Positions 1 to 64,000 of a stretch of 64,000 bases of DNA are shown in pieces; the stretch's first letter is position 1, and every line of letters begins with the position of its first letter. The DNA comes from Aurelia coerulea. Its lineage: Eukaryota; Cnidaria; Scyphozoa; Semaeostomeae; Ulmaridae. The DNA is taken from the NCBI GenBank assembly GCA_039566865.1, contig CM076949.1:20746501-20810500 (forward strand). Reading direction: 5' to 3'. Position numbers and translations under genes: made by a program. The notes beneath the pieces were generated by a model. It was not told the origin of the DNA. It searched no databases and worked only from the letters and a program-made list of their open reading frames with translations.

Positions 1-39
1 AAACTGCAACGTTCTTGCCGACGCAATATGATCTTCAAA

Positions 40-415
40 TCTTCATTCAGCAGCAATTGACGTAAATTTCTGCACAAATTCTTTTGGCCGTGGAAGATAA
101 TCAAGCATTAATACGACATTCGAGGGATTTTCTTGATACTCCTGTGACTATGGTTTGATCTTCAGCAATTTAAAGTTGACTTCTTGTAGAACCCGTGGCG
201 TAAAATTCTGTACAACTCTTTGCGGCCTTCAGAATAAACAAATGGACAGTATAAATTCGAAGTCTCTGAAATTCAAGGGATATCAAGCCTATAAGATTCG
301 AAGCTGCAACTTTCTTTCCAATGTTACTTGGTATTTCGCAATTGTAATTGACTTCTTGCAGAACAAGTGACGTGATATTCTGCACAACTCTAAGCAGTCT
401 TTAGAGATAAACCAG
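40..415. repeat. Diverged tandem repeat, about three units
   Basis: Three related stretches (about 50-105, 163-242 and 337-414) share a core of the form GCAATT..TGACTTCTTG..GAAC..GTG(G/A)CGT followed by TTCTG(C/T)ACAACTCT. Spacing is uneven (about 137 and 171 bp). No coding potential is evident. The array may continue left of the window. Confidence 0.5.
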
Positions 416-419
416 TCGA

Positions 420-1690
420 GATCTTCTGCGATAAATTAGCAAATCCTGTGATTTTTGAAGGGCATTAATTGAATCAATATAAGAAGCAAGTGTTATCAAA
501 CTGAACGTTCTGTGGTCGATACTGCAGCCATTTTAAGAATCAATTAAACCTTGTGGCCTTATTTCAGTCGCTAGCAACAAACACGAGATCCCAGAGCGAG
601 CATTAATCAACGGCTGAAAACAAAAGACACCTGCGAAATCTGTGAGAATTAAGACAATAAAGGCTGGATACTATTATCATTTATCATTTTAAGAGCAAAG
701 AATTACTATTTTACAGCTGTCCCTTGAGAAATATTTCAATTTATCTTCGTAAAAAAGAAGCATTCGTCTCATGTGTGCAAACTAAAGCTGGTCGTTGTCC
801 TTCGTAGACTGGGCAACAATAATACAAACGTGACCGGAAAATTAGCAGCTTTAAAGAGGGTTTAACGATATGACCTACGAAATTTTATCAGCGAAGGGGA
901 TTTGTGGTAAAATGATTTAAGATGTCAATGTAATTGGGCCTTTGCGAAAAAATGATCTGTAATTCTGCATTTTTCAAAAGGGACAACATATTTTCAATGC
1001 AGGCAAACGGTGCTTCATTTGTAGGACAGAACAGAAAAGACCGATTTCGAAATTTTCAGAGCCTCAGTATGGGCTCAGTATGTACCAAAAAAATCGAATT
1101 ATCACACAAGTCCAGTTGATATGATGATAACAATCGATGTTTTGTTTGTATCGGTTCCACTGCAATGCAGCTAGTAAAACAAAGCTATTTCTTGTTCACT
1201 TCCAATAAGAAGGAAGCGGTGTAGGATCCAACACATCCAAGAGAGCACGGTTGAACTTTTTTACCGCTTTTAACAAAATAAAAAGCTGCCGAAGGGAAAT
1301 GCAGATTTTCGAAAAATAATACACGAAGCTTTTTCATAAATTTCTTCCTGTGATAAAACGCTCTGAACAATGTTTTCGAAAGTCTTCATTCCTCTTCTGT
1401 AGCTATTCATTCTGTAAAGAGTCGAGTGAAAGAAACATGCGTGTTCTACTGTTCTTGCTATCATTTGCTCAACCAAAATCTGCTTTTTGTTCAAGATTCA
1501 GCACCTATGCCAAAATTGATACGTTTGATTCGCCTTTTCAACGGTCTAAAACTTCTGTGACTTATACCCCCATTCACACTGACACAGTCAACCCAGCTTC
1601 ATCTAAACCAGGCTAGATTTCAACCAATCAATTGCATTCGATTTGTTGGATTGACCAATTAGAAAGCAACATTCGATAACCTGGTGTAGT
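420..1690. other. Stretch with no recognisable gene
   Basis: Only short open frames without family resemblance or exon-like splice context were seen. The stretch may be intron or 3' flank of the minus-strand PNLDC1-like gene, whose last exons were not found. Confidence 0.4.
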
Positions 1691-1696
1691 TTTTAA

Positions 1697-1973
1697 AGGC
1701 AGTCTGTCACGCATCTGATTGGTTGATAATGACAATACAAAGAATAGGGTGATTGATTGGCTGTGTTTAAGCCAAACACATCTGAAACTAGTCGCTCAGA
1801 ATCCAGCTGTATCTTTGTGATCGTTGACGGCATAAAAAATCTGATTGTACTGGCGAATTCTACGAGGTTCAAACATGTAAAAAACATCTTCATTTGCAAT
1901 GTATCTGCTGCTACTCGCCTGCATTAAGGAGAGAAAGTTTAGGATTTTTGGAAGTTTAGCTTGTACAACCCCT
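1697..1973 (-). repeat. MITE-like repeat (family D), partial copy
   Basis: It starts after TTAA with AGGCAGTCTGTCACGC and ends at ACCCCTTTAC, close to a TTAA-type end. The inner part, including TGCAATGTATCTGCTGCTAC, matches the inverted sequence at 13.68-14.45 kb. The first 50 bp match the end of the small element at 6062-6254. Confidence 0.45.
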
Positions 1974-2166
1974 TTACGATAGTTTGATCTGCAAGTGTGA
2001 ATGAGGTATTATGGGGGTATTATTCGTTTTGTTCCATTGTAAGTTGTTGAGATTTTAGGACTTTTAGCTACTTCAGATGATCAAAAATTCTTAAATCAGA
2101 TAGAATAATCCATATTCGATATTTCACGAAATTCATAATTCCAACCAATAAAAATCTCCTACTTAC

Positions 2167-2208
2167 AAAATCCTTGGAATATAAACAATTCTTGATGTTG
2201 TATTATAA
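2167..2208 (-). CDS. Candidate further exon of the PNLDC1-like gene
   Basis: This 42-nt stretch lies between an AG acceptor (TTATTTAG) and a GTAAGT donor. Its phase fits the exon at 4125-4030, which leaves two bases. The peptide is too short and too unlike known PNLDC1 to be convincing, and it could be chance. Confidence 0.2.
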
Positions 2209-2490
2209 CTAAATAATGTCCTTGCCAGCATTGCCATGTTGCTAATATTATCAAAGAGTTGCTAAAATTATCAAAGTTGATTCAAAACCATTTTGTAGAA
2301 ACTTCTATGTATTTGAAGGTGACAGCAGTAGATAAACAATACTTCCCGATGCGACAATAAGAGCCATGCCACAACCAAACCTAAAATCAACAGGACACGA
2401 GATGTCTTATACACGTATTTTGTGTAAGAAATTGATTATAAGAAACTCAACTCTCAGATCGCCAAAAATGGAGAAACTCCAGTAAGGCGT

Positions 2491-3017
2491 CAGTCATTTA
2501 TAACTCTGGGTCCGGGCGGGTTAGAATTGGTGGGGGTATTAAAACTATTCCAAGGAAAATTGGGGGTATGAACATTTTTGGAAATTTTGGAGGGGGTACG
2601 AAAACTTTCATGGTAGATTCTTTGTAAAAATATTTCAATGACACAATAAGGCCTATGGAATACCATATCTTCTCACAACTGCAACTCTAGCTAGCTTCTT
2701 AATGACAGCCTTCAAATCATCCATTGTACCCCATTATATTTGTATAACATTCCAGCTCACATGCCTTCCATGGTAGTACTTCATTAAGTTCAAATGGCAT
2801 TGCCTTTCCTATTTTTTTATCTCTTTTACAAAAACAGAACTTCTGTGATGCGGTTATCTGAAAATAGTTTGATAGATGGCCAGTGGTAGGGTATGATTTT
2901 TTTTCTAATTTTCCAATGGGGCTCAACATTTTTCAGGGAAAATTGGAAGGGGTATGAACATTTTTAGCTAGTTTAGCAATTCTAGCCCGCCCCGGTACCC
3001 AGAGTTATAAATGACTA
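2491..3017. mobile_element. MITE with about 35-bp TIRs and G-rich periodic interior (family P-like)
   Basis: The left end AGTCATTTATAACTCTGGG and the inverted right end at about 2980-3017 match through the GGCGGG..AGAATT block. The interior repeats the motif GGGGGTATGAACATTTT several times. The TIR resembles that of the element at 52079-52537. Confidence 0.7.
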
Positions 3018-3515
3018 GTCCCTAACGGGAATATATATCTTAAGAAACTTAGCATTAAGAATCTTAATAAAGCAAATCTTCTGCATTCTTCTACTTTATT
3101 TTTGCTTGTTTCCAGTATCATATTTCTTGAAAAGTATTTAGTAAGATTGGAAAGGCTAAGAAACTTTGCTTTAAAATGTTTAAGAGGGCAGAAGTAATAA
3201 ATTTGAAGATTGTAGTGGAACCTTTAAGAAACACGTAACAAACTCTGAGTACTGAAAATTTAATGATTTAAGAAACTCGCAGTACTGGCTCAAATTCTTA
3301 GTTTTTTCATAAAAAATACACAAAGTCCTGACACAAAGTTGGGTACTTAAGTATTATACGATTAACATGCTCAGAACTTTATGGAAAAAGTTGAGGTGTA
3401 GCACCCTGTCAAAGAGCGTGCGAGATTATTAGGACAACAAAAGGAATTCTGGAAGATTTTCAGAGATTAGAAAACAAAATGATTTCGGTAAAAGCTGCAC
3501 GAGATTTATCGGGAG

Positions 3516-3681
3516 CAGTGGTGGACACATGGGGGGGGGGGCCAGGGGGTGCGATCGCCCCACAAATGTTAGCTAGAACGAAGATCTTTTGTTTGAAAAC
3601 AATAGAAATAAACAATGCTTTTTTACTGAAACGATAGCTTCGCCCCCCCCCCCCCAACATTTGGCAAAGTGTCCGCCACTG
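3516..3681. mobile_element. hAT-type MITE (family K), copy 1
   Basis: Terminal inverted repeats read CAGTGG(C/T)GGACAC. The middle (GCTAGAACGAAGATCTTTTG) is nearly identical to the copy at 38944-39100. CAGTGG-like ends suit hAT elements. No clean 8-bp duplication is visible at this copy. Confidence 0.65.
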
Positions 3682-4029
3682 CTAGAGAGTGATATGGATT
3701 GTCTTTCTGACACTTCTCTGCGGTCTTTACTACCTTGAGGCTGAAGCCTGATTTAGAGGGTTCTATGATAACACATTTTCACAATGTCACTCGTAACTTG
3801 AGAACAAAATGATAAACTTCAACCAACCAAATATCAGGCGTCAGTTTACACATGTAAGCTGCATAGCGAGGACCAGCTTGTTGAATTCAAATGATTATTT
3901 ACATAATTGCAAGCATGTGGTCGAGCATCTGAAATTATTCTTATTCAGCTAATGTAATTGCAAGATTGCTCAAAATCAGATGATAGAGAGGATATACCGT
4001 TTACATAGAAATAAAGTAAAAATCCTTAC

Positions 4030-4125
4030 TTCAGTATGTTTTCTTTTTTTAAGTAGGAGCTCTTGTTGAATGGCAGGACTTTATATTTTCTGTGTCGTCT
4101 AAACGCTGGAACGACATCTTTGGTT
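4030..4125 (-). CDS. pnldc1: PNLDC1-like exon (KDVVPAFRRHRKYKV)
   Basis: Phase-matched to the exon at 6311 (AG+A). It resembles the F-K-D-A-R-N-I-L-K-E-Y segment near the PNLDC1 C-terminus. It ends at GTAAGG with two bases over, so at least one more exon must exist further left. Confidence 0.7.
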
Positions 4126-7100
4126 CTGCAATGCAAGTGGAAGATATGATTATATGACAATGGAAACCTACCGGGTGAAAGCATAGGTTCCAAATCTTTG
4201 AAAAAGGTTGGTGTAGATTCTATGACCTGTTTCTTTGAACTGAATCACTTAAAAGAAACTTAGCTATTTCTCTATAATTCTACCGTTGGACTTTTCTGAA
4301 ATCTTCAATATTTTAAGAATTAGGTTGTTTTTCTTCTTTTTCAAGAATTCAAGAAAAATTTTCAATAAAACTTAAAGCCAGCGTAATTTCTATACTGTTT
4401 AACGCAACATAAAATAATTTCCAAGAAAACCATAATTCATGAAGGCCTACAATATAACATCAAGCAAAAGTCTGTCACTCTTTGTGTTTATGATTCAGAA
4501 ATTTGATGACTACACATCGTCAAATGAATTGAAGCGTAAGATACGCTGTGATTTCGAAAAATATTCAAAAGTTCTGAAAAGTCCAACGGTAGAATTACAG
4601 ATAAGTATCTTAACCCTATTTTAACCGGGGGGGGGGGGGGCGTTTTTCGCCCCCCCTATCGGATTTTTTTTAATAGCTCCCAAACGATGCAACCTACAAT
4701 GCTGAAACTTCTTGACTTTTCCTAAAATTTAGTTGGCAATCAGAAAATAGAAATTTCAATACCTATTGTTTGACCACGTGACCACCACATGCCCATATTT
4801 GGAGAGTGGTCACAAAGAAATTCTTTAAAACGGCTCTAATTTCTTCCTTTGTTACTAAATCTCAACAATATATATACCATTCGATTCATCTCGATGAGTA
4901 CTTTCATTTGATATATAATTTATTCATATTTGCTGACATCAGCAGTTTATTATTTCTATGACGTCATCAATCTTTATGACGTCATATTCCTAATGAATGA
5001 GTAATTTTTCATACAAAACTGATGGAATTACCTCAAATAACGATGAAGGTACTTGATTTCACCAATAATATGCGAAATTAATGGTTTTAAATCATAATTA
5101 TTGAGCTAACAATTTTGCATTGAATCAAATTTTCATTATTTAATTAGTTAATTTATTAGAAACCATAAATATCCGTACGAAACCATATGAAACTACAAAT
5201 TAATGATATCAAGCAGGTATTTGGATGGTTTTTTGCCAATTTTATCTGGCTATTTGCTAATAATGGGCCCTTTTCTGCAAATAGCTCGATTTTCTCAAAA
5301 TTTGCATTGTTTTTGGTTGCCTAGCAACCAATCACGTGACTATTGATTGATTGATGCTATTTTTAGATTCTCCATTGTTCAATTATGACACAATGCAAGT
5401 TTCATTGTCATAGCTCTTATACTTGCGGAGAAAAACAGGGGGGGCGAAAAACGCCCCCCCCCCGGTAGAAAATCACTTTTTTTTTACCCGGTTAAAATAG
5501 GGTTAAGTTTCTTTCAAGCCATTCAATCAGAAGAAATAGGTCATTGCATTTTACACCAACCTTTCTACGCTGAGTTAATGATTTGGAACCTATGCTCCGG
5601 GTGAGTCAATAAAAACAATTCCCGTTTGAAAGACCACTGCTCCCTGGATATTCAAGTAATGACATTGGCCGATTTACCGTTTAACAATGTACATGTTCAA
5701 ATATATTTTAAATTTACCTGGCTGAAATCAGTCACTCCGTTCAGACTTTACAAGGGATTTTCTCAAGAAAGTCCTTTTGAGAAACCTTAAAAAACTCTAT
5801 AATCACGGGCAAATTTTCCCAGTATGTCTACCTTATAGGAATGACTTGAACACGTTTTAGCATGTGCTATCCTCTTGGGATCAAAAATGTTCCGGAGGTA
5901 ATACTGCCACATAGCAACTGAAAACAGAAACAAAGGTTTTACTCTCAGCTGCGTTTTGCGATATGCCTATCACAGTTGACTGTTACTTGGCACATCTCTA
6001 AACACAGTTGGGTGCAAAGGAGTCTCAAAACTTTCTTTGTGCTTGTTTGGCAAGAAGTTAAAGGCAGCTTGTCATGCGTGTGACTGGCTGCAATAAAGTC
6101 AGAGCTCAACACAAAGGATGGATTGGAAACTAAGGAAGGCTGATCCTTGGAATATTTTTTACGGCTGTAGAAAGTAAGCAGGATCACCAGCCATTCACTT
6201 CTCCTATTCTTTGTATTGTCCTTATGACCCAATCAGATGCGTGACAGACTGCCTTTAACTGTTCTAAATACCATTTGAGAAAATAAAACAATACACAATG
6301 AGCTACTTACCTGCCTGAATGTGAAAGCGTCACTGTAGCTTTCTTTGAAGATTCAAGTTGTACATCTACAGAACCAAATGGCAAGAACTCATGTGCGAGC
6401 TAAAGAAGAAAAAGGACATGTTTGTTTGTTTGTTTGTTTGCTTGTTTGTTTGTTTTGAATTACTGGTTGAGAGAACTTCCTTTGTCTGCAGTCGCTGATC
6501 GTTTTGAATTGAGGTCTCAATCAAACGCAACTGTTGCTATTGTATTGCAAAATCTGCCCTTGCTACTCTGACATGGTATTAAAGGAGTTTAATAAAGGAG
6601 ATATCATTGGGTATCTTATTTTTGATTTTGGTCTGGACATAGAACTTGAGAGCTAATATTGCAACCTAGCATAATCAACAACCCCTTGATAGAAAATTGA
6701 TAAAATACAACATAGATACACCAGCAAGGCATTCAAAATAGTCAGTAGATTTTTATGCAACGTCAGAAGCATTATGCATTAGCAGTTATCCATAAAACGA
6801 TACCAACCATAGAGATCTCTTTAAAGAGGCACCCTAGCCCCTTGATATAACCGTCGAAGAAATGGATCTTAAGATTTTCTTACATGACATATTGCAACAA
6901 GAACAGAATCTCACCTCAGTGGCAGATAGTGCTTCTGAAATATTCCCTTTTAAAGTGACGACAAATCTAACTGGCACTCTTGTAGCTGGATCATCTCCTC
7001 CCATGTTCTGCAATTTAGATATCAAAGTTCAGCAATGAAAATAAGTATAACTACATTAATGTTGCTTTTTAGCTTGAACAAATTAGCTTACCTTGCAGAA

Positions 7101-10100
7101 AGGCATCCCTCAGCATCAATTTCAACAAATTTTCAAACAAAGATGAAAATAGGGAAATCGGTTACCAAACTTATGATTTTGATAATGAGACTGAAGGTTT
7201 TTAGTTCACACGAGGCATTATTTTTCTATGAATATGATGGTGAAAATGAGTTCACCAAATCAATAAAAATAAAACAAGAATTTTTTTCTTCCCAACCTTT
7301 CAACTTCAGAAACAATTATTCACCCAACCAATTTCTCTTCGGTGTCAACCTGAGCTATAAATGATGAACAGTCCCCTAAGTAGCGAAGCTGGTTTTAAGT
7401 ATCTAAAGGTGACCTGGAGCGAAAATTATTATTGATACAAATGATGCAGCGCTGTCGAATCATAAGGAATCCTGTTTAAATTTTGATACCTCATATTCGT
7501 TTTCAAGTTATCTACTAATTTTAAGTATCAGCTGATGACGTCATTTTGTTTGCAGATTACTCGGATAACATTGGGAAATTTAGCTGTATCTTATTTTTGA
7601 AAGGCTACAGTTGTAAGAAGCATATCAGATGAGCTAAATAAATGTAATATATATATTGTTTCATGACTTAATATGATGTTTAGAAAGGTATGTTAATTGG
7701 AAAATGTTTTTGATTAGATTTCCCTTTGGAAACATAGTCAACCTTGTATACTTTCTTTACTATTTTGCAAATAAAATGACGTCATCAGCCAATCACACAA
7801 AGTAATGGATAGCTCGAAATGAAACAAGGTATCCAATTTTAAAGGGTCTGTTTCATCCAGCATTCCTTGCACGTGCCGTCTCTTGGTTTTCCTTTATTGT
7901 CCGCCGTTTTCTACCCTGGGTACCAGCCTCTCTAACGTTAAAAACGTAGAGGCTGGTACCCAGTTTTTAACGTTAGAGAGGCTGGTACCCAGGGTAGCCG
8001 TTTTCATGGGCCATGAAAATGGCAGCAACAAAGGCCAACCAAGAGATGGCACGTGCAAGGCATGCTGGATGAAACAGACCCTTTAAGAAGAACTTTTTTC
8101 TATTCAACAGTGCGATTCATTTGCATTGATAAAAATGTTCAATTCAGATCACCTGTAAGCTGTTGTGTAAGGTGGCGTTCCTCTGTATGTGACAAGCATA
8201 ACATTTTCTCATAGGAAGGTATATTGAAAAGACAGCCATTAGCGTGAAGGGATACCCTGTCACAAGAATTTGTGTGAAATGTACAGACTATAAACAGAGT
8301 TAAACTGATGAAAACAAATGTTCATGGCTTACAAGGTATCTTAGTTGTGCTCTTGCTATATTTATGTGATTCTCGAATTCTTTAATTGCTGATAGTTGTT
8401 CTCTGAATGGCAAAGGTTCTAGTTCACCTGAACTGAAAATAAGGAGAAATATAATGAATGGAAAGGAACCTATTTCATTATGTTCATTAGGTTCTAATTC
8501 ACCTGACCTGAAAATAAGGAGAAATGTAATCATTGGAAAGGAACCTATTCATAGGTTTAAAATGTCTTAAACGCTTATCAAGCCTCATTTTGAAGCCATA
8601 TCTACGCTATCGATTCTTGAGCAGAATAATGGTAATTTTATGTCTTGTTCAGTATCGTCGTTGACATGAATTCAATTGTCCTTCAACGAGATTCTTTTAA
8701 GCATTTGCCTTGATTTATAGTTGACTTCCAAGGTACAGAACTGCGAAACTGTATGGCATTTTTTGTCTATCAAGCACATTAAAAACCAACATTAATCAAA
8801 GTCTCCTCTGGCTCTTGTATTTTTTAAATTCACGAACCATATTAGCATGGTAATCACCCAAAAAACTGGATCAGATAACAGCACATGAACTCAAGGCAAA
8901 CGCATAAATCTATGAAATTTCATATTAACAACACTTCGTCCTTAAATTATTGCTTCTTTATGCAGGTTTTATCTGTACAATGACTCTGATCTGTATCAAT
9001 GACGCAGTGTCATATGACTTACCGAATATCTTTAGCGGCTATGAAATGGGCCATCCTCAGGAAAACTGAAAAAAGATAAGAAGGCAATAATGTCTCGTTC
9101 AATTCCTACCCTAACCATCCCCCGGGCAGCCCGGGGGGTCAACAAACGTTGCACAATTTCCCACGGCCGGTAAATCTTTCGGCAAATGCCCGAGGGTCGG
9201 GCACTGAGATTATCCATATTCCTAGTAACTTTATAAGCAAAAGCACCTAGCATTGTCAAATGCCCCGGGGACATGTAAAAATTGACTGTCAACTGCCCGC
9301 GGACCGGGAATCTTTTATGAGCAAATACCCAGGGGTGTTCCGGGGGATGGTCAGGGTAGGAATTGAAGGAGACATAGAGCTCTACCGAATTCGAGCATTT
9401 TACACACATTTCAACAAGTCATCACTGTCATCATAAAAGGCCACGCTTCATGCAAGGCCCATCCGATAACTCGCTCCCTCCTTCCATTTCTGTCGTTCAC
9501 CGTGCCAGGCAAGTCTCCATTCACGAAAGAGCATCACGAATAGCGTATCATGATCGGACCTCAAGTTTTGAAGAACTGTTAATTACAGACCATTCAGTCT
9601 CCATTCATCAACGAAATCTACAGTTGCTTGTCACTGAAATTTACCGAACAAGGATGAATCTAAATCCTTGTTTTATGAAAGAATTTTCGCAGAGAGAGAA
9701 ATACATTACAACTTAAGGGTTACGAGCAACATCTATGCACGCAAACCTAGGACTACAGCCTATGGGTTAGAAACTGCGAGTTTTCTGGGGCAGAATCTCT
9801 GGCGAGATTTGCCATTGCATATAAAAGAGTCCCGATCTGTAGAGTATTTTAAAAGAGAAATTAAGTTTTGGAATATTTCATGCAATTGTACATTATGTAA
9901 AGATTTTATTGTAAATTCAGGTTACATTTAGGTTGCATTTTGGTATTTATTGATAATGGTTGGCATTAATTAGCCTAGTGCTATACACTACGCCAACCTT
10001 AAACAAAGTAATTATTATCATATTATTATCATTATTAGTCTGATGGATAGCATTGTAGCCCCTCACAAAGTTGTTTGATAAATTTTTGGCTGGTCACTCA

Positions 10101-13100
10101 GCACCAGCTCTTCCATGTGTTGGTTGCCATAAGATAACACCACTGATGATTCTTTGATGAAATTTGTAACAAGTAGCTAAAGGCTATATATCAGAAAAGC
10201 GCTATAAACTCTTTGAACTAACCATAGCCAGTTAAGTAGGCATCGTAGCCAGCTTCATGTATATGCTCACTGTCAACTGAAAGGGAGATTAGAAAGAATA
10301 AGAAACGAGAAAAAAATATGACACTTTGGAAGGACAATCCATGAAAATTGTATTATTTCAGGCAGTTTAATTAGATCACATGTGACGTGCCTATGCAAAC
10401 TGCAATTTGGTTTGCAGCAGTCGAGTCATGTAATAAATATGTAACTGTGATGATAGCAAGGATGGTGTCAGAAAATTATTATTTCGCAATTTTCATGAGT
10501 TTGGCAATCCATGGTATCATAATATTCGAATTAGATTCAACAGGAATATGTCCGTATTGATTAAAATCTCAAGTGCACTTACCATAGCGATCAAATCCAG
10601 GTGCGTGTTCAATGAAAGGTGAATACAAGACGTAAAATGTTCCTTGAGTACTACAAAGAAAATATAGAAATTTTCTCAGTAAAATTATATTCTAAATGGG
10701 TTGGGGGAAAATGTCAATCAAGGGGTAAAAGAAAGGAAACCAAAATGATATTCTAAATAGCCTTTGAAAAGCTTATGACTGAGATGACTGATTTGATTGA
10801 GATAATTTTAAACTGTGTTATACGCCAAGAAACTGCGAATGCCCTTTTCTTTTTGCAGTAGCTACGTGTAGTCAACATAGACAGAAAACAGGATCCCCGC
10901 TTGGAAGGCCACTGCTCCATGAATATCAAAGCAATAATATTGAAAAATGTCTTGTTTTATTGCCAATATGTTCAATTAGATTCAGTAATTCACCCGGCCT
11001 TAATCGGCAATTCCTTCCCGTGGATAAGATGAGGCTCAAATCCTTACTGGTTGTCAGAGCATGCGGAAATCATCCAATTTCATGCTTGTCAGCCAATGAG
11101 ATCACCGCTTTCTAGCCCCTGGAGACAAAATCGGTCGTTTGAGGTAAATTTTCTAGTACCCTCACTAAAACTGAAATGGATGCTAAAATACTTCAGTTAT
11201 TTGCAATTTTTTTTAATAAATCAGTTGTGGGGATGTCCGTCCAGAGTTGTTTACATGTTTAGGCACACAGCTCGTTTGGGGCCGGAGCTGCGTTAATTTT
11301 CCGGTCGAAGAATATTGACCTTCGTTGAAATATCTATAGAAATCGCTACAAATGAGATATACAGATAAGAATTTCAGCGATTACGCATACTGACCTGAGC
11401 AATAACCGAAACTCTTTCACTGCTATCATATCTTAAAATTGGAGGCAATTTCTAACGATTTCTGTAAGAGACATCATTTGGGCCTAAGCTTGTCCTCGCT
11501 TAAAACTCATTCCATTGCATTTAACAAGTAATGGTAAAGTTCTTGAGCTAGATAATGCGCTTACCCATGACTCAGACACCAGTTTGACTTCGTTTGCCTT
11601 CTTTAATTTGCCAAATTTTTATAAGAAACAACCAGTTGTGGGCGAATTGCAAAAACTTTCCTCGGTCCATATTTTTCTCTACACAGATTCACCGCTTCAA
11701 CCAACAAACAGTGAACTTTGACATTGTATCATAAAAGTCTTGCATCACAGAACATTCCTTTTGAACGATTCCATGCGCTTTAGCGAGGCACGCGTGAATT
11801 GTATTCACGCATTTCGTTCTTTTCGTTCTTATTTCAATCAATGCAAAACATAAAAAGAACAAAACATTGTTTTGGGTTCGCTAAAAAAGATACCCGGTTT
11901 TGCACTTTTGTTTGTTTGCATTGACTGATTGAACCAAATGCGTGAAAACAATTCACAAGTGCCTCGCTAAGGCGCATGGAATCGTTCTATAGGAATGTTT
12001 TGTGATGCAAGACTTTTATGATACAAAGTTCACTGTTTGTTGTTTAAAGCGGATAGACTGTGCAGATAAAAATATGGACCGAGGAAAGTTTTTGCATTTC
12101 ACCCACAACTGGTCGTTTCTTATAAAAATTTGCTAATGTAAAAAAGGCAAACGAAGTCAAACTGGTGCCTGAGTCATGGGTAAGTGCATTATTCAGCTCT
12201 AGAATTTTACCATTACTTTTTAAGTGCAATGGAATGAGTTTTAAGCGAGGACAAGCTTAGGCCCAAATGATATCTCTACCAGAAATCATTAGAAATTGCC
12301 TCCAATTTTGAGATATGATAGCAGTAAAGGAGTTTGGGTTATTGCTGAGGTCAGTATGCATAATTGCTGAAATTCTTATCTGTATATCTCATTTGTAGCG
12401 ATTTCTATAGATATTTCAACGAAGGTCAATATTCTTCGACCGGAAAATGAACGCAGCTCCGGCCCCAAACAAGCTGTGTGCCTAAACATGTAAACAACTC
12501 TGGACGGACATCCCCACAACTGATTTATCAAAAAAAATTGCGAATAACTGAAGTATTCTAGCATCCATTTCAGTTTTAGTGAGGGTACTAGAAAAATTTA
12601 CCTCAAACGACCGATTTTGTCTCCAGGGGCTAGAAAGCGGTGATTTCATTGGCTGACAAGCATGAAATTGGATGATTTCCGCATGCTCTGACAACCAGTA
12701 AGGATTTGAGCCTTATCTTCCCGTGGATATGGGTGATTTTCTGCAGAAAGCCCTTTCAAAAAAACCTACAAAAACGAATGAAAACAATGAGCACATTTCC
12801 CTTCCTACAATTGATGACACTCACATAAATTCATGTATTTTGTCCTCTTGGGAGAATGGAATCCCCCTGAATAGGTCATCGATACCAGGGGGAGGACTTG
12901 TTCATCCTCCCAAGAGGATAGCACGTGCTAAAGCGTTCACAAGTCATTGCTGTAAGGCAATTGTAAGGCAGAAATGTTAGGGAAATCAGTAGGCTTTCTG
13001 GAGAAAATCCCTCATAACTTCAGAATGGAGTGGCCGATTTCAGTCAGGTAAATTTTATAGTAGATTTGAACATTTCTACCATTAAACTATATATTTGCCG

Positions 13101-16100
13101 ATATCATTGTCTTGATATCCAGGGAGCCGTGACCTGACCTTTCGAACGGGGATTCTTTTTTCTGACTCACCCGGTATAAATTTCACTAAAGGAATGACTG
13201 CGGTAAAGATAATGGTGTACATTTTTCGCAAAATCTTTGCATTTTGCATAAAATCCATTGACCAAATTCCCTTTTAATTCGTTGGGGTGCCGGAGATCTT
13301 TTTGAAACTTCTTCCACAACCTTTACCACAAACATCTATCGTATTTAATTTATCTTGTATTTAGCATATAATGATCAATTTACAAGTAGTCCTATTTTCT
13401 CATTTTTCTTTTTGTACCAGGTGAGTCAACAAAAACAACTAGGTCAGCATCAACTAAGAACAGAACTTCACTGCTAACCAGCCTGTACAGAATAAAAGTA
13501 AATCACCTTACCTGCTAAGCATACCATGCAGATCTGACAATTTGGTCTCATTAAATAACTGCGTCTCCTTTCTCATTTTCTAAGAGAGCAAATGGACACA
13601 TAACTGCTCAATAAACATTATCCATCCCATTGTTTATTTTCAATTCCAATGGAACATATCAAAAGGGCTGTACAAGCTAAACTTACAAAAATCCTAAACT
13701 TTCTCCACCTAATGCAGGCAAGTAGCAGCATAGGTTCCAAATCTTTTTCTCAGCGTAAAAAGGTGCGTGTAAAATTCAATGACCTATTTCTTGTGATTGA
13801 ATGACTTGAAAGAAACTTTAGATACTTATCTATAATTCTACCGTTGGACGTTTCAGAAATTTTTAATATTTTTCGAAATTACAGCGTATCTTACATTTCA
13901 ACTCATTGAGGATGTGACGTCATCAAATTTCTAAATCATTAACTAGATGAGTGACGGACTTTTGCTTGATACCATATTGTAGGCATTCATAAACTATGGT
14001 TTCTTCGAACTTATTTCATGTTGTGTCAAACAGTTTAGAAATTACGATGGTTTTAAGTTTTTTTGAAAATTTTTCTTGAATTCTTGAAAAAGAAGAAAAA
14101 TACTCTGACTCTGAAAATATTGAAGATTTTTGAAAAGTCCAACGTTAGAATTATAGAGAAATAGCTGAAGTTTCTTTGAAGTCACTCAGTTCAAAGAAAT
14201 AGGTCGTTGAATTTTACACCTGCATTTTCAAAGATTTGGAATCTATGCTCCAAAAATCCTAAACTTTCTCCACCTAATGCAGGCAAGTAGCAGCAGATAC
14301 ATTGCAAATGAAGATGTTTTATTCGCCAGTGCAATCAGATTTTTCATGCCATCAATGATTATAAAAATACAGCTGGATCCTGAGCGACGTGTTTCAGATA
14401 TGTTTAGCCTAAACACACGAAAGGCAACAAAATCTTGCACAGCCCCTTTAAGACTAGACTACTTTATGTCAAAGCCATGGGGTAGTCATGGTATTTTGCT
14501 CCCCATGGTATCTCGTCCTGGTAGTGTAGTAAAGTAGTTCGTAAGTATTGTTATAAGTAATCCCGTTTTTGTAAATTTTTCTACTGAATATAAAAAACAA
14601 GACTAGACTGTCCCATGATTTTGTACTCCAATAGATTATCGTAGCTTAAAATTGTTAGTGCCAGACAGAATAAACAACTGGATAGCAGCTTCAGTAAGAA
14701 ATTTTGGGCGGAAGAAAGGTAACTATCTTGAACAGTACTCTAAGAAAGGAAAATATCTTGAAAATCACCTTAAACTTGAATTAAAACTGGACGTGTTTGT
14801 TTGACTCTGACCATATAAGGCTCGCAGTTCTGACGTATGACATTGGAGGGTGCTAACCATATTTTGGACAATGGAAATTCATCCAATTCATTTCAATGAT
14901 TTATTGCATAGCATGTAAAAGATATCGAAAATACCTTTTTTCAAAATCGCAAATATCATCCTAAGTAAATCTGCCTGGTATGGTGGTTGGGTATATATAT
15001 ACCGGGTGTCCCAAACAAAGTACTCCCGTGTGAAAAATCACCAAAATTTGATTACACGGCCGATCTTCAATTTTATTTTTTTGTTAAGTAGATCAAAGAC
15101 CACATTATTTTGCAAGACAGAGCTGATCTTGTAAGTGGTTTAAAAATGAGCAAATTTAGCTCTTTTTAGGGCTACCTGGTTTTGAATCATACTGGAAAAA
15201 ACACTGATGGATTGCCAAATCAATTTCTTTGTGCGTGTAAAACTTCCAGTGTGGTCATAAATGACAGAAATAAATGCGCACAATTATTGGAGACTTCACT
15301 GATGATAAAAAATCTGAAATTTTTTACTCTTAGGCAAGATTGAGTATTTTGCTTAAAAACTATAAGGTTTTTCAACTTGTAAATTTCCTACCTTGCTGTA
15401 TCAAAAGCAAACATTTTATCATCTGTGAATATTTTTAGGTCTTTGGCAAAGCAATTCAAAAAGAAAATTTCATCAAAGGTTTGATACTCAATTTTTGGTG
15501 ATTTATTAAACAGGAGTACTTTTTTGGGACAACCGGTATAAATAATGACAAAGGTTTCGTCAGCTATGGAATTTTCAGCAGGTTCTGGAATTTGCTGCTC
15601 TCGTGCTATCGATCTCAAAGTAATCAAATCATTGAGTTCTCCAAAGAAAATATCCCAATTAATTTCCTCCTTGAAAACAGCAAGAAAGTATCAAAACCTC
15701 TTCCAATCTAAGCAAATAAAAGTGGCTCAAGCCACTTGCGGTCAAACTCTAGCTAATCAGATATCAGTATTTCCTGCTGACGTAGATCAGTTACCCAAAT
15801 ATGGTTACAGTTACCCAAATATGTTGCAACTGCACGACTATTTTCATTGCACGGCTTACACATGCTCAGCAGCATAGGTTCCAAATCTTTAACTCGGCGT
15901 AGAAAGGTGGGTGTAAAATTCAATGACATATTCCTTCTGATGGAATGGCTTGAAACAAACTTTTGATACGTATATATAATTCTACCATTGGACTTTCCAG
16001 AAATTTTGAATATTTTTCAAACTTACAGCGGATTTTACATATTACCTCATTTTAGGAGGTGACGTCATCAACTTTCTAAATCAAAAACCAGATGAGTGAC

Positions 16101-19100
16101 AGACTTTTGCTTGATACCACTTTGTAGGCATCCATAAAATATAGTTATCTTCGAAATTACTTGATGTTGCGTCAAATGGTTTAGAAATTACGATGGTTCT
16201 AAGTTATTTTGAAAATTTTTCTTGAATGCTTGAAAAAGAAGAAAATCACTCTAAATCTGAAAATATCGAAGATTCCCGAAAAGTCCAACGGTAGAATTAT
16301 AGAGAAATAGCTAAAGTTTCTTTGAGCACATATACCCAAAGAAATAGATCACTCAATTTTACACCAGCCTCTTTAAAGATTTGGAACCTATGCTATGCTC
16401 AGCTTCCCATTAAAACGACAGATACTTACCCTTCTAAGAAGCATTGACAAATTCTTAGTATCATAAATTCTCGGAAATAACTCGTGAAGCTCTCTTTTGA
16501 AATCGTTGTAACTTTCTGTAAAGTAAAGTGAAAGTTGATGCTTTTAAGAAGATTAGATACAACTGATACACTTTTCTGAAATCTTCAATATTTTCAGAAT
16601 TAGAATGTTTATTCTCCTTTTTCAAGAATTAAAACAAAATTTTGAAGAAATACTTAACACCATCGCATTCTCTAAAACTTTTGATAAATCACAGAATAAT
16701 TTCAAAGAAAAACTTGTTTCTCAAATTCTACAATATGGTATCAAGCAAAAGTCTGTCACTCTTTTGGTTTACAATTTAGAAATTTGATGATGTCACATCC
16801 TCAAATGAGTTGAAATATAAAATGCGCTGCAATTTCGAAAAGTGTTCAAGATTTCTAAAAAATCCAACGGTAGAATTAAATTGAAAAGTAGCTACATTTC
16901 TTTCAAGTCATTCAATTAAAAGACACAGGTCTTACATTTTAACACCCATCATTTTTATTTGTTTGTTTGTTTGTTTGTTTGTTTGTTTTTTTGTTTGTTT
17001 GTTTGTTTGTTGTTTGTTGACTTACATACATCTAGCTCTAGCTTACTATATACAATTTCATATGCACAAAGCTAACTAATCCAAATCAATAAAGAACGAA
17101 ATAAATAAATTAATTGCATAATCAAATAAATGTACACGAATAAATATTTTTACAGTATTTTACTGATCAACAGGAGCAGATAAAAACCAGCTTTCGGAGA
17201 CATACTGGCAAGCATTGCATTTACAGTTTGGGCCATCCCACATTTTTATCATATGTTTGAAACTACTTAAATTGTCTACGGATTTTATCATTTGGCAGTC
17301 CATTCCAGATTTGAAGATTTGGAACCTTTGATTTCGAACATTTAACGCCGATTTAAAGAGTTGGAACCTATGCTGTGGGGAAGGCAAGCTCCTTAAGAGT
17401 CCATTCTGAACCTTCCTTTGATCTAATTAGGATAGTTTCAAAGTCTTACCTGGTAAAGATTTGTGAAATTTATCGAAAATAAATCCTAAATCTGTTAAAC
17501 AGTTGTGACCAACAATGGGCTAAAATAGAAGGAGAGCATTTTAGATCGTCGTATCAAAGCAAAACAGCATGGCAGCATTCACAGTATTCGATCATTGAAA
17601 AAGCTGCATTAGGTGTTTCAAATTTGCCTGCAAGCGTCTTATTTTCACTACCATAATAAATCTAAATAAGAAACTTAGAAATATACTCTTAGGACAACAG
17701 AATTCTCTAGATTTGAAGTAAGATGGCTTGAATAAGATAAATAAGGAGTAACTTGCATCTCCATTTGGTCCCTACACCAAAAACAAAACGACAGAAAATG
17801 AAGGTCAATCGATTGGCTTCAAATTTGGCACAAAGTACAATTCTTCTTCAAAAACTTTTGCCACAAAAGTGGCACAAGTGCGCTTAAATTGCATAAAATA
17901 TTCTCATTCTCTTAATCATCCTTAAGTAAGTACTATCCAAAAGGGGCCATATTTGGCAACGAATGCATTTTAGATTTGCTGATGTCATATCTCATTACAG
18001 ATTTTCTAAAACCTTGTCACAGAAGTAGCACAAGTGCCCTAAAGTGGGACAGAATATCTGGTAACACAAGGACAAACAACCAAAATAATCACGGACAAAT
18101 CATGAAAAAATTCCTTTCTTTAGTACTGCTTCCATCAACAGCATATAGAAATATAACATGTACCGTATGCTCCTTCTAATTTTGAAAAGTAATTTTGAAG
18201 GCTTACGCCGAAACGTTTAAATAATTGTGTTTTTTTCTGAGTATATTTATCTATCTTCATTAAAAAAATTTGATACTAATTGTGGTTAATAAAAATTATA
18301 TACTATTATGGAGCAGGCGGACGCAAAGAAACAGACAAATTTCTAGCACGCTGAGGCCTTTCGAACCTACGTTCTCATTGTTACTTCTATGATTTTTTCT
18401 ATGATTTTTTCTATGATATTTATTACATATTGAGATTGACCTAATGAGAAGTAAAACATTCGATATGATATCAATCTTTCACAAGTCGTGTGTTAAGTTG
18501 GGGCAGCTAAGGTAGATATCTATGAAAGCACGGGCAACGGGAAGATCAAATTTGGCCTACCTTATTAGTACCGGGTGCGCCAAAATAAACTATGCACGTT
18601 TGGTAGGCCACAATAAATCGTACATTGGACCGATTTTGAAGATTTATAACTTAATCTTTAGCAGAAAGCCTGAATTAGATTCTAGGACTTTTTGCAAATT
18701 TTTCTGTTTTCAGTTTTTAGAGCTAGAAGCGAGTTTCTTAAAATGTTCGTTTTCGAAAACATTGAAAACGATCAAAATACGTCGATCAAATTTTAAAAGA
18801 TGCAACATGAATGAACAAAGAGAAAACGTTTTCAGGGAGAATTCTGGAGTTTAGGACGAACTCTCGTACAGCAGATCACAATTGGTCGATTTCTAATTCG
18901 CAAATTACCACGAACGAGCTATCTCTTTTTCCATTCATGTCGATTCTTTAGAAAACTTGATCGATGTTTTTTGATCGTTTTCAGTGTTTTCGAAAACTGA
19001 GACTTTAGGGAGCTCGCTTCTAGCTCTAAAAGCTGAAAATAAAAAAAATTGCCAAAAATCCCAGTATCTAATTCAGGCTCTCTGCTAACGATTAACCCTA

Positions 19101-22100
19101 ATCCACATGGGGGGGGGGTGGATTCCACCCCCCCTCAAGGTTTTATTTGCCGCGTTTTTAAACGACGTTTGCTATGTCCCCCAGCCTCCCTGACTTTTAC
19201 TAATTATCTATTAGCCACATTTTGGTGGAAAAATTTTTGAACAATAGGACTCACAGGTCACGTGACATGCCCATATTTGGAAGGAGGTAGCAGCAAAATC
19301 ATTGTTTTCAATGATTTCAATGGAATTATTACATTTAATTATGAAGTATTATACAGCAAATGAATGAGCAATCAAAGGGCTTCAATTTGATCCCGGAATT
19401 TCTGGAATTTGATGATGTCAGCACTTTTTGATAATGACGTCATTTTGGCCGCCATTTTGGACTAATTAGCAATTTTTTCAAGTTTTCTCGAACTTTTTCA
19501 ATGAAGAACACTCTAATTATACATTTGTTATAGATAATCACCATTTTGCAGGTTATTTTGGTCTCTTTTTACTTAGAATAAATTAATCGCACAAATGATG
19601 TCATAAGAATTGGCTAATTTCTGCCAAAATATCACTCCAAAATCGTTAATTTCAATAAAATATTATTTTATAATCACATATGTTGACAAACTGAACCAAA
19701 AACTGCATAAAGTTCATGCAAAATCTTCATTAAACTTGAATTCAACTTGGAAGCCTGATTTTCACAGATTTTCAGCTTCGTGACGTCACTGTGACGTCAC
19801 AAGGTGTGGCAGCCACACCCAAATTACGCTACGAGCTACAAATTACCTGTTCTATAACTGTGCCAAGTTGTATTGAATTCGGATGAGTCTAAGGCAGTTT
19901 TCAGAGGGGGGGTGGAAAGCACCCCCCCGTAGGCCTAAGGAGTAATGGCGGGTTGCTGGATCACTTGCAGTGTGACTTGACAGTTTCGATAATACGAAAG
20001 CAGATGAACACAGAAGAAGAACAAACATGGTGCTTTTAACATTTAATTGATTCTAAGCATGCTTTAATCAACAAAGGACTGGACGTATGTTGCGAAGGTT
20101 GTTGATTTTTTGGCATTAGGTTATAACGGACAACAACTAATTAGGTAGGCCAAAAGTTGATCTTCCAGTTGCCCGTGACTAAAGCATAAAAAGTAACCCA
20201 GATCACCTTCTTAGATCTTGAAATGGCTTGTATCATTCGTGAAAATCCAGTCTGGGTTTGAAACAGTCTGAGATAGAAATGAGACATGAGTCAATAAATC
20301 GTTTACACGGTAGCGGATCAAAAGTGATACGGATCAAAGTGTTATGGATCACCCTGCCGTTTACACGGTAGCGGATCACGAGTACGCCCACTGTCAACAC
20401 GTGTGCTGTTATTATCTTCCAACAGACAACGAATGCAAATACAACGAAGACAATAGAAAAATAATCTGGTCAGGAATCCGAATCAAAATTGATGCGGATC
20501 ACTTGCGTTTACACAGCGCAGAGCAGAAGTGATCCGATACAAAAGTGATCAGATACAAAACGAGTTCGCTTTCGTAGCAGGATCAAATTGATGCGGATAG
20601 CGGAGCAGAAGTGTATCGGATCACTTAGAGCTCGTGTAAACGGGAGGCTGATCCGCAACACCTTTTGTATAGGATCAAAAGTGATCCGTTACCGTGTAAA
20701 CGGGGTCTAAATGGCATTCTGTTTGTTTCAAACCATCCTTTCATAAGTCATCATAATTAAAGAAAATATGAACGGGGCACAATTTTTGAAACATCCTGTA
20801 GTTCTGGTCATAGGCAAAAGTTCAGTAAGGCACACGAATCCAGCTATAAATCTCATTTTTACATCTTAGACTGAATCATCATCATCGTCATCATCATTCA
20901 TTTATTTATTTACAAAGTAGGCTAAACAAAACAATAGCTAAAATGACAGCTAATTAAGAACTACAAATTGCGCCTGTGATTTTACGTCTGTGAATTTACG
21001 TCTGTGCTTTTTACGCCTCTGTAGTAGGTAATTAGAAATGAAGACATGGTAATAACCTTTTTCAAGCAAGAAACCACATAGTGTTTGCCTTACCGTTCGA
21101 ATTCTTCATCAAAACAATTGTTGACGACTGCTTCGTCTTCAGTTTTTGTGATTGTAATCTGCAAAACAATTCTTTCCTTTACTAAAGAGTCTGTTCATGA
21201 TCTTATAAGCCATAATTGCACAATCAAACGTGACAAGTTGCTCAACATGAATGAAATCATTTGGTCATTCGTTTTCTATCCTGGACGTGTCGATCAGAGA
21301 AATGGTCTTACGTCATACGCTATAGAGGTGGTAGGGCAATGAACTCGCTCTGGGAACGAAATTAAGGAAAAGAGTATTTTCTCAAGCAACAGATCAAAAC
21401 AAACGAATTTGAGATGTGTGTTTTTTTTAATGATAATAATCTTGTGGAACGCTGTTGTAAGATATGAGCCATTGCTCATAACCCCCGTCCAAGCGGGAGG
21501 GCCATTAGATTTTCGTTTAACTTGCAAGTAAGGCAAAATGTACTGTCAGTAACTTGTGAGTAAGTTGAAGTTCTCAGATTGCGAGTATGGGAAAGATAGA
21601 CACGCTAGAGCATCATGTAAGAAATATTCGCTTAATACACGCTTCCACAACAAAGTATGTTTCTTATTGATAGCTCCTTTCCTGGAGAACATAGGCCTCA
21701 CAGGCCTGACACAAAGCCCCAAAAGACGCCTTGCACTTATTACTAACAAGAGCAAACTGTCGCGTTGTGCATACGAAAATTGCACTGCAAACAGAAGTCA
21801 TGACTGCCTATCTCCCAGATTTCATTCAGCTGATTTAAATTTAGCATCAAAAGTTTGAATTACACCCAAAATAAACGAGAAACATAACGATAACTTTTCA
21901 GTCTTTGCTGTTAAATACGTATGTAGAAAACTAACCTTGTTATTAGCTGTATATCGACATGTGAGGTCTTTAAATCTTTCTTTCAAGTCTGTTAGAAGCA
22001 CATATCTGCTAACACCTAAAATAGACGAATTTTTCATGAGAAGATCTTCGTGACGAAAATGAAGTTTTTGTTTAGAATTGTTTTTTCGGTGTTGTTTTGC

Positions 22101-25100
22101 TTTGTTTATTTAAAGGTAATGTGTCCATGTAAGTACAGCTGCGTATACACTCTTGTCAAAATTTGCTGATGCATTGCTGACGAAGAGCCTCGAAGAGTGC
22201 ACTGTGATTGGTAGAATTTAACTGATCACATGCAAAACTAGAATTTAAATTTCACAACAAGGCTGCCTGCTGTGAGACTTCGGATTCAGCTCTGGAATAG
22301 CCTGCGCGCAGACCCATTGTCTGCGCGCAGGCTAGCTCTGGAATCGCAACCGCAAGTAAGTCATCAGTCTTCTTATTTTAGAGCTGGCAATCTTTCTGGG
22401 TCTACGGTTATAAGATCACATGAAATATCATGTGAAAATAGCAAAGTCGCTGTACTTACATGGACACATTACCTTTAATTTCTTTAGCCTAAATTTGGCA
22501 TGAACGATATTCTTAAATTTCTGACACGTTTAAAGGATTGCAGTACATACCCTTGCTAAATCGGACTTTAGGTTTGATCCACTCCATTTGAATCTACGAT
22601 CGTTGACAAATCACAAGTTCAAAGCGAACCTTTTTTCGTCTGCTATCTTTACATTTCATCGAAATCGTTATACAGCCTTCGCTCTTCAACTCAACGATCG
22701 TTTTTCAAATAGCCCATCTATAGATCTCTCTAAGAGTCCTTTTCAACACTGACTTGGGGGATTGATGAATGGGAAATTTTTTTTCGCCATACAATAAAAT
22801 CTGTATTAAAACGTTATTTTGGAGATTTGTATATCCAAATCAGGGTCGTAATAGGAACAACTCCAGCTAGAAGATCTCTACGTGACCCTAAAACTGAAGG
22901 GCAAAGCAATAAAATGTGTTCTGTATCCTTGATACCATCGTTCGTAGGGTGATTACTTAGTTGTATAAGTAATATGTCAATATGTAATTCGAGTTTGATT
23001 TTGCTAGGTAATCTACCGCCAAAACAGTAGCTGACTTGGGGTCCATAGTTTTAGGGATATCAAATGTAAATTATTCAAGAGAGGTATCCAAGGTTTTTTC
23101 GACAATTACGCACATCTCATCTCATCTCATCTTACTGATTTTGCTGTCGTCGCTCCAGTGAGGGCACGTTTTCCCTAGAGCTGTAAAGTTAGACAAAATC
23201 CCAATCTGTGATAATTTTTTGTCGCCTTCATGCTCTAATCAGAATATAGACTTGCTTCAAGTCTAGTCAGTTGACTATCAGCAGTAAAGAATATAATTTC
23301 TTGTGCGGGGGCGTAAGCTACTAAGGTGGCGCTGCGAATAAGAACGATAATTTCTCCTTCGCGGTGTCACCTTAGTAGTCTACGCCCCCGCACAAGAAAT
23401 TATATTCTTTTACTGCTGATAGTCCACTGAATAGACTTGGTGCAAGTCTAATCAGAATATGGCTAAGAGAAAGGCGGCTTTAGCTATTATGGCTGGAAGA
23501 AACATTCATCTAAATACTTATAGCTAGTTTTATGGTATAGCAGTTCTAGAAAACTGCTTTATGACGCGTTTTAGGCTCGGTGGGTACTGAGAAAAAATAG
23601 CAGATGGTTTATGTCATATTGAGGTATGTACCGGGTGTCCCAAAATGATGTATTATTGTTTGATTACTTACATGTCCATAACCAATGAACTTATTTTCAA
23701 AACTCTGTTTTGTTTGATTGCCTAAAGGCAAAATTGCATGTTAAGATGTTGGTTGCAGTTTTACCACGGCGTTTTCGTGTCAAAAAGAAGATCGATAAAC
23801 TTGCTCAAATTCAAGCCTTAGACGGCATGAGAAAGAAACGGCCTATTTTCCAGTCAACATGTTAGATGTGATACAAAAGGCTGAACTCGTATTCGTATTC
23901 TTTAAAATCAATATTAGCTGAATTCGTATTCTCTGAACGCCATATATTCTATGAACGACATATAAGTTCAGCCTTTTGCATCACATCTAAAATGTTGACT
24001 GGCAAAGAAGGCCGTTTCATTTTTATGCTACCTCAGGCTTGAATTTGAGCAGCTTTACCGATCTTCTTTTCGACATGAAGAAATGGGCCTAAACCACAGC
24101 CAACATCCTCAAATACAGTTTAGATTTTCGGCAATCGGATAAAATAAAGTTTTTGAAAATCGGTTCATTGGTTATGGAGATATACGCAAGCAAACGATAA
24201 TACATCATTTTGGGACACCCGGTATGATATCAGTACGAGGCTAATCCGTTTCTGGAAGCGTAGGGAATGTTATCAGTTCAGCCAAAGAGAGAAAGTACGA
24301 AATGTACTGAGTCTAGTGTTTACGATCGTTGTACAATCCCCTCTCATACCTGGCCCAGGAGCGTTGAAGCTTTTCACATCTCTGGCTTTAGCTTTGAACC
24401 TCCAAGCAGCTATATCATCAAGCAATGTTCGTTGATCTTCGTCAACGTCACTGAAAGTAAAAAATAAAAGTTCTTTTAAAGAGTCACTGTCCCAAAAAGC
24501 TGATATCATCAGATAAATATGAAATTTCATTCCATTGTGTACGATAAAACAAGGACAGATTTGGTAAGACAATAGCACGAGTTGGGTTTGATTGACACCG
24601 CAATTCAAAGCGATTAGCGATCGCAGACAAATTAAATTCTCTCAACCAGAAATTCAAAAGAAACAAAGCCGTAAAAGTTTCTCTGAAACCCATGTAGCTA
24701 GTGCGCTCGTTGTGCATTCCAGAAATTGTTTTTAAGAGTAAACATGAGCATAGATCGAGAGAAGAAGGATATATCTACACATCTGCCACGGGCATTTAAT
24801 TTATTTCATTCAAAAGCCAATTGGGAGGCGATTCAATTCTCTTTTTTTAGGTATAAGTAAAACATTTACTGCTCAGCTTCTGAACCAAAGAAATAAAATG
24901 CCCGAGGTAGATGTTGAGATATATCCTTCCTCTTTCGATATACACTCATCTTTGCTCTTAAAAACAATTTCTGGAATGCACAACGAGCGCACCAGCTACA
25001 TGGGTTTCAGAGAAACTTTTGCGGCCTTGTTCGTTTTGAATTTCTGGTTGAGAAAATTTCATTTGTCTGCGATCGCTATTCGCTTTGAATTGCAGTGTCA

Positions 25101-28100
25101 ATCAAAACCAACTCGTGCTATTGTCTTACCAAATCTGTCCTTGTTATACGATAATGAAAGCATGAAATTTTGGAAAAATGACATTTGTACTAGACTAGAT
25201 TATACAAGCTGCTCCCGAGAAAGGAAAACAGGGCAATACGCACACATCATTGGATACACCGAGAAGCATCTATCGCAGCATAGGTTCCAAATCTTTAAAT
25301 CGGCATAAAAAAGGTGGGTGTAAAATTCTATGACCTATTTCTTCTAGTTGAATGGCTTGAAAGAAACTTTAGCTACTTACCTATAATTCTACCGCTTAAC
25401 TTTTCAGAAATCTTGAATATTTTTCGAAATTACAGGGTATTTTATATCCTAACTCATTTGAGGATGTGACGTCATCAAATTTCTAAATCATAAACTAGAA
25501 GAGTGATAGACTTTTGCTTGATACCATATTGTAAATATTCATAAGCTATGGTTTTCTTGTAAATTATTTTATGCTGCATTAAACAGTATAGAAATTACGC
25601 TAGTTTTAAGTTTTTTTGAAAATGTTTCTTGAATTCTTGAAAAAGAAGAGAAACACTCCAAATCTGAAAGTATTGAGGATTTCAGAAAAGTCCAACGGTA
25701 GAATAATAGCGAAGTAGCTAAAGTTTCTTTAAAGTCATTCAGTTCAAAGAAATAGGGCATCAAATCTTACACCAGCCTGTTGAAACATTTGGAATCTATG
25801 CTATTTATCGCATAATTTTCAACACTTAATTTGAACACTTAAAATTTGTGACACTGCCTCTTTTAGGTGAATATTTCCTTCCCTCCCATCTACTAAGATT
25901 GTCCAGGTAACAACCCTTTCGATAAAAACTAACACACAACAATGAAAATTTTTGGTAAGGCAGTGAAAGTCACTTTGTCAACTTCAAGGTAAGTAAAAAG
26001 TATCTTTCACTTCAAAGATACGCAGACGATGACCTGTAAGCTAGCCATTCCACAGCTGAGTGGTCCAAAACTAATAACACTGCAAATGTTATTAATAACA
26101 TTCCAAAAGTTAGGACAGAAACTGGACGTAAAACCTTCGCGTTTCAAGGAGCAAAAATATCTAACAATCTGCCTAATAACTTACAAACTGAAACATCATT
26201 GTTGAAATTTAAAGCATCCAGCAAGGACAAAAACCTAGACTTTTAGCCATTTATCAGTTGTAATTTTAATCTTGTAATATAGAACTTTTATTCTTGTAAA
26301 TTTTTAACTTTATTCTTGTAGATATCAACTTTTATTTTGTAAAATACAGGTCTTTGATTGATAACAGTAATCTTATTTACCGAACAAATTAACCTGTATA
26401 AATATGAAAGATTATTATTATCATTATATTATAATAGTACGAATTTAATTTTCAAAAATGATTTGCCAATAACTGCAACTTATTTTGAAATCAAAATGCC
26501 TAACCTCATTTGCATTGCAACAAATTTACCTCATTTGCATCGAGCAGCAGGAATGCTTCACACGACCAAGCCGATGCATTTCTCGAAGGTATTTTTCCTG
26601 ATAACAATATAAAAATACGTCATGAACTATTAAAAGACTTCGGACTGTTACTCGTTCTTGGCTTCGTTGATAACAGCAGGAGATTTAGTACTTAAACCTG
26701 TCATCGAGAGTCTCACTTCAATTTTGGCACAATGCAGTCAAACAGAATTTGCAGAAATATCGCTCTTTAAGCATTAAAAATGGTGTCTTTTATTAATGGA
26801 ACAATTTGTGATACATATCATTCCCTGCACTAGCACCAGCCTTGCCATGACATTTCAATATAAAAAATAAAGACGAAAATCTCACCATTCTATTCTGTCC
26901 ACAAGCTGTGGGAAGCAGTACGGAGGCTTTCCTTTTTACAATGAAATAATTCTCGTATGCACTGATGCATAGCATAAGTTCCAAATCTTTAACTCGGCGT
27001 AAAAAGGTGGGTGTAACATTCAATGACCTATTTCTTCTGATTGAATGACTTGAAAGAAGCTTTAGATACTCATCTATAATTCTACCGTTGGACTTCCAAG
27101 AAATGTTTAATATTTTTCGAAATGACAGCGTTTCTTACATTCCAACTCTTTTGAGGATATGACGTCATCAAATTTTTAAATCATAAACCAGATGAGTGAC
27201 AGGGTTTTGTTTGATACCATATTGTAGGCATTCATAAACTATGGTTTTCTTCGAAATTATTTCATGTTGCGTCAAACAGTTTAGAAAATGCGATGGTTTT
27301 AAGTTTTTTTTTGATAATTTTCCTTGAATTCTTGAAAAAGAGGAAAACACTCTAATTCTGAAAATATTGAAGATTTCAGAAAAGTCCAACGGTAGAATCA
27401 TAGAGAAATAGCTAAAGTTTCTTTGAAGTCATTCAGCTCAAAGAAATAGGTCACTGAATTTTACACCAGCCTTTTTAATGATTTGAAACTTATGCACTGA
27501 TGCATCCACTGCAACAGTATTCGTCGTTGTTTCATCAAAATCTCTGGTTTCAACTATTGCTTTTAAGGTTGATGTTGTCATAAATCGATGACTTTTTGAC
27601 CGATTTTGTTGGGGGTTCGTATCAAATTTTAACTTACAGCCTCTAGATTACAGTTAGTGGCAATTAGTGTCAACAGCAATTTTCAGATTTACTGGGCAGC
27701 GACGCAGACATGTACAACTGACGTGGGAGAAAATAAATAGGAGCAAAACACTTCATGTGGGATTGCTACCTGCAAGCGATATCCACACTCTACAAATTGA
27801 GCTACAGAGCCACCACTGCTTTTCATTGATGACAACACTGTAGAACAGAAATTGTCTGAATTGACATCAATTTTTTACAAAACAAGTGCAAGAACTAGTT
27901 GTTGGTACCTTTTTAAATGCACTTAACGAGTGCGAAATGAATGAATGAAGGATAGCCGTTTGAGAATTACATAATAAATGTAACTTTAAGTTTAACCCTT
28001 CCTTGTTATAGTCAATAAGTTAAAGTGATGTAAACTCTGTGACATCCAAATAAAATTAGAAAGCAAACCTGGTCCTGATTCAAGTAGGGGACACCTTCAT

Positions 28101-31100
28101 ATAGAAACTGAAATGAAAAGGAAAGTTTGCGTTCAGTTCAAAGATTTAAGCATAAGCAGTGAAAATTGAAGTCAATTGACAGGCAAGGTGTCTGGTTTAA
28201 GAAATAGAGAAAATATTGACCGGGCTCCCTTAACCTTTGAATTTAGGAACTTGACAACATGTCAGACTAGCAGGAAATTGAAAAATTAAATTCCTGTTTG
28301 AAAAAGTCATGCTATAGTTTAGCAGTATTATGGCCATACTTTTCAAATGCTTAGCAGTTTTCAGCAGTGAGGTAACCTGAATTTAACAGTAAGTTTGACC
28401 AAAACATGCTAATTTTTACTCCAATTAGCAGTACGTCAGCAGTAGGATAAACATAACTTAAGTAAACAAGATTCAGGTGGAAGTACAAAGAACCATGTAC
28501 TGTTGTTGTACTCTTAAATCAAATGGCCATATTACTGCAAAACTTAGCAGTGCTGTTTTGTACACGAGTATTTACAATAAAAAAAGATTGACAGATGACT
28601 TTAATTTCATCACCGTATTTCTATTTTTGTCACCCTTTTTCTGGTGTAAAGCATTCACTTGGCTCAGTGTGGTGCCAAATTATGTGGCAAGGAGAATTGC
28701 CGGAAAAAGAGGGACAAAAATTAAATCGACTAAAGTATGCCATGAAGATTAGCGCCAGCTGCACAAGCCTATTAGAGGCCTAAAGAGGAGTGCCTTCATC
28801 CTACAATAAGCAAAAATAAACATTGAAGGATCAAACAAGCCCCTGATATGAAATCATTTACTTACTTTGTTGAAGTTGAAGTTGTGTTCACATAAGAATT
28901 CCACAGCTGATGCCTGAACAGCAAAGTGATAAAATGATCAAGTAACACTGGCCAAAAATGCTTGTCGTACTTGGGGCCAAAAATATGGAATAGCCTATCT
29001 TCTGATTTAAAGTCCATAACTAATATCAACTCGTTTAAGCACAAAATCAAAGAAATTTTTTTCCAAAATATACAGAGAGAGGAAAACGACGTACAGTATA
29101 TGTGTTCTACTAAAACCACGTCCTCTCTCACATTCAAGATTCGGCCTTTATTGAAAAGCATATAAAGATATATTATATATATACTTTTTTTTTCTTTTCT
29201 TTTGCAACCATCTCTAAGGGGACTATTATGGAAATGAGGTCAACTCAATCTTTTTAATGCTATTCCTGCCACTATGATTAGGGGTGTTTCTTAATTTATA
29301 TTCAATGTATTGTTATGTAAATTGGGTATTTTAATTAATCTGTATTATTTCTAAATTGTAAATATTTTAATTTTGTGGTGAATTTAAACATACATAAAGA
29401 AAAGAAAGAGCACATCGCTCTGTACACTTGGTGTCCATTGCTGCAAGAGTTTAATCGACAAGAGCGTCAAGAGCCTATCTATTCCCTTGAGGAGAATGTT
29501 CAAGAACAACAAAACTTCCTCACTATTCATATTATCCTAGTCTACCCAGAAATTAATTTGCAGCATAAAGACAAACTTTTGCAAAAAATCATCAAAAAAA
29601 GTTCAATGAAATTGATTTAGGACCAGTCAACTATATACATGTAACATTCAGCAGAAACAAAATGATACCCACCTGACAAACAAATCTGGTGTCAACTGGG
29701 CCAAAGCTTCCAGGAAACAAATATACATTGAAAGTTTCAACTGCATAACTGTGAGCAAGATACAAGCAACAATTAGTGTTTCAGAGAAATAAGAATTTAA
29801 CAGCCTAAATGGATTACACAATTTTTGGCACAGTATGCACAAAACTGATACCCATACCAAAATTGTCCTGTTCCTGACACAAATAACCCTACCATGGATT
29901 ATTTGGGCAGGATAGCCCCAACATGGTTAATAATGGTATGCATACCACAGATAAAATGGCACAGTTTGGAAAACACTTACTGCATAAATCTTATGTGTGT
30001 ATGCTAATTTCTTTTACAAATAAAACTATATTAAAGGAAATTGGATGCAAAAAAGACAAAACATTTAACACACTGAGGCCTTTCTGAATGTATACCAAAT
30101 ATTACCAGTGCTGTGCCAAAAAATATCAAGTATAACCATGGGTAGTTAGACACCACAGTTGTGCTTGATTGCCGCAGCTTTTTCTTTTGCAGAGGAAAAA
30201 TCATTTACTACTATGGAGGAGCTACCTACTTTGAAACCTCCTCTGCATAGCAATATGAATTTTCTTTGGCAGAAGCATATATGCTAAAACATGACTGCAG
30301 TGTCTAAGTACCTATGGTCAAACCAGGGCTCTATAACAAAATTTTCAAATGTTTTCATGCAAAATTTCACAGATAACTGTTTAGTTTTCTAGTGTCCAGA
30401 AAAGAAGTACAAACCTATTCTTTTTCTTGATGCTTGGTAGCCATGGTCAGAAATTTTTATGAATTCTTTGCAGAGATACCGTACAAACCTATTCTTTTTC
30501 TTGATGCTTGGTACAAATGCAGAAATGCCTGTACAAAAAAAACTCTCTTACATGTTCTTTATTCCTTCTAATGAAGTTTACATATTTGAAATTCAACTTG
30601 AAAGAATTTCAAATTTCTTTGTAATCCTATGAGACGTAGCCTACAAGTAGACTCATTATCCAAAAGAAGAAAAGCCAATGCACAAAGAACAAAACCTTAC
30701 TATTGCAGTTTCCAGGCTTCTAGAACTTAATTTATGCTGCCCATGTTGAGACACGTCTCACAAATTATTTGAACAGAGGATTAGAATAATCAATTGGGGT
30801 GGCCGTAACAAGCTTTTGCTCTTTGTTTCATAGACCCTTCCTTCTTTTGAATTATGGGTTCCAGACTGCAATTTATGTTGTGCGTGCGGAAGATCTTCCA
30901 CGTGCAATTTCATGTATAACAAAGGAAGAACAATAGAATTGTTTGTTTTGAAACAATAGCCAGGTACGCATCTTCATGCACACTTTGCGTGCACACTTAT
31001 CAGTCTGGAAAGTTCTGGAATGGGTCTAATAGTAGCCTAATGAGACTTGAATTGGCGAAAAATACTAGAAACATACCAATTTGGCTAACTGTGGACTGGG

Positions 31101-32088
31101 TGACATTTTTTCGGAGCTTTGCATATCGCATCTCAGCAGTATCTGATAGGCTGTGAAAAGAAATTTGAGAAATGTTAATCAATTTATCTGAAGTTCAGAT
31201 AACATAAGGGGCCATCGACTTACAATTTTCATATTTTTAACGTGACGATTCAATGATGATTCACCTGAAATCGAGGTAGAATTCACTGAGGGAACCAGGT
31301 GTTTTGCCATCTAATATATCAATTGACTTCCTTCATAGGCATAGGAGACAGAGGGGCTGGGGGGGCTGCAGCTCCCCCAACATCGAAAGTTTTTGCAAAA
31401 ATCAGCCATAATCGGGCAGAAATCCGTGTTAAATCGGGCAAAATTTTCTTGAACAATGGATTTTTTTATCGGGCAGCCCCCCCCAAATCTTATCTCCCTC
31501 TACGCCGATGACTTCCTTTCCTTGAAAAAATAGCAAAAAGAAATGTAGAAAATGAAATTCAGCTAAAACAATGTCAAAATACCTAACCTGTGAGTCCAAT
31601 TGTTATGGGCAGTCAGACAAGTGTACTCTGCATCCAACGCTGAAGTGAAGGAGAGAAGTCATTCGAAATTTTCTATTTTATGAGTTCAGCAGTAAGAGTG
31701 GTGTTTATCCTTGTAATATTTCAGGGACATGACCAAAAGAATACGTAATCTAACGTCTTCTATTTTCATCAAAGTCTTCGACGATGCAATGCAAGGCAAA
31801 CATAATTTTTCTTTTTACCCTTTCAGCCGATCCCTAGATCTATGTTATAGTGAGACTATACATCATGAAAATTTATAAGTATAAAAAAGTTGAACTGTAA
31901 TAGGTTTTTAGCCTCACACAGAAATTCTGTGTATATATTTATACAGAATATATTTATGTTATGTTTATGTTATAAAGTAAATAATAGTAATACCCTTTAT
32001 TTTTCATACCTATGAAACTGGAACTTTTGATTGCCCGCTCGATTTCTGCATACTTTTCTTCAAAGTTAAATCTCGTGATATCACACAT
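4030..32088 (-). CDS. pnldc1: PARN/PNLDC1-family 3'-5' exonuclease (PNLDC1-like, piRNA 3'-end trimmer), incomplete at the 3' end
   Basis: Reading the minus strand, 21 confident exons join in phase: 32088-32010, 31639-31588, 31285-31265, 31150-31077, 29748-29673, 28913-28866, 28107-28069, 26597-26530, 24450-24350, 22015-21936, 21158-21094, 20267-20207, 17519-17450, 16515-16430, 13579-13512, 10650-10583, 10276-10223, 9065-9023, 8432-8333, 7007-6915, 6399-6311, then 4125-4030; the 21-nt exon at 31285 is the least certain. DEDD catalytic residues are visible: LDAEYT (exon 2), VGHNCLTD (exon at 17519) and HEAGYDAYLTG (exon at 10276). Motifs such as NVYLFPGSFG and FLYEGVPYLN match PNLDC1 better than PARN. 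The family trims RNA 3' ends; PNLDC1 matures piRNAs at mitochondria. Short exons near 30-31 kb and 22-24 kb and the C-terminal membrane segment of PNLDC1 were not found. Introns are packed with mobile elements. PARN is the alternative. Confidence 0.88.
4180..5596. mobile_element. Family A long-TIR element, copy 1, with a nested TTAA element
   Basis: Ends are AGCATAGGTTCCAAATC and its inverse. It is flanked by 9-bp duplications CCGGGTGAA (4171-4179) and CCGGGTGAG (5597-5605). Both arms match the other seven copies. A TTAA-flanked element sits at 4614-5502. Confidence 0.85.
4614..5502. mobile_element. TTAA-flanked MITE (family B), copy 1
   Basis: TTAA duplications lie at 4610-4613 and 5503-5506. 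Termini read CCCTATTTTAACCGGGG, followed inward by G/C homopolymer hairpins. The 889-bp interior shares a CACGTGAC..CATGCCCATATTTGGA block with the element at 19096-19943. TTAA with CCC ends fits piggyBac; Kolobok is the alternative. Confidence 0.8.
6062..6254. mobile_element. Small TTAA-flanked MITE
   Basis: TTAA lies at 6058-6061 and 6255-6258. The ends AGGCAG(C/T)(T/C)TGTCA are inverted. TTAAAGG ends resemble T2/Kolobok-type MITEs. Confidence 0.65.
6311..6399 (-). CDS. pnldc1: PNLDC1-like exon (LAHEFLPFGSVDVQL)
   Basis: Aligns with L-Y-Q-L-F-x-x-F-G-x-I/V of the PARN RRM-like fold. Acceptor TTCTTTAG, donor GTAAGT. Confidence 0.82.
6421..6600 (+). repeat. (GTTT)n microsatellite joined to a family F arm
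   Basis: A (GTTT)n run at 6421-6457 is followed by about 120 bp matching one arm of the foldback at 24.49-25.19 kb (TTTTGAATT(A/T)CTGGTTGAGA). Confidence 0.6.
6915..7007 (-). CDS. pnldc1: PNLDC1-like exon (GGDDPATRVPVRFVV)
   Basis: Encodes NMGGDDPATRVPVRFVVTL.., matching the G-P-D-x-P-x-x-R-P-P segment that opens the RNA-recognition-like domain. Acceptor ATTGCAG, donor GTGAGA. Confidence 0.85.
7485..7838. mobile_element. Family G MITE, copy 1
   Basis: About 75-bp imperfect TIRs both carry GCTGATGACGTCATTTT. A second copy is at 59395-59765. It shares TAGATTTCCCTTTGGAAACATAGTCAACCTTG with that copy at high identity. Confidence 0.65.
7843..8082. mobile_element. Palindromic TTAA-flanked MITE
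   Basis: Arms AGGGTCTGTTTCATCCAGCA are near-perfectly inverted over about 50 bp and flanked by TTAA (7839-7842, 8083-8086). The centre holds a GAGGCTGGTACCCAG palindrome, once in full and once repeated. Confidence 0.75.
8333..8432 (-). CDS. pnldc1: PNLDC1-like exon (NHINIARAQLRYL)
   Basis: Encodes ..EFENHINIARAQLRYL, matching the N-x-V/L-x-L-x-R-x helix in PNLDC1/PARN. The acceptor region and first codons are tandemly duplicated just upstream (8489-8552). Confidence 0.82.
8414..8552. repeat. Tandem duplication across an intron acceptor
   Basis: Two about 65-bp units (8414-8478, 8489-8552) share AGGTTCTA(G/A)TTCACCTGA(A/C)CTG. On the minus strand each unit contains a TTATTTTCAG acceptor and the first codons SGELEP of the PNLDC1-like exon. 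Confidence 0.75.
9023..9065 (-). CDS. pnldc1: PNLDC1-like exon (VFLRMAHFIAAKD)
   Basis: Directly continues the AGYDAYLTGY exon, as in family members (..GYVFL..AH). Acceptor TTTTTCAG, donor GTAAGT. Confidence 0.85.
9102..9366. mobile_element. Family E MITE, copy 1
   Basis: TIRs of about 30 bp read TTCAATTCCTACCCT(A/G)ACCATCCCCC. The interior has repeated C/G-rich phrases. It is inserted just beside the PNLDC1-like exon at 9065. A sister copy is at 57377-57637. Confidence 0.75.
9460..9931 (+). pseudogene. 5'-truncated LINE, reverse-transcriptase C-terminal tail
   Basis: Two overlapping frames, joined by a frameshift near 9680, give the familiar cnidarian LINE tail: SSFEELL..VSIHQRNLQLL, then GLETASFLGQNLWRDLP, then CNCTLCK. 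The frameshift and truncation mark it as dead. Confidence 0.85.
10223..10276 (-). CDS. pnldc1: PNLDC1-like exon, catalytic HEAGYDAYLTG
   Basis: Contains HEAGYDAYLTG, the most diagnostic PARN/PNLDC1 motif, with the last catalytic D and its conserved H. Acceptor CTTTCAG, donor GTTAGT. Confidence 0.93.
10583..10650 (-). CDS. pnldc1: PNLDC1-like exon (SPFIEHAPGFDRY)
   Basis: Aligns with the A-E-G-F-x-x-Y segment before the second histidine motif. Acceptor TTTGTAG, donor GTAAGT. Confidence 0.82.
10867..13175. mobile_element. Family H element with a nested 1.7-kb hairpin
   Basis: The right end (GACTCACCCGGTA) and left end carry matching arms: CCCCG(C/T)TTGGAAGGCCACTGCTCC and its inverse near 13110-13165. 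The centre has the inverted pair TCCTCTTGGGAG/CTCCCAAGAGGA. The hairpin at 11027-12718 is inserted in its left part. Confidence 0.7.
11027..12718. mobile_element. 1.7-kb foldback element (giant hairpin)
   Basis: Two arms of about 0.83 kb are inverted around about 11873. The left arm begins AGATGAGGCTCAAATCC and the right arm ends GGATTTGAGCCTTATCT. An 11-bp direct repeat TCCCGTGGATA lies at 11016-11026 and 12719-12729. Near-identical peptides in opposite strands (SEHAEIIQFHACQPM) reflect the palindrome, not genes. Confidence 0.88.
13512..13579 (-). CDS. pnldc1: PNLDC1-like exon (NETKLSDLHGMLS)
   Basis: Aligns with the N-x-T-S/K-L-x-E-L-x-x-x-L stretch after D-T-K. Acceptor CTCTTAG, donor GTAAGG, two bases left over. 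Confidence 0.8.
13686..13730 (+). repeat. 45-bp direct repeat, left copy
   Basis: Identical to 14251-14295 (begins CAAAAATCCTAAACTTTCTC). The pair brackets the family A copy, far longer than the 9-bp duplication seen at sister copies. Confidence 0.85.
13727..14249. mobile_element. Family A long-TIR element, copy 2
   Basis: Runs from AGCATAGGTTCCAAATC to GATTTGGAATCTATGCT and has the standard family interior (GACGTCATCAAATTTCTAAA). It has no 9-bp duplication; see the 45-bp repeat. Confidence 0.85.
14460..15001. other. Intronic stretch without a recognised element
   Basis: Lies inside the PNLDC1-like intron between exons 16430 and 13579. A short near-palindrome (CCATGGGGTAGTCATGG..CCCCATGG) is at 14476-14508. 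Nothing else was recognised. Confidence 0.35.
15002..15536. mobile_element. TA-flanked MITE (family C), copy 1
   Basis: Ends are CCGGGTGTCCCAAACAAAGT and, inverted, CCGGTTGTCCCAAAAAAGTA. TA borders both sides. A TA duplication suggests a Tc1/mariner-type origin. Confidence 0.78.
15871..16394. mobile_element. Family A long-TIR element, copy 3
   Basis: AGCATAGG..CCTATGCT with perfect 9-bp duplications ATGCTCAGC at 15862-15870 and 16395-16403. Cleanest copy for defining the element ends; about 524 bp. Confidence 0.9.
16430..16515 (-). CDS. pnldc1: PNLDC1-like exon (LFPRIYDTKNL)
   Basis: Encodes ..FKRELHELFPRIYDTKNL.., matching the F-K-x-x-x-x-x-x-F-P-x-L/I-x-D-T-K block of the family. Acceptor TTTACAG, donor GTAAGT. 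Confidence 0.92.
16567..17372. mobile_element. Family A element, copy 4, truncated and interrupted
   Basis: The left end is missing; the copy starts at CTTTTCTGAAATCTTCAAT. A LINE 3' fragment with a (TTTG)n tail interrupts it at about 16950-17340. The right end is GGAACCTATGCT. Confidence 0.75.
16951..17345 (-). pseudogene. LINE 3' end with (CAAA)n tail inserted in family A copy 4
   Basis: On the minus strand a short tail SSFKHMIKMWDGPNCKCNACQ is the LINE C-terminal motif (F-K-x-x-I-K-x-W..C-x-C-x-x-C). It is followed by about 100 bp of AT-rich 3' UTR and a (CAAA)n run at 16960-17012. 5'-truncation plus a simple tail is typical of LINE insertion. Confidence 0.75.
17450..17519 (-). CDS. pnldc1: PNLDC1-like exon, catalytic GHN..D
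   Basis: Encodes PIVGHNCLTDLGFIFDKFH. The D in GHNCLTD is the third acidic residue of the DEDD site. Acceptor CTATTTTAG, donor GTAAGA. Confidence 0.92.
17521..18569. other. Intronic stretch without a recognised element
   Basis: AT-rich sequence upstream of the GHN exon in the PNLDC1-like gene. I see no exon or repeat family in it, apart from a short (CTATGATTTTT)n-like run at 18388-18417. Confidence 0.35.
18570..19091. mobile_element. Family C MITE, copy 2, right end lost
   Basis: Begins TACCGGGTGCGCCAAAATAAAC. Its two inverted arms (GAAAGCCTGAATTAGAT.. and ..ATCTAATTCAGGCTCTC) match the intact copy at 46745-47347. The last about 90 bp are replaced by a TTAA-type MITE at 19096. Confidence 0.72.
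19096..19943. mobile_element. TTAA-type MITE (family B), copy 2
   Basis: Preceded by TTAA, starts CCCTAATCCACATGGGG and ends with the degenerate inverse CCCCGTAGGCCTAAGGAG. It shares the G/C homopolymer stems and the CACGTGAC..CATGCCCATATTTGGA block with copy 1. The right target duplication is not clean. Confidence 0.65.
20207..20267 (-). CDS. pnldc1: PNLDC1-like exon (TGFSRMIQAISRSKK)
   Basis: Encodes TGFSRMIQAISRSKK, the G-F-S-R-V-I block immediately before the GHN motif in PARN. Phase matches the next exon. Acceptor CTATCTCAG, donor GTGATC. Confidence 0.88.
20299..20706. mobile_element. MITE with CGTTTACACGGTA ends
   Basis: TIRs CGTTTACACGGTAGCGGATCA and inverse (GATCCGTTACCGTGTAAACG). 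The interior holds many GGATCA/AGTGATCC copies and a second head-like CCGTTTACACGG at 20352. It is inserted in the intron upstream of exon 20267. Confidence 0.72.
21094..21158 (-). CDS. pnldc1: PNLDC1-like exon (ITITKTEDEAVVNN)
   Basis: In-phase exon between TTTTGCAG and GTAAGG. Sequence match to the family is weak, but position and phase fit the exons on both sides. Confidence 0.72.
21936..22015 (-). CDS. pnldc1: PNLDC1-like exon (RYVLLTDLKERF)
   Basis: Starts after TATTTTAG with two bases of a split codon and ends at GTTAGT. RYVLLTDLKERF corresponds to the R-Y-I/V strand of the R3H-like insertion in PARN. Confidence 0.75.
22114..22474. mobile_element. TTAA-flanked MITE with a nested 37-bp palindrome
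   Basis: TTAA lies at 22110-22113 and 22475-22478. Perfect TIRs begin AGGTAATGTGTCCATGTAAG. TTAAAGG termini are of T2/Kolobok type. Contains the palindrome at 22298-22334. Confidence 0.82.
22298..22334. mobile_element. 37-bp palindromic micro-insertion
   Basis: TAGCCTGCGCGCAGAC, a five-base loop, then the exact inverse. Flanked by the direct repeat GCTCTGGAA (22289-22297 and 22335-22343), so it behaves as an inserted unit. Relatives at 47348-47386 and (half) 53643-53660. Confidence 0.72.
22480..23247. other. Intronic stretch, no element recognised
   Basis: The missing GFQ-type exon of the PNLDC1-like gene is expected between 24350 and 22015. I could not place it: a RFELVICQ-like peptide near 22610 (minus) is followed by a stop and does not fit the phase. 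Confidence 0.35.
23248..23449. mobile_element. 202-bp hairpin element with 11-bp target duplication
   Basis: Near-perfect inverted arms (AGACTTG..CAAGTCTA; GAATATAATTTCTTGTGCGG) have a loop of about 30 bp. The direct repeat AATCAGAATAT lies at 23237-23247 and 23450-23460. Confidence 0.85.
23631..24222. mobile_element. TA-flanked MITE (family C), copy 3
   Basis: Perfect TIR CCGGGTGTCCCAAAATGATG at both ends, with TA at 23629-23630 and 24223-24224. Long inner arms include CGATCTTC and TAACATGTTGACTGG-type inversions. Confidence 0.85.
24350..24450 (-). CDS. pnldc1: PNLDC1-like exon (DDIAAWRFKAKARD)
   Basis: Encodes SDVDEDQRTLLDDIAAW..AKARD.., comparable to the I-D-E-V-x-x-W-L-x-x-A-K-x-G-D helix of PNLDC1. 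Acceptor ACTTTCAG, donor GTATGA. The GFQ segment expected next was not found. Confidence 0.8.
24490..25190. mobile_element. Family F foldback element
   Basis: Arms 24500-24790 and 24895-25190 are inverted copies around about 24845. Each yields the same peptide on opposite strands (MHNERTSYMGFRETF), so this is repeat sequence rather than a gene. A solo arm lies at 6.46-6.60 kb. Confidence 0.75.
25277..25802. mobile_element. Family A long-TIR element, copy 5
   Basis: AGCATAGGTTCC..GGAATCTATGCT with 9-bp duplications ATCTATCGC (25268-25276) and ATTTATCGC (25803-25811), one mismatch. Confidence 0.88.
26084..26246 (+). pseudogene. LINE reverse-transcriptase tail fragment
   Basis: A short open stretch to a TAG stop reads VRTETGRKTFAFQGAKISN.., a variant of the usual LINE C-terminal R-T-x-x-G-K-x-x-F-x-F-x-G-A-K motif. 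No upstream RT is present. Confidence 0.6.
26530..26597 (-). CDS. pnldc1: PNLDC1-like exon (EKYLREMHRLG)
   Basis: Phase-0 entry after GTTATCAG. It aligns with the E-Q-E-K-K-I-R segment downstream of the P-Y-L-N motif. Donor GTAAAT, leaving two bases. Confidence 0.7.
26971..27495. mobile_element. Family A long-TIR element, copy 6
   Basis: AGCATAAGTTCC..GAAACTTATGC with direct repeats ACTGATGCAT at 26961-26970 and 27496-27505. Confidence 0.87.
27640..27828 (-). repeat. Possible tRNA-derived SINE
   Basis: On the minus strand the head reads GTGGCTCTGTAGCTCAATTT, then GTAGAG, resembling a tRNA A box, and GGTAGCAATCC resembles a B box. An unrelated tail of about 110 bp follows. The acceptor stem does not fold convincingly, so it is not a functional tRNA. 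Confidence 0.4.
28069..28107 (-). CDS. pnldc1: PNLDC1-like exon (FLYEGVPYLN)
   Basis: Thirteen codons, FLYEGVPYLNQDQ, align with the N-G-I-P/S-Y-L/M-N motif of PARN/PNLDC1. Acceptor TTTCAG, donor GTTTGC. Confidence 0.88.
28866..28913 (-). CDS. pnldc1: PNLDC1-like exon (EFLCEHNFNFNK)
   Basis: Sixteen in-phase codons match the S-V/I-x-F-L-x-x-x-G-F-x-x-N-K block that follows the previous exon in PNLDC1/PARN. Acceptor TGTTCAG, donor GTAAGT. Confidence 0.88.
28925..29370 (+). pseudogene. LINE 3' end with 3' UTR
   Basis: The tail SYLGPKIWNSLSSDLKS..FKHKIKEIFFQN is followed by a 3' UTR (GACTATTATGGAAATGAGGTC..TTTTTAATGCTATTCCTGCC). Both parts recur at 56.39-57.19 kb. It abuts the PNLDC1-like exon at 28913. 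Confidence 0.8.
29673..29748 (-). CDS. pnldc1: PNLDC1-like exon (NVYLFPGSFG)
   Basis: Encodes YAVETFNVYLFPGSFGPVD.., matching the F-N-F-Y-L/V-F-P segment of the family. Acceptor GCTCACAG, donor GTGGGT. Confidence 0.88.
29760..30540. other. Intronic stretch; 34-bp direct repeat only
   Basis: GTACAAACCTATTCTTTTTC and its continuation occur twice, at about 30409-30441 and 30480-30513. Nothing else recognised. The expected short exon (GLSVF-like) of the PNLDC1-like gene may lie between here and 31077. Confidence 0.4.
30552..30567 (-). CDS. Possible 16-nt PNLDC1-like microexon
   Basis: A 16-nt interval (EGIKN) lies between a CATTAG acceptor and a GTAAGA donor. Its phase fits the next exon and its place matches the IEGEANK stretch of PNLDC1. 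Very short; may be chance. Confidence 0.25.
31077..31150 (-). CDS. pnldc1: PNLDC1-like exon 4
   Basis: Encodes DTAEMRYAKLRKNVTQSTVSQI, matching the D-x-x-x-x-x-Y-x-K-x-R-x-x-V-x-Q-x-T-V-x-Q-I block of PNLDC1. Acceptor TTCACAG, donor GTATGT. Confidence 0.85.
31265..31285 (-). CDS. pnldc1: PNLDC1-like 21-nt microexon
   Basis: Acceptor GGTTCCCTCAG and donor GTGAAT flank 21 nt encoding EFYLDF, in phase with both neighbours. The longer exon from the upstream TATTAG acceptor would hit a stop, so the microexon is preferred. Confidence 0.55.
31316..31510. mobile_element. G/C-rich MITE (family L)
   Basis: TIRs of the type TCAT(A/C)GGC(A/G)TAG(G)AG, with GGGGGGGCTGC and GCAGCCCCCCCC inside. About 195 bp, in the intron between the PNLDC1-like exon 2 and the microexon. 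Confidence 0.65.
31588..31639 (-). CDS. pnldc1: PNLDC1-like exon 2, catalytic D-x-E
   Basis: Acceptor CACTTCAG, donor GTTAGG. It encodes ALDAEYTCLTAH; D and E of LDAE are the first two acidic catalytic residues of the DEDD fold. The phase joins exon 1 exactly. Confidence 0.85.
32010..32088 (-). CDS. pnldc1: PNLDC1-like exon 1 with start codon
   Basis: ATG at 32088-32086 follows TTGCACAAAG and opens a frame beginning MCDITRFNFEEKYAEIE, the usual PARN/PNLDC1 N-terminus (..IT..NF...). It ends at a GTATGA donor, leaving one base. Confidence 0.85.
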
Positions 32089-32312
32089 CTTTGTGCAAGT
32101 CAAACCAAATCCAACTACCACAATTCTACTACAAAAAGTCTGTGGAGAACTGTAATCAAAACTAACTTAGGCCTTTCCATCGTAAAAGAGTCTGGGAAGA
32201 GCCTGATTTTGGCGGGAATATTCAGCCTCGTTTCAGTTGTTGTTTGTTGCTGTTGCTGGTGTTGCTACTGCAAGCCAAGCTTTTGCTACAACCCTACAAC
32301 CCACAAGGCCAA

Positions 32313-33305
32313 TTACCTTGAAGTAAAAATTGTTCTGTAAAATGTAAAAAATCAGCTTTGCTCAACGACCAATTTGCCATAAAGGGAATACAAACATGAA
32401 ATCAATGTCACAAGAAATTTGCGATATACGTACTTCAAAACAACGAGAATTTTGGCCCAATCTATCATAAACTGACCCCCTGTACACCAAACCAAACATC
32501 AAGTAATCAATACTAACATAGGCTAAGGACGGGGGTATAATTTTGACTTCACCTTGAGCTGTTGTCGTTGCTCTCCATTGTTTGCGGCTGCTAGATTGTA
32601 AACAAACAAAGATGGCTGGCTGGGAAATCAGCATAAAACCAACACGTAGATATCTAATTTTTACAATGTCATCCCCTATTTTCCCGGCGGTACCGATACG
32701 ATTTTCTGACAGCCAAATAAAATTTCGATCAATACAAAGAGTTTCCTGAAAAGGCAGCGGCCAGATTTTTTGCAAATTACATAGAAATTCGATCGATTTT
32801 TCCTCACTATTTTTGAACCAAAATCTAGTAACCTTGAAATTTCTTGGCTTGTGAGGCTCAGAAGAGTGAAATAGGCTTGCAATTCAATGAAATAAACAAC
32901 AAAGTATCTACCTCTTCAAAAATAATTTGACGGCTTGTTTATTTCAAGGATTTTGAACACTAGGAGGGTTTACTTTGGCAGACCAAAATACTTAGGCCGA
33001 TAACCATGTGAAGATCACCGGTACTTCGATAAAAAATTGAAGTATGATTCCCTATTTTCCCGAATAGCTCACCTGGCTCAAAATGTTGCTCAGATCTTGG
33101 AGAAGGATTTCAGAGATGATGGTGAAAAGGCTGCGGCCAGTTTTGGAGTATTTTACAAAACATTAAATCCTTGAATTCTTCGTCTTTTGTGAAAATCACC
33201 ACGATATCTATTCCACGTGTTTGGAGCCCTTTAAAATGTTTGATTAACTTCAGCTCTCGTCCAAGTAATCTTTAACTTCCAACCTGTGCATTTAGCCAAG
33301 TACCG
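32313..33305 (-). repeat. 1-kb block N, copy 1, upstream of the PNLDC1-like ATG
   Basis: Read on the minus strand it matches 53986-54975 (plus) with only scattered differences. Similarity stops just after a CTTCAAG/GTAA junction at 32317, which looks like a splice donor. It ends 225 bp before the PNLDC1-like start codon, so it could be promoter plus 5' leader exon. Short frames inside (RNFIWLSENRIGTAGKIGDD) are shared by both copies but match nothing I know. Confidence 0.8.
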
Positions 33306-33425
33306 ATGACAACCGCCATTATTATTATTATACGATTCCAATCCTTGGTCAATACACAAGGGCACAGGAGGCCGGCTTTGTGGCCAACCAGCGTGCTGGA
33401 TAGTTATTGTTTGCTTTGTCCTTCG

Positions 33426-33458
<33 letters not shown>

Positions 33459-33460
33459 CA

Positions 33461-34959
33461 TTATTTGTTTATTTCCTGAAATATCTTCTTTATTTTCCTT
33501 CCCATTTCTTTCATTTCTTTCGTAGTTCCTTCCAGCGTTTGTAATAATGTGAAGGTTTCTTCTCTTTCTTCTTTATCTCTGAACAGGTTGTCCGTGCCTG
33601 GACAGTGTAATATATAATGTCTTGTCGACTGATCTTTTTCCAGGCAAAATTTACATCTCCATATCCTACCCCAATATGGTTTTCTTGGGGTGGGATCTAA
33701 AATCCCTGCTCTTCCTCTGAATATTGCACTCGCAACTTTTCTACTTAAGTACATATATTTTTTTGGCTCCCCTGGTGTCACTTCGTCAATTGCTATATCT
33801 CCATATCTTTCACTCTCTTTAATTTCTTTTCCAAACTGTATTTTCAGCTTGTTCTTAATTTTGTCTTTTACAATGTTTTTCCACTTTTGCTTGCTAGTAT
33901 GCTTTGCCTCTTGTATATCTACTTTCATTTCATTGGCAATTTGAATTATTTGTAGAAACCAAGGAAGTTCTTCCCATATTTGTGTGCTGACAACTTCTTT
34001 TATTGTTCTGTTGCTTTTCGTCTGGTTTATCCGGTGCCAAGTCATTAGCTTTCTTTTTGCTAGCTCATCTTTTATTGGCCAAATTCCAAACTCATTTAGG
34101 AGGGAAATTTTCGGCGTTCCTTGTGGCAGATTTCCAAAGTTTCTTAAGATCTTTCTTGTTGTCAATTCCATCATTTCTTCTTCTTTCTTTGTGGTGGCAA
34201 AAGCCCCCATCCCGTATAACAACTTTGGGATCATGCATTTCTTATACAGTATTATCATTGCCTTCATGTAGGCACTGCTCATTGTTCCATTTTCTATTGT
34301 TAATCCTAACGAGGCTACCATATTTATTATTTCTTCCTCTTTTCTCTGAATGTGTGTGATGTTGTTATTTCCTTTGCTAAAATGGTGTCCTAGTATTTTT
34401 TCATGGTCAACTTCTTGTAATTGTTGTCCCCCTATGAAGGTGTCATCAAATTTTCTCTTTCTCTGCTTTCCTATGATTAGTATTTTACACTTTTCTTCTG
34501 AAAATATGATCTGATTTTCCTCTGCACTTTTGGTCATTGCCTGAATCATTACAGCCTCGTCTTCCCTTTCTGGAATTATTAGGGTGATATCATCTTGCCA
34601 TCCTATTGCTGGTACGATCTTTCTTCCGATGGCGGTTCCTCTGCCTGTCTTTTCAACATCTTCAATCACTTTTGCTGCATGTTGTGCATACAATATTGCG
34701 GATAGTCCACTTCCCTGTCTAATGGATTCCTCCACTGTAAAGTTTTGGCTATAACTCTCTTCGTCTCCTTTTATCCTCGCTACCAGGTTCTGGTTAATCT
34801 CGATGATCAATCTTAAAATGTTGCCTTTTATGTTCCTATCTGTTAGATTGTTGAAGACTCCTGCCCTCCATGCCTGATCAAATGCCTTTTTCACATCAGT
34901 AATCACAAGCTTTATGTTCTTACCTCTCTTTGTGTTTATGTCAATTGTAGTTTGGAGCA
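33461..34959 (-). pseudogene. LINE reverse transcriptase, C-terminal part
   Basis: Continues the previous fragment in the same frame once the transposon and one TTAA are removed. Palm motif A is LVITDVKKAFDQAW, followed by SIRQGSGLSAILYA (motif B) and GWQDDITLI (motif C, with WQDD in place of the usual Y/F-A-D-D). A C-terminal knuckle CKFC..HYILHC is near the end. About 499 residues, no internal stop: apparently intact until split. Confidence 0.9.
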
Positions 34960-35283
34960 TTAAAGGAGAACTGACACGCCAAAACTATTTTTTCGTATCC
35001 CATGTAGTTTTTGGCGAGGATTAAGAATCTGTCAATATTTTGTAGAAATTTAATTTCGTTTTGACTTTACAACGGTTTTAGTAGAAAAACGAAAATTACG
35101 CCGACTCTGTCCCGATCAATTCCGAGCCTGAACGAGACTTCGCCGACGGCTATCTACGTCACAGATACCATGTTCATAAATCACACCACAGCACCACAGT
35201 CCACAGCGTTTGTTGGCAAGAAGCACACCGAGTTGTCTTTGTATTTGTCTTCTTTCCGTGATATTTGAATCAAATTTGAAAGT

Positions 35284-36778
35284 ATGGACTCCGATTCTGA
35301 AACAGAATTTGAATATCCTGACATTCAACAAGCAGATATCATACAACCTTTCATGTTTGAGCCTCCCGCTCCTGGAGGAGCTGTTGCGGCCGATAGGCCT
35401 AACTCGTCGAGTGAAGAGGAAGACGATGATATCAACATCGAAAGGATTGGAAATACTGACTGGTATGAACCTACATTACATTAATTATCGTTTCATCTTT
35501 TACCTATTTAACTATTGCTATCATAGGAGGAAGTTTCTTGGGCATTTTGGTTTGATTTGTGCATTTTTTTCAAGGTGTACTTGTGGCCATTGTCTGGTGA
35601 TGACGAAGGGACGAGAGAGTGTGTGCTGCCAGGAAACAGCTGTCATTCGGGAACGAGCCGGTCATTTAAATTGTATCTCTCTTCACGAAGGATTTTTTGC
35701 AGTTTGCCTGAATCGTCATGTCATAGAAACTGTAATTTATCAGTATATCGACGAGGAAGAGGGTGGCTACATAGACGATAGACCAACTTTTGAGTAAGGA
35801 ATTTTCTTCCAAAGTTATTACTTGTCGTTATACTCTATATGACTAGACTACCTAGGCCTAAACTTATGGAAAGTTTAGCCAGAAAAACTTTCTTTTCACA
35901 ATATATTATTTTGAAATTGACCTCATTACTAAAATTTGTAATAATTTGTCATAATTGTTCATGGGGCAATTTATCTGATTTCTTCAAACTTCCCTGACTG
36001 AGGAGGCAAGGCAAGCAAACTATCTTACCCTGGTCTCAAATACACAAACCTTGGAGAAATAAGTCCAGGGCAGATGGGAGGGGGGGGGGGGTAGGTACTT
36101 GACTTGTACAGGGGTGTGCCCACAAACAGTTTTTACCCTGATCCAGAATTTTTCGTTCCAAATGATAAACAATTCTCCAAAACTTGGCGAAAGGTATACT
36201 CCAAACGATATGAATTTGGCCGAAAAACAACCCAGTCTAACACATTATACCCTTTTGATATGTTTTCACACCCTGCTTTAGAAAAATTGCCATCTTTTGA
36301 TACCCTGCCCCAGAAAACATAGGTGAAAATGATACCCTAAAAAACGGCACATCCCCATCGGACAAATATGCTATATGCCCCCCAGAAATAAGTACATAAT
36401 CTAACAAAATCTATTGCATACATGAATTTAAAAGATGAATTGTTCATATCATATTTTCAAAAATTTACAAAACTTAATTGGAAATGGCAAGATGTCTTTG
36501 CACAAGTGCATTTGATGTTACATATTACATGCTGAATGTGCAAGCAAATTCAGTCCTGTTTTCTTTTATCAAATATTGTCATCAGTAGTTGATCATATTT
36601 GTTTAATGCTTTCAGACTATTTCGACATTTGGCATATAGGCAGTTTGTGCGGTGGATATGGCACAGGCTTGGTCGCCATGTGAGAAAGGTACTTCCCTCA
36701 TGTGTTGTGAACAAAATCCGTGGTCAGTTTCCCTCAGAAGCATTTACTGGATTTAGACTGGCAGGTGTAGATCATTGA
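35284..36778 (+). CDS. P2X7-receptor-type cytoplasmic ballast domain protein carried by the Kolobok element
   Basis: Three exons join in phase: 35284-35462, 35575-35793 and 36616-36778 (stop TGA 36776-36778), giving 186 residues. Residues 1-58 are acidic (SSSEEEDDD). From about residue 59 the ballast domain begins: DWCTCGHCLVM, ESVCCQE, LNCISLHEGF, VCLNRHV, then FRHLAYRQFVRW, KVLPSCVVNKIRGQFPSE and FTGF. These match in order the zinc-coordinating C-terminal domain of vertebrate P2X7 (NWCTCGNC.., LRHCAYR, LPSCCRWRIR, FPKSEGQYSGF) and its stand-alone invertebrate relatives. No transmembrane segment or P2X ectodomain is present. The 3' end lies about 95 bp from the 3' end of the transposase gene, so the genes converge. 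Role in transposition is unknown. Confidence 0.87.
36063..36360. mobile_element. G-rich MITE in intron 2 of the ballast gene
   Basis: Inverted ends TGTACAGGGGTGTGCC and GGCACATCCCCATC, with TACCCTGATCC/GATACCCTGCCCC-type repeats inside. Boundaries are approximate; a G run precedes it at 36078. Confidence 0.5.
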
Positions 36779-38943
36779 TCTAAACCAGGTAGGATTAAGA
36801 TTTTGCATCATCTTAGCTGTAAAATGTAACATGCTAGAACTGCTCAGAAACTAACACAACAAGAATTAAATATCTAAACTAGGTCTCTTTTCCTGATATT
36901 ACGTTTTGATGCAATTTTTCGCCTCTTTCGCAACAAATTATCCCCAGGTACAGCCGAAGTTGTTCTCCTTTTTCTGGCTTTTTTCTCTGGTTGCTCTTGC
37001 AATGCCCCTTCCAATGCACTACCTTCACTTGGCGCTGTAACTGGAATCTGTATGTCTGATGCAAATCGTCCTCTGTGTTTCTTGACAAGGTCAGATTTTT
37101 CTTCCTTCTCGTGTGCAGATGACAATGGGCTTGGGACTTCTATTTCAGTTAACCCAGCTTTTGCCTTTTCATATGTCGGATATTTGTGCCACCTGGCTAT
37201 TGCCCTTTTTACCAACTTTGTGACATACCCTTAAAAACATACAGTAAGTATCTTAAATAATGAAGCAATATACGCATGTATTCTCCAAAAATATCCCTAT
37301 CATAATGTGTTCTTTGTATAAAGGCCATTGCACAGGATTATGTGCTGATAACAATGAATTATTTACACTCTCAAAGAATACCAAGAAAGAATAAATCTGT
37401 CACACTCAGTTTGATTATGATACTTTTTTCTGTTTTCATCAGACTTGCAACATTTGATAGAAAAAGGATATTCAACTCCCATTTAGGTAAACAAAGTTAA
37501 AAACTTCAATTTTGACATGATTTGTTTTACCCTCACTGCCTGAAAGGGCTATCTGCAACTAAGCATAGCAGTATTCATTACCAGATTTAATGTGAAATTA
37601 GACCACTTACTATATGTGCTTTTTGATTTGATTGGCTTGACGACACCTGAATTCTTGTATTTCAAATAAGAAACTCGCCATCTCTTTTCTCCATCTTTTG
37701 TTTCCAATTGAGGCTTGCCAGAATTCTCATTAAAATGAATAGCTGCCAGCATTACTCTGCAAAAAATTGCTTTGATTGATTTCCATTGACATATTTTGGC
37801 CTATACCACTAGATTCTATTCCATTGTAGTATACACTTTAGTTTTTGTTCTTTTAGAGTGCATGGTGTTTCCCTTGATTGGGCTATTTAATAAACATAAT
37901 AATCATGACAATTTATTCTGAAGTGAAAATGCTATAAACACACATGAAAAACTTAATAGGTAGTAATGTCCCCTGTTTTTTAAGTTTATTTTACAGAGCT
38001 AAATTCATAGACTCAATACAACATCCCAGTTACAACAACAACAACCTGTTTCCATTGCATTGAATGTTTAAATCAACAAACAATCATTTCATGCTCCTGC
38101 GCAACAACGTATTTCCGCTGCAGTGATCGTACTGTAAAAATGGAATTGCAGTGAAAACATTGGGATGAATGGATTGAGTCTATAATTCATTCCCTATGAT
38201 CTTTATTTCACAAAAAAATGATTCGTTTTCACAGCCTTTGAATCCCAAACAAGGAAATAATGTACAGTATCTTACCTGGCAGCCATGGGTAAAAAATGAA
38301 AGTGTGTGTGCTTTGGAGCAAAGTGCAGCACAATGTTATGAAATGATTCCAAATAACTGGTTTGTTCTTTTGGGGACAGCTTCATGATATCATTCACAAG
38401 AAATGGTTTTGTTAGCTTGTCCTTCAGCTCTTTGTATCCTTTGCTGCCTGCAAAGTATAGTCTCTTTTCATTTTCACAAGAAAACTGGTTATTTTGATTA
38501 TACAATAAAAATCAGGTCATTCTTGAGTTAAAAAATAATTTTCTTGAAAACAGAGAAAAAACGTACTAAAGGGGAAAGTATTTAAATCTCAAGATTGTTA
38601 CTATAACTACAACTGTATAGTTTCTTTCTTGTTTGTTGTTGTTTGGTTACAATAAAAAGTACAAATGGTCTGCAGTAGTGGATGGAGATTTTCCGGAACA
38701 ATTTTATATGAGATGAGAAAATGCAATATCTGCAATATTTGTTGCAACAGCACAGTACCTTTTTTTAGCCAGTCTCTCTCTAAGAGGCCATGTGGGCATG
38801 TTTTGTAGAGAGTCCCTTCGTGTTCATGAACATCTATTACATGATTGAACAATGAAAGCCACTTCTCTTTGACCAGTTGCTCATCATCATTACTTGAGCT
38901 GGCACACCAATGTAAATGATTTTTTATTGACTGTACCCAACTG

Positions 38944-39100
38944 CAGTGGCGGACACCTGGGGGGGCGAGGGGGTGCGATCGCCCCCCCAATGTTGGCTAG
39001 AACAAAGATCTTTTGTTTGAAAACAATAGAAACAAACAATGCTTTTTAACCGAAACAATAGCTTCGCCCCCCCCAATATTTGGCAAAGTGTCCGCCACTG
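38944..39100. mobile_element. hAT-type MITE (family K) inside a transposase exon
   Basis: 157 bp with CAGTGGCGGACAC ends and an exact 8-bp duplication CCCAACTG at 38936-38943 and 39101-39108. The 8-bp duplication and CAG..CTG ends fit hAT. Removing it restores the reading frame (..LSW-VQSIKNH..). Confidence 0.92.
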
Positions 39101-41327
39101 CCCAACTGAGGACTTCCATTGTTTTCTTGGCCTTCCCTATTTTTTCAACCTTCTTCCCAATTGCTGTAAAATGAAGAGCACAGCATAGAAACAAAATTGT
39201 GTGGATTATTATTTCACATTGTTCCTCTGACAGTCGCAGACAGTTCAGGAAGCATTTGGGAATTAGATATATACTGTATAATGTATATGTGAAATCTATA
39301 GTATATTACACTACAAATGTGGTCAAATTCTAGTCCATCAGATATCAGTATTTCTGGCTGAAACAGGTCAGTTACCCAAATATGGTGCATCACTGCCCAG
39401 TGTCTTTGCATTGCTGTTTCTGTCAATTGCTTATGTGTGAAATCTTCAGAAAATATTATTCGATCTTGCCTTGAAAATTGAAGAAAACTGAAGACAAAAT
39501 AGACATCAAGCAAAAAATAAATTGATACAAACATTGAAAAAGTTCTTTCAAAGAAAATATTACAACGAATTATGCACCAGCTTAATGCTCAACCTGTGTT
39601 GAATGCTATACATACATTTAAACTAATCACTTGTTCATAAACTCACATTTTGCAACATGGAATGCATCAAAACGATGTTTCTTGTTGGAATGCTTCTCAC
39701 GCATGTACTTTTTCACACCACCATGCCTATCCGTCACCAGCGTTTCAAAATCAATTCCACGTAGTTTGATGTCTGTGATTGCTCGTTGCAAACCGTTCAG
39801 TTCCATTTTGCTTGAGCCTCCAACTTCATTGCTCTGCAGACAAACATTTCTTGTTAACTACTCTATACTATACTGTTTGCAAATTATACTGTAGGAGGTC
39901 GACAAATTGGGAACAACAGAGATATTTTGACTTAATATAACAAATAGGCAATTGTTTATGCATTCCAATTTTGTTCAACAAAGCAATAACAAAATTTCAA
40001 AATAGTAAAAAGTTTTACCAGAATACTGCCATTTCAGGCTAAAGGCATCGCAAGGTGGGGTCACATCAAGTATCAAAAGGAGAACCATGAAACTATGTTT
40101 AGTTTTAAAGGTAAAAAACCATCTGTGGATGGGAGGTAAAAACAAAACAGACCCGACAATAGTTTTTGGGGGTTTTGGGGGATGGGTTCTTTGTGATAAA
40201 CATGTACTGTAGAATGAAATTTTTTACAAACCTGAATTGTCTGTACACTGATAATCTTTTTTGAAGATAAGTCCATCAATGAGTAGCTGCCATATTTTGC
40301 TGAGAAACCAGGAGAATCCATCCTTGCATCACCTCCTAACACTTTTATATTTTCGATGTTATCCTCTATTAATTGAGTCCTTTCTCTTTCCCAGTGCTCA
40401 AAGACGGATGGAACCAAATAGTACCGCTGTATTCTGTTGTATGTCCTTTCTGAAATTTGAGGAATCCGTAAATTATGGAAGAACAAGTAGATTTTGGCCG
40501 GCTGACAACCAGAAAAAAGAGTACTTGCAGCGACAAGAAAGTTACCAAGTGGCATGTTACCAAGAAAGTGTTGGCTGTTCCAGATCCTTTTATGCCCATT
40601 AACGCAAGTTGCATGTATCCTGAGCAGTGTTCCAGAAATCACCTTTTTGAGGTTATGACATGGTGCAAGGCAAAACATGCATACCGCAAAAAGTTGCATA
40701 AGGCAGCTTTCAAAGACAATGAACTTCCTCTCTTCATATGACTCTGGTTGCAACTCATCCTGAGAATCTGTTGAGTCACTGGACAATTCATCATCGGAAA
40801 CATCTGGTCGCCATTCAGGGCTGTCTGATCCGAAGTCCTCATTATCTGACTGTTCATCAAGGTTCTGATACGTTACGGTCTCATGCTTGCATTTTTGTAC
40901 AGTTTCCATTGTTTGAATTCCTAAAAAGTAAATGAATAATGAGTGTTGAACACAAAACAGTATATTTTTTGAGAGAATCTATAAAGTAAATATTTTTGTA
41001 GGAAGTCAAATGTACTGGAAAAGGCCAAAATTAAGAGATAATGAGGGAATTGTTTATATTTGCAAATCAATGTACAATGGTGCTATGCATCGAAATACAC
41101 CATGCAGTACAGTATATCAGTCTCATGAAATCACTTTTTAAGAAAAAATGAATCATTATTGCTGCAAAAAATCTTTCAATAATTTTTTGGCAAATATTCT
41201 ATGGTTGCATCAAATATTTATCCTTCCAACAATAGTTAAATTGATATTATAACAACTGTTTACAAAGCTTATGAATGCAAATAAAGGCAGAATACAGCAT
41301 ACGCCGGGCGGGGGTACTCCCATTAAT

Positions 41328-41723
41328 TGCCTAACAGAGGGTCCAGTCAGTATGAAGGTCTTCTTACGAAATGGCTACCAAATGGCCCTATTTGTCAACA
41401 TATACTACCAATTGGGGGTATTCCAAGCTTCCTGGCCAGTTAAAAGATTTCAACTCAGTGGGCTCCTCCGCATGGTAATATGGTTGTTGCATCATTAATT
41501 ATCAATGAATTTTGAAGCTTTCTTGCTTTGTTCAATCGGTCTTTACAATAGTTTGAAAAACTGAAAAAAAATTTGACTACTACATGCTCCAAATGGCCCA
41601 ATTTTAGGTCCACAAACTACCAATTGGGGGTTTATTTAAAAAGATGCTACCATTTGAGGGTATTTTTCAAAATTTTTGCTTTTACCCTCTTTAACCCTGA
41701 CTGGACCCCCCTGTCAGGCCACA
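41328..41723. mobile_element. MITE in intron 2 of the transposase gene
   Basis: Inverted ends AGGGTCCAGTCAG and CTGACTGGACCCCC. The interior repeats CTACCAATTGGGGGT / CTACCATTTGAGGGT. Outer boundaries are uncertain. Confidence 0.6.
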
Positions 41724-43274
41724 ATAAAGGATTTTATAATCATCTCCAATCTGCAAAAACATCTGCTATTCTTTGAGTGTTGATGGTACATACCTATAGT
41801 GTCTGTTGGTACTGATATCTGTGTCCTCTTTGAATGTGTGACTGGTTTGACTGTAAGTGTCTGAGTACATTTTTGTGCACATATCTTCTTTTCAGTCTGA
41901 CAGGAAGAACTTTGACATTTAATTGACTCTGTTTGGGTCGACACAGATATCCTATCCTTTTCACTGTGGGAGGAATTCATTGGGGTTTGGCATCCTACGG
42001 TTTTGTACAATTCTTCCACACCTGCTTCATCGTTTGATCCAATTCCCTCTCCTCCTGTTTCTGATTGTTGAATCAAATTTGCAATGATCTGTAATTTGAA
42101 ATAAATTTGAAGGTAGACATACATACAGCACATTAACAGTAGTATCAGTCAGGACTAGGGTTTAGAGCCTGTTTATTTAATTTTTGTTGCCAAAAGTTCC
42201 CAAAGATTTTGCACTTTTTGCTATGTCTTTTAACTGCAGAGTTTATCTATCTAATCTGTGGCAAATTCTTGTAATTATTATTTAACTGCAGAGTTTTGTC
42301 TTGTGCTAAACTATATTTTGAAATATCTTTGATAATACTAGTGGTCTTTAGTGAAGCTGAACACTAAGAGGGTGGACCCCCTGTCAAAATATGCCTTCCA
42401 AGAACCACCACACATATCAAACATGACCTGAAAAATATGATGGCACCAAAATATGGTGGGGGTTAAAACACGACTTGAACCAATCTTCTGCAATATCTTT
42501 CGTTCTACAAGAAATTCAAGAACCAGAAAATTTGCAAAACAAGCAAATATGATATTCAAACTAACCTCGTTGCGTTTTCGTTTTATAAATGCACCACCAC
42601 TGCGTTTGAACCTTTTAACAGGACTGCTTTTCGTGGGACTCAATGTTGGCCTCAGTGTTTTGCTCATGAAGGTATGTTTTCCTTTCTGCTGGCATTTCTT
42701 TTTAGGGGAGGAGAAGTCAAATATTGTTGGAATTGCATCAGCCTTTAGAGCAAGCTTGAAATAAACGCCGGTTGTCTTCATCAGCTCAGGATTTCTCACG
42801 AAACATTCATTAGTGAAATGACTTTCGCACAGTCTCGAAGCAACAGTGGGCCTAAAATTTTGCCGTTTCACACTCTGTACCCATCTTTTCCGTAACGCTG
42901 CATCCAGTGGAAATTTAAAAAGTGCCTTTCCGTCGCCAGTGCAGTTATAAGCAGAGCAAACAACCATTTCTAATAATTTACATTGCAACAATAAAGAAAT
43001 TCGTGCGTCGATTTTGCGTTCAGAAGGCTTCGGATGAAATTCTTGGAAGACAGTGACCAAACATGGTATCTGTGACGTCATGGATTTACTACGCCGACGC
43101 CTAACGAGCGGTAGCGAGAACTTGCTGAATTGTCGGGATTACCGAAGTGGTTTGTTGTTGCGTTTTGCACGAAAATGAGTAATAATAACGAAAAACGAAT
43201 ATAATATTCGTTTTCTACGTAAAAAACTACACCAGATACCTAAAAATAGTTTTGGCGTGTCAGTTCTCCTTTAA

Positions 43275-44445
43275 AAGATATTCTTCGGCTGCTTCGCCCG
43301 TTTTTCCGCCTCCTTGTAAGTCTGTTACATTTTCTTTTATCAATGGGGCGATTCTATGTGCTATTATCTTTTCTAAACATTTCAGAACACAAGAGGTTAA
43401 GGTCAGTCCTCGTTGATTCTTCAGCTCTTTTTTCGCTCCTTTTCCTTTATATATAGAAACGATGTCACCTAAAGCCCATTGTGATGGTATCATGTCCTTG
43501 TTTTCAAGCATATAATTGAAAACTGATGTTAATATTGGTGTTATTATGTCTTTCCCTTCTTTCAATAATTCATTTATGATCCCATCGGGGCCTGGGGCCT
43601 TTTTATTCTTAGTAGACATTATGGCTCTTGAGACTTCCTTTTCTGTAATTTGTTTGTTTAAATCTTGAACATGTTCATTATTCGCCAGGTCTGTGCTTAT
43701 CTTCATTTGTTGTTCTAATTTTTCATACAAGTTGTCCTCCTTTTCCTTTTCTTCTTTGCTTTGCTTTCGTTTTGAGTATAATTCTTTGTAGTATTCTGCT
43801 TTGGTTTGTAATATCTGTTGTTTCTCTTCGACGATTTCTCCGCATTTATTACTTATCTTTTCTTCTTCATTTGATGTTTTCTTTATGTTTCTGATTACTT
43901 TCCAGAAGTCTGGTTTATCTCTACATTCTGTATCTATCATTTTCTCAATCTGTCTGGCTTTCGTATTTTCTATTAGGTCGTTAACCATATCCTTCTGAGT
44001 TATATAAAGCTGTTTGAGTTCTTCCTTTTTCCTTTGGTTATTTTCTCTTTTCCAGGATTGCATTAATTCTCTTCTCCTTTTGATTGCATCTTTTATGGAG
44101 CTGTCATATCCAAGCATCCTTGCCTTTTTTTTAATTTTTATAGTCTTCTTTTTCATTACGCTCTGACTAGCATCTTTTATGCATGTTTCTATATTATTGT
44201 AGCTTTCTCCCTTTGTCTTATTATAGTTTTGTTTTATTGTACTTCTCAACTTTTCTCTATAGCGCTCCCATTGATTCTCTATCACTCTTATGGTCTTGAA
44301 TTTATTTCTTTTCTTTTCATGCTTCAGTTCATATTCTATGATCGATATCGATATGAGCCATATTATATCTATTTTGGTGTTTATTTGTGGATATATATTT
44401 TCCCCATGAGGCCTAACACCCTCACTCAGTTGGTAGGTAGCAACA
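43275..44445 (-). pseudogene. LINE reverse transcriptase, N-terminal part
   Basis: A lysine-rich N-terminal region of about 200 residues (KKTIKIKKKARMLGYDSSIK) precedes the RT fingers: KKAPGPDGI and the RGLTLTSCVLKCLEKII block (RT motif 2), then ADLQGG-like TDLQGGGKTG. The frame is cut at the TTAA insertion site. The clade was not assigned; no apurinic endonuclease lies upstream in the window. Confidence 0.88.
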
Positions 44446-44487
44446 ATGCATTAACCTATTAATTGTTAAGTGGTTGGGCTATCTGAC

Positions 44488-45470
44488 ACGTCCTATTTTG
44501 GCTGGGGGGCAAAATGCCCCCCCCCTCACCTAACTCTTACTTTCAGTTGGTAGATCAACCAAATTTGGTGTGCTAATACAGCTCCAGTCATGAATTTTTT
44601 AAGAATATAACATAACCTAATAAACTTAAAGGCATTGAGTCCATATAAATAGCGCGCTGATGACCAATATCAACTTCTTTTCAATCATCAAACAAAAGAT
44701 GTGATTTAATCGTTATTGAAATTAAACCAAAGAAATTCTCGAGGATAATACAAGGATTAAGAAGCCTTTGGTCTCCACTGCTAATGACTTTGGCCCTATT
44801 ATGCGATTACAAAGGGCCATCAGCAGTTTGTCAGCAAAATTCAGTATAGCGTTAACGCTCAGCTATTTATATGGACTCAATGCCTTTAACCATCAAGCTC
44901 TCTAAGCCCACGGGGCTTATTTCATTTTGGACACTCCAGAGGGGGGGGGGCTAAAAGAGAGGGGGCTTATTGGAGAGGGGGGCTGATTCAAATGACAAAG
45001 ATATATATGATAGCTTTTCAATTGTTTTGCCTTATATTTTGCGGATTCAACATACAATTTTATGAATTAAATGCATCATTTCAACACAGTTTTATCCTAA
45101 ACCATATTGAACGTAACATGCAGACTTGTTTTGCTAAATGAATGGAAAATCTCTGGTAACTCATGGAATTTGATGTAAATGGGGGGGGGCTTTACAGAGG
45201 GGAGGGCCTATTAAAAATTTAGCTTCAGAGGGGAGGGGCTTATTAGGTAGAGAAGGGGGCTTAATAGAGCTTTTACGGTATATCATCAGCATTTTTCAAG
45301 AAAAGCAGCAAAATTTGCCAAAATCAGGAAAAATACAGGTAGCTGCAAAAAATTCAAAAAGTTTCATGGCCATACCATAATCTTTCTTATTGCAGATGTT
45401 GCAGAGTTATAAAGAGAATCCACTAAGGGGGGGGGGTAAATTTGCCCTTCCCCGACCAAAATACGGTTAA
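44488..45470. mobile_element. TTAA-type MITE (family B-like), with a nested MITE
   Basis: Left arm CCTATTTTGGCTGGGGGGCAAAATGCC and right arm GGGCAAATTT/CCCCGACCAAAATACGGTTAA are inverted, with G/C homopolymers inside as in family B. The right end abuts TTAA (45467-45470). The left boundary is unclear. Confidence 0.55.
44630..44885. mobile_element. 256-bp TTAA-flanked MITE
   Basis: TTAA at 44626-44629 and 44886-44889. Perfect TIR AGGCATTGAGTCCATATAAA. TTAAAGG ends suit T2/Kolobok MITEs. Nested in the larger element. Confidence 0.82.
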
Positions 45471-45704
45471 CACATGCTCATAGAACAAAGTACAAATTCC
45501 TGACTAGCTTGCTTAATTTTGCCAACTACAATCTTCTTCTTTGATCAAAATACATCAAGGCTATGCAATTTATTTGTTCTTTGGACCACTGGGTTTCAAA
45601 GTAATTGTACCTGGTTACCTTTTGCACATACTGTACAATGCAGAAATGAGGCTAAAGCCGCTTCTTCTAGAATATTCCTGAATTTGACATTTTTGGAGAG
45701 CAAA

Positions 45705-45840
45705 GAAAGTGCAGCTTTTGAAACAATTACGTTTTTACTTTTCTGTGCCATAAATCAGCAACCACTTTTCTAACTGACTGAAACAAGATCTCAAACTCTA
45801 AACAGAAGCCTATCTTATGCAAATGTATGAAGAACAGGAC
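45705..45840 (+). repeat. Family I repeat, copy 1
   Basis: Shares GCCATAAATC(A/G)GCAA and CTCAAACTCTAAA..GAAGCCTA with 61050-61190. Nature unknown. It precedes the NACHT gene. Confidence 0.55.
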
Positions 45841-46061
45841 AATAGAACGTACAGCTCCACCACAAGAGCCACACGACAAGTGGGGCACTTTTAGCACCCT
45901 GTAAATGAAAATATTTAGCTTGTTGTTTCCTAAAGCCTGAAAATAACAATATTTGTAAGGTATTTTCCAACTAAAAATATGTTTGTTGCGTGTGGTACTA
46001 TAGCAATTGAACAATAAAAATAAATATTTGATTTACGTACCAAAAATAGCTGAGATGTTAA

Positions 46062-46410
46062 AAACACTCTTTTTTATAAGAACATTGTTTATAAGAATAT
46101 TGAGGCTCAGAATAATCCAAATTTTAAGAACATTATAAGAGAATTGCTCAGCCTCAGTTCGCCTATTTGTGTCTCATTTGCCAGCAGTTGCCTGTTTTTG
46201 CGATGTTCATAACATGCTTATTGTTACAATTGCTTAAAATTTTCTTTCGCTCGACCATTTCTTCATAATGATATGACACTTGTTTAAACTATGTTACCCT
46301 GAAACCATACCAGGTTTGAAAAAATAAGAATACTTTAAGAATATGTTCAGGCTAAAAATTTCTTAAGAATATTGAGGCTGGAAAAAATCTATAGTATTCT
46401 TATAAAAACA
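46062..46410. mobile_element. MITE with ACACTCTTTxTTATAAGAA ends
   Basis: Left ACACTCTTTTTTATAAGAAC..GAATATTGAGGCT and right inverse (AGCCTCAATATTCTT..TACACTCTTTG) match over about 50 bp. Ends about 70 bp before the NACHT exon at 46479. Confidence 0.75.
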
Positions 46411-46478
46411 AAGAGTGTACTCGTTATCAAGTAGATCCAGCATTTTCCAACTACATCATGTCACTTCTTTTCTTATAG

Positions 46479-46594
46479 CCATAACAGAAAAACTACGAGC
46501 TCAGTATATCGACCAGTTGCAGACTTGGAAGCTTCCAAGGTTTTTCAGTAAGAGAGGAGTGAAATTTGTTGAAGGAGAAAGAGACAGCATGAAG
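46479..46594 (+). CDS. NACHT/NLR gene, upstream exon
   Basis: Acceptor TTTTCTTATAG, donor GTAATT. 116 nt encode ITEKLRAQYIDQLQTWKLP.. and end in phase 0 with AAG, matching the next exon. The two leading bases show that a further 5' exon exists; it was not found. The helical segment ahead of the NACHT domain is usual in invertebrate NLRs. Confidence 0.8.
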
Positions 46595-46744
46595 GTAATT
46601 TATTTATTTATTTATTTATTATTTATTTAAATGCAAATACACTGCAGCAAAAACGAACAAAAATCATTATAGTAATAGTAGTAGTAATAGGTAGTACAGG
46701 CCTTGCACACATTATTTCTCTGATCTGGTACCCAGGGTATAGTA

Positions 46745-47347
46745 CCGTTGCGCCAAAAATATACTATGCACGTTTGTCAGGCCACAATAAATCATACACT
46801 CAACCGATTTTGAAGATTTATGACTTAATCTGTAACAGAAAGCCTGAATTAGATCCTTGGACTTTTTGCAAATTTTTCAATTTTCAGCCTTTAGAGCTAG
46901 GAGCGAGTTTCTTAAAGTTTTAGTTTTCGAAAACAGTGAAAACGACCAAAAAACGTCGATCAAAATTAAATGACCCAAGATGAAAGAACAAAGAGAAAAC
47001 GTTTTCAGGGTGATTTGGGGGTTTGGTACGAGCTCTCATACAGCAGATTACAATTAGTCGATTATTGAATCCCAAATCACCACGAACAAGTTCTCTCTTT
47101 GTCCATTCATGTCGATTCTTTAGAAAATTTGATCGACGGTTTTTTGTCATTTTCAGTTTTTCTGAAAACTAAAATTTTAGGAAACTCGCTTCTAGCTTTA
47201 AAACTTGAAAATGAAAAAAATTGCAAAAAATCCCAGTATCTAATTCAGGCTTTCTGCTAAAGATTGAGTCACAAATCTTCAAAATCGGTCAAGTGTACGA
47301 TTCATTGTAGCCTGCCAATCGTGCATAGTTTATTTTGGCGCACCCAG
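46745..47347. mobile_element. TA-flanked MITE (family C), copy 4, intact
   Basis: TA at 46743-46744 and 47348-47349. Ends CCGTTGCGCCAAAAATATAC and inverse CCTGGGTGCGCC-like. Arms match family C copy 2. It lies in the intron between the two NACHT exons. Confidence 0.8.
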
Positions 47348-47386
47348 TAGCCTGTGTGCAGACCTTGGTAGTCTGCACCCAGGCTA
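47348..47386. mobile_element. 39-bp palindromic micro-element abutting the family C MITE
   Basis: TAGCCTGTGTGCAGACC..GGTAGTCTGCACCCAGGCTA, related to the 37-bp unit at 22298-22334. Confidence 0.6.
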
Positions 47387-47506
47387 AGGGTACAGGTATT
47401 AGTAAATTAACACTGATTCCTCTCATCCTTTCTATTATCAGGGATTATTAAAAACTCTTTTTTTTATTCCTGCAATCTATTGGTCATGCCTGAACCTGCT
47501 CCTTTC

Positions 47507-48202
47507 TGGCATTGGTTCAAGATTTTTAAATTGGTACAAAAGGGTGAGGGTATAATTCTGTGGCCTATTTCCGTGAAATGAATGGCTTGGAAGAAACTTA
47601 AATTTGGCTATAATTCTACCATTAGAATTTTCAGAAATCTTGACATTTTTTTCAAAATTACAGCATATTTCATGGTTCAACTCATTTGAGGATGTGACTT
47701 CATCAAATTTCTGAATCGTAAACCAGAAGAGTGAAAGACTTTGGCTTGATGCTATTGTAGACATTTATAACATTTATAAAGTCTCTCTTGAAATGAGTCT
47801 GTGACTCCACAAGAAATTGAGAAACTACAATGGTTGTAAATTTTCTTCAACATTTCTTTGAATTCTTGAGAAAGAAGAAAAGCGTTGATTGTTGGTTTGT
47901 TTGTTTGTTTGTTTTACTTTTTGGAAATTGTGTGCCTTAATTTGTAAGTCCCATCTGCAGTGGGAACTAGGTGACCCCGTGTCTTTTCCGCTGTGGGTGG
48001 GACCATTAATCTATTATAGTTAGTTTTCGGTTTTACTTGATATCAAAAAAAGCGTTCTAATGCTAAAAATATTGTTGCTTACAGAAAGGTCCGATGGTAG
48101 AATCATAGTGAAATGGCTAGTGTTCCTTTGAAGCCATTCAGTACAAAGAAATGGCTCATAGAATTTCACACCAACATTATTAAAGATTTGGAACCTACGC
48201 CC
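47507..48202. mobile_element. Family A long-TIR element, copy 7, with an inserted tail-bearing fragment
   Basis: Both arms are recognisable but diverged (CATTGGTTCAAGATTTTTAA.. and ..GATTTGGAACCTACGC). A 160-bp segment at about 47887-48045, flanked by AAAGCGTT repeats and ending (minus strand) in (CAAA)n, interrupts it and looks like a SINE/LINE tail. It ends 17 bp before the NACHT exon acceptor. Confidence 0.75.
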
Positions 48203-48219
48203 TTCTCTTTGTTTTCCAG

Positions 48220-51200
48220 ATAGAGGCTGATGCGTATGAGATTACAGAGGAGACTAATTACCTCAGCCGACCAGCAAACGAACTCACAACACGAATCAAT
48301 GATATTTTATTGCGACAAGACTGTTTCAAATCAACCTCAGATCAAAATTTAACCGAAGCCATATTTTCATTTTGTCAAAAGGTAAATTTTTTGGTTGGTA
48401 TTGCAGGCATTGGCAAGACGACTGCAGTTGAGCAAATTGTACTGGACTGGGCGAATGGGAAATTTCCAAGATATGAGGGGCATAAAGAAATTGATATTGT
48501 GTTCTTTTGCCGATGTTGCGATCTTAACAAATATGCAACTGAAATGATCACAACGGAGGAGCTCTTTCAGAAGGAATTTGGCATTGATTTTGAAGAATTC
48601 AAGCAGATTTGTGATCCGAAGAAGGTTTTGTTTATTCTTGACGGTCTAGATGAGCTGCCTTCAATAGATGAAGCTTTTACAAAAGATGCCCCTAGACATG
48701 GCCTCTATTCTATAATCCATGATATTATCGTTAAAGACAGCCCAGTATTACCTGGCTGCACCTTATTGCTAACTACAAGACCGCACTTAATGAAAACATT
48801 GGATATTGATATTCTAGACGATCGAAATTATATCCATGCGGAGGAGATCATCGGATTCGCTGCTGAAACAGTAGATCTTTATATCAACAAGTTCAGTTCA
48901 GGTGACTCCTGCATAAGAGATGGTATATCGAAATTTTTAGATGAAAACACAAGTTTTAAGCTGATGGCCACAGTTCCGTCAATCCTTGAACACATTTGTG
49001 TTAATATCGCAGCAGATTTGGATGCAAGCACTCCCGAAAAAAGAACATCAGAGCTCTTTATTTGGTTGTTCGTGCATTTGATAAAGAACGAAGTGCAAGA
49101 ATTTAACAATTCATCCGTTCAGGAAGTTCTTGCAAAGCAAAGCACCTCAATTTTGATACGGGTTCTTTCGAAGATGTCCTACAATCTCCTCTCAAACGGT
49201 AACGTGCTGTTTAATCTGGCTGATATTTACGAGAATGAGGATGATAAGAGAATGCTAAGAATGTTGGAGTCGTTCATTTTAAAGACAGAGGCGACATCAG
49301 GAAGTCTATACAAGTTGAAATACCCCTTTTTGCAAGAATTTCTTGGAGCCATACACTGCTTTGTGTCTGGTTACGCTATCAATGCATTGCTCAAGAATCA
49401 ATTGTATGATGTTGTTGGTTTTGTAGGAGGTCTTGCAAGGTTGAATCAGTTAAAAGCCGAAAGATCAGATGACATATTTTCATTGTTCATAAAATGCTTG
49501 GAATCAACACGAGATGAGAGTGGAAAGGATTTGAAATGGCCTATTATAAAGGACATTGCTGCGACGATATTTGATTCTTTTTACGAGAGTGAGTTATCTG
49601 AGCCTTACAGAAAGCGGCAGCGACGTCCACAACTGCCAACGAAGCAAGCTTCATTTTGCATCCCACAAGGAGCCTTCCTCGGGACATTCTTTGAGCTGTT
49701 TGACATCGGTGAAAAGATACCAGAAGTCGTTAATCTTCAAAAAGAATTATTGTTTGCCTTTCCACCACCACCAACCAGTGTATCATTGTTCCAATTTACC
49801 CATCTCGTACAGTGTTTGATAAAATCGCGGGGCCATCACTCTGTCAGCGGTGTCACTTTGTCTGTTTCATCTTACAATATCAACGCACAGCCTGAATATC
49901 TCACACTGGCAGAAATTCTTGGCCACCTTAAAAGTGTAGACATTAGTTGCAGCAGTAATCCTCAGTTTCTCTCAGTGATGTCAAATTCAATGGTAGCTTG
50001 CCCTGAAAATGTTTATTTAAAATATCTCATCATCCATGGGAGACTTCCAGATGAACAATATGGTATCCTTGCTCCTTGCCTGCCGCTTATAGAGTCATTA
50101 ACAGTCCAGTCAATTGAGGAATGCCAGAAAAGTGCGTCAAAAATTGCTGACCATATTTCAAGATATGGTGAAAATAGCAAACTAAAGCATCTCGCAGTAT
50201 GCAGCTTTGGGTTTCCTCGTGATGAAGCCATTGCTGGGCTAAGTAGGATGTTTCCAACATTGGAATCAATTGACCTGAGTGGACAACGGTTAACTTGCAA
50301 GCACACTGAACAGATTGCAAAGCATATTTCGCAAGCAAAAGGTGATGCTAATGGGGAATTTTGCAGATTAAAGAAGCTCAGGCTGCAGGGCTGCTTTGAT
50401 CAGGGTAAATCACCAAGTGATGCATTTTTACACATATGTGATATTATCCCGTTCATCGAAAATATTGATATTTCCAATAATGCAATCGTGGGCTCTCAGA
50501 TGGATAAAATTGCCGATAGGATCATAGAAGTTGCTGGCAATACAAATGTTGAAGGCGAAAGAGCAAAGCTTTTTGATATTGAAAGCTTAAAGATGACGAG
50601 AGGCAAAGGAGGTATGAGTGCAACTAGTGCAGTTTTTGTGGGAGAGGTCAAGGGGCAAAATTCTGATCATGTTATGGCAGGTTTGACCGAAATGAAAGAC
50701 ATTTCAAAAGGTCAATCAAAAGGTTTTGTTTCAAAAGAAAACCAAAAAGCTACTAGTGCAGTTGTGGCAGCAGATGTCAAAGGACAAACTTCTAAAGATC
50801 TTGTTGGATGTTTCACAAATACGAAAGAAGTTTGGAGAGATCAGTCTGATGGTTTGATGTTAGAAGACAACCAAACAGCTAACAATAAAGCTGTGGTATC
50901 AGAGTGCAAAGTATCAGAAGGCAAAGTATCAGAGGGTAAAGTATCAGAGGGCAAAGTGGATATTCCCCATGATCCTATTGCTTCTGACTTAGATGCAGCT
51001 GTTGATGCCACGCAAAGTCAAGCTGAAAGTTCAAAAATCGAAGGTGATATAATATCCACCAGTGAAACTGTCGTTGAGGAGTTCAAAGGTGAAGTTTCCA
51101 CCGTTCCTGGTGCATATTTGCAGGAGACTGAAAATGAAGGTATCTCCATTACTAAATCCGAGAGCGGAATGATGGGAGATGACACAAATGCCTTGCAAGG

Positions 51201-51543
51201 AAATGTGGTCAGAAGAGGGATCAAAGGTGAAGATGCAGCAGAGGTCAGAAGCCAGTACGGAAAAGGGCACATATATGAGCTTAAGAGTCTTAATTTAGTT
51301 AGTTGTGGCCTTGACGAGTTTTCAATCAAGCATCTTTGCAGGATCATTCCGTACTTGGAACAACTGGACATTTCAAGAGCAAGATTTGCAGCCGATCAAG
51401 CGACCAAAATTGTGCAATGTGTCAAAGATTGTAAAGACTATGGCAAACTGAAGAAAATCTTTGTGGATAGATGGTCATGGCATTTATTTGATGAACTGAA
51501 GGAACAAGGAGTTATCGTTGAATTAGGAGCAGCACCTCTCTGA
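48220..51543 (+). CDS. NLR-type NACHT protein with leucine-rich C-terminus, main exon
   Basis: The exon starts after GTTTTCCAG at 48220 (phase 0) and stops at TGA 51541-51543; about 1107 codons here. Counting from the TTG at 48310, the Walker A loop GIAGIGKTT is at 30-38, Walker B LFILDGLDEL at 107-116 and the sensor TLLLTTRPH at 151-159, the NACHT order. Leucine-rich, RNase-inhibitor-like repeats follow from about 520 (LESIDLSGQRL, IENIDISNNAI, LEQLDISRARF). They are interrupted at about 755-985 by a charged stretch with two 45-residue imperfect repeats (ATSAV..VKGQ) and SEGKV repeated three times. NLRs are cytosolic sensors of infection or damage that oligomerise through NACHT. The N-terminal effector domain should lie upstream. 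Ligand is unknown. Confidence 0.92.
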   Translation: MEADAYEITEETNYLSRPANELTTRINDILLRQDCFKSTSDQNLTEAIFSFCQKVNFLVGIAGIGKTTAVEQIVLDWANGKFPRYEGHKEIDIVFFCRCCDLNKYATEMITTEELFQKEFGIDFEEFKQICDPKKVLFILDGLDELPSIDEAFTKDAPRHGLYSIIHDIIVKDSPVLPGCTLLLTTRPHLMKTLDIDILDDRNYIHAEEIIGFAAETVDLYINKFSSGDSCIRDGISKFLDENTSFKLMATVPSILEHICVNIAADLDASTPEKRTSELFIWLFVHLIKNEVQEFNNSSVQEVLAKQSTSILIRVLSKMSYNLLSNGNVLFNLADIYENEDDKRMLRMLESFILKTEATSGSLYKLKYPFLQEFLGAIHCFVSGYAINALLKNQLYDVVGFVGGLARLNQLKAERSDDIFSLFIKCLESTRDESGKDLKWPIIKDIAATIFDSFYESELSEPYRKRQRRPQLPTKQASFCIPQGAFLGTFFELFDIGEKIPEVVNLQKELLFAFPPPPTSVSLFQFTHLVQCLIKSRGHHSVSGVTLSVSSYNINAQPEYLTLAEILGHLKSVDISCSSNPQFLSVMSNSMVACPENVYLKYLIIHGRLPDEQYGILAPCLPLIESLTVQSIEECQKSASKIADHISRYGENSKLKHLAVCSFGFPRDEAIAGLSRMFPTLESIDLSGQRLTCKHTEQIAKHISQAKGDANGEFCRLKKLRLQGCFDQGKSPSDAFLHICDIIPFIENIDISNNAIVGSQMDKIADRIIEVAGNTNVEGERAKLFDIESLKMTRGKGGMSATSAVFVGEVKGQNSDHVMAGLTEMKDISKGQSKGFVSKENQKATSAVVAADVKGQTSKDLVGCFTNTKEVWRDQSDGLMLEDNQTANNKAVVSECKVSEGKVSEGKVSEGKVDIPHDPIASDLDAAVDATQSQAESSKIEGDIISTSETVVEEFKGEVSTVPGAYLQETENEGISITKSESGMMGDDTNALQGNVVRRGIKGEDAAEVRSQYGKGHIYELKSLNLVSCGLDEFSIKHLCRIIPYLEQLDISRARFAADQATKIVQCVKDCKDYGKLKKIFVDRWSWHLFDELKEQGVIVELGAAPL

Positions 51544-51579
51544 AGGCCTCATTAATTAATGTGAGCGAGCAACAATGGC

Positions 51580-52049
51580 AGAACATAGGTTCCAAGTTTT
51601 TACAATAGTTGGTGTAAAATTCTATGACCTATTTCTTTAAACTGGATGGCTTCAAAGAAACTTTAGTTAGTTTGCCTATATAATTCTACCGTAGGAGTTT
51701 TCTGAAATCTTCAATACTGTTAAAATTTAGAATTTTTTGTTCTTTTTTAAGAATTCACAGCAATCTTGAAGTTCCCTAAAAAAAACCATCGTAATATCGA
51801 AACTTTTGAAAAAATTACAGAATGATTTTTAAAGAAAAACGTGAATGTCGGTTTAGGATTTAGGCATCTGAAGACGTCACATCCTCAAATGAGTTGTTTT
51901 TATTAGATACGTTGCAATTGCAAAATTTATTCAAGATTTCTGACACGTCCAATGGTAGAGTTTCCTTCAAGTCATTCAATTCAAAGAAATGGGTCATAGC
52001 ACTTTGCACTTACCGTTTTTCATCAATTTAAAGCTTTTGAACGTATGCT
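51580..52049. mobile_element. Family A element, copy 8, just past the NACHT stop codon
   Basis: AACATAGGTTCCAAG.. to ..TTTTGAACGTATGCT, diverged arms, about 470 bp, starting 37 bp after the stop. It could lie in the 3' UTR. No clear target duplication. Confidence 0.7.
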
Positions 52050-52078
52050 CGCTCGCAGGCACAAAATATCATTATGCA

Positions 52079-52537
52079 TTAGGGAGCAGTCATAAATAAC
52101 TGCAGGGACCGGGGCGGAAGCAAATGAGGAGGGGTCTGAAGACTTTCAGGGTAAATTTATTGGGGTCTGAAACTTGTAAAGGAATTTATGCTGGGGTCTG
52201 AAAATAAATGTGCCAAATTTTTGAATATTTTCGAAAAAATTCAATTTTGTAGATTTATCAGTTTTCTCAAAACGTTAGACATCAATGTTTTTTGTCTGTT
52301 AAGTTCTTTCTCTTTTCTTCAATTGAATTCTTCTTTGTTTGGTTTGATGCTTTTGTGCACAGAATGGTGCTTTTGAAGTCGTATTGTGCTGTCAGGGGTC
52401 TGAAATTTTTTTGGTACAAAAAATTAGATGGGGTCTGACATTTTTCATAGCTAGAATGCAGGGGTCCAAAATCTTTTGGGCAAACTTTCAAAATGCTTCC
52501 ACCTGCCTCCCTGGTATTAATAATGGCAGCTCCCTTA
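52079..52537. mobile_element. MITE with G-rich periodic interior (family P)
   Basis: TIRs TTAGGGAGCAGTCATAAATA and inverse (TAAGGGAGCTGCCATTATTA) extend about 50 bp. GGGGTCTGAA recurs six times inside. Related ends occur at 2491-3017. Confidence 0.72.
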
Positions 52538-52899
52538 GCCACTCTAATCGTAGGGTTTCAATGGTGGTATATGTTTGACTGCATAACTTTCCGATGCACT
52601 TTAATTTCACTAAAATTACAGAATTAACAGCACCAAAGTTTTGTCCCTGAAATTTAACCATCGAAAATGTTGTAAGTACGGATATGCAAAAGGCTGCTCC
52701 CTGCCCGGATAGGTGGCAAGTGACAACGTCATGCACTGTGATAAAAATCTGGTCTCGTTTCTTCCATTTGGACCATGTTTGGAGCAGCTCGAGGTTGAGT
52801 TTTCGATGTTGAAAATTTAAAAAATTTGCATCATACTATCAAATCTGAACTGAAGAAAATACTCTTTGAAAGTTTCTGAATCTCTTTACAAGGGTCCAG

Positions 52900-53985
52900 G
52901 CCCGATACCAGCCTTTAAGTCTTAGGGGGGCAAAGAACCAAACTTTTCCGATGCCAAAATCAACAACAACAACTACAGCAACAACCCCAGTTTTAGGAGC
53001 ATACGTTACAATCATGAAGGACTAATGTGCTCCTTTAATGGAGTCTTCAAAGTTATTGAATATGAGGGACAGTGCAAAGTTTATTATAGCATGGCCGGTG
53101 CAAAACGCAACGGGGCAACTACTTTTTTTAGTTTGTACAGAACTGGGTGAATACTTTTTACAAAGCAATTATGAACGGGGCAGTACCTTTTTATAAGCTC
53201 AAGATGAAGTTTGAACTATGAAATGGCACATTTTGAGGCCAAAATTGTGGATCATGCATGTTGAGAAATGCTTGGAAGGATGTGTATGAACATGACGCAA
53301 AATTTCCTTGTCAGTTACTTGCAAGAACGATTCATCAGTCATTTCTCTTCATCTTCAAAGTCGATTTCTTCGTTTACAATGTTATGGTCTTTGGCTAATT
53401 CATCTGTGGTACTATACAACATTTGTTGTTCATGATACGGGGCAGATATATTTTTCGAGGAAGGGGTGACGGGGCAGTTCGTTTTTTGGCAATAATTTCA
53501 TACAGGGCGAGCAGATTTTTTTGTAAGAATTTTTGTTCTCCACCGGCCATGTAATATAATAAATTTTGCTCTGTTCCTGAAGCAAAAATATGCTGTAGAT
53601 TCGAAATTCATGTCAGAATTTATCCTGGAGAGTCAATAAATTCTAGCCTGCGTGCAGACAATACTGAAATACTATGTATAATTTTCCCAATAAAATCTCC
53701 TGAATGCGGGCATGTGACTACAAACAAATCCAACAGGTAGATAAAATTTCCGACAATGGCCTTCATGGGGGCGCTCCGTCCCCCAGCCCCCCCCCCCCCC
53801 TCACTGGCTTCGGCCCTGCAAGGGTCTCAGAATTTGAAGCAAGACTGAATTATGTTTTTGCCGCTGACCGACAGGACCTTGCGCCCCCGCATTTAGTTGG
53901 AATCTGTGAATCTGGAAAGTTGCCAGGAAAAACAAACAATAGACTTTCGAAGATTCCTGACCCCTGGGAATTGGCCTATTGTCTT
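52900..53985. other. Intergenic stretch between the NACHT and rabaptin genes
   Basis: Holds a diverged repeat with ACGGGGCAG(T/A)(A/T) phrases (53105-53530), bounded by GCATGGCCGGTG (53090) and CACCGGCCATG (53539), probably a MITE of about 460 bp. A half palindrome CTAGCCTGCGTGCAGAC is at 53643. No gene seen. Confidence 0.5.
53090..53550. mobile_element. MITE with GCATGGCCGGTG ends
   Basis: TTATAGCATGGCCGGTGCAAAA on the left and CACCGGCCATGTAATATAATAAA on the right are inverted; AACGGGGCA(A/G) recurs inside. Boundaries approximate. Confidence 0.6.
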
Positions 53986-54975
53986 CGGTACTTGGCTAAA
54001 TGCACAGGTTGGAAGTTAAAGATTACTTGGACGAGAGCTGAAGTTAATCAAACATTTTAAAGGGCTCCAAACACGCGGAATAGATATCGTGGTGATTGTC
54101 ACAAAAGACGAAGAATTCAAGGATTTAATGTTTTGTAAAATACTCCAAAACTGGCCGCAGCCTTTTCACCATCATCTCTGAAATCCTTCTCCAAGATCTG
54201 AGCAACATTTTGAGCCAGGTGAGCTATTCGGGAAAATAGGGGATCATACTTCAATTTTTTATCGAAGTACCGGTGATCTTCACATGGTTATCGGCCTAAG
54301 TATTTTGGTCTGCCAAAGTAAACCCTCCTAGTGCTCAAAATCCTTGAAATAAACAAGCAGTAAAATTATTTTTGAAGAGGTGGATACTTTGTTGTTTATT
54401 TCATTGAATTGCAAGCCTATTTGACTCTTCGGAGCCTCACAAGCCAAGAAATTTCAAGGTTACTAGATTTTGGTTCAAAAGTAATGAGGAAAAATTGATC
54501 GAATTTCTATGTAATTTGCAAAAAATCTGGCCGCAGCCTTTTCAGGAAACTTTTTATATTGATCGAAATTTTATTTGGCTGTCAGAAAATCGTATCGGTA
54601 CCGCCGGGAAAATAGGGGATGACATTGTAAAAATTAGATGTCTACGTGTTTGTTTTATGCTGATTTCCCAGCCAGCCATCTTTGTTTGTTTACAATCTAG
54701 CAGTCGCAAACAATGGAGAGCAACGACAACAGCTCAAGGTGAAGTCAAAATTGTACCCCCGTCCTTAGCCTATGTTAGTATTGAGTACTTGATGTTTGGT
54801 TTGATGTACCAGGGGGTCAGTTGATGATAGATTAGGCCACAATTCTCGTTGTTTTGAAATATATCGCAAATTTCTTGTGACATTGATTTAATGTTTGCAT
54901 TCCCTTTATGGCAAATTGGTCGTTGAGCAAAGCTAATTTTTTACATTTTACAGAACAATTTTTACTTCAAGGTAA
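53986..54975 (+). repeat. 1-kb block N, copy 2, upstream of the rabaptin ATG
   Basis: Nearly identical to the inverse of 32313-33305. It ends at the same CTTCAAG/GTAA junction (54971), 680 bp before the rabaptin start. As for copy 1, this could be a 5' leader exon with its promoter. Orientation relative to the downstream gene is the same in both places. Confidence 0.8.
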
Positions 54976-55655
54976 GCATGACTGCGTTCAGAAAATATTA
55001 CTCGCTCATCGATGTTACTCGCAGTAAACGCACGTCGGGCGGGAAGTTCTAGTCCATCGAAAGGTTAGTTGAGAGAGCAGAAACTCCAGGCTTTGCAAGA
55101 GATTTTTATTGCCCAGAATCAAATAGTTTGATTTCTTTACAACACTGGCTTGCGATTAATAAACTGGGTAAAACTCCGCGGGTTACTTGTGTGTATAACT
55201 GTCTTGTTTTTGTTTTGGGATGTTATGTTCTCCGTATTTCAGGTATTTCAGTTTAAGCTCTTTCCATGTGACCTTCACCTATGCTCGTTGTTGTTGCTAT
55301 TATGGTTTCAGCTGTGGTCAGTTCTAGAATTGAGGAAAGGAGCGTTTGTAATAATTCTGATTTCCCCATTGCCTCGGTTTCGAGGGATATCTGCGCGCGC
55401 ATAAAAAACATAATTCAGTCTTGCTAGAATTTGACACAACAAAAATGTCTGACTTGTCACAATGGATCGTTGTTGTTTTTCGTTTGGGTCGTTTTCTCCC
55501 ATTTCACTCTTGCAAAGCATGCTGGGAGAATATTAGGAAAACATAGGTCAGCCCTCTTAAAAAAAGATGGCTGTGTTTCCAGACATCATTTTGAGAGCAG
55601 CCGCGTTTCAAGCGAGGTATTGAAAGAAGAGACATCAGCAGACAGTGTAACGACA
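54976..55655 (+). promoter_or_regulatory. Putative rabaptin 5' flank / first intron
   Basis: Lies between the donor-like end of block N and the rabaptin ATG. It contains TCTGCGCGCGCATAAAAAAC. No clear TATA or initiator is visible; the assignment is positional only. Confidence 0.3.
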
Positions 55656-55671
55656 ATGGAAGCTACCATGG
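55656..55671 (+). CDS. rabep1: Rab-effector exon 1 with start codon
   Basis: ATGGAAGCTACCATGG followed by GTATGT. The frame is open upstream but has no earlier ATG. A second in-frame ATG follows at 55668. The one leftover base joins AA of exon 2 to give Glu. Confidence 0.7.
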
Positions 55672-58600
55672 GTATGTAATCTTTAAATCCTGAATGTTCT
55701 GGCTACCTGAAATGAGAAGGGGTGGGTTGTTTGTTTGGCTAGGCCCGGGCCCGTCCCATTTTTGCTGCCTCCAAAAAAGGCTCAATTTTAGGCCCAGATC
55801 GTAGTGCCTCTCTTCTCCTCTTTTGTGAAAGCTTTAGTCTGCTAAAGCGAGAAGGGTTTGGATATTCTGTTTGATAATAATGCCGGGATTGTGATGTGGG
55901 CGAAATAAATCGATGCATATGTAGCTAATCTTTTAACCATCCATTGCAAACCTCTTGTTTGTGAAGAAGGAAGATCCTCTTGCTTGGCCAAAGATTTGTA
56001 TGCTGCATTCAAAATGTTGACTGTTGCCCTTTAGTTACTATGATGTTTCCACATTGTAAATCTATGCAAAGAGTTCAAACTTAACAAATGAAATTTATTG
56101 TGTCACAACAGCTGGAAAAACTGGCCCGAATGGGAGACCGAATGGTGTCCAAAAAAGATCCAGTTTGCACAAAACAAATGGATCCACTTTTATCTGAATT
56201 TAAACGCAAGCACATTTTGGGGCTACAAAATTCAAAGCTATGAACTGGCTCCCCACAAAGCACGGAGTAGATCAAAATATGTGTGTAAATATAGTGACAT
56301 TTTTCAAAGGAACTCACTACTCCAGCTTATGCTAATGAAATATTCAATCCAGTTCACCAGAGTCAAATAACACGAAGGTCTAAGTTGAGACCAAACATCC
56401 CTTTTCGTAAAAGTAACACAGCCTAAAAATGTCTATCTTGCCTAGGGCCAAAAATATGGAACAGTCTACCATCTGACTCAAAATCCACCAAAAATATGAA
56501 CAAATTTAAGCACTAGATCAAAGAAATTTTTTCGAAAATATGCGAAGAGAGGAGGATGATGTATATGTGTGCTATTGACACCTCATATCCTCTCTTACAC
56601 TCATGATTCGGCCCTACGAAACTATATTTCATACTACATAATACAAAGCATATTTGACAGATTTAGAAGTAAAGTGGGTTGTCAAATTCATGAATTAGGT
56701 TAAAAGTGCGTCACCCAAACAGAATCCCAGGTTCCCTAGCTCCAAACTGTGATTGTTACAGAATTGATTGTACCAATTGCTTTTCTTGTAGAAAAGGAAG
56801 ATTTTGAAGCTAAATATAAAGAGCTCAAAGCAATGAAGAGTCAACTTGAGCAAGAGTTTGGTTTGAAGAGGGCAAAGTTCAAATCAATGTACCTTGATTG
56901 TGAAGGTCAGTAGCATTGAAGGGAGTCTCTATCATCAAATTGTTTTTTATTTCTTTTCTCAAAAACTTTTCTTTCTTTTTCCTTTTGAATAGCACTCCTT
57001 GAGGGACCATTATGGAACCAAGGTTGCATTGACCTTTTAATGCTATCCCTGCCATCTTTAACCATGGGGTGTTTTTAATTAGATTATTAAATTATATATG
57101 TAGTTTTTGCCTGTAATTATTTTAAATTTATAGATATTGTAATTAGATTTCTTTTATGACTAGGTATATTTAGTTTGATGGCAAAATTTTACATACATAC
57201 ATACATTGTAAACAAATCTGTAAACACCTTTTGTTTTAAGCATGTGCCCTCTGCAGTTTGTTTGGTGGCTTTACCCATGGTTTGGCCACACAAAGCATGT
57301 ACTGAAAACAGCTATAGATCTGCATTTTCTTTCTCTACTACATTATACTGGCACATATACGGGAACCATTATGTCTTTTTCAATCCCTACCCTGACCATC
57401 CCCCTGGGACACCCCTGAGCATTTGCTCGTAAAATATTCCTGGCCCCCTGGCTTTTGACCGAAAAAATATTACCTGTCCCCCAGGTATTTGAGTAGCATT
57501 TGACAAGAACAGGAGCTTTTTGCTTACACAGTAACTGGGAACATGGCACTTTCTCAGTGCCCGGCCCCCGGGTATTTGTGCAAGAAATCTTTGTTGACCC
57601 CGGGCTGCCCAGGGGGGGGGCATGGTCAGGGTAGGAATTTATGGAAATATGGTCAGCTTGACCTTTTGATGCTATTCCTGGCACTGTAATTAGGGGGTGC
57701 TTTTCTTAAAGTTATTAACGTTATGTTGCATTGTATTTATTTCCATACATATTTTATAATATGTTCCATTTCTGATTTCAATTTCCAAAACTAATATATT
57801 TTAATTGTTGAAAAAGATACATACATGCATATACATATATACCAAAAAGTAACTGTCAAAATTCCACTTATGTCTGAGCAGTGAATGTTTGGTTTGTTCC
57901 TCTGTGATGCACAAAGATTCATCTTCAGACAAAGACTTTTCTTTTGAAAAATGTGACAAGTCTGTGTGATATTGCCTTTCAAGAAAGTGCAAGATCACCA
58001 TTTCACAAAAAAACTTGAAGATGGAGTCTCTGCAGATGCATTGCTTTTGAGATAACAATATAATTGTAGTGATAATTGAATGCAAAGATTTGAATTAATA
58101 ATAATAATAATATAAAAACACCACTGTTTATTTGAATACGTTTCGATAAAAATCTTCTTCAGTTAAACTAAACCAGAGGACAGCCGAGTATTTATACATT
58201 TTAAAAATCTTATTTACATGACAATATATTTACACAACCTAAGCAAAAATCATGCCAAATTATATTACAAACAATGAAATAGCATTTACCGCCACCACTG
58301 TTAAAAGAAAGTTTTTAAGTTTTAGATAGCAAAGACCAGAAATGTTTTTTATGCGCGCGCAGAATCGTCATGCTCCTGAATACTGGCTCCTGAATACGAG
58401 GCGAACTGATCACGTGATAATCACAACGATGGAAAGCAGAAATTAAATCAGCTGATGCTATAGCCAGCAGCGGACGATCGAAATGAGGAACTTACTGAAG
58501 TGATTATTTATAGCTTATTTCACAATTTCCAGCAAAAGATTGATATCATAATAATATAATGATAACACGAATCTAAAACAGGATTAACACTTCAACCTTA

Positions 58601-61600
58601 CTACTTTTATCAATGTGTGTCCTGATTAACGTAAAAAGAGATTATGAAAAAATTTACAGCAATTGTTTTGATATCATAGGTTACATATTTAAAATAAGAA
58701 GCTTAAATCATATATCACATTATTTAAAGTAAGAAGCTTAATGTAAAATTTTGCTTAAAGGGGCTCCATCGTCAAAATGTAAACAAAACAATCATGATTT
58801 TTGCAGTTTTTTGAAAGGTGATATCACACAGGATTTTCATATTTTTTTTCAAAATGAAAATTGCTGTTTGGGCATTAATCATTGTACTTCACTTAGGAAC
58901 AAACCAAACATTCATATCTTCTATGATTGCTAGGATATAAGTGGATTTTTAACGGTCATTTTTTGTGGCTTGGGTGAAGCCACCAAACAAACTGCAGAGA
59001 ACAATGGATGAACAATGGATAATCCCCGACACGTGCGAGTTTACGGATTTGTTACTGTTTGACGACTGAGCTGTTCATAGGCATTGAATGATTCAGTTTT
59101 CCGTATGTTAATAGGCAGTTCATTGTAAATTTTTGCTGCCATGAAACAAAACGATTTGCGTGCATATTCAGTTTTAATTTTTAGAAGCTTGACAAGACAT
59201 TGATTGTTTCTTGTTGTGGTAATTGATTTTGAAGAAGCCTTGAAAAGTGTCACAAATGTCCTTGTCAATACACTTGCGTACAAGCTTACATGCACGGACG
59301 ATCCTATTAGCACTGACAATTGACTGAATTATTTCGCAAGTGTTCACATTTCCTTGCATGCTCAAGCGAATAGGACTATTGAACGATAAAAAACCTTGCT
59401 CAAATCTTTTGATATCTCATTTTGTTGTAGAGTAATCGACTGATTTTAAGTATCCACTGATGACTGCATTTTGTTTGCAAATTACTAGGATAATATATCG
59501 AAATGTAGCTGTATTTTATCTTTGAAAGATTACCGTCGCAAAAGACTTTCAGTTGAGCTATTATGTACCAAATGGTATATCAATCGTTTAACAAATTCAT
59601 ATGAGTTTAGAGAGGCATGGTTGAAAAAAGGTGTTATATTAGATTTCCCTTGGAAATATAGTCAACCTTGTCTACTTCCATGACTTTTTGCAAACAAAAT
59701 GATGTCATCTAGTACCAATCCTGCAAAGGAGTGGACAACTCAAAAAAGAAATGAGATATTAAAAAGTTGTTAACAGCATTTTTATTATTTGATAGTTGTT
59801 GGGGAGATGAAGTGCTGACCCTATTGTTTTGATACATTATGTTTCAGCTTGTTTGTTTTGAAAAAATCGACATTGGGGCTCAGGTTGCCATGCGCATGCT
59901 GCTTTTGTTTACTACGCATGCGATCTGGAGCCCATTTTGGGGGATTCCTTGAGACCCACAACTTAGCCTGTTCGTATCCCCAACAAAGAGTGCTCTTTAT
60001 TTGCATCAATGGAAATTTTTGCCATTGTAATTTGATTTTCATTACATCTTTAGCTGAACTAAAAGAAGAAAAGGCAAAGAGGGAAACTTTAGAAAATAGG
60101 CTCATAGAGCTTGAAGCAGAAATCTCCAGCATGAGATCAGACACTGAAGGAATTCAAGCAGCCGCCAGATTATCAGAAGAGGCAAGACATGAAGAAATCG
60201 CTGCAATGAAAGTCAAACATGTCGAAGAAGTGACATCAATGGAGCATATCTGGCAAGGTTTGTCTGTCTTCTCATTATTAAGATTATTCTTGAGGGGTGA
60301 GTGGCCAAGTGGCTGAAACGGTTTCCATCAGGTGACTGAAGTCCAGCTTGGTCGAGTGAGATCAAACTCGGGATGGGTGACCTTAGAGGCCTGACCTCGC
60401 AACTCAATTTGTCATCCTTCGGAAGGGATGTTAAACAATGAGTCCCATGCATGCGGCATGCATAGTGGGCCTAAATTAGCTTTCAATAGCTAGACATCCT
60501 TTCAGCCCACTTAAAATAAATTACTGAAAAAGGAAGAAGAAAATTCTGGACATTATGAGCAGTGGCTGGAAATGTCTGAGCTAGTTTTCGAAGATGATAT
60601 GTTCAACTGAAACTGGATACACTTTTGACTTAGTCATTTGTTGCACCAAATAGTATCTATACTGTATAAGCTCAGAAAATCGATTTTTGTTCTATCAGAA
60701 TGATGTAGGAAATTCAATGCAGGATGTTTTAAATAAGTTCTTTCTAAGCTCAGCTGCCATCCTGTTGATGGTGGCGGCGAAGGAGGGCTGATTGTCACCA
60801 TGTCTGTGTGAACGACTGGTGGAGCTAACTGTTTCAAATGAAAGTATATTACTTGATAACAAGTGTCGATGCCTAATTTGTCCATGTTTGAAATCATATT
60901 CGCTTGCTTCAAATCTGATTCATTCACTTTGAGCATTCTTATCGATAAAGCAACACTATTATTAATCCTTTTGAAAATTCAGAAAGAATTTAGATAAGAT
61001 GCCAGAAGACTTTCTTTGAGATTTTACTAAATTTTGACATTGCTGAAGAACAATGGAAGTGCTGTTTTGAAGCAGCCACTTTATTTTACCTTCCCTCTGC
61101 CATAAATCGGCAAGCACTTCTCAAATCAGCTAAAACAAAGTCTCAAACTCTAAATTGAAGCCTAACCTATGCACAGTGGTGGAGAAAAAAGTTGCCTTCC
61201 TGTGAAGCAACATGAAACTAAAATCCTTCCTTTCATTGTTTTATCAATTTTCTCCGTGCCATATTTCAGTTGAACTATTGCACAACAACATTTCAGTTTT
61301 GTAGGCATGTTTAGGGTCACTTGGAATAGTCGAGAATTGCAATTAATAGCTTCCTTGGTCCATAAAACTGTAAATGGACAGAGCATAATCCAAACACCGT
61401 TTTACTTTGTCTTTAATCTTTCCTGGCTTTTATTCCTTCCTTTACTATTTACATTTTCAATCCTTGTTCTCTGTTTCATCCTATCTTCTTTTCACCCTTC
61501 GTTCTTCCCCTTCTCCTTTTTCCATCTTTCCTTTTTCATTTCCTTTCTTTTCTTTCCTTCTATTCTGCTTTCTATTTTTCCTCCCTGTGCTTCTTTCCAG

Positions 61601-62008
61601 ACAACCAAGCTTCCTGCGAAGCTGCTTCGCGGCTTCGCGCGTTTTTTCCACCTTTGCTATGCAACTGTTTAAAAACTGAGACAAGTAAAGCTACAGCTAC
61701 TCCACAGCAACCATGCACAGCCCTGTACTTTATTTAGTTTTTCTCATAATTCAGAAGCTGTACGAGAGGCCAGAGCTACCACAGCTAAACATTTTGATGA
61801 AGAATATAAGAGACTGTTGGCGGCCAATCAGAAATTAGAGCAGCAGATAAAAGGAAAATCAGAAGAGAAACCTGAAGGAATCATGTCCATGGTGTCACAA
61901 GCAATTAAACGAGGCTCTCAAACATCTCCTGCACAGCAACAACCACAGCCACAGCAAGACTCGTCAGATGACTCAAGAGATGTTAAAATTGTTGATACCA
62001 TGAAGGAG
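55656..62008 (+). CDS. rabep1: Rabaptin (Rab5 effector), 5' part of the gene
   Basis: Four exons join in phase: 55656-55671, 56792-56905, 60054-60257 and 61755-62008; the frame then leaves the recognisable region. The second exon carries KSQLEQEFGLKRAKFKSMYL, matching the rabaptin N-terminal QQLEQEFNQKRAKFKELYL. The third gives a coiled coil (ENRLIELEAEISSM.., ARLSEEARHEEIAAMKVKH) like the next segment of rabaptin-5. The fourth continues it (REARATTAKHFDEEYKRL) into a Gln/Pro/Ser linker. Rabaptin binds Rab5-GTP and Rabex-5 on early endosomes and promotes fusion. Later exons with the C-terminal Rab5-binding coil must lie right of 62008, beyond the window or unrecognised. RABEP1 and RABEP2 cannot be told apart here. 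Confidence 0.85.
56395..56650 (+). pseudogene. LINE RT tail fragment in rabaptin intron 1
   Basis: CLGPKIWNSLPSDSKS..NKFKH-stop-IKEIFSKI is the same tail as at 28.94 kb, with an in-frame stop. It lies 140 bp before rabaptin exon 2. Confidence 0.75.
56792..56905 (+). CDS. rabep1: Rabaptin exon 2 (LEQEFGLKRAKFK)
   Basis: Acceptor TTTCTTGTAG, donor GTCAGT. It carries the most diagnostic rabaptin block. It is sandwiched between two LINE 3' fragments. Confidence 0.9.
56985..57200 (+). repeat. LINE 3' UTR fragment
   Basis: ACCATTATGGAACCAAGGTTG..TTTTAATGCTATCCCTGCC matches the UTR at 29.21-29.30 kb and ends in ACATACATACAT. A third copy, split by a MITE, is at 57.36 and 57.64-57.83 kb. Confidence 0.7.
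57377..57637. mobile_element. Family E MITE, copy 2, inside a LINE 3' UTR
   Basis: CAATCCCTACCCTGACCATCCCCC and its inverse end the element. The host LINE UTR resumes with TATGGAAATATGGTC. Interior phrases match copy 1 at 9.1 kb. Confidence 0.75.
57640..57830 (+). repeat. LINE 3' UTR fragment split by family E
   Basis: CTTGACCTTTTGATGCTATTC..TTAGGGGGTGC.. and a tail ACATACATGCATA. It continues the LINE UTR interrupted at 57377. Confidence 0.7.
57835..58080 (-). repeat. Family M repeat, copy 1
   Basis: Inverted relative to 58757-59010. They share GGAACAAACCAAACATTCA, ATATCACACAG and ATAAGTGGA.. blocks. A further related CTGCAGTTTGTTTGGTGGCT block is at 57252-57271. Confidence 0.6.
58757..59010 (+). 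repeat. Family M repeat, copy 2
   Basis: Begins TTAAAGGGGCTCC (TTAA/Kolobok-like end) and ends GAAGCCACCAAACAAACTGC. No gene. Confidence 0.55.
59041..59365 (-). pseudogene. LINE RT tail fragment
   Basis: Two frames overlap (IVRACKLVRKCIDKDICDTF, then TEYARKSFCFMAAKIYNELP..); the second is the LINE C-terminal Y-A-R-K-S-F-x-x-x-A-A-x-x-x-N-x-L-P motif. Frameshifted. In rabaptin intron 2. Confidence 0.65.
59395..59765. mobile_element. Family G MITE, copy 2
   Basis: Matches 7485-7838 across its length (TAGATTTCCCTTGGAAATAT; GTCAACCTTGT(A/C)TAC). The right arm carries AAAATGATGTCATC. Confidence 0.65.
60054..60257 (+). CDS. rabep1: Rabaptin exon 3 (coiled coil)
   Basis: Acceptor TTACATCTTTAG, donor GTTTGT; 204 nt in phase. 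Heptad pattern throughout. Confidence 0.87.
60293..60520 (+). repeat. SINE with tRNA/5S-like head
   Basis: The head GGGGTGAGTGGCCAAGTGG resembles a class II tRNA A box. GATCAAACTCGGGATGGGTG resembles a B box/5S internal region. The core CGGAAGGGATGTTAAACAAT is a phrase I recognise from metazoan SINE cores. It lies 36 bp after rabaptin exon 3. Confidence 0.6.
61050..61190 (+). repeat. Family I repeat, copy 2
   Basis: Matches 45705-45840 (CTCAAACTCTAAATTGAAGCC). Function unknown. Confidence 0.5.
61755..62008 (+). CDS. rabep1: Rabaptin exon 4
   Basis: Acceptor CATAATTCAG, donor GTGAGG; 254 nt ending phase 0 at KIVDTMKE. Coiled coil, then a Gln-rich linker (QQQPQPQQDSSDD). Confidence 0.82.
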
Positions 62009-62019
62009 GTGAGGATTAT

Positions 62020-62310
62020 TTGCAAACATTTTGAATTCTATCACTTACTGAAATTTCAGTTTCAGTTTCAGTTTCATATATTTTATATTCACTTCATACA
62101 ATTTATAATATACTTTACTAACAGCTAACTAAACTACAAGGAAAAAGAAAATATTACAGAAAATTATTACATTGGTACGGAAAATTAATACAATATACAA
62201 ATACAGAGAAAAGAATAAATCGTATGGAGGGAATTACTTAAAGGAGGAGCTCTCTCAATAGGTAAACTAATCGAGGAGAGAGCCCCCCTGAAGGATGATA
62301 TTTTACCAAG
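62020..62310. other. AT-rich intron start with small palindrome
   Basis: (TTTCAG)n at 62057-62075 and an inverted pair GGAGCTCTCTC / GAGGAGAGAGCCCC at 62247-62288. Confidence 0.4.
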
Positions 62311-62314
62311 GGGA

Positions 62315-62415
62315 TGCAGTGGCAGACATTTTCTCAAATATTTTGGGGCGAAGCTATGTCTTTAGTTAAAACGCATTGTTGGTTTCTATTGTCTTCGAAC
62401 AATGGATCTTTGTTC
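62315..62415 (-). mobile_element. Family K hAT MITE, partial
   Basis: TGCAGTGGCAGACATTTTC..GGGGCGAAGC..TTTCTATTGTCTTCGAACAA..GATCTTTGTTCTAGCC is the family K sequence in reverse, lacking the far end. Confidence 0.6.
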
Positions 62416-62879
62416 TAGCCCCAGAAAAGACATTCATGCCAATCTATCACTACCATTCTGTACCCTGTTTCCTCCATTGATAACATAATGCATGGCATGA
62501 TTTACCAACTGCAGTTGTCTTCTGTTCTGACCTTGTCAACCTCTCAGTTTCATGGATTGACTATAACTCTTGAATCAAACTCCGGAATTTTCCTAGTTGG
62601 CATCATTATTAACATTGACCCTTTAGCTGTCCTGCAAAAGAGTCTGGGTCGAGCTATGTTTGTGTGCCTTTTTATATGAAAGGTTCGATTGAATGGCGTT
62701 AGAGATTCGGTCGCTATTGTTCACATTCGAAAATTCTACAAAGTGTATAAAAAATATCATCCAATTCAGAGTATTTTGCAGAATAGCTCAACGGTCAATT
62801 AATCAATTTTTGTTAATACTCCATTGAAAAATTTACATGACGAATTACTTCTTACGCTACCTGCAAACTACTTCAAGGC

Positions 62880-63020
62880 CAAGCTCCAATTGCACTGATT
62901 TCGGTCAGCGACCTGCGCGCTCGCCTAGTGCGCATGCTCTGTTGTTGGAGAGAATGGGCACTAGGCACACGCTTTGGTCGCCGACCAAAGCTACTGAAAT
63001 GGAGGTCGGCCTTTACAAAC
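62880..63020. repeat. Small foldback
   Basis: CACTGATTTCGGTC..GCGACC..GCCTAGTGC on the left is the inverse of GCACTAGGC..GGTCGCCGACCAAAGCTACTGAAATG on the right, giving a stem of about 55 bp. Confidence 0.55.
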
Positions 63021-63029
63021 AATACAAGG

Positions 63030-64000
63030 ATCATACCACGAGGAACAATTGACTGACTACCCCATGACTTTGCGACAAGATACTTTACGAAAACGGACTT
63101 GATGCTTGAGAGAGCTATAATCAAACTTTTAACTGTTCTTGAAATGAATTGATCTTGAAGTAGTCAAATAAACAGAACAGAATGTTTGTAGCCATTACCT
63201 TGGTTCTCAAATTCATGACAGACAAATGTGCGATTTGCACCATACAGGTCTGAGGTTTGTTTTTTTTATTCCCATAAAATTTACAAACAACAAACAAAGA
63301 CTATAAGACGATGCCACAAGGAGCATGGCAATACATAGATACATAGATTTTTTCTGGAATCGGCTATCGTTTGAAGGGAAAAATTCTGGAGCCAAGTAAA
63401 ACTAAATTTTTTGTGGGCATACCCAGTAAAAATTTAGATTAACCCCCCACCCCCCCCCCCCCGGGACTTTACGCCAACGAAAAACAGATGGTACTTTCCA
63501 CTCGGGAATTTGACGACATCATGACCTCAATCGACATATTAAAAACGCTGTATTTTTGAAAATAATGAATATATCACTGTATTAGTAATTTTCACTGTGG
63601 AACTAAAGCGAAGTACGTTAAGTTTGTTTTACAAGCCGTTCAATTCAAAGAGAGACGTAATAGCAATTTACATCATATCTTTATGACTGAAAGATGACTT
63701 TACAAGCTAAGGAGCTTATAAATTCATCTTCTCTTGCTTCATCACTAACAAATGTAAACTAACCTACAACAAAGTTACTTAAAAAGTTTTGATAATCGGA
63801 TGATATTTCGTAGGCGCAAGAAAATGTAGAAGCATGGAGGTCGATTGTTATGCCCCTTGAAGAGGTATATATTAACTTAATCTCAATAAGCATATATAAT
63901 CTCAGTTTACTCCCATCGTTAAGGTCATACAATTGTATCAAATTTGTCATATATTTAGCAAGTGAAGTTTACAAAATAAGACCTCTTTGAAGAGCTTTTG
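63030..64000. other. Right-hand stretch with no recognised gene
   Basis: Further rabaptin exons may lie here, but none was recognised. A C homopolymer region is at 63445-63463, followed by diverged family A-like words (GAACTAAAGCGAAGTACG..TTCAATTCAAAGAGA) at about 63600-63650. Confidence 0.3.

Follow-up and report, generated by a model that had tools for sequence, protein, structure and literature searches.

A two-gene Kolobok transposon of the Kol0 kind in Aurelia coerulea encodes, convergent to its transposase, a KolX protein related to the P2X7 ballast domain

The stretch of Aurelia coerulea DNA analysed here (64,000 nucleotides, hereafter the window) carries a two-gene Kolobok transposon of the Kol0 kind, i.e., a THAP-DDE transposase gene and, convergent to it, a gene for the ballast protein KolX, an identification of which we are practically certain. 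Taken as a whole, the best explanation is a Kol0 element in which KolX resides as an accessory protein and is retained for its part in transposition, a reading to which we assign a probability of roughly 0.75. The pairing of a Kolobok transposase with a P2X7-type ballast protein and the main evolutionary idea have been in print since 2022, and the finding is known in kind; beside the available portions of PMC9587614 and PMC7016195, what is new is how many such loci a single genome holds and how regularly they are convergent, a PYxFEP-type leader motif, and a short-loop type of KolX.

The element occupies positions 34964-43270, between TTAA target-site duplications at 34960-34963 (left) and 43271-43274 (right), the junctions reading TTAA / AGGAGAACTGACACGCC...GGCGTGTCAGTTCTCCT / TTAA. 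It begins with a 49-bp terminal inverted repeat (34964-35012, plus strand, AGGAGAACTGACACGCCAAAACTATTTTT...) and ends with its counterpart (43222-43270, minus strand), both recognised from the match between the two ends, which pair as inverted repeats at 91% over 53 bp including the TTAA (with the window's own right end) and follow the 5'-RR...YY-3' terminus rule given for Kolobok in the available part of PMC9587614 (AGGAGAACTG...CAGTTCTCCT). When the element and one TTAA were deleted in silico, the flanks joined into a single open reverse-transcriptase frame, the 3' part of which lies at 33461-34959 and the 5' part at 43275-44450 (both on the minus strand). This restored frame is an independent check on the boundaries, and also tells us that the element inserted into a retrotransposon, producing the 4-bp TTAA duplication. 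The reverse-transcriptase ORF, split by the Kolobok insertion, is otherwise open over the joined stretch. Copies L039 and L051 are likewise flanked by TTAA duplications; in the diverged L050 the left flank is TTAA and the right flank shows one extra T ahead of TTAA. Comparison of the window element with L039 gave inverted 49-bp terminal matches, and long terminal direct repeats of the KolobokP type were not found in it. The original prediction had placed the ballast-domain gene wholly between the inverted repeats of a TTAA-flanked element, and there it lies; the span then proposed, 35284..36778, is that of the KolX gene, whereas the element with its duplications covers 34960-43274.

The KolX gene consists of three plus-strand exons in our splice model: exon 1 (35284-35462) encodes an acidic leader with a PFMFEP motif, found by motif scan, and ends in a TG|GT donor; exon 2 (35575-35793) encodes the ballast zinc-ligand region WCTCGHC...CC...C, matched by both P2RX7_C and P2X7 structures in the PDB; and exon 3 (36616-36778), also within the P2RX7_C match, runs FRHLAYRQFVRW...LPSCVVNKIRGQFPSEAFTGF to a TGA stop. 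As had been predicted, the exons join in phase (GT..AG introns) and the product, 186 amino acids long, has the P2X7-like residues in the expected order. It matches Pfam P2RX7_C (PF20478, E=1.1e-19), scoring 71.6 bits where the cut-off is 23.5, as its sole domain match, and a P2X channel domain with transmembrane helices was not found in these 186 residues. In a phmmer search of the PDB, P2X7 supplied the only four distinct sequences at E<=0.001 (E=2.2e-9 to 8.1e-7). Seven zinc-binding cysteines (C61, C63, C66, C77, C78, C93, and C162), each kept in 57-60 of 60 family proteins, were paired with those of P2X7 by motif, given that the phmmer alignment shifts the CC pair so that the two CC pairs do not stand opposite each other. 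Among named homologs, the nearest are the gene models P0002 and P0004 (bearing 'GoldUCD/Seg' labels) together with P0052 and P0128 of Rhopilema. We also note two gene models, P0025 and P0095 (oyster, sea spider), in which a THAP or MULE transposase domain is joined to a ballast; these may be real fusions, but more probably annotation has merged transposon gene models.

A superposition of the predicted 186-residue product on the P2X7 ballast had been suggested as a check, and a ballast fold is indeed predicted, though for the homolog P0002 (50% identical over 89%) and not for the spliced product of the window. The P0002 model matches the fold of the P2X7 ballast over the whole domain, far above background. 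It might be argued that the likeness between KolX and P2X7 is a convergent cysteine pattern with no homology behind it, as the identity in the structural alignment with P2X7 amounts to just 23-28% and the spacing from the CC pair to the next cysteine is 14 residues in the window KolX vs 6 in P2X7. However, the significance of the Pfam and phmmer matches, the fold match extending over the whole domain, and the conservation across the ballast family of helix residues besides the cysteines leave this notion hardly credible, and the same Pfam, phmmer, and fold-match significance led us to reject a chance resemblance.

The second gene, on the minus strand, encodes the transposase and was modelled by hand as eight exons with GT..AG introns. 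Exon 1 (42566-42967) carries a THAP domain (Pfam THAP, E=2.9e-13 for the ORF containing the exon) and is followed by exon 2 (41794-42088); exon 3 (40232-40920) contains GGDARMDSPGFSAKYG with the first catalytic D, and exon 4 (39647-39833) contains TDRH, with the second catalytic D, and DAFH, the C/DxxH signature, all placed with alignment A3. Exon 5 (38759-39163) spans a His/Cys zinc-finger region, exon 6 (38276-38447) holds LESFH with the third catalytic residue E (E462 and H465 being near-invariant in A3), and exons 7 (37611-37756) and 8 (36874-37229) complete the gene, the stop codon of which lies 95 bp from that of the convergent KolX. The protein is thus a DDD/E transposase with a THAP domain and a C/DxxH signature between the second D and the E, as in Kolobok. 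Between that signature and the last E, H375, H400, H405, C416, and H418 occur at >=90% in A3, and correspond to the published motif by position only. A Xenopus laevis homolog (P0174) was recovered at E=8.6e-62; the P element transposase was not among the best 50 fold matches, a result that excludes nothing.

In the window copy, exon 5 is split by a 157-bp MITE-like insert (38944-39100, termini CAGTGGCGGACAC/GTGTCCGCCACTG) that is absent from L039 and places a stop in the transposase. It is bordered by an 8-bp duplication, CCCAACTG, at 38936-38943 and 39101-39108, which we take to be of hAT-like size. The KolX of this copy stays open although its transposase is broken, as would suit a regulatory protein that stands apart from the transposition machinery and shields the element, be it as a repressor, an antagonist of host defence, or a copy-number control, and an acidic leader with a zinc fold is compatible with a protein-protein regulator. 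We consider such a regulator unlikely, as the accessory slot of other Kolobok lineages is filled by nucleases or helicases according to the available part of PMC9587614, suggesting a part in the DNA reaction. With such accessories in the related lineages, the simplest reading is that KolX helps to assemble or process the transposition complex.

How general the two-gene arrangement is can be judged from the genome as a whole. A KolX search of its 574 Mb reported 153 matches, with the best 150 of 484 candidates scored, and the 150 rows used merge into at least 117 ballast loci, a total that counts nine segmental duplicates along with other decayed copies; searching with transposase exons gave 150 matches (the best 150 of 467 candidates), merged to 149 loci. 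A Kolobok transposase exon lies within 10 kb of at least 46 of the 117, in convergent orientation at 45 of these and in divergent orientation at the other; over 500 shuffles (25 Mb assumed for contigs of unknown size, local clustering of elements not kept) the number averaged 1.5 and never exceeded 5. Equal spacings (e.g., 2,731 or 2,109-2,110 bp) show several of these 46 loci to be copies within one family, so that they do not amount to 46 independent events; conversely, the scored lists missed the transposase at L056, L057, and L058, so that 46 is a lower bound. In four loci of other families (L056-L059), convergent transposase homology was present every time, with an L057 match of only ~70-84 residues; L056 was examined symmetrically around its ballast ORF, and L057-L059 mainly on the side expected for a convergent transposase, so orientation in these three is not an unbiased test. 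Terminal inverted repeats were not found in L056-L059, where the stretches of 5-6 kb may be too short. The KolX of other families in the genome frequently occupies one ORF of ~160-250 codons, and identity of the ballast proteins to the window KolX falls to about 30%. Pattern matches in viral and prokaryotic contigs yielded no confirmed ballast (0/30 and 0/53, respectively).

These numbers bear on whether the gene was captured recently, and once, from a host ballast gene by a Kolobok of this host lineage, i.e., whether it is transduced cargo without a role. Consistent with this, the scored lists show no transposase match within 10 kb for 71 of the 117, a figure that includes the nine segmental duplicates, and Rump et al. 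2020, in the available text of PMC7016195, regard ballast genes as a normal part of the host gene set, sharing an ancestral synteny and numbering one or a few in each species (<10). However, the gene sits in the identical convergent position in divergent families of the genome, at the low identities just given, and KolX has been published across animal Kol0 elements (PMC9587614, as far as that text was available). A recent single capture is largely refuted by the 45 of 46 convergent pairs genome-wide together with the four of four fetched loci, and we hold it to be very improbable; one ancient capture at the Kol0 root may have happened, and is a different claim. Some of the 71 loci do have a transposase that the lists missed, as at L056-L058, and others may be solo, decayed, or domesticated genes. 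The original prediction, which assigned the ballast-domain gene to a Kolobok transposon and would have been abandoned had no other Kolobok copy carried it, is thus borne out by the same 46 and four loci. Its residence in the transposon stands, but the word 'cargo' does not, KolX being the known second gene of Kol0.

A DNA search with the left end of the window element returned 21 matches, some of which are right ends. Both genes are found in two full elements, the window's own and L039, an almost identical second copy with a TTAA duplication of its own. Their KolX sequences show zero differences, for which the chance under the background rate is ~1%, and this may count as weak evidence of constraint. 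Two further copies retain termini at both ends: L051 (3,180 bp, TTAA on either side) and the diverged L050 (3,812 bp, with KolX remnants). Nine loci, L040-L048, are segmental duplications between C22 and C5 carrying a truncated copy, the longest match, between L040 and L044, extending over 9.6 kb at 99.4%. Within the stretches examined, only the left part of the element is kept in these nine, and KolX is damaged in all of them (either a premature stop, or loss of the start together with a one-base insertion). We rejected the idea that the eleven copies of this family with a KolX (window, L039, and L040-L048) stand for eleven transpositions, as nine share one left flank and are therefore segmental duplicates of one insertion; dN/dS on these duplicated copies is uninformative.

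As to what KolX does, a helper role in transposition is plausible, and by analogy we think it probable that the protein is an accessory to the reaction and not passenger DNA. One could picture KolX as a structural partner, in which the zinc-bearing helical ballast would form a compact scaffold, the PYxFEP-type peptide of the acidic leader would dock on the transposase or a host factor, and the docked protein would help the transposase complex to form, or to be licensed, at the element ends; this scaffold and docking scheme is offered tentatively. The leader motif occurs in 48 of 60 family proteins vs 0.1% of shuffled leaders, a generous control given that the pattern was written after the alignment had been seen. 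In the available part of PMC9587614 'acidic' is used of catalytic residues only, and in that of PMC7016195 neither 'acidic' nor 'YQFEP' occurs.

KolX could also be imagined as a guanine-nucleotide-dependent assembly factor lending the transposase a GTP cofactor, much as the THAP-bearing P element transposase has a GTP-binding domain built in. Rump et al. name five guanine-nucleotide contacts in rat P2X7, R546, H547, R574, R578, and K583 (PMC7016195, available text), and as judged by alignment the window KolX would keep equivalents of R546, H547, and R578 (3/5 contacts) and lack those of R574 and K583. Across the family (n = 60) R574 is present in 0/60 and K583 is not one of the six commonest residues at its position, which speaks against a GTP cofactor and makes it, in our judgement, quite unlikely.

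Kojima & Bao 2022 (PMC9587614, available part) gave KolX its name as the Kol0 accessory protein, identified it as having a ballast fold, described a piggyBac relative, and derived both P2X7 and nanor from KolX, P2X7 by capture, while Rump et al. 2020 (PMC7016195, available part) had an ancient ballast captured by a P2X4-like gene. Following the published proposal, the P2X7 receptor carries a domesticated relative of KolX, as does, probably, fish nanor. The original prediction of a transposon source for the P2X7 domain therefore agrees with an idea already in print, and the direction of transfer, from KolX to P2X7, is left unproven by our trees, in which P2X7 sits on very long branches. Rump et al. 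also reported a single ballast ORF from a tick that includes a 'TAHP' domain (sic; PMC7016195, available part), which fits a Kolobok source; the terms 'transpos', 'Kolobok', and 'mobile element' are absent from the PMC7016195 text.

A single-ORF KolX with a short CC-to-C loop was seen at L056:2834-3364, convergent to a divergent Kolobok transposase, with four residues between the CC pair and the next cysteine. By script, the loop was >=13 in 109 and <=6 in five of the 114 rows measured (out of 120), a rough count, as in three of the five short rows (P0079, P0088, and P0114) the cysteines may have been misread, and the short-loop rows do not include the 9e3m segment, whose loop is 6 when counted by eye. 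P2X7 groups with the L056 and L057 ORFs (the latter without one zinc cysteine downstream of the CC pair) at a support of 0.86 in FastTree with 120 rows and 95.6 in a fast IQ-TREE run with 52 of them, and with L056 alone at 0.78 and 30.8, respectively; distances of 3.5-4.2 in these trees make long-branch attraction likely. The short-loop type is possibly, on weak grounds, nearer to P2X7 than canonical KolX. That the vertebrate P2X7 ballast came from an L056-like, single-ORF, short-loop KolX, and that a shared guanine-nucleotide site originally served to assemble the transposase complex, is a long shot.

Our analysis confirms the P2X7 tail, with clean boundaries, as a member of a transposon-protein family, and it widens the view of the ballast, hitherto pictured as a small family of host genes, to a single genome with at least 117 loci, at least 46 of them adjoining a Kolobok transposase. 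For P2X7 research this offers a conserved protein in which the ballast stands alone and can serve as a model, and in which the PYxFEP-type leader motif and the short-loop type are short conserved features open to experiment.

Among known systems, Kol0 with KolX (Kolobok-1_XT type; PMC9587614, available part) shares with the window element the TTAA duplication, the 5'-RR..YY-3' ends, a THAP-DDE transposase with C/DxxH, and a seven-cysteine ballast gene, and nothing categorical differs when the comparison is made with the published description; particular to the window element are the three-exon KolX and eight-exon transposase (hand-made models) and a genome so rich in ballast loci. KolobokP, KolobokD, KolobokE, and KolobokH also encode an accessory protein, in KolobokP likewise on the complementary strand, but theirs are nucleases or helicases whereas that of the window element is a ballast protein, and KolobokP is further marked by terminal direct repeats of great length (~450 or 660 bp) and by a His-Me nuclease, neither of which the window element has. 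With the P2X7 ballast (PDB 6u9v, 9e3m) KolX has in common the fold (by homolog), the zinc cysteines, and the putative R546/H547/R578 equivalents; unlike P2X7, it has an acidic PYxFEP-type leader and a longer CC-to-C loop (14 vs 6), and is without a channel domain or R574/K583 equivalents. Fish nanor and short 'P2X7-like' proteins (PTHR36981; PMC7016195) are, like KolX, stand-alone ballast proteins, but while nanor-type genes were treated as host genes by Rump et al., many ballast genes of this genome adjoin a transposase.
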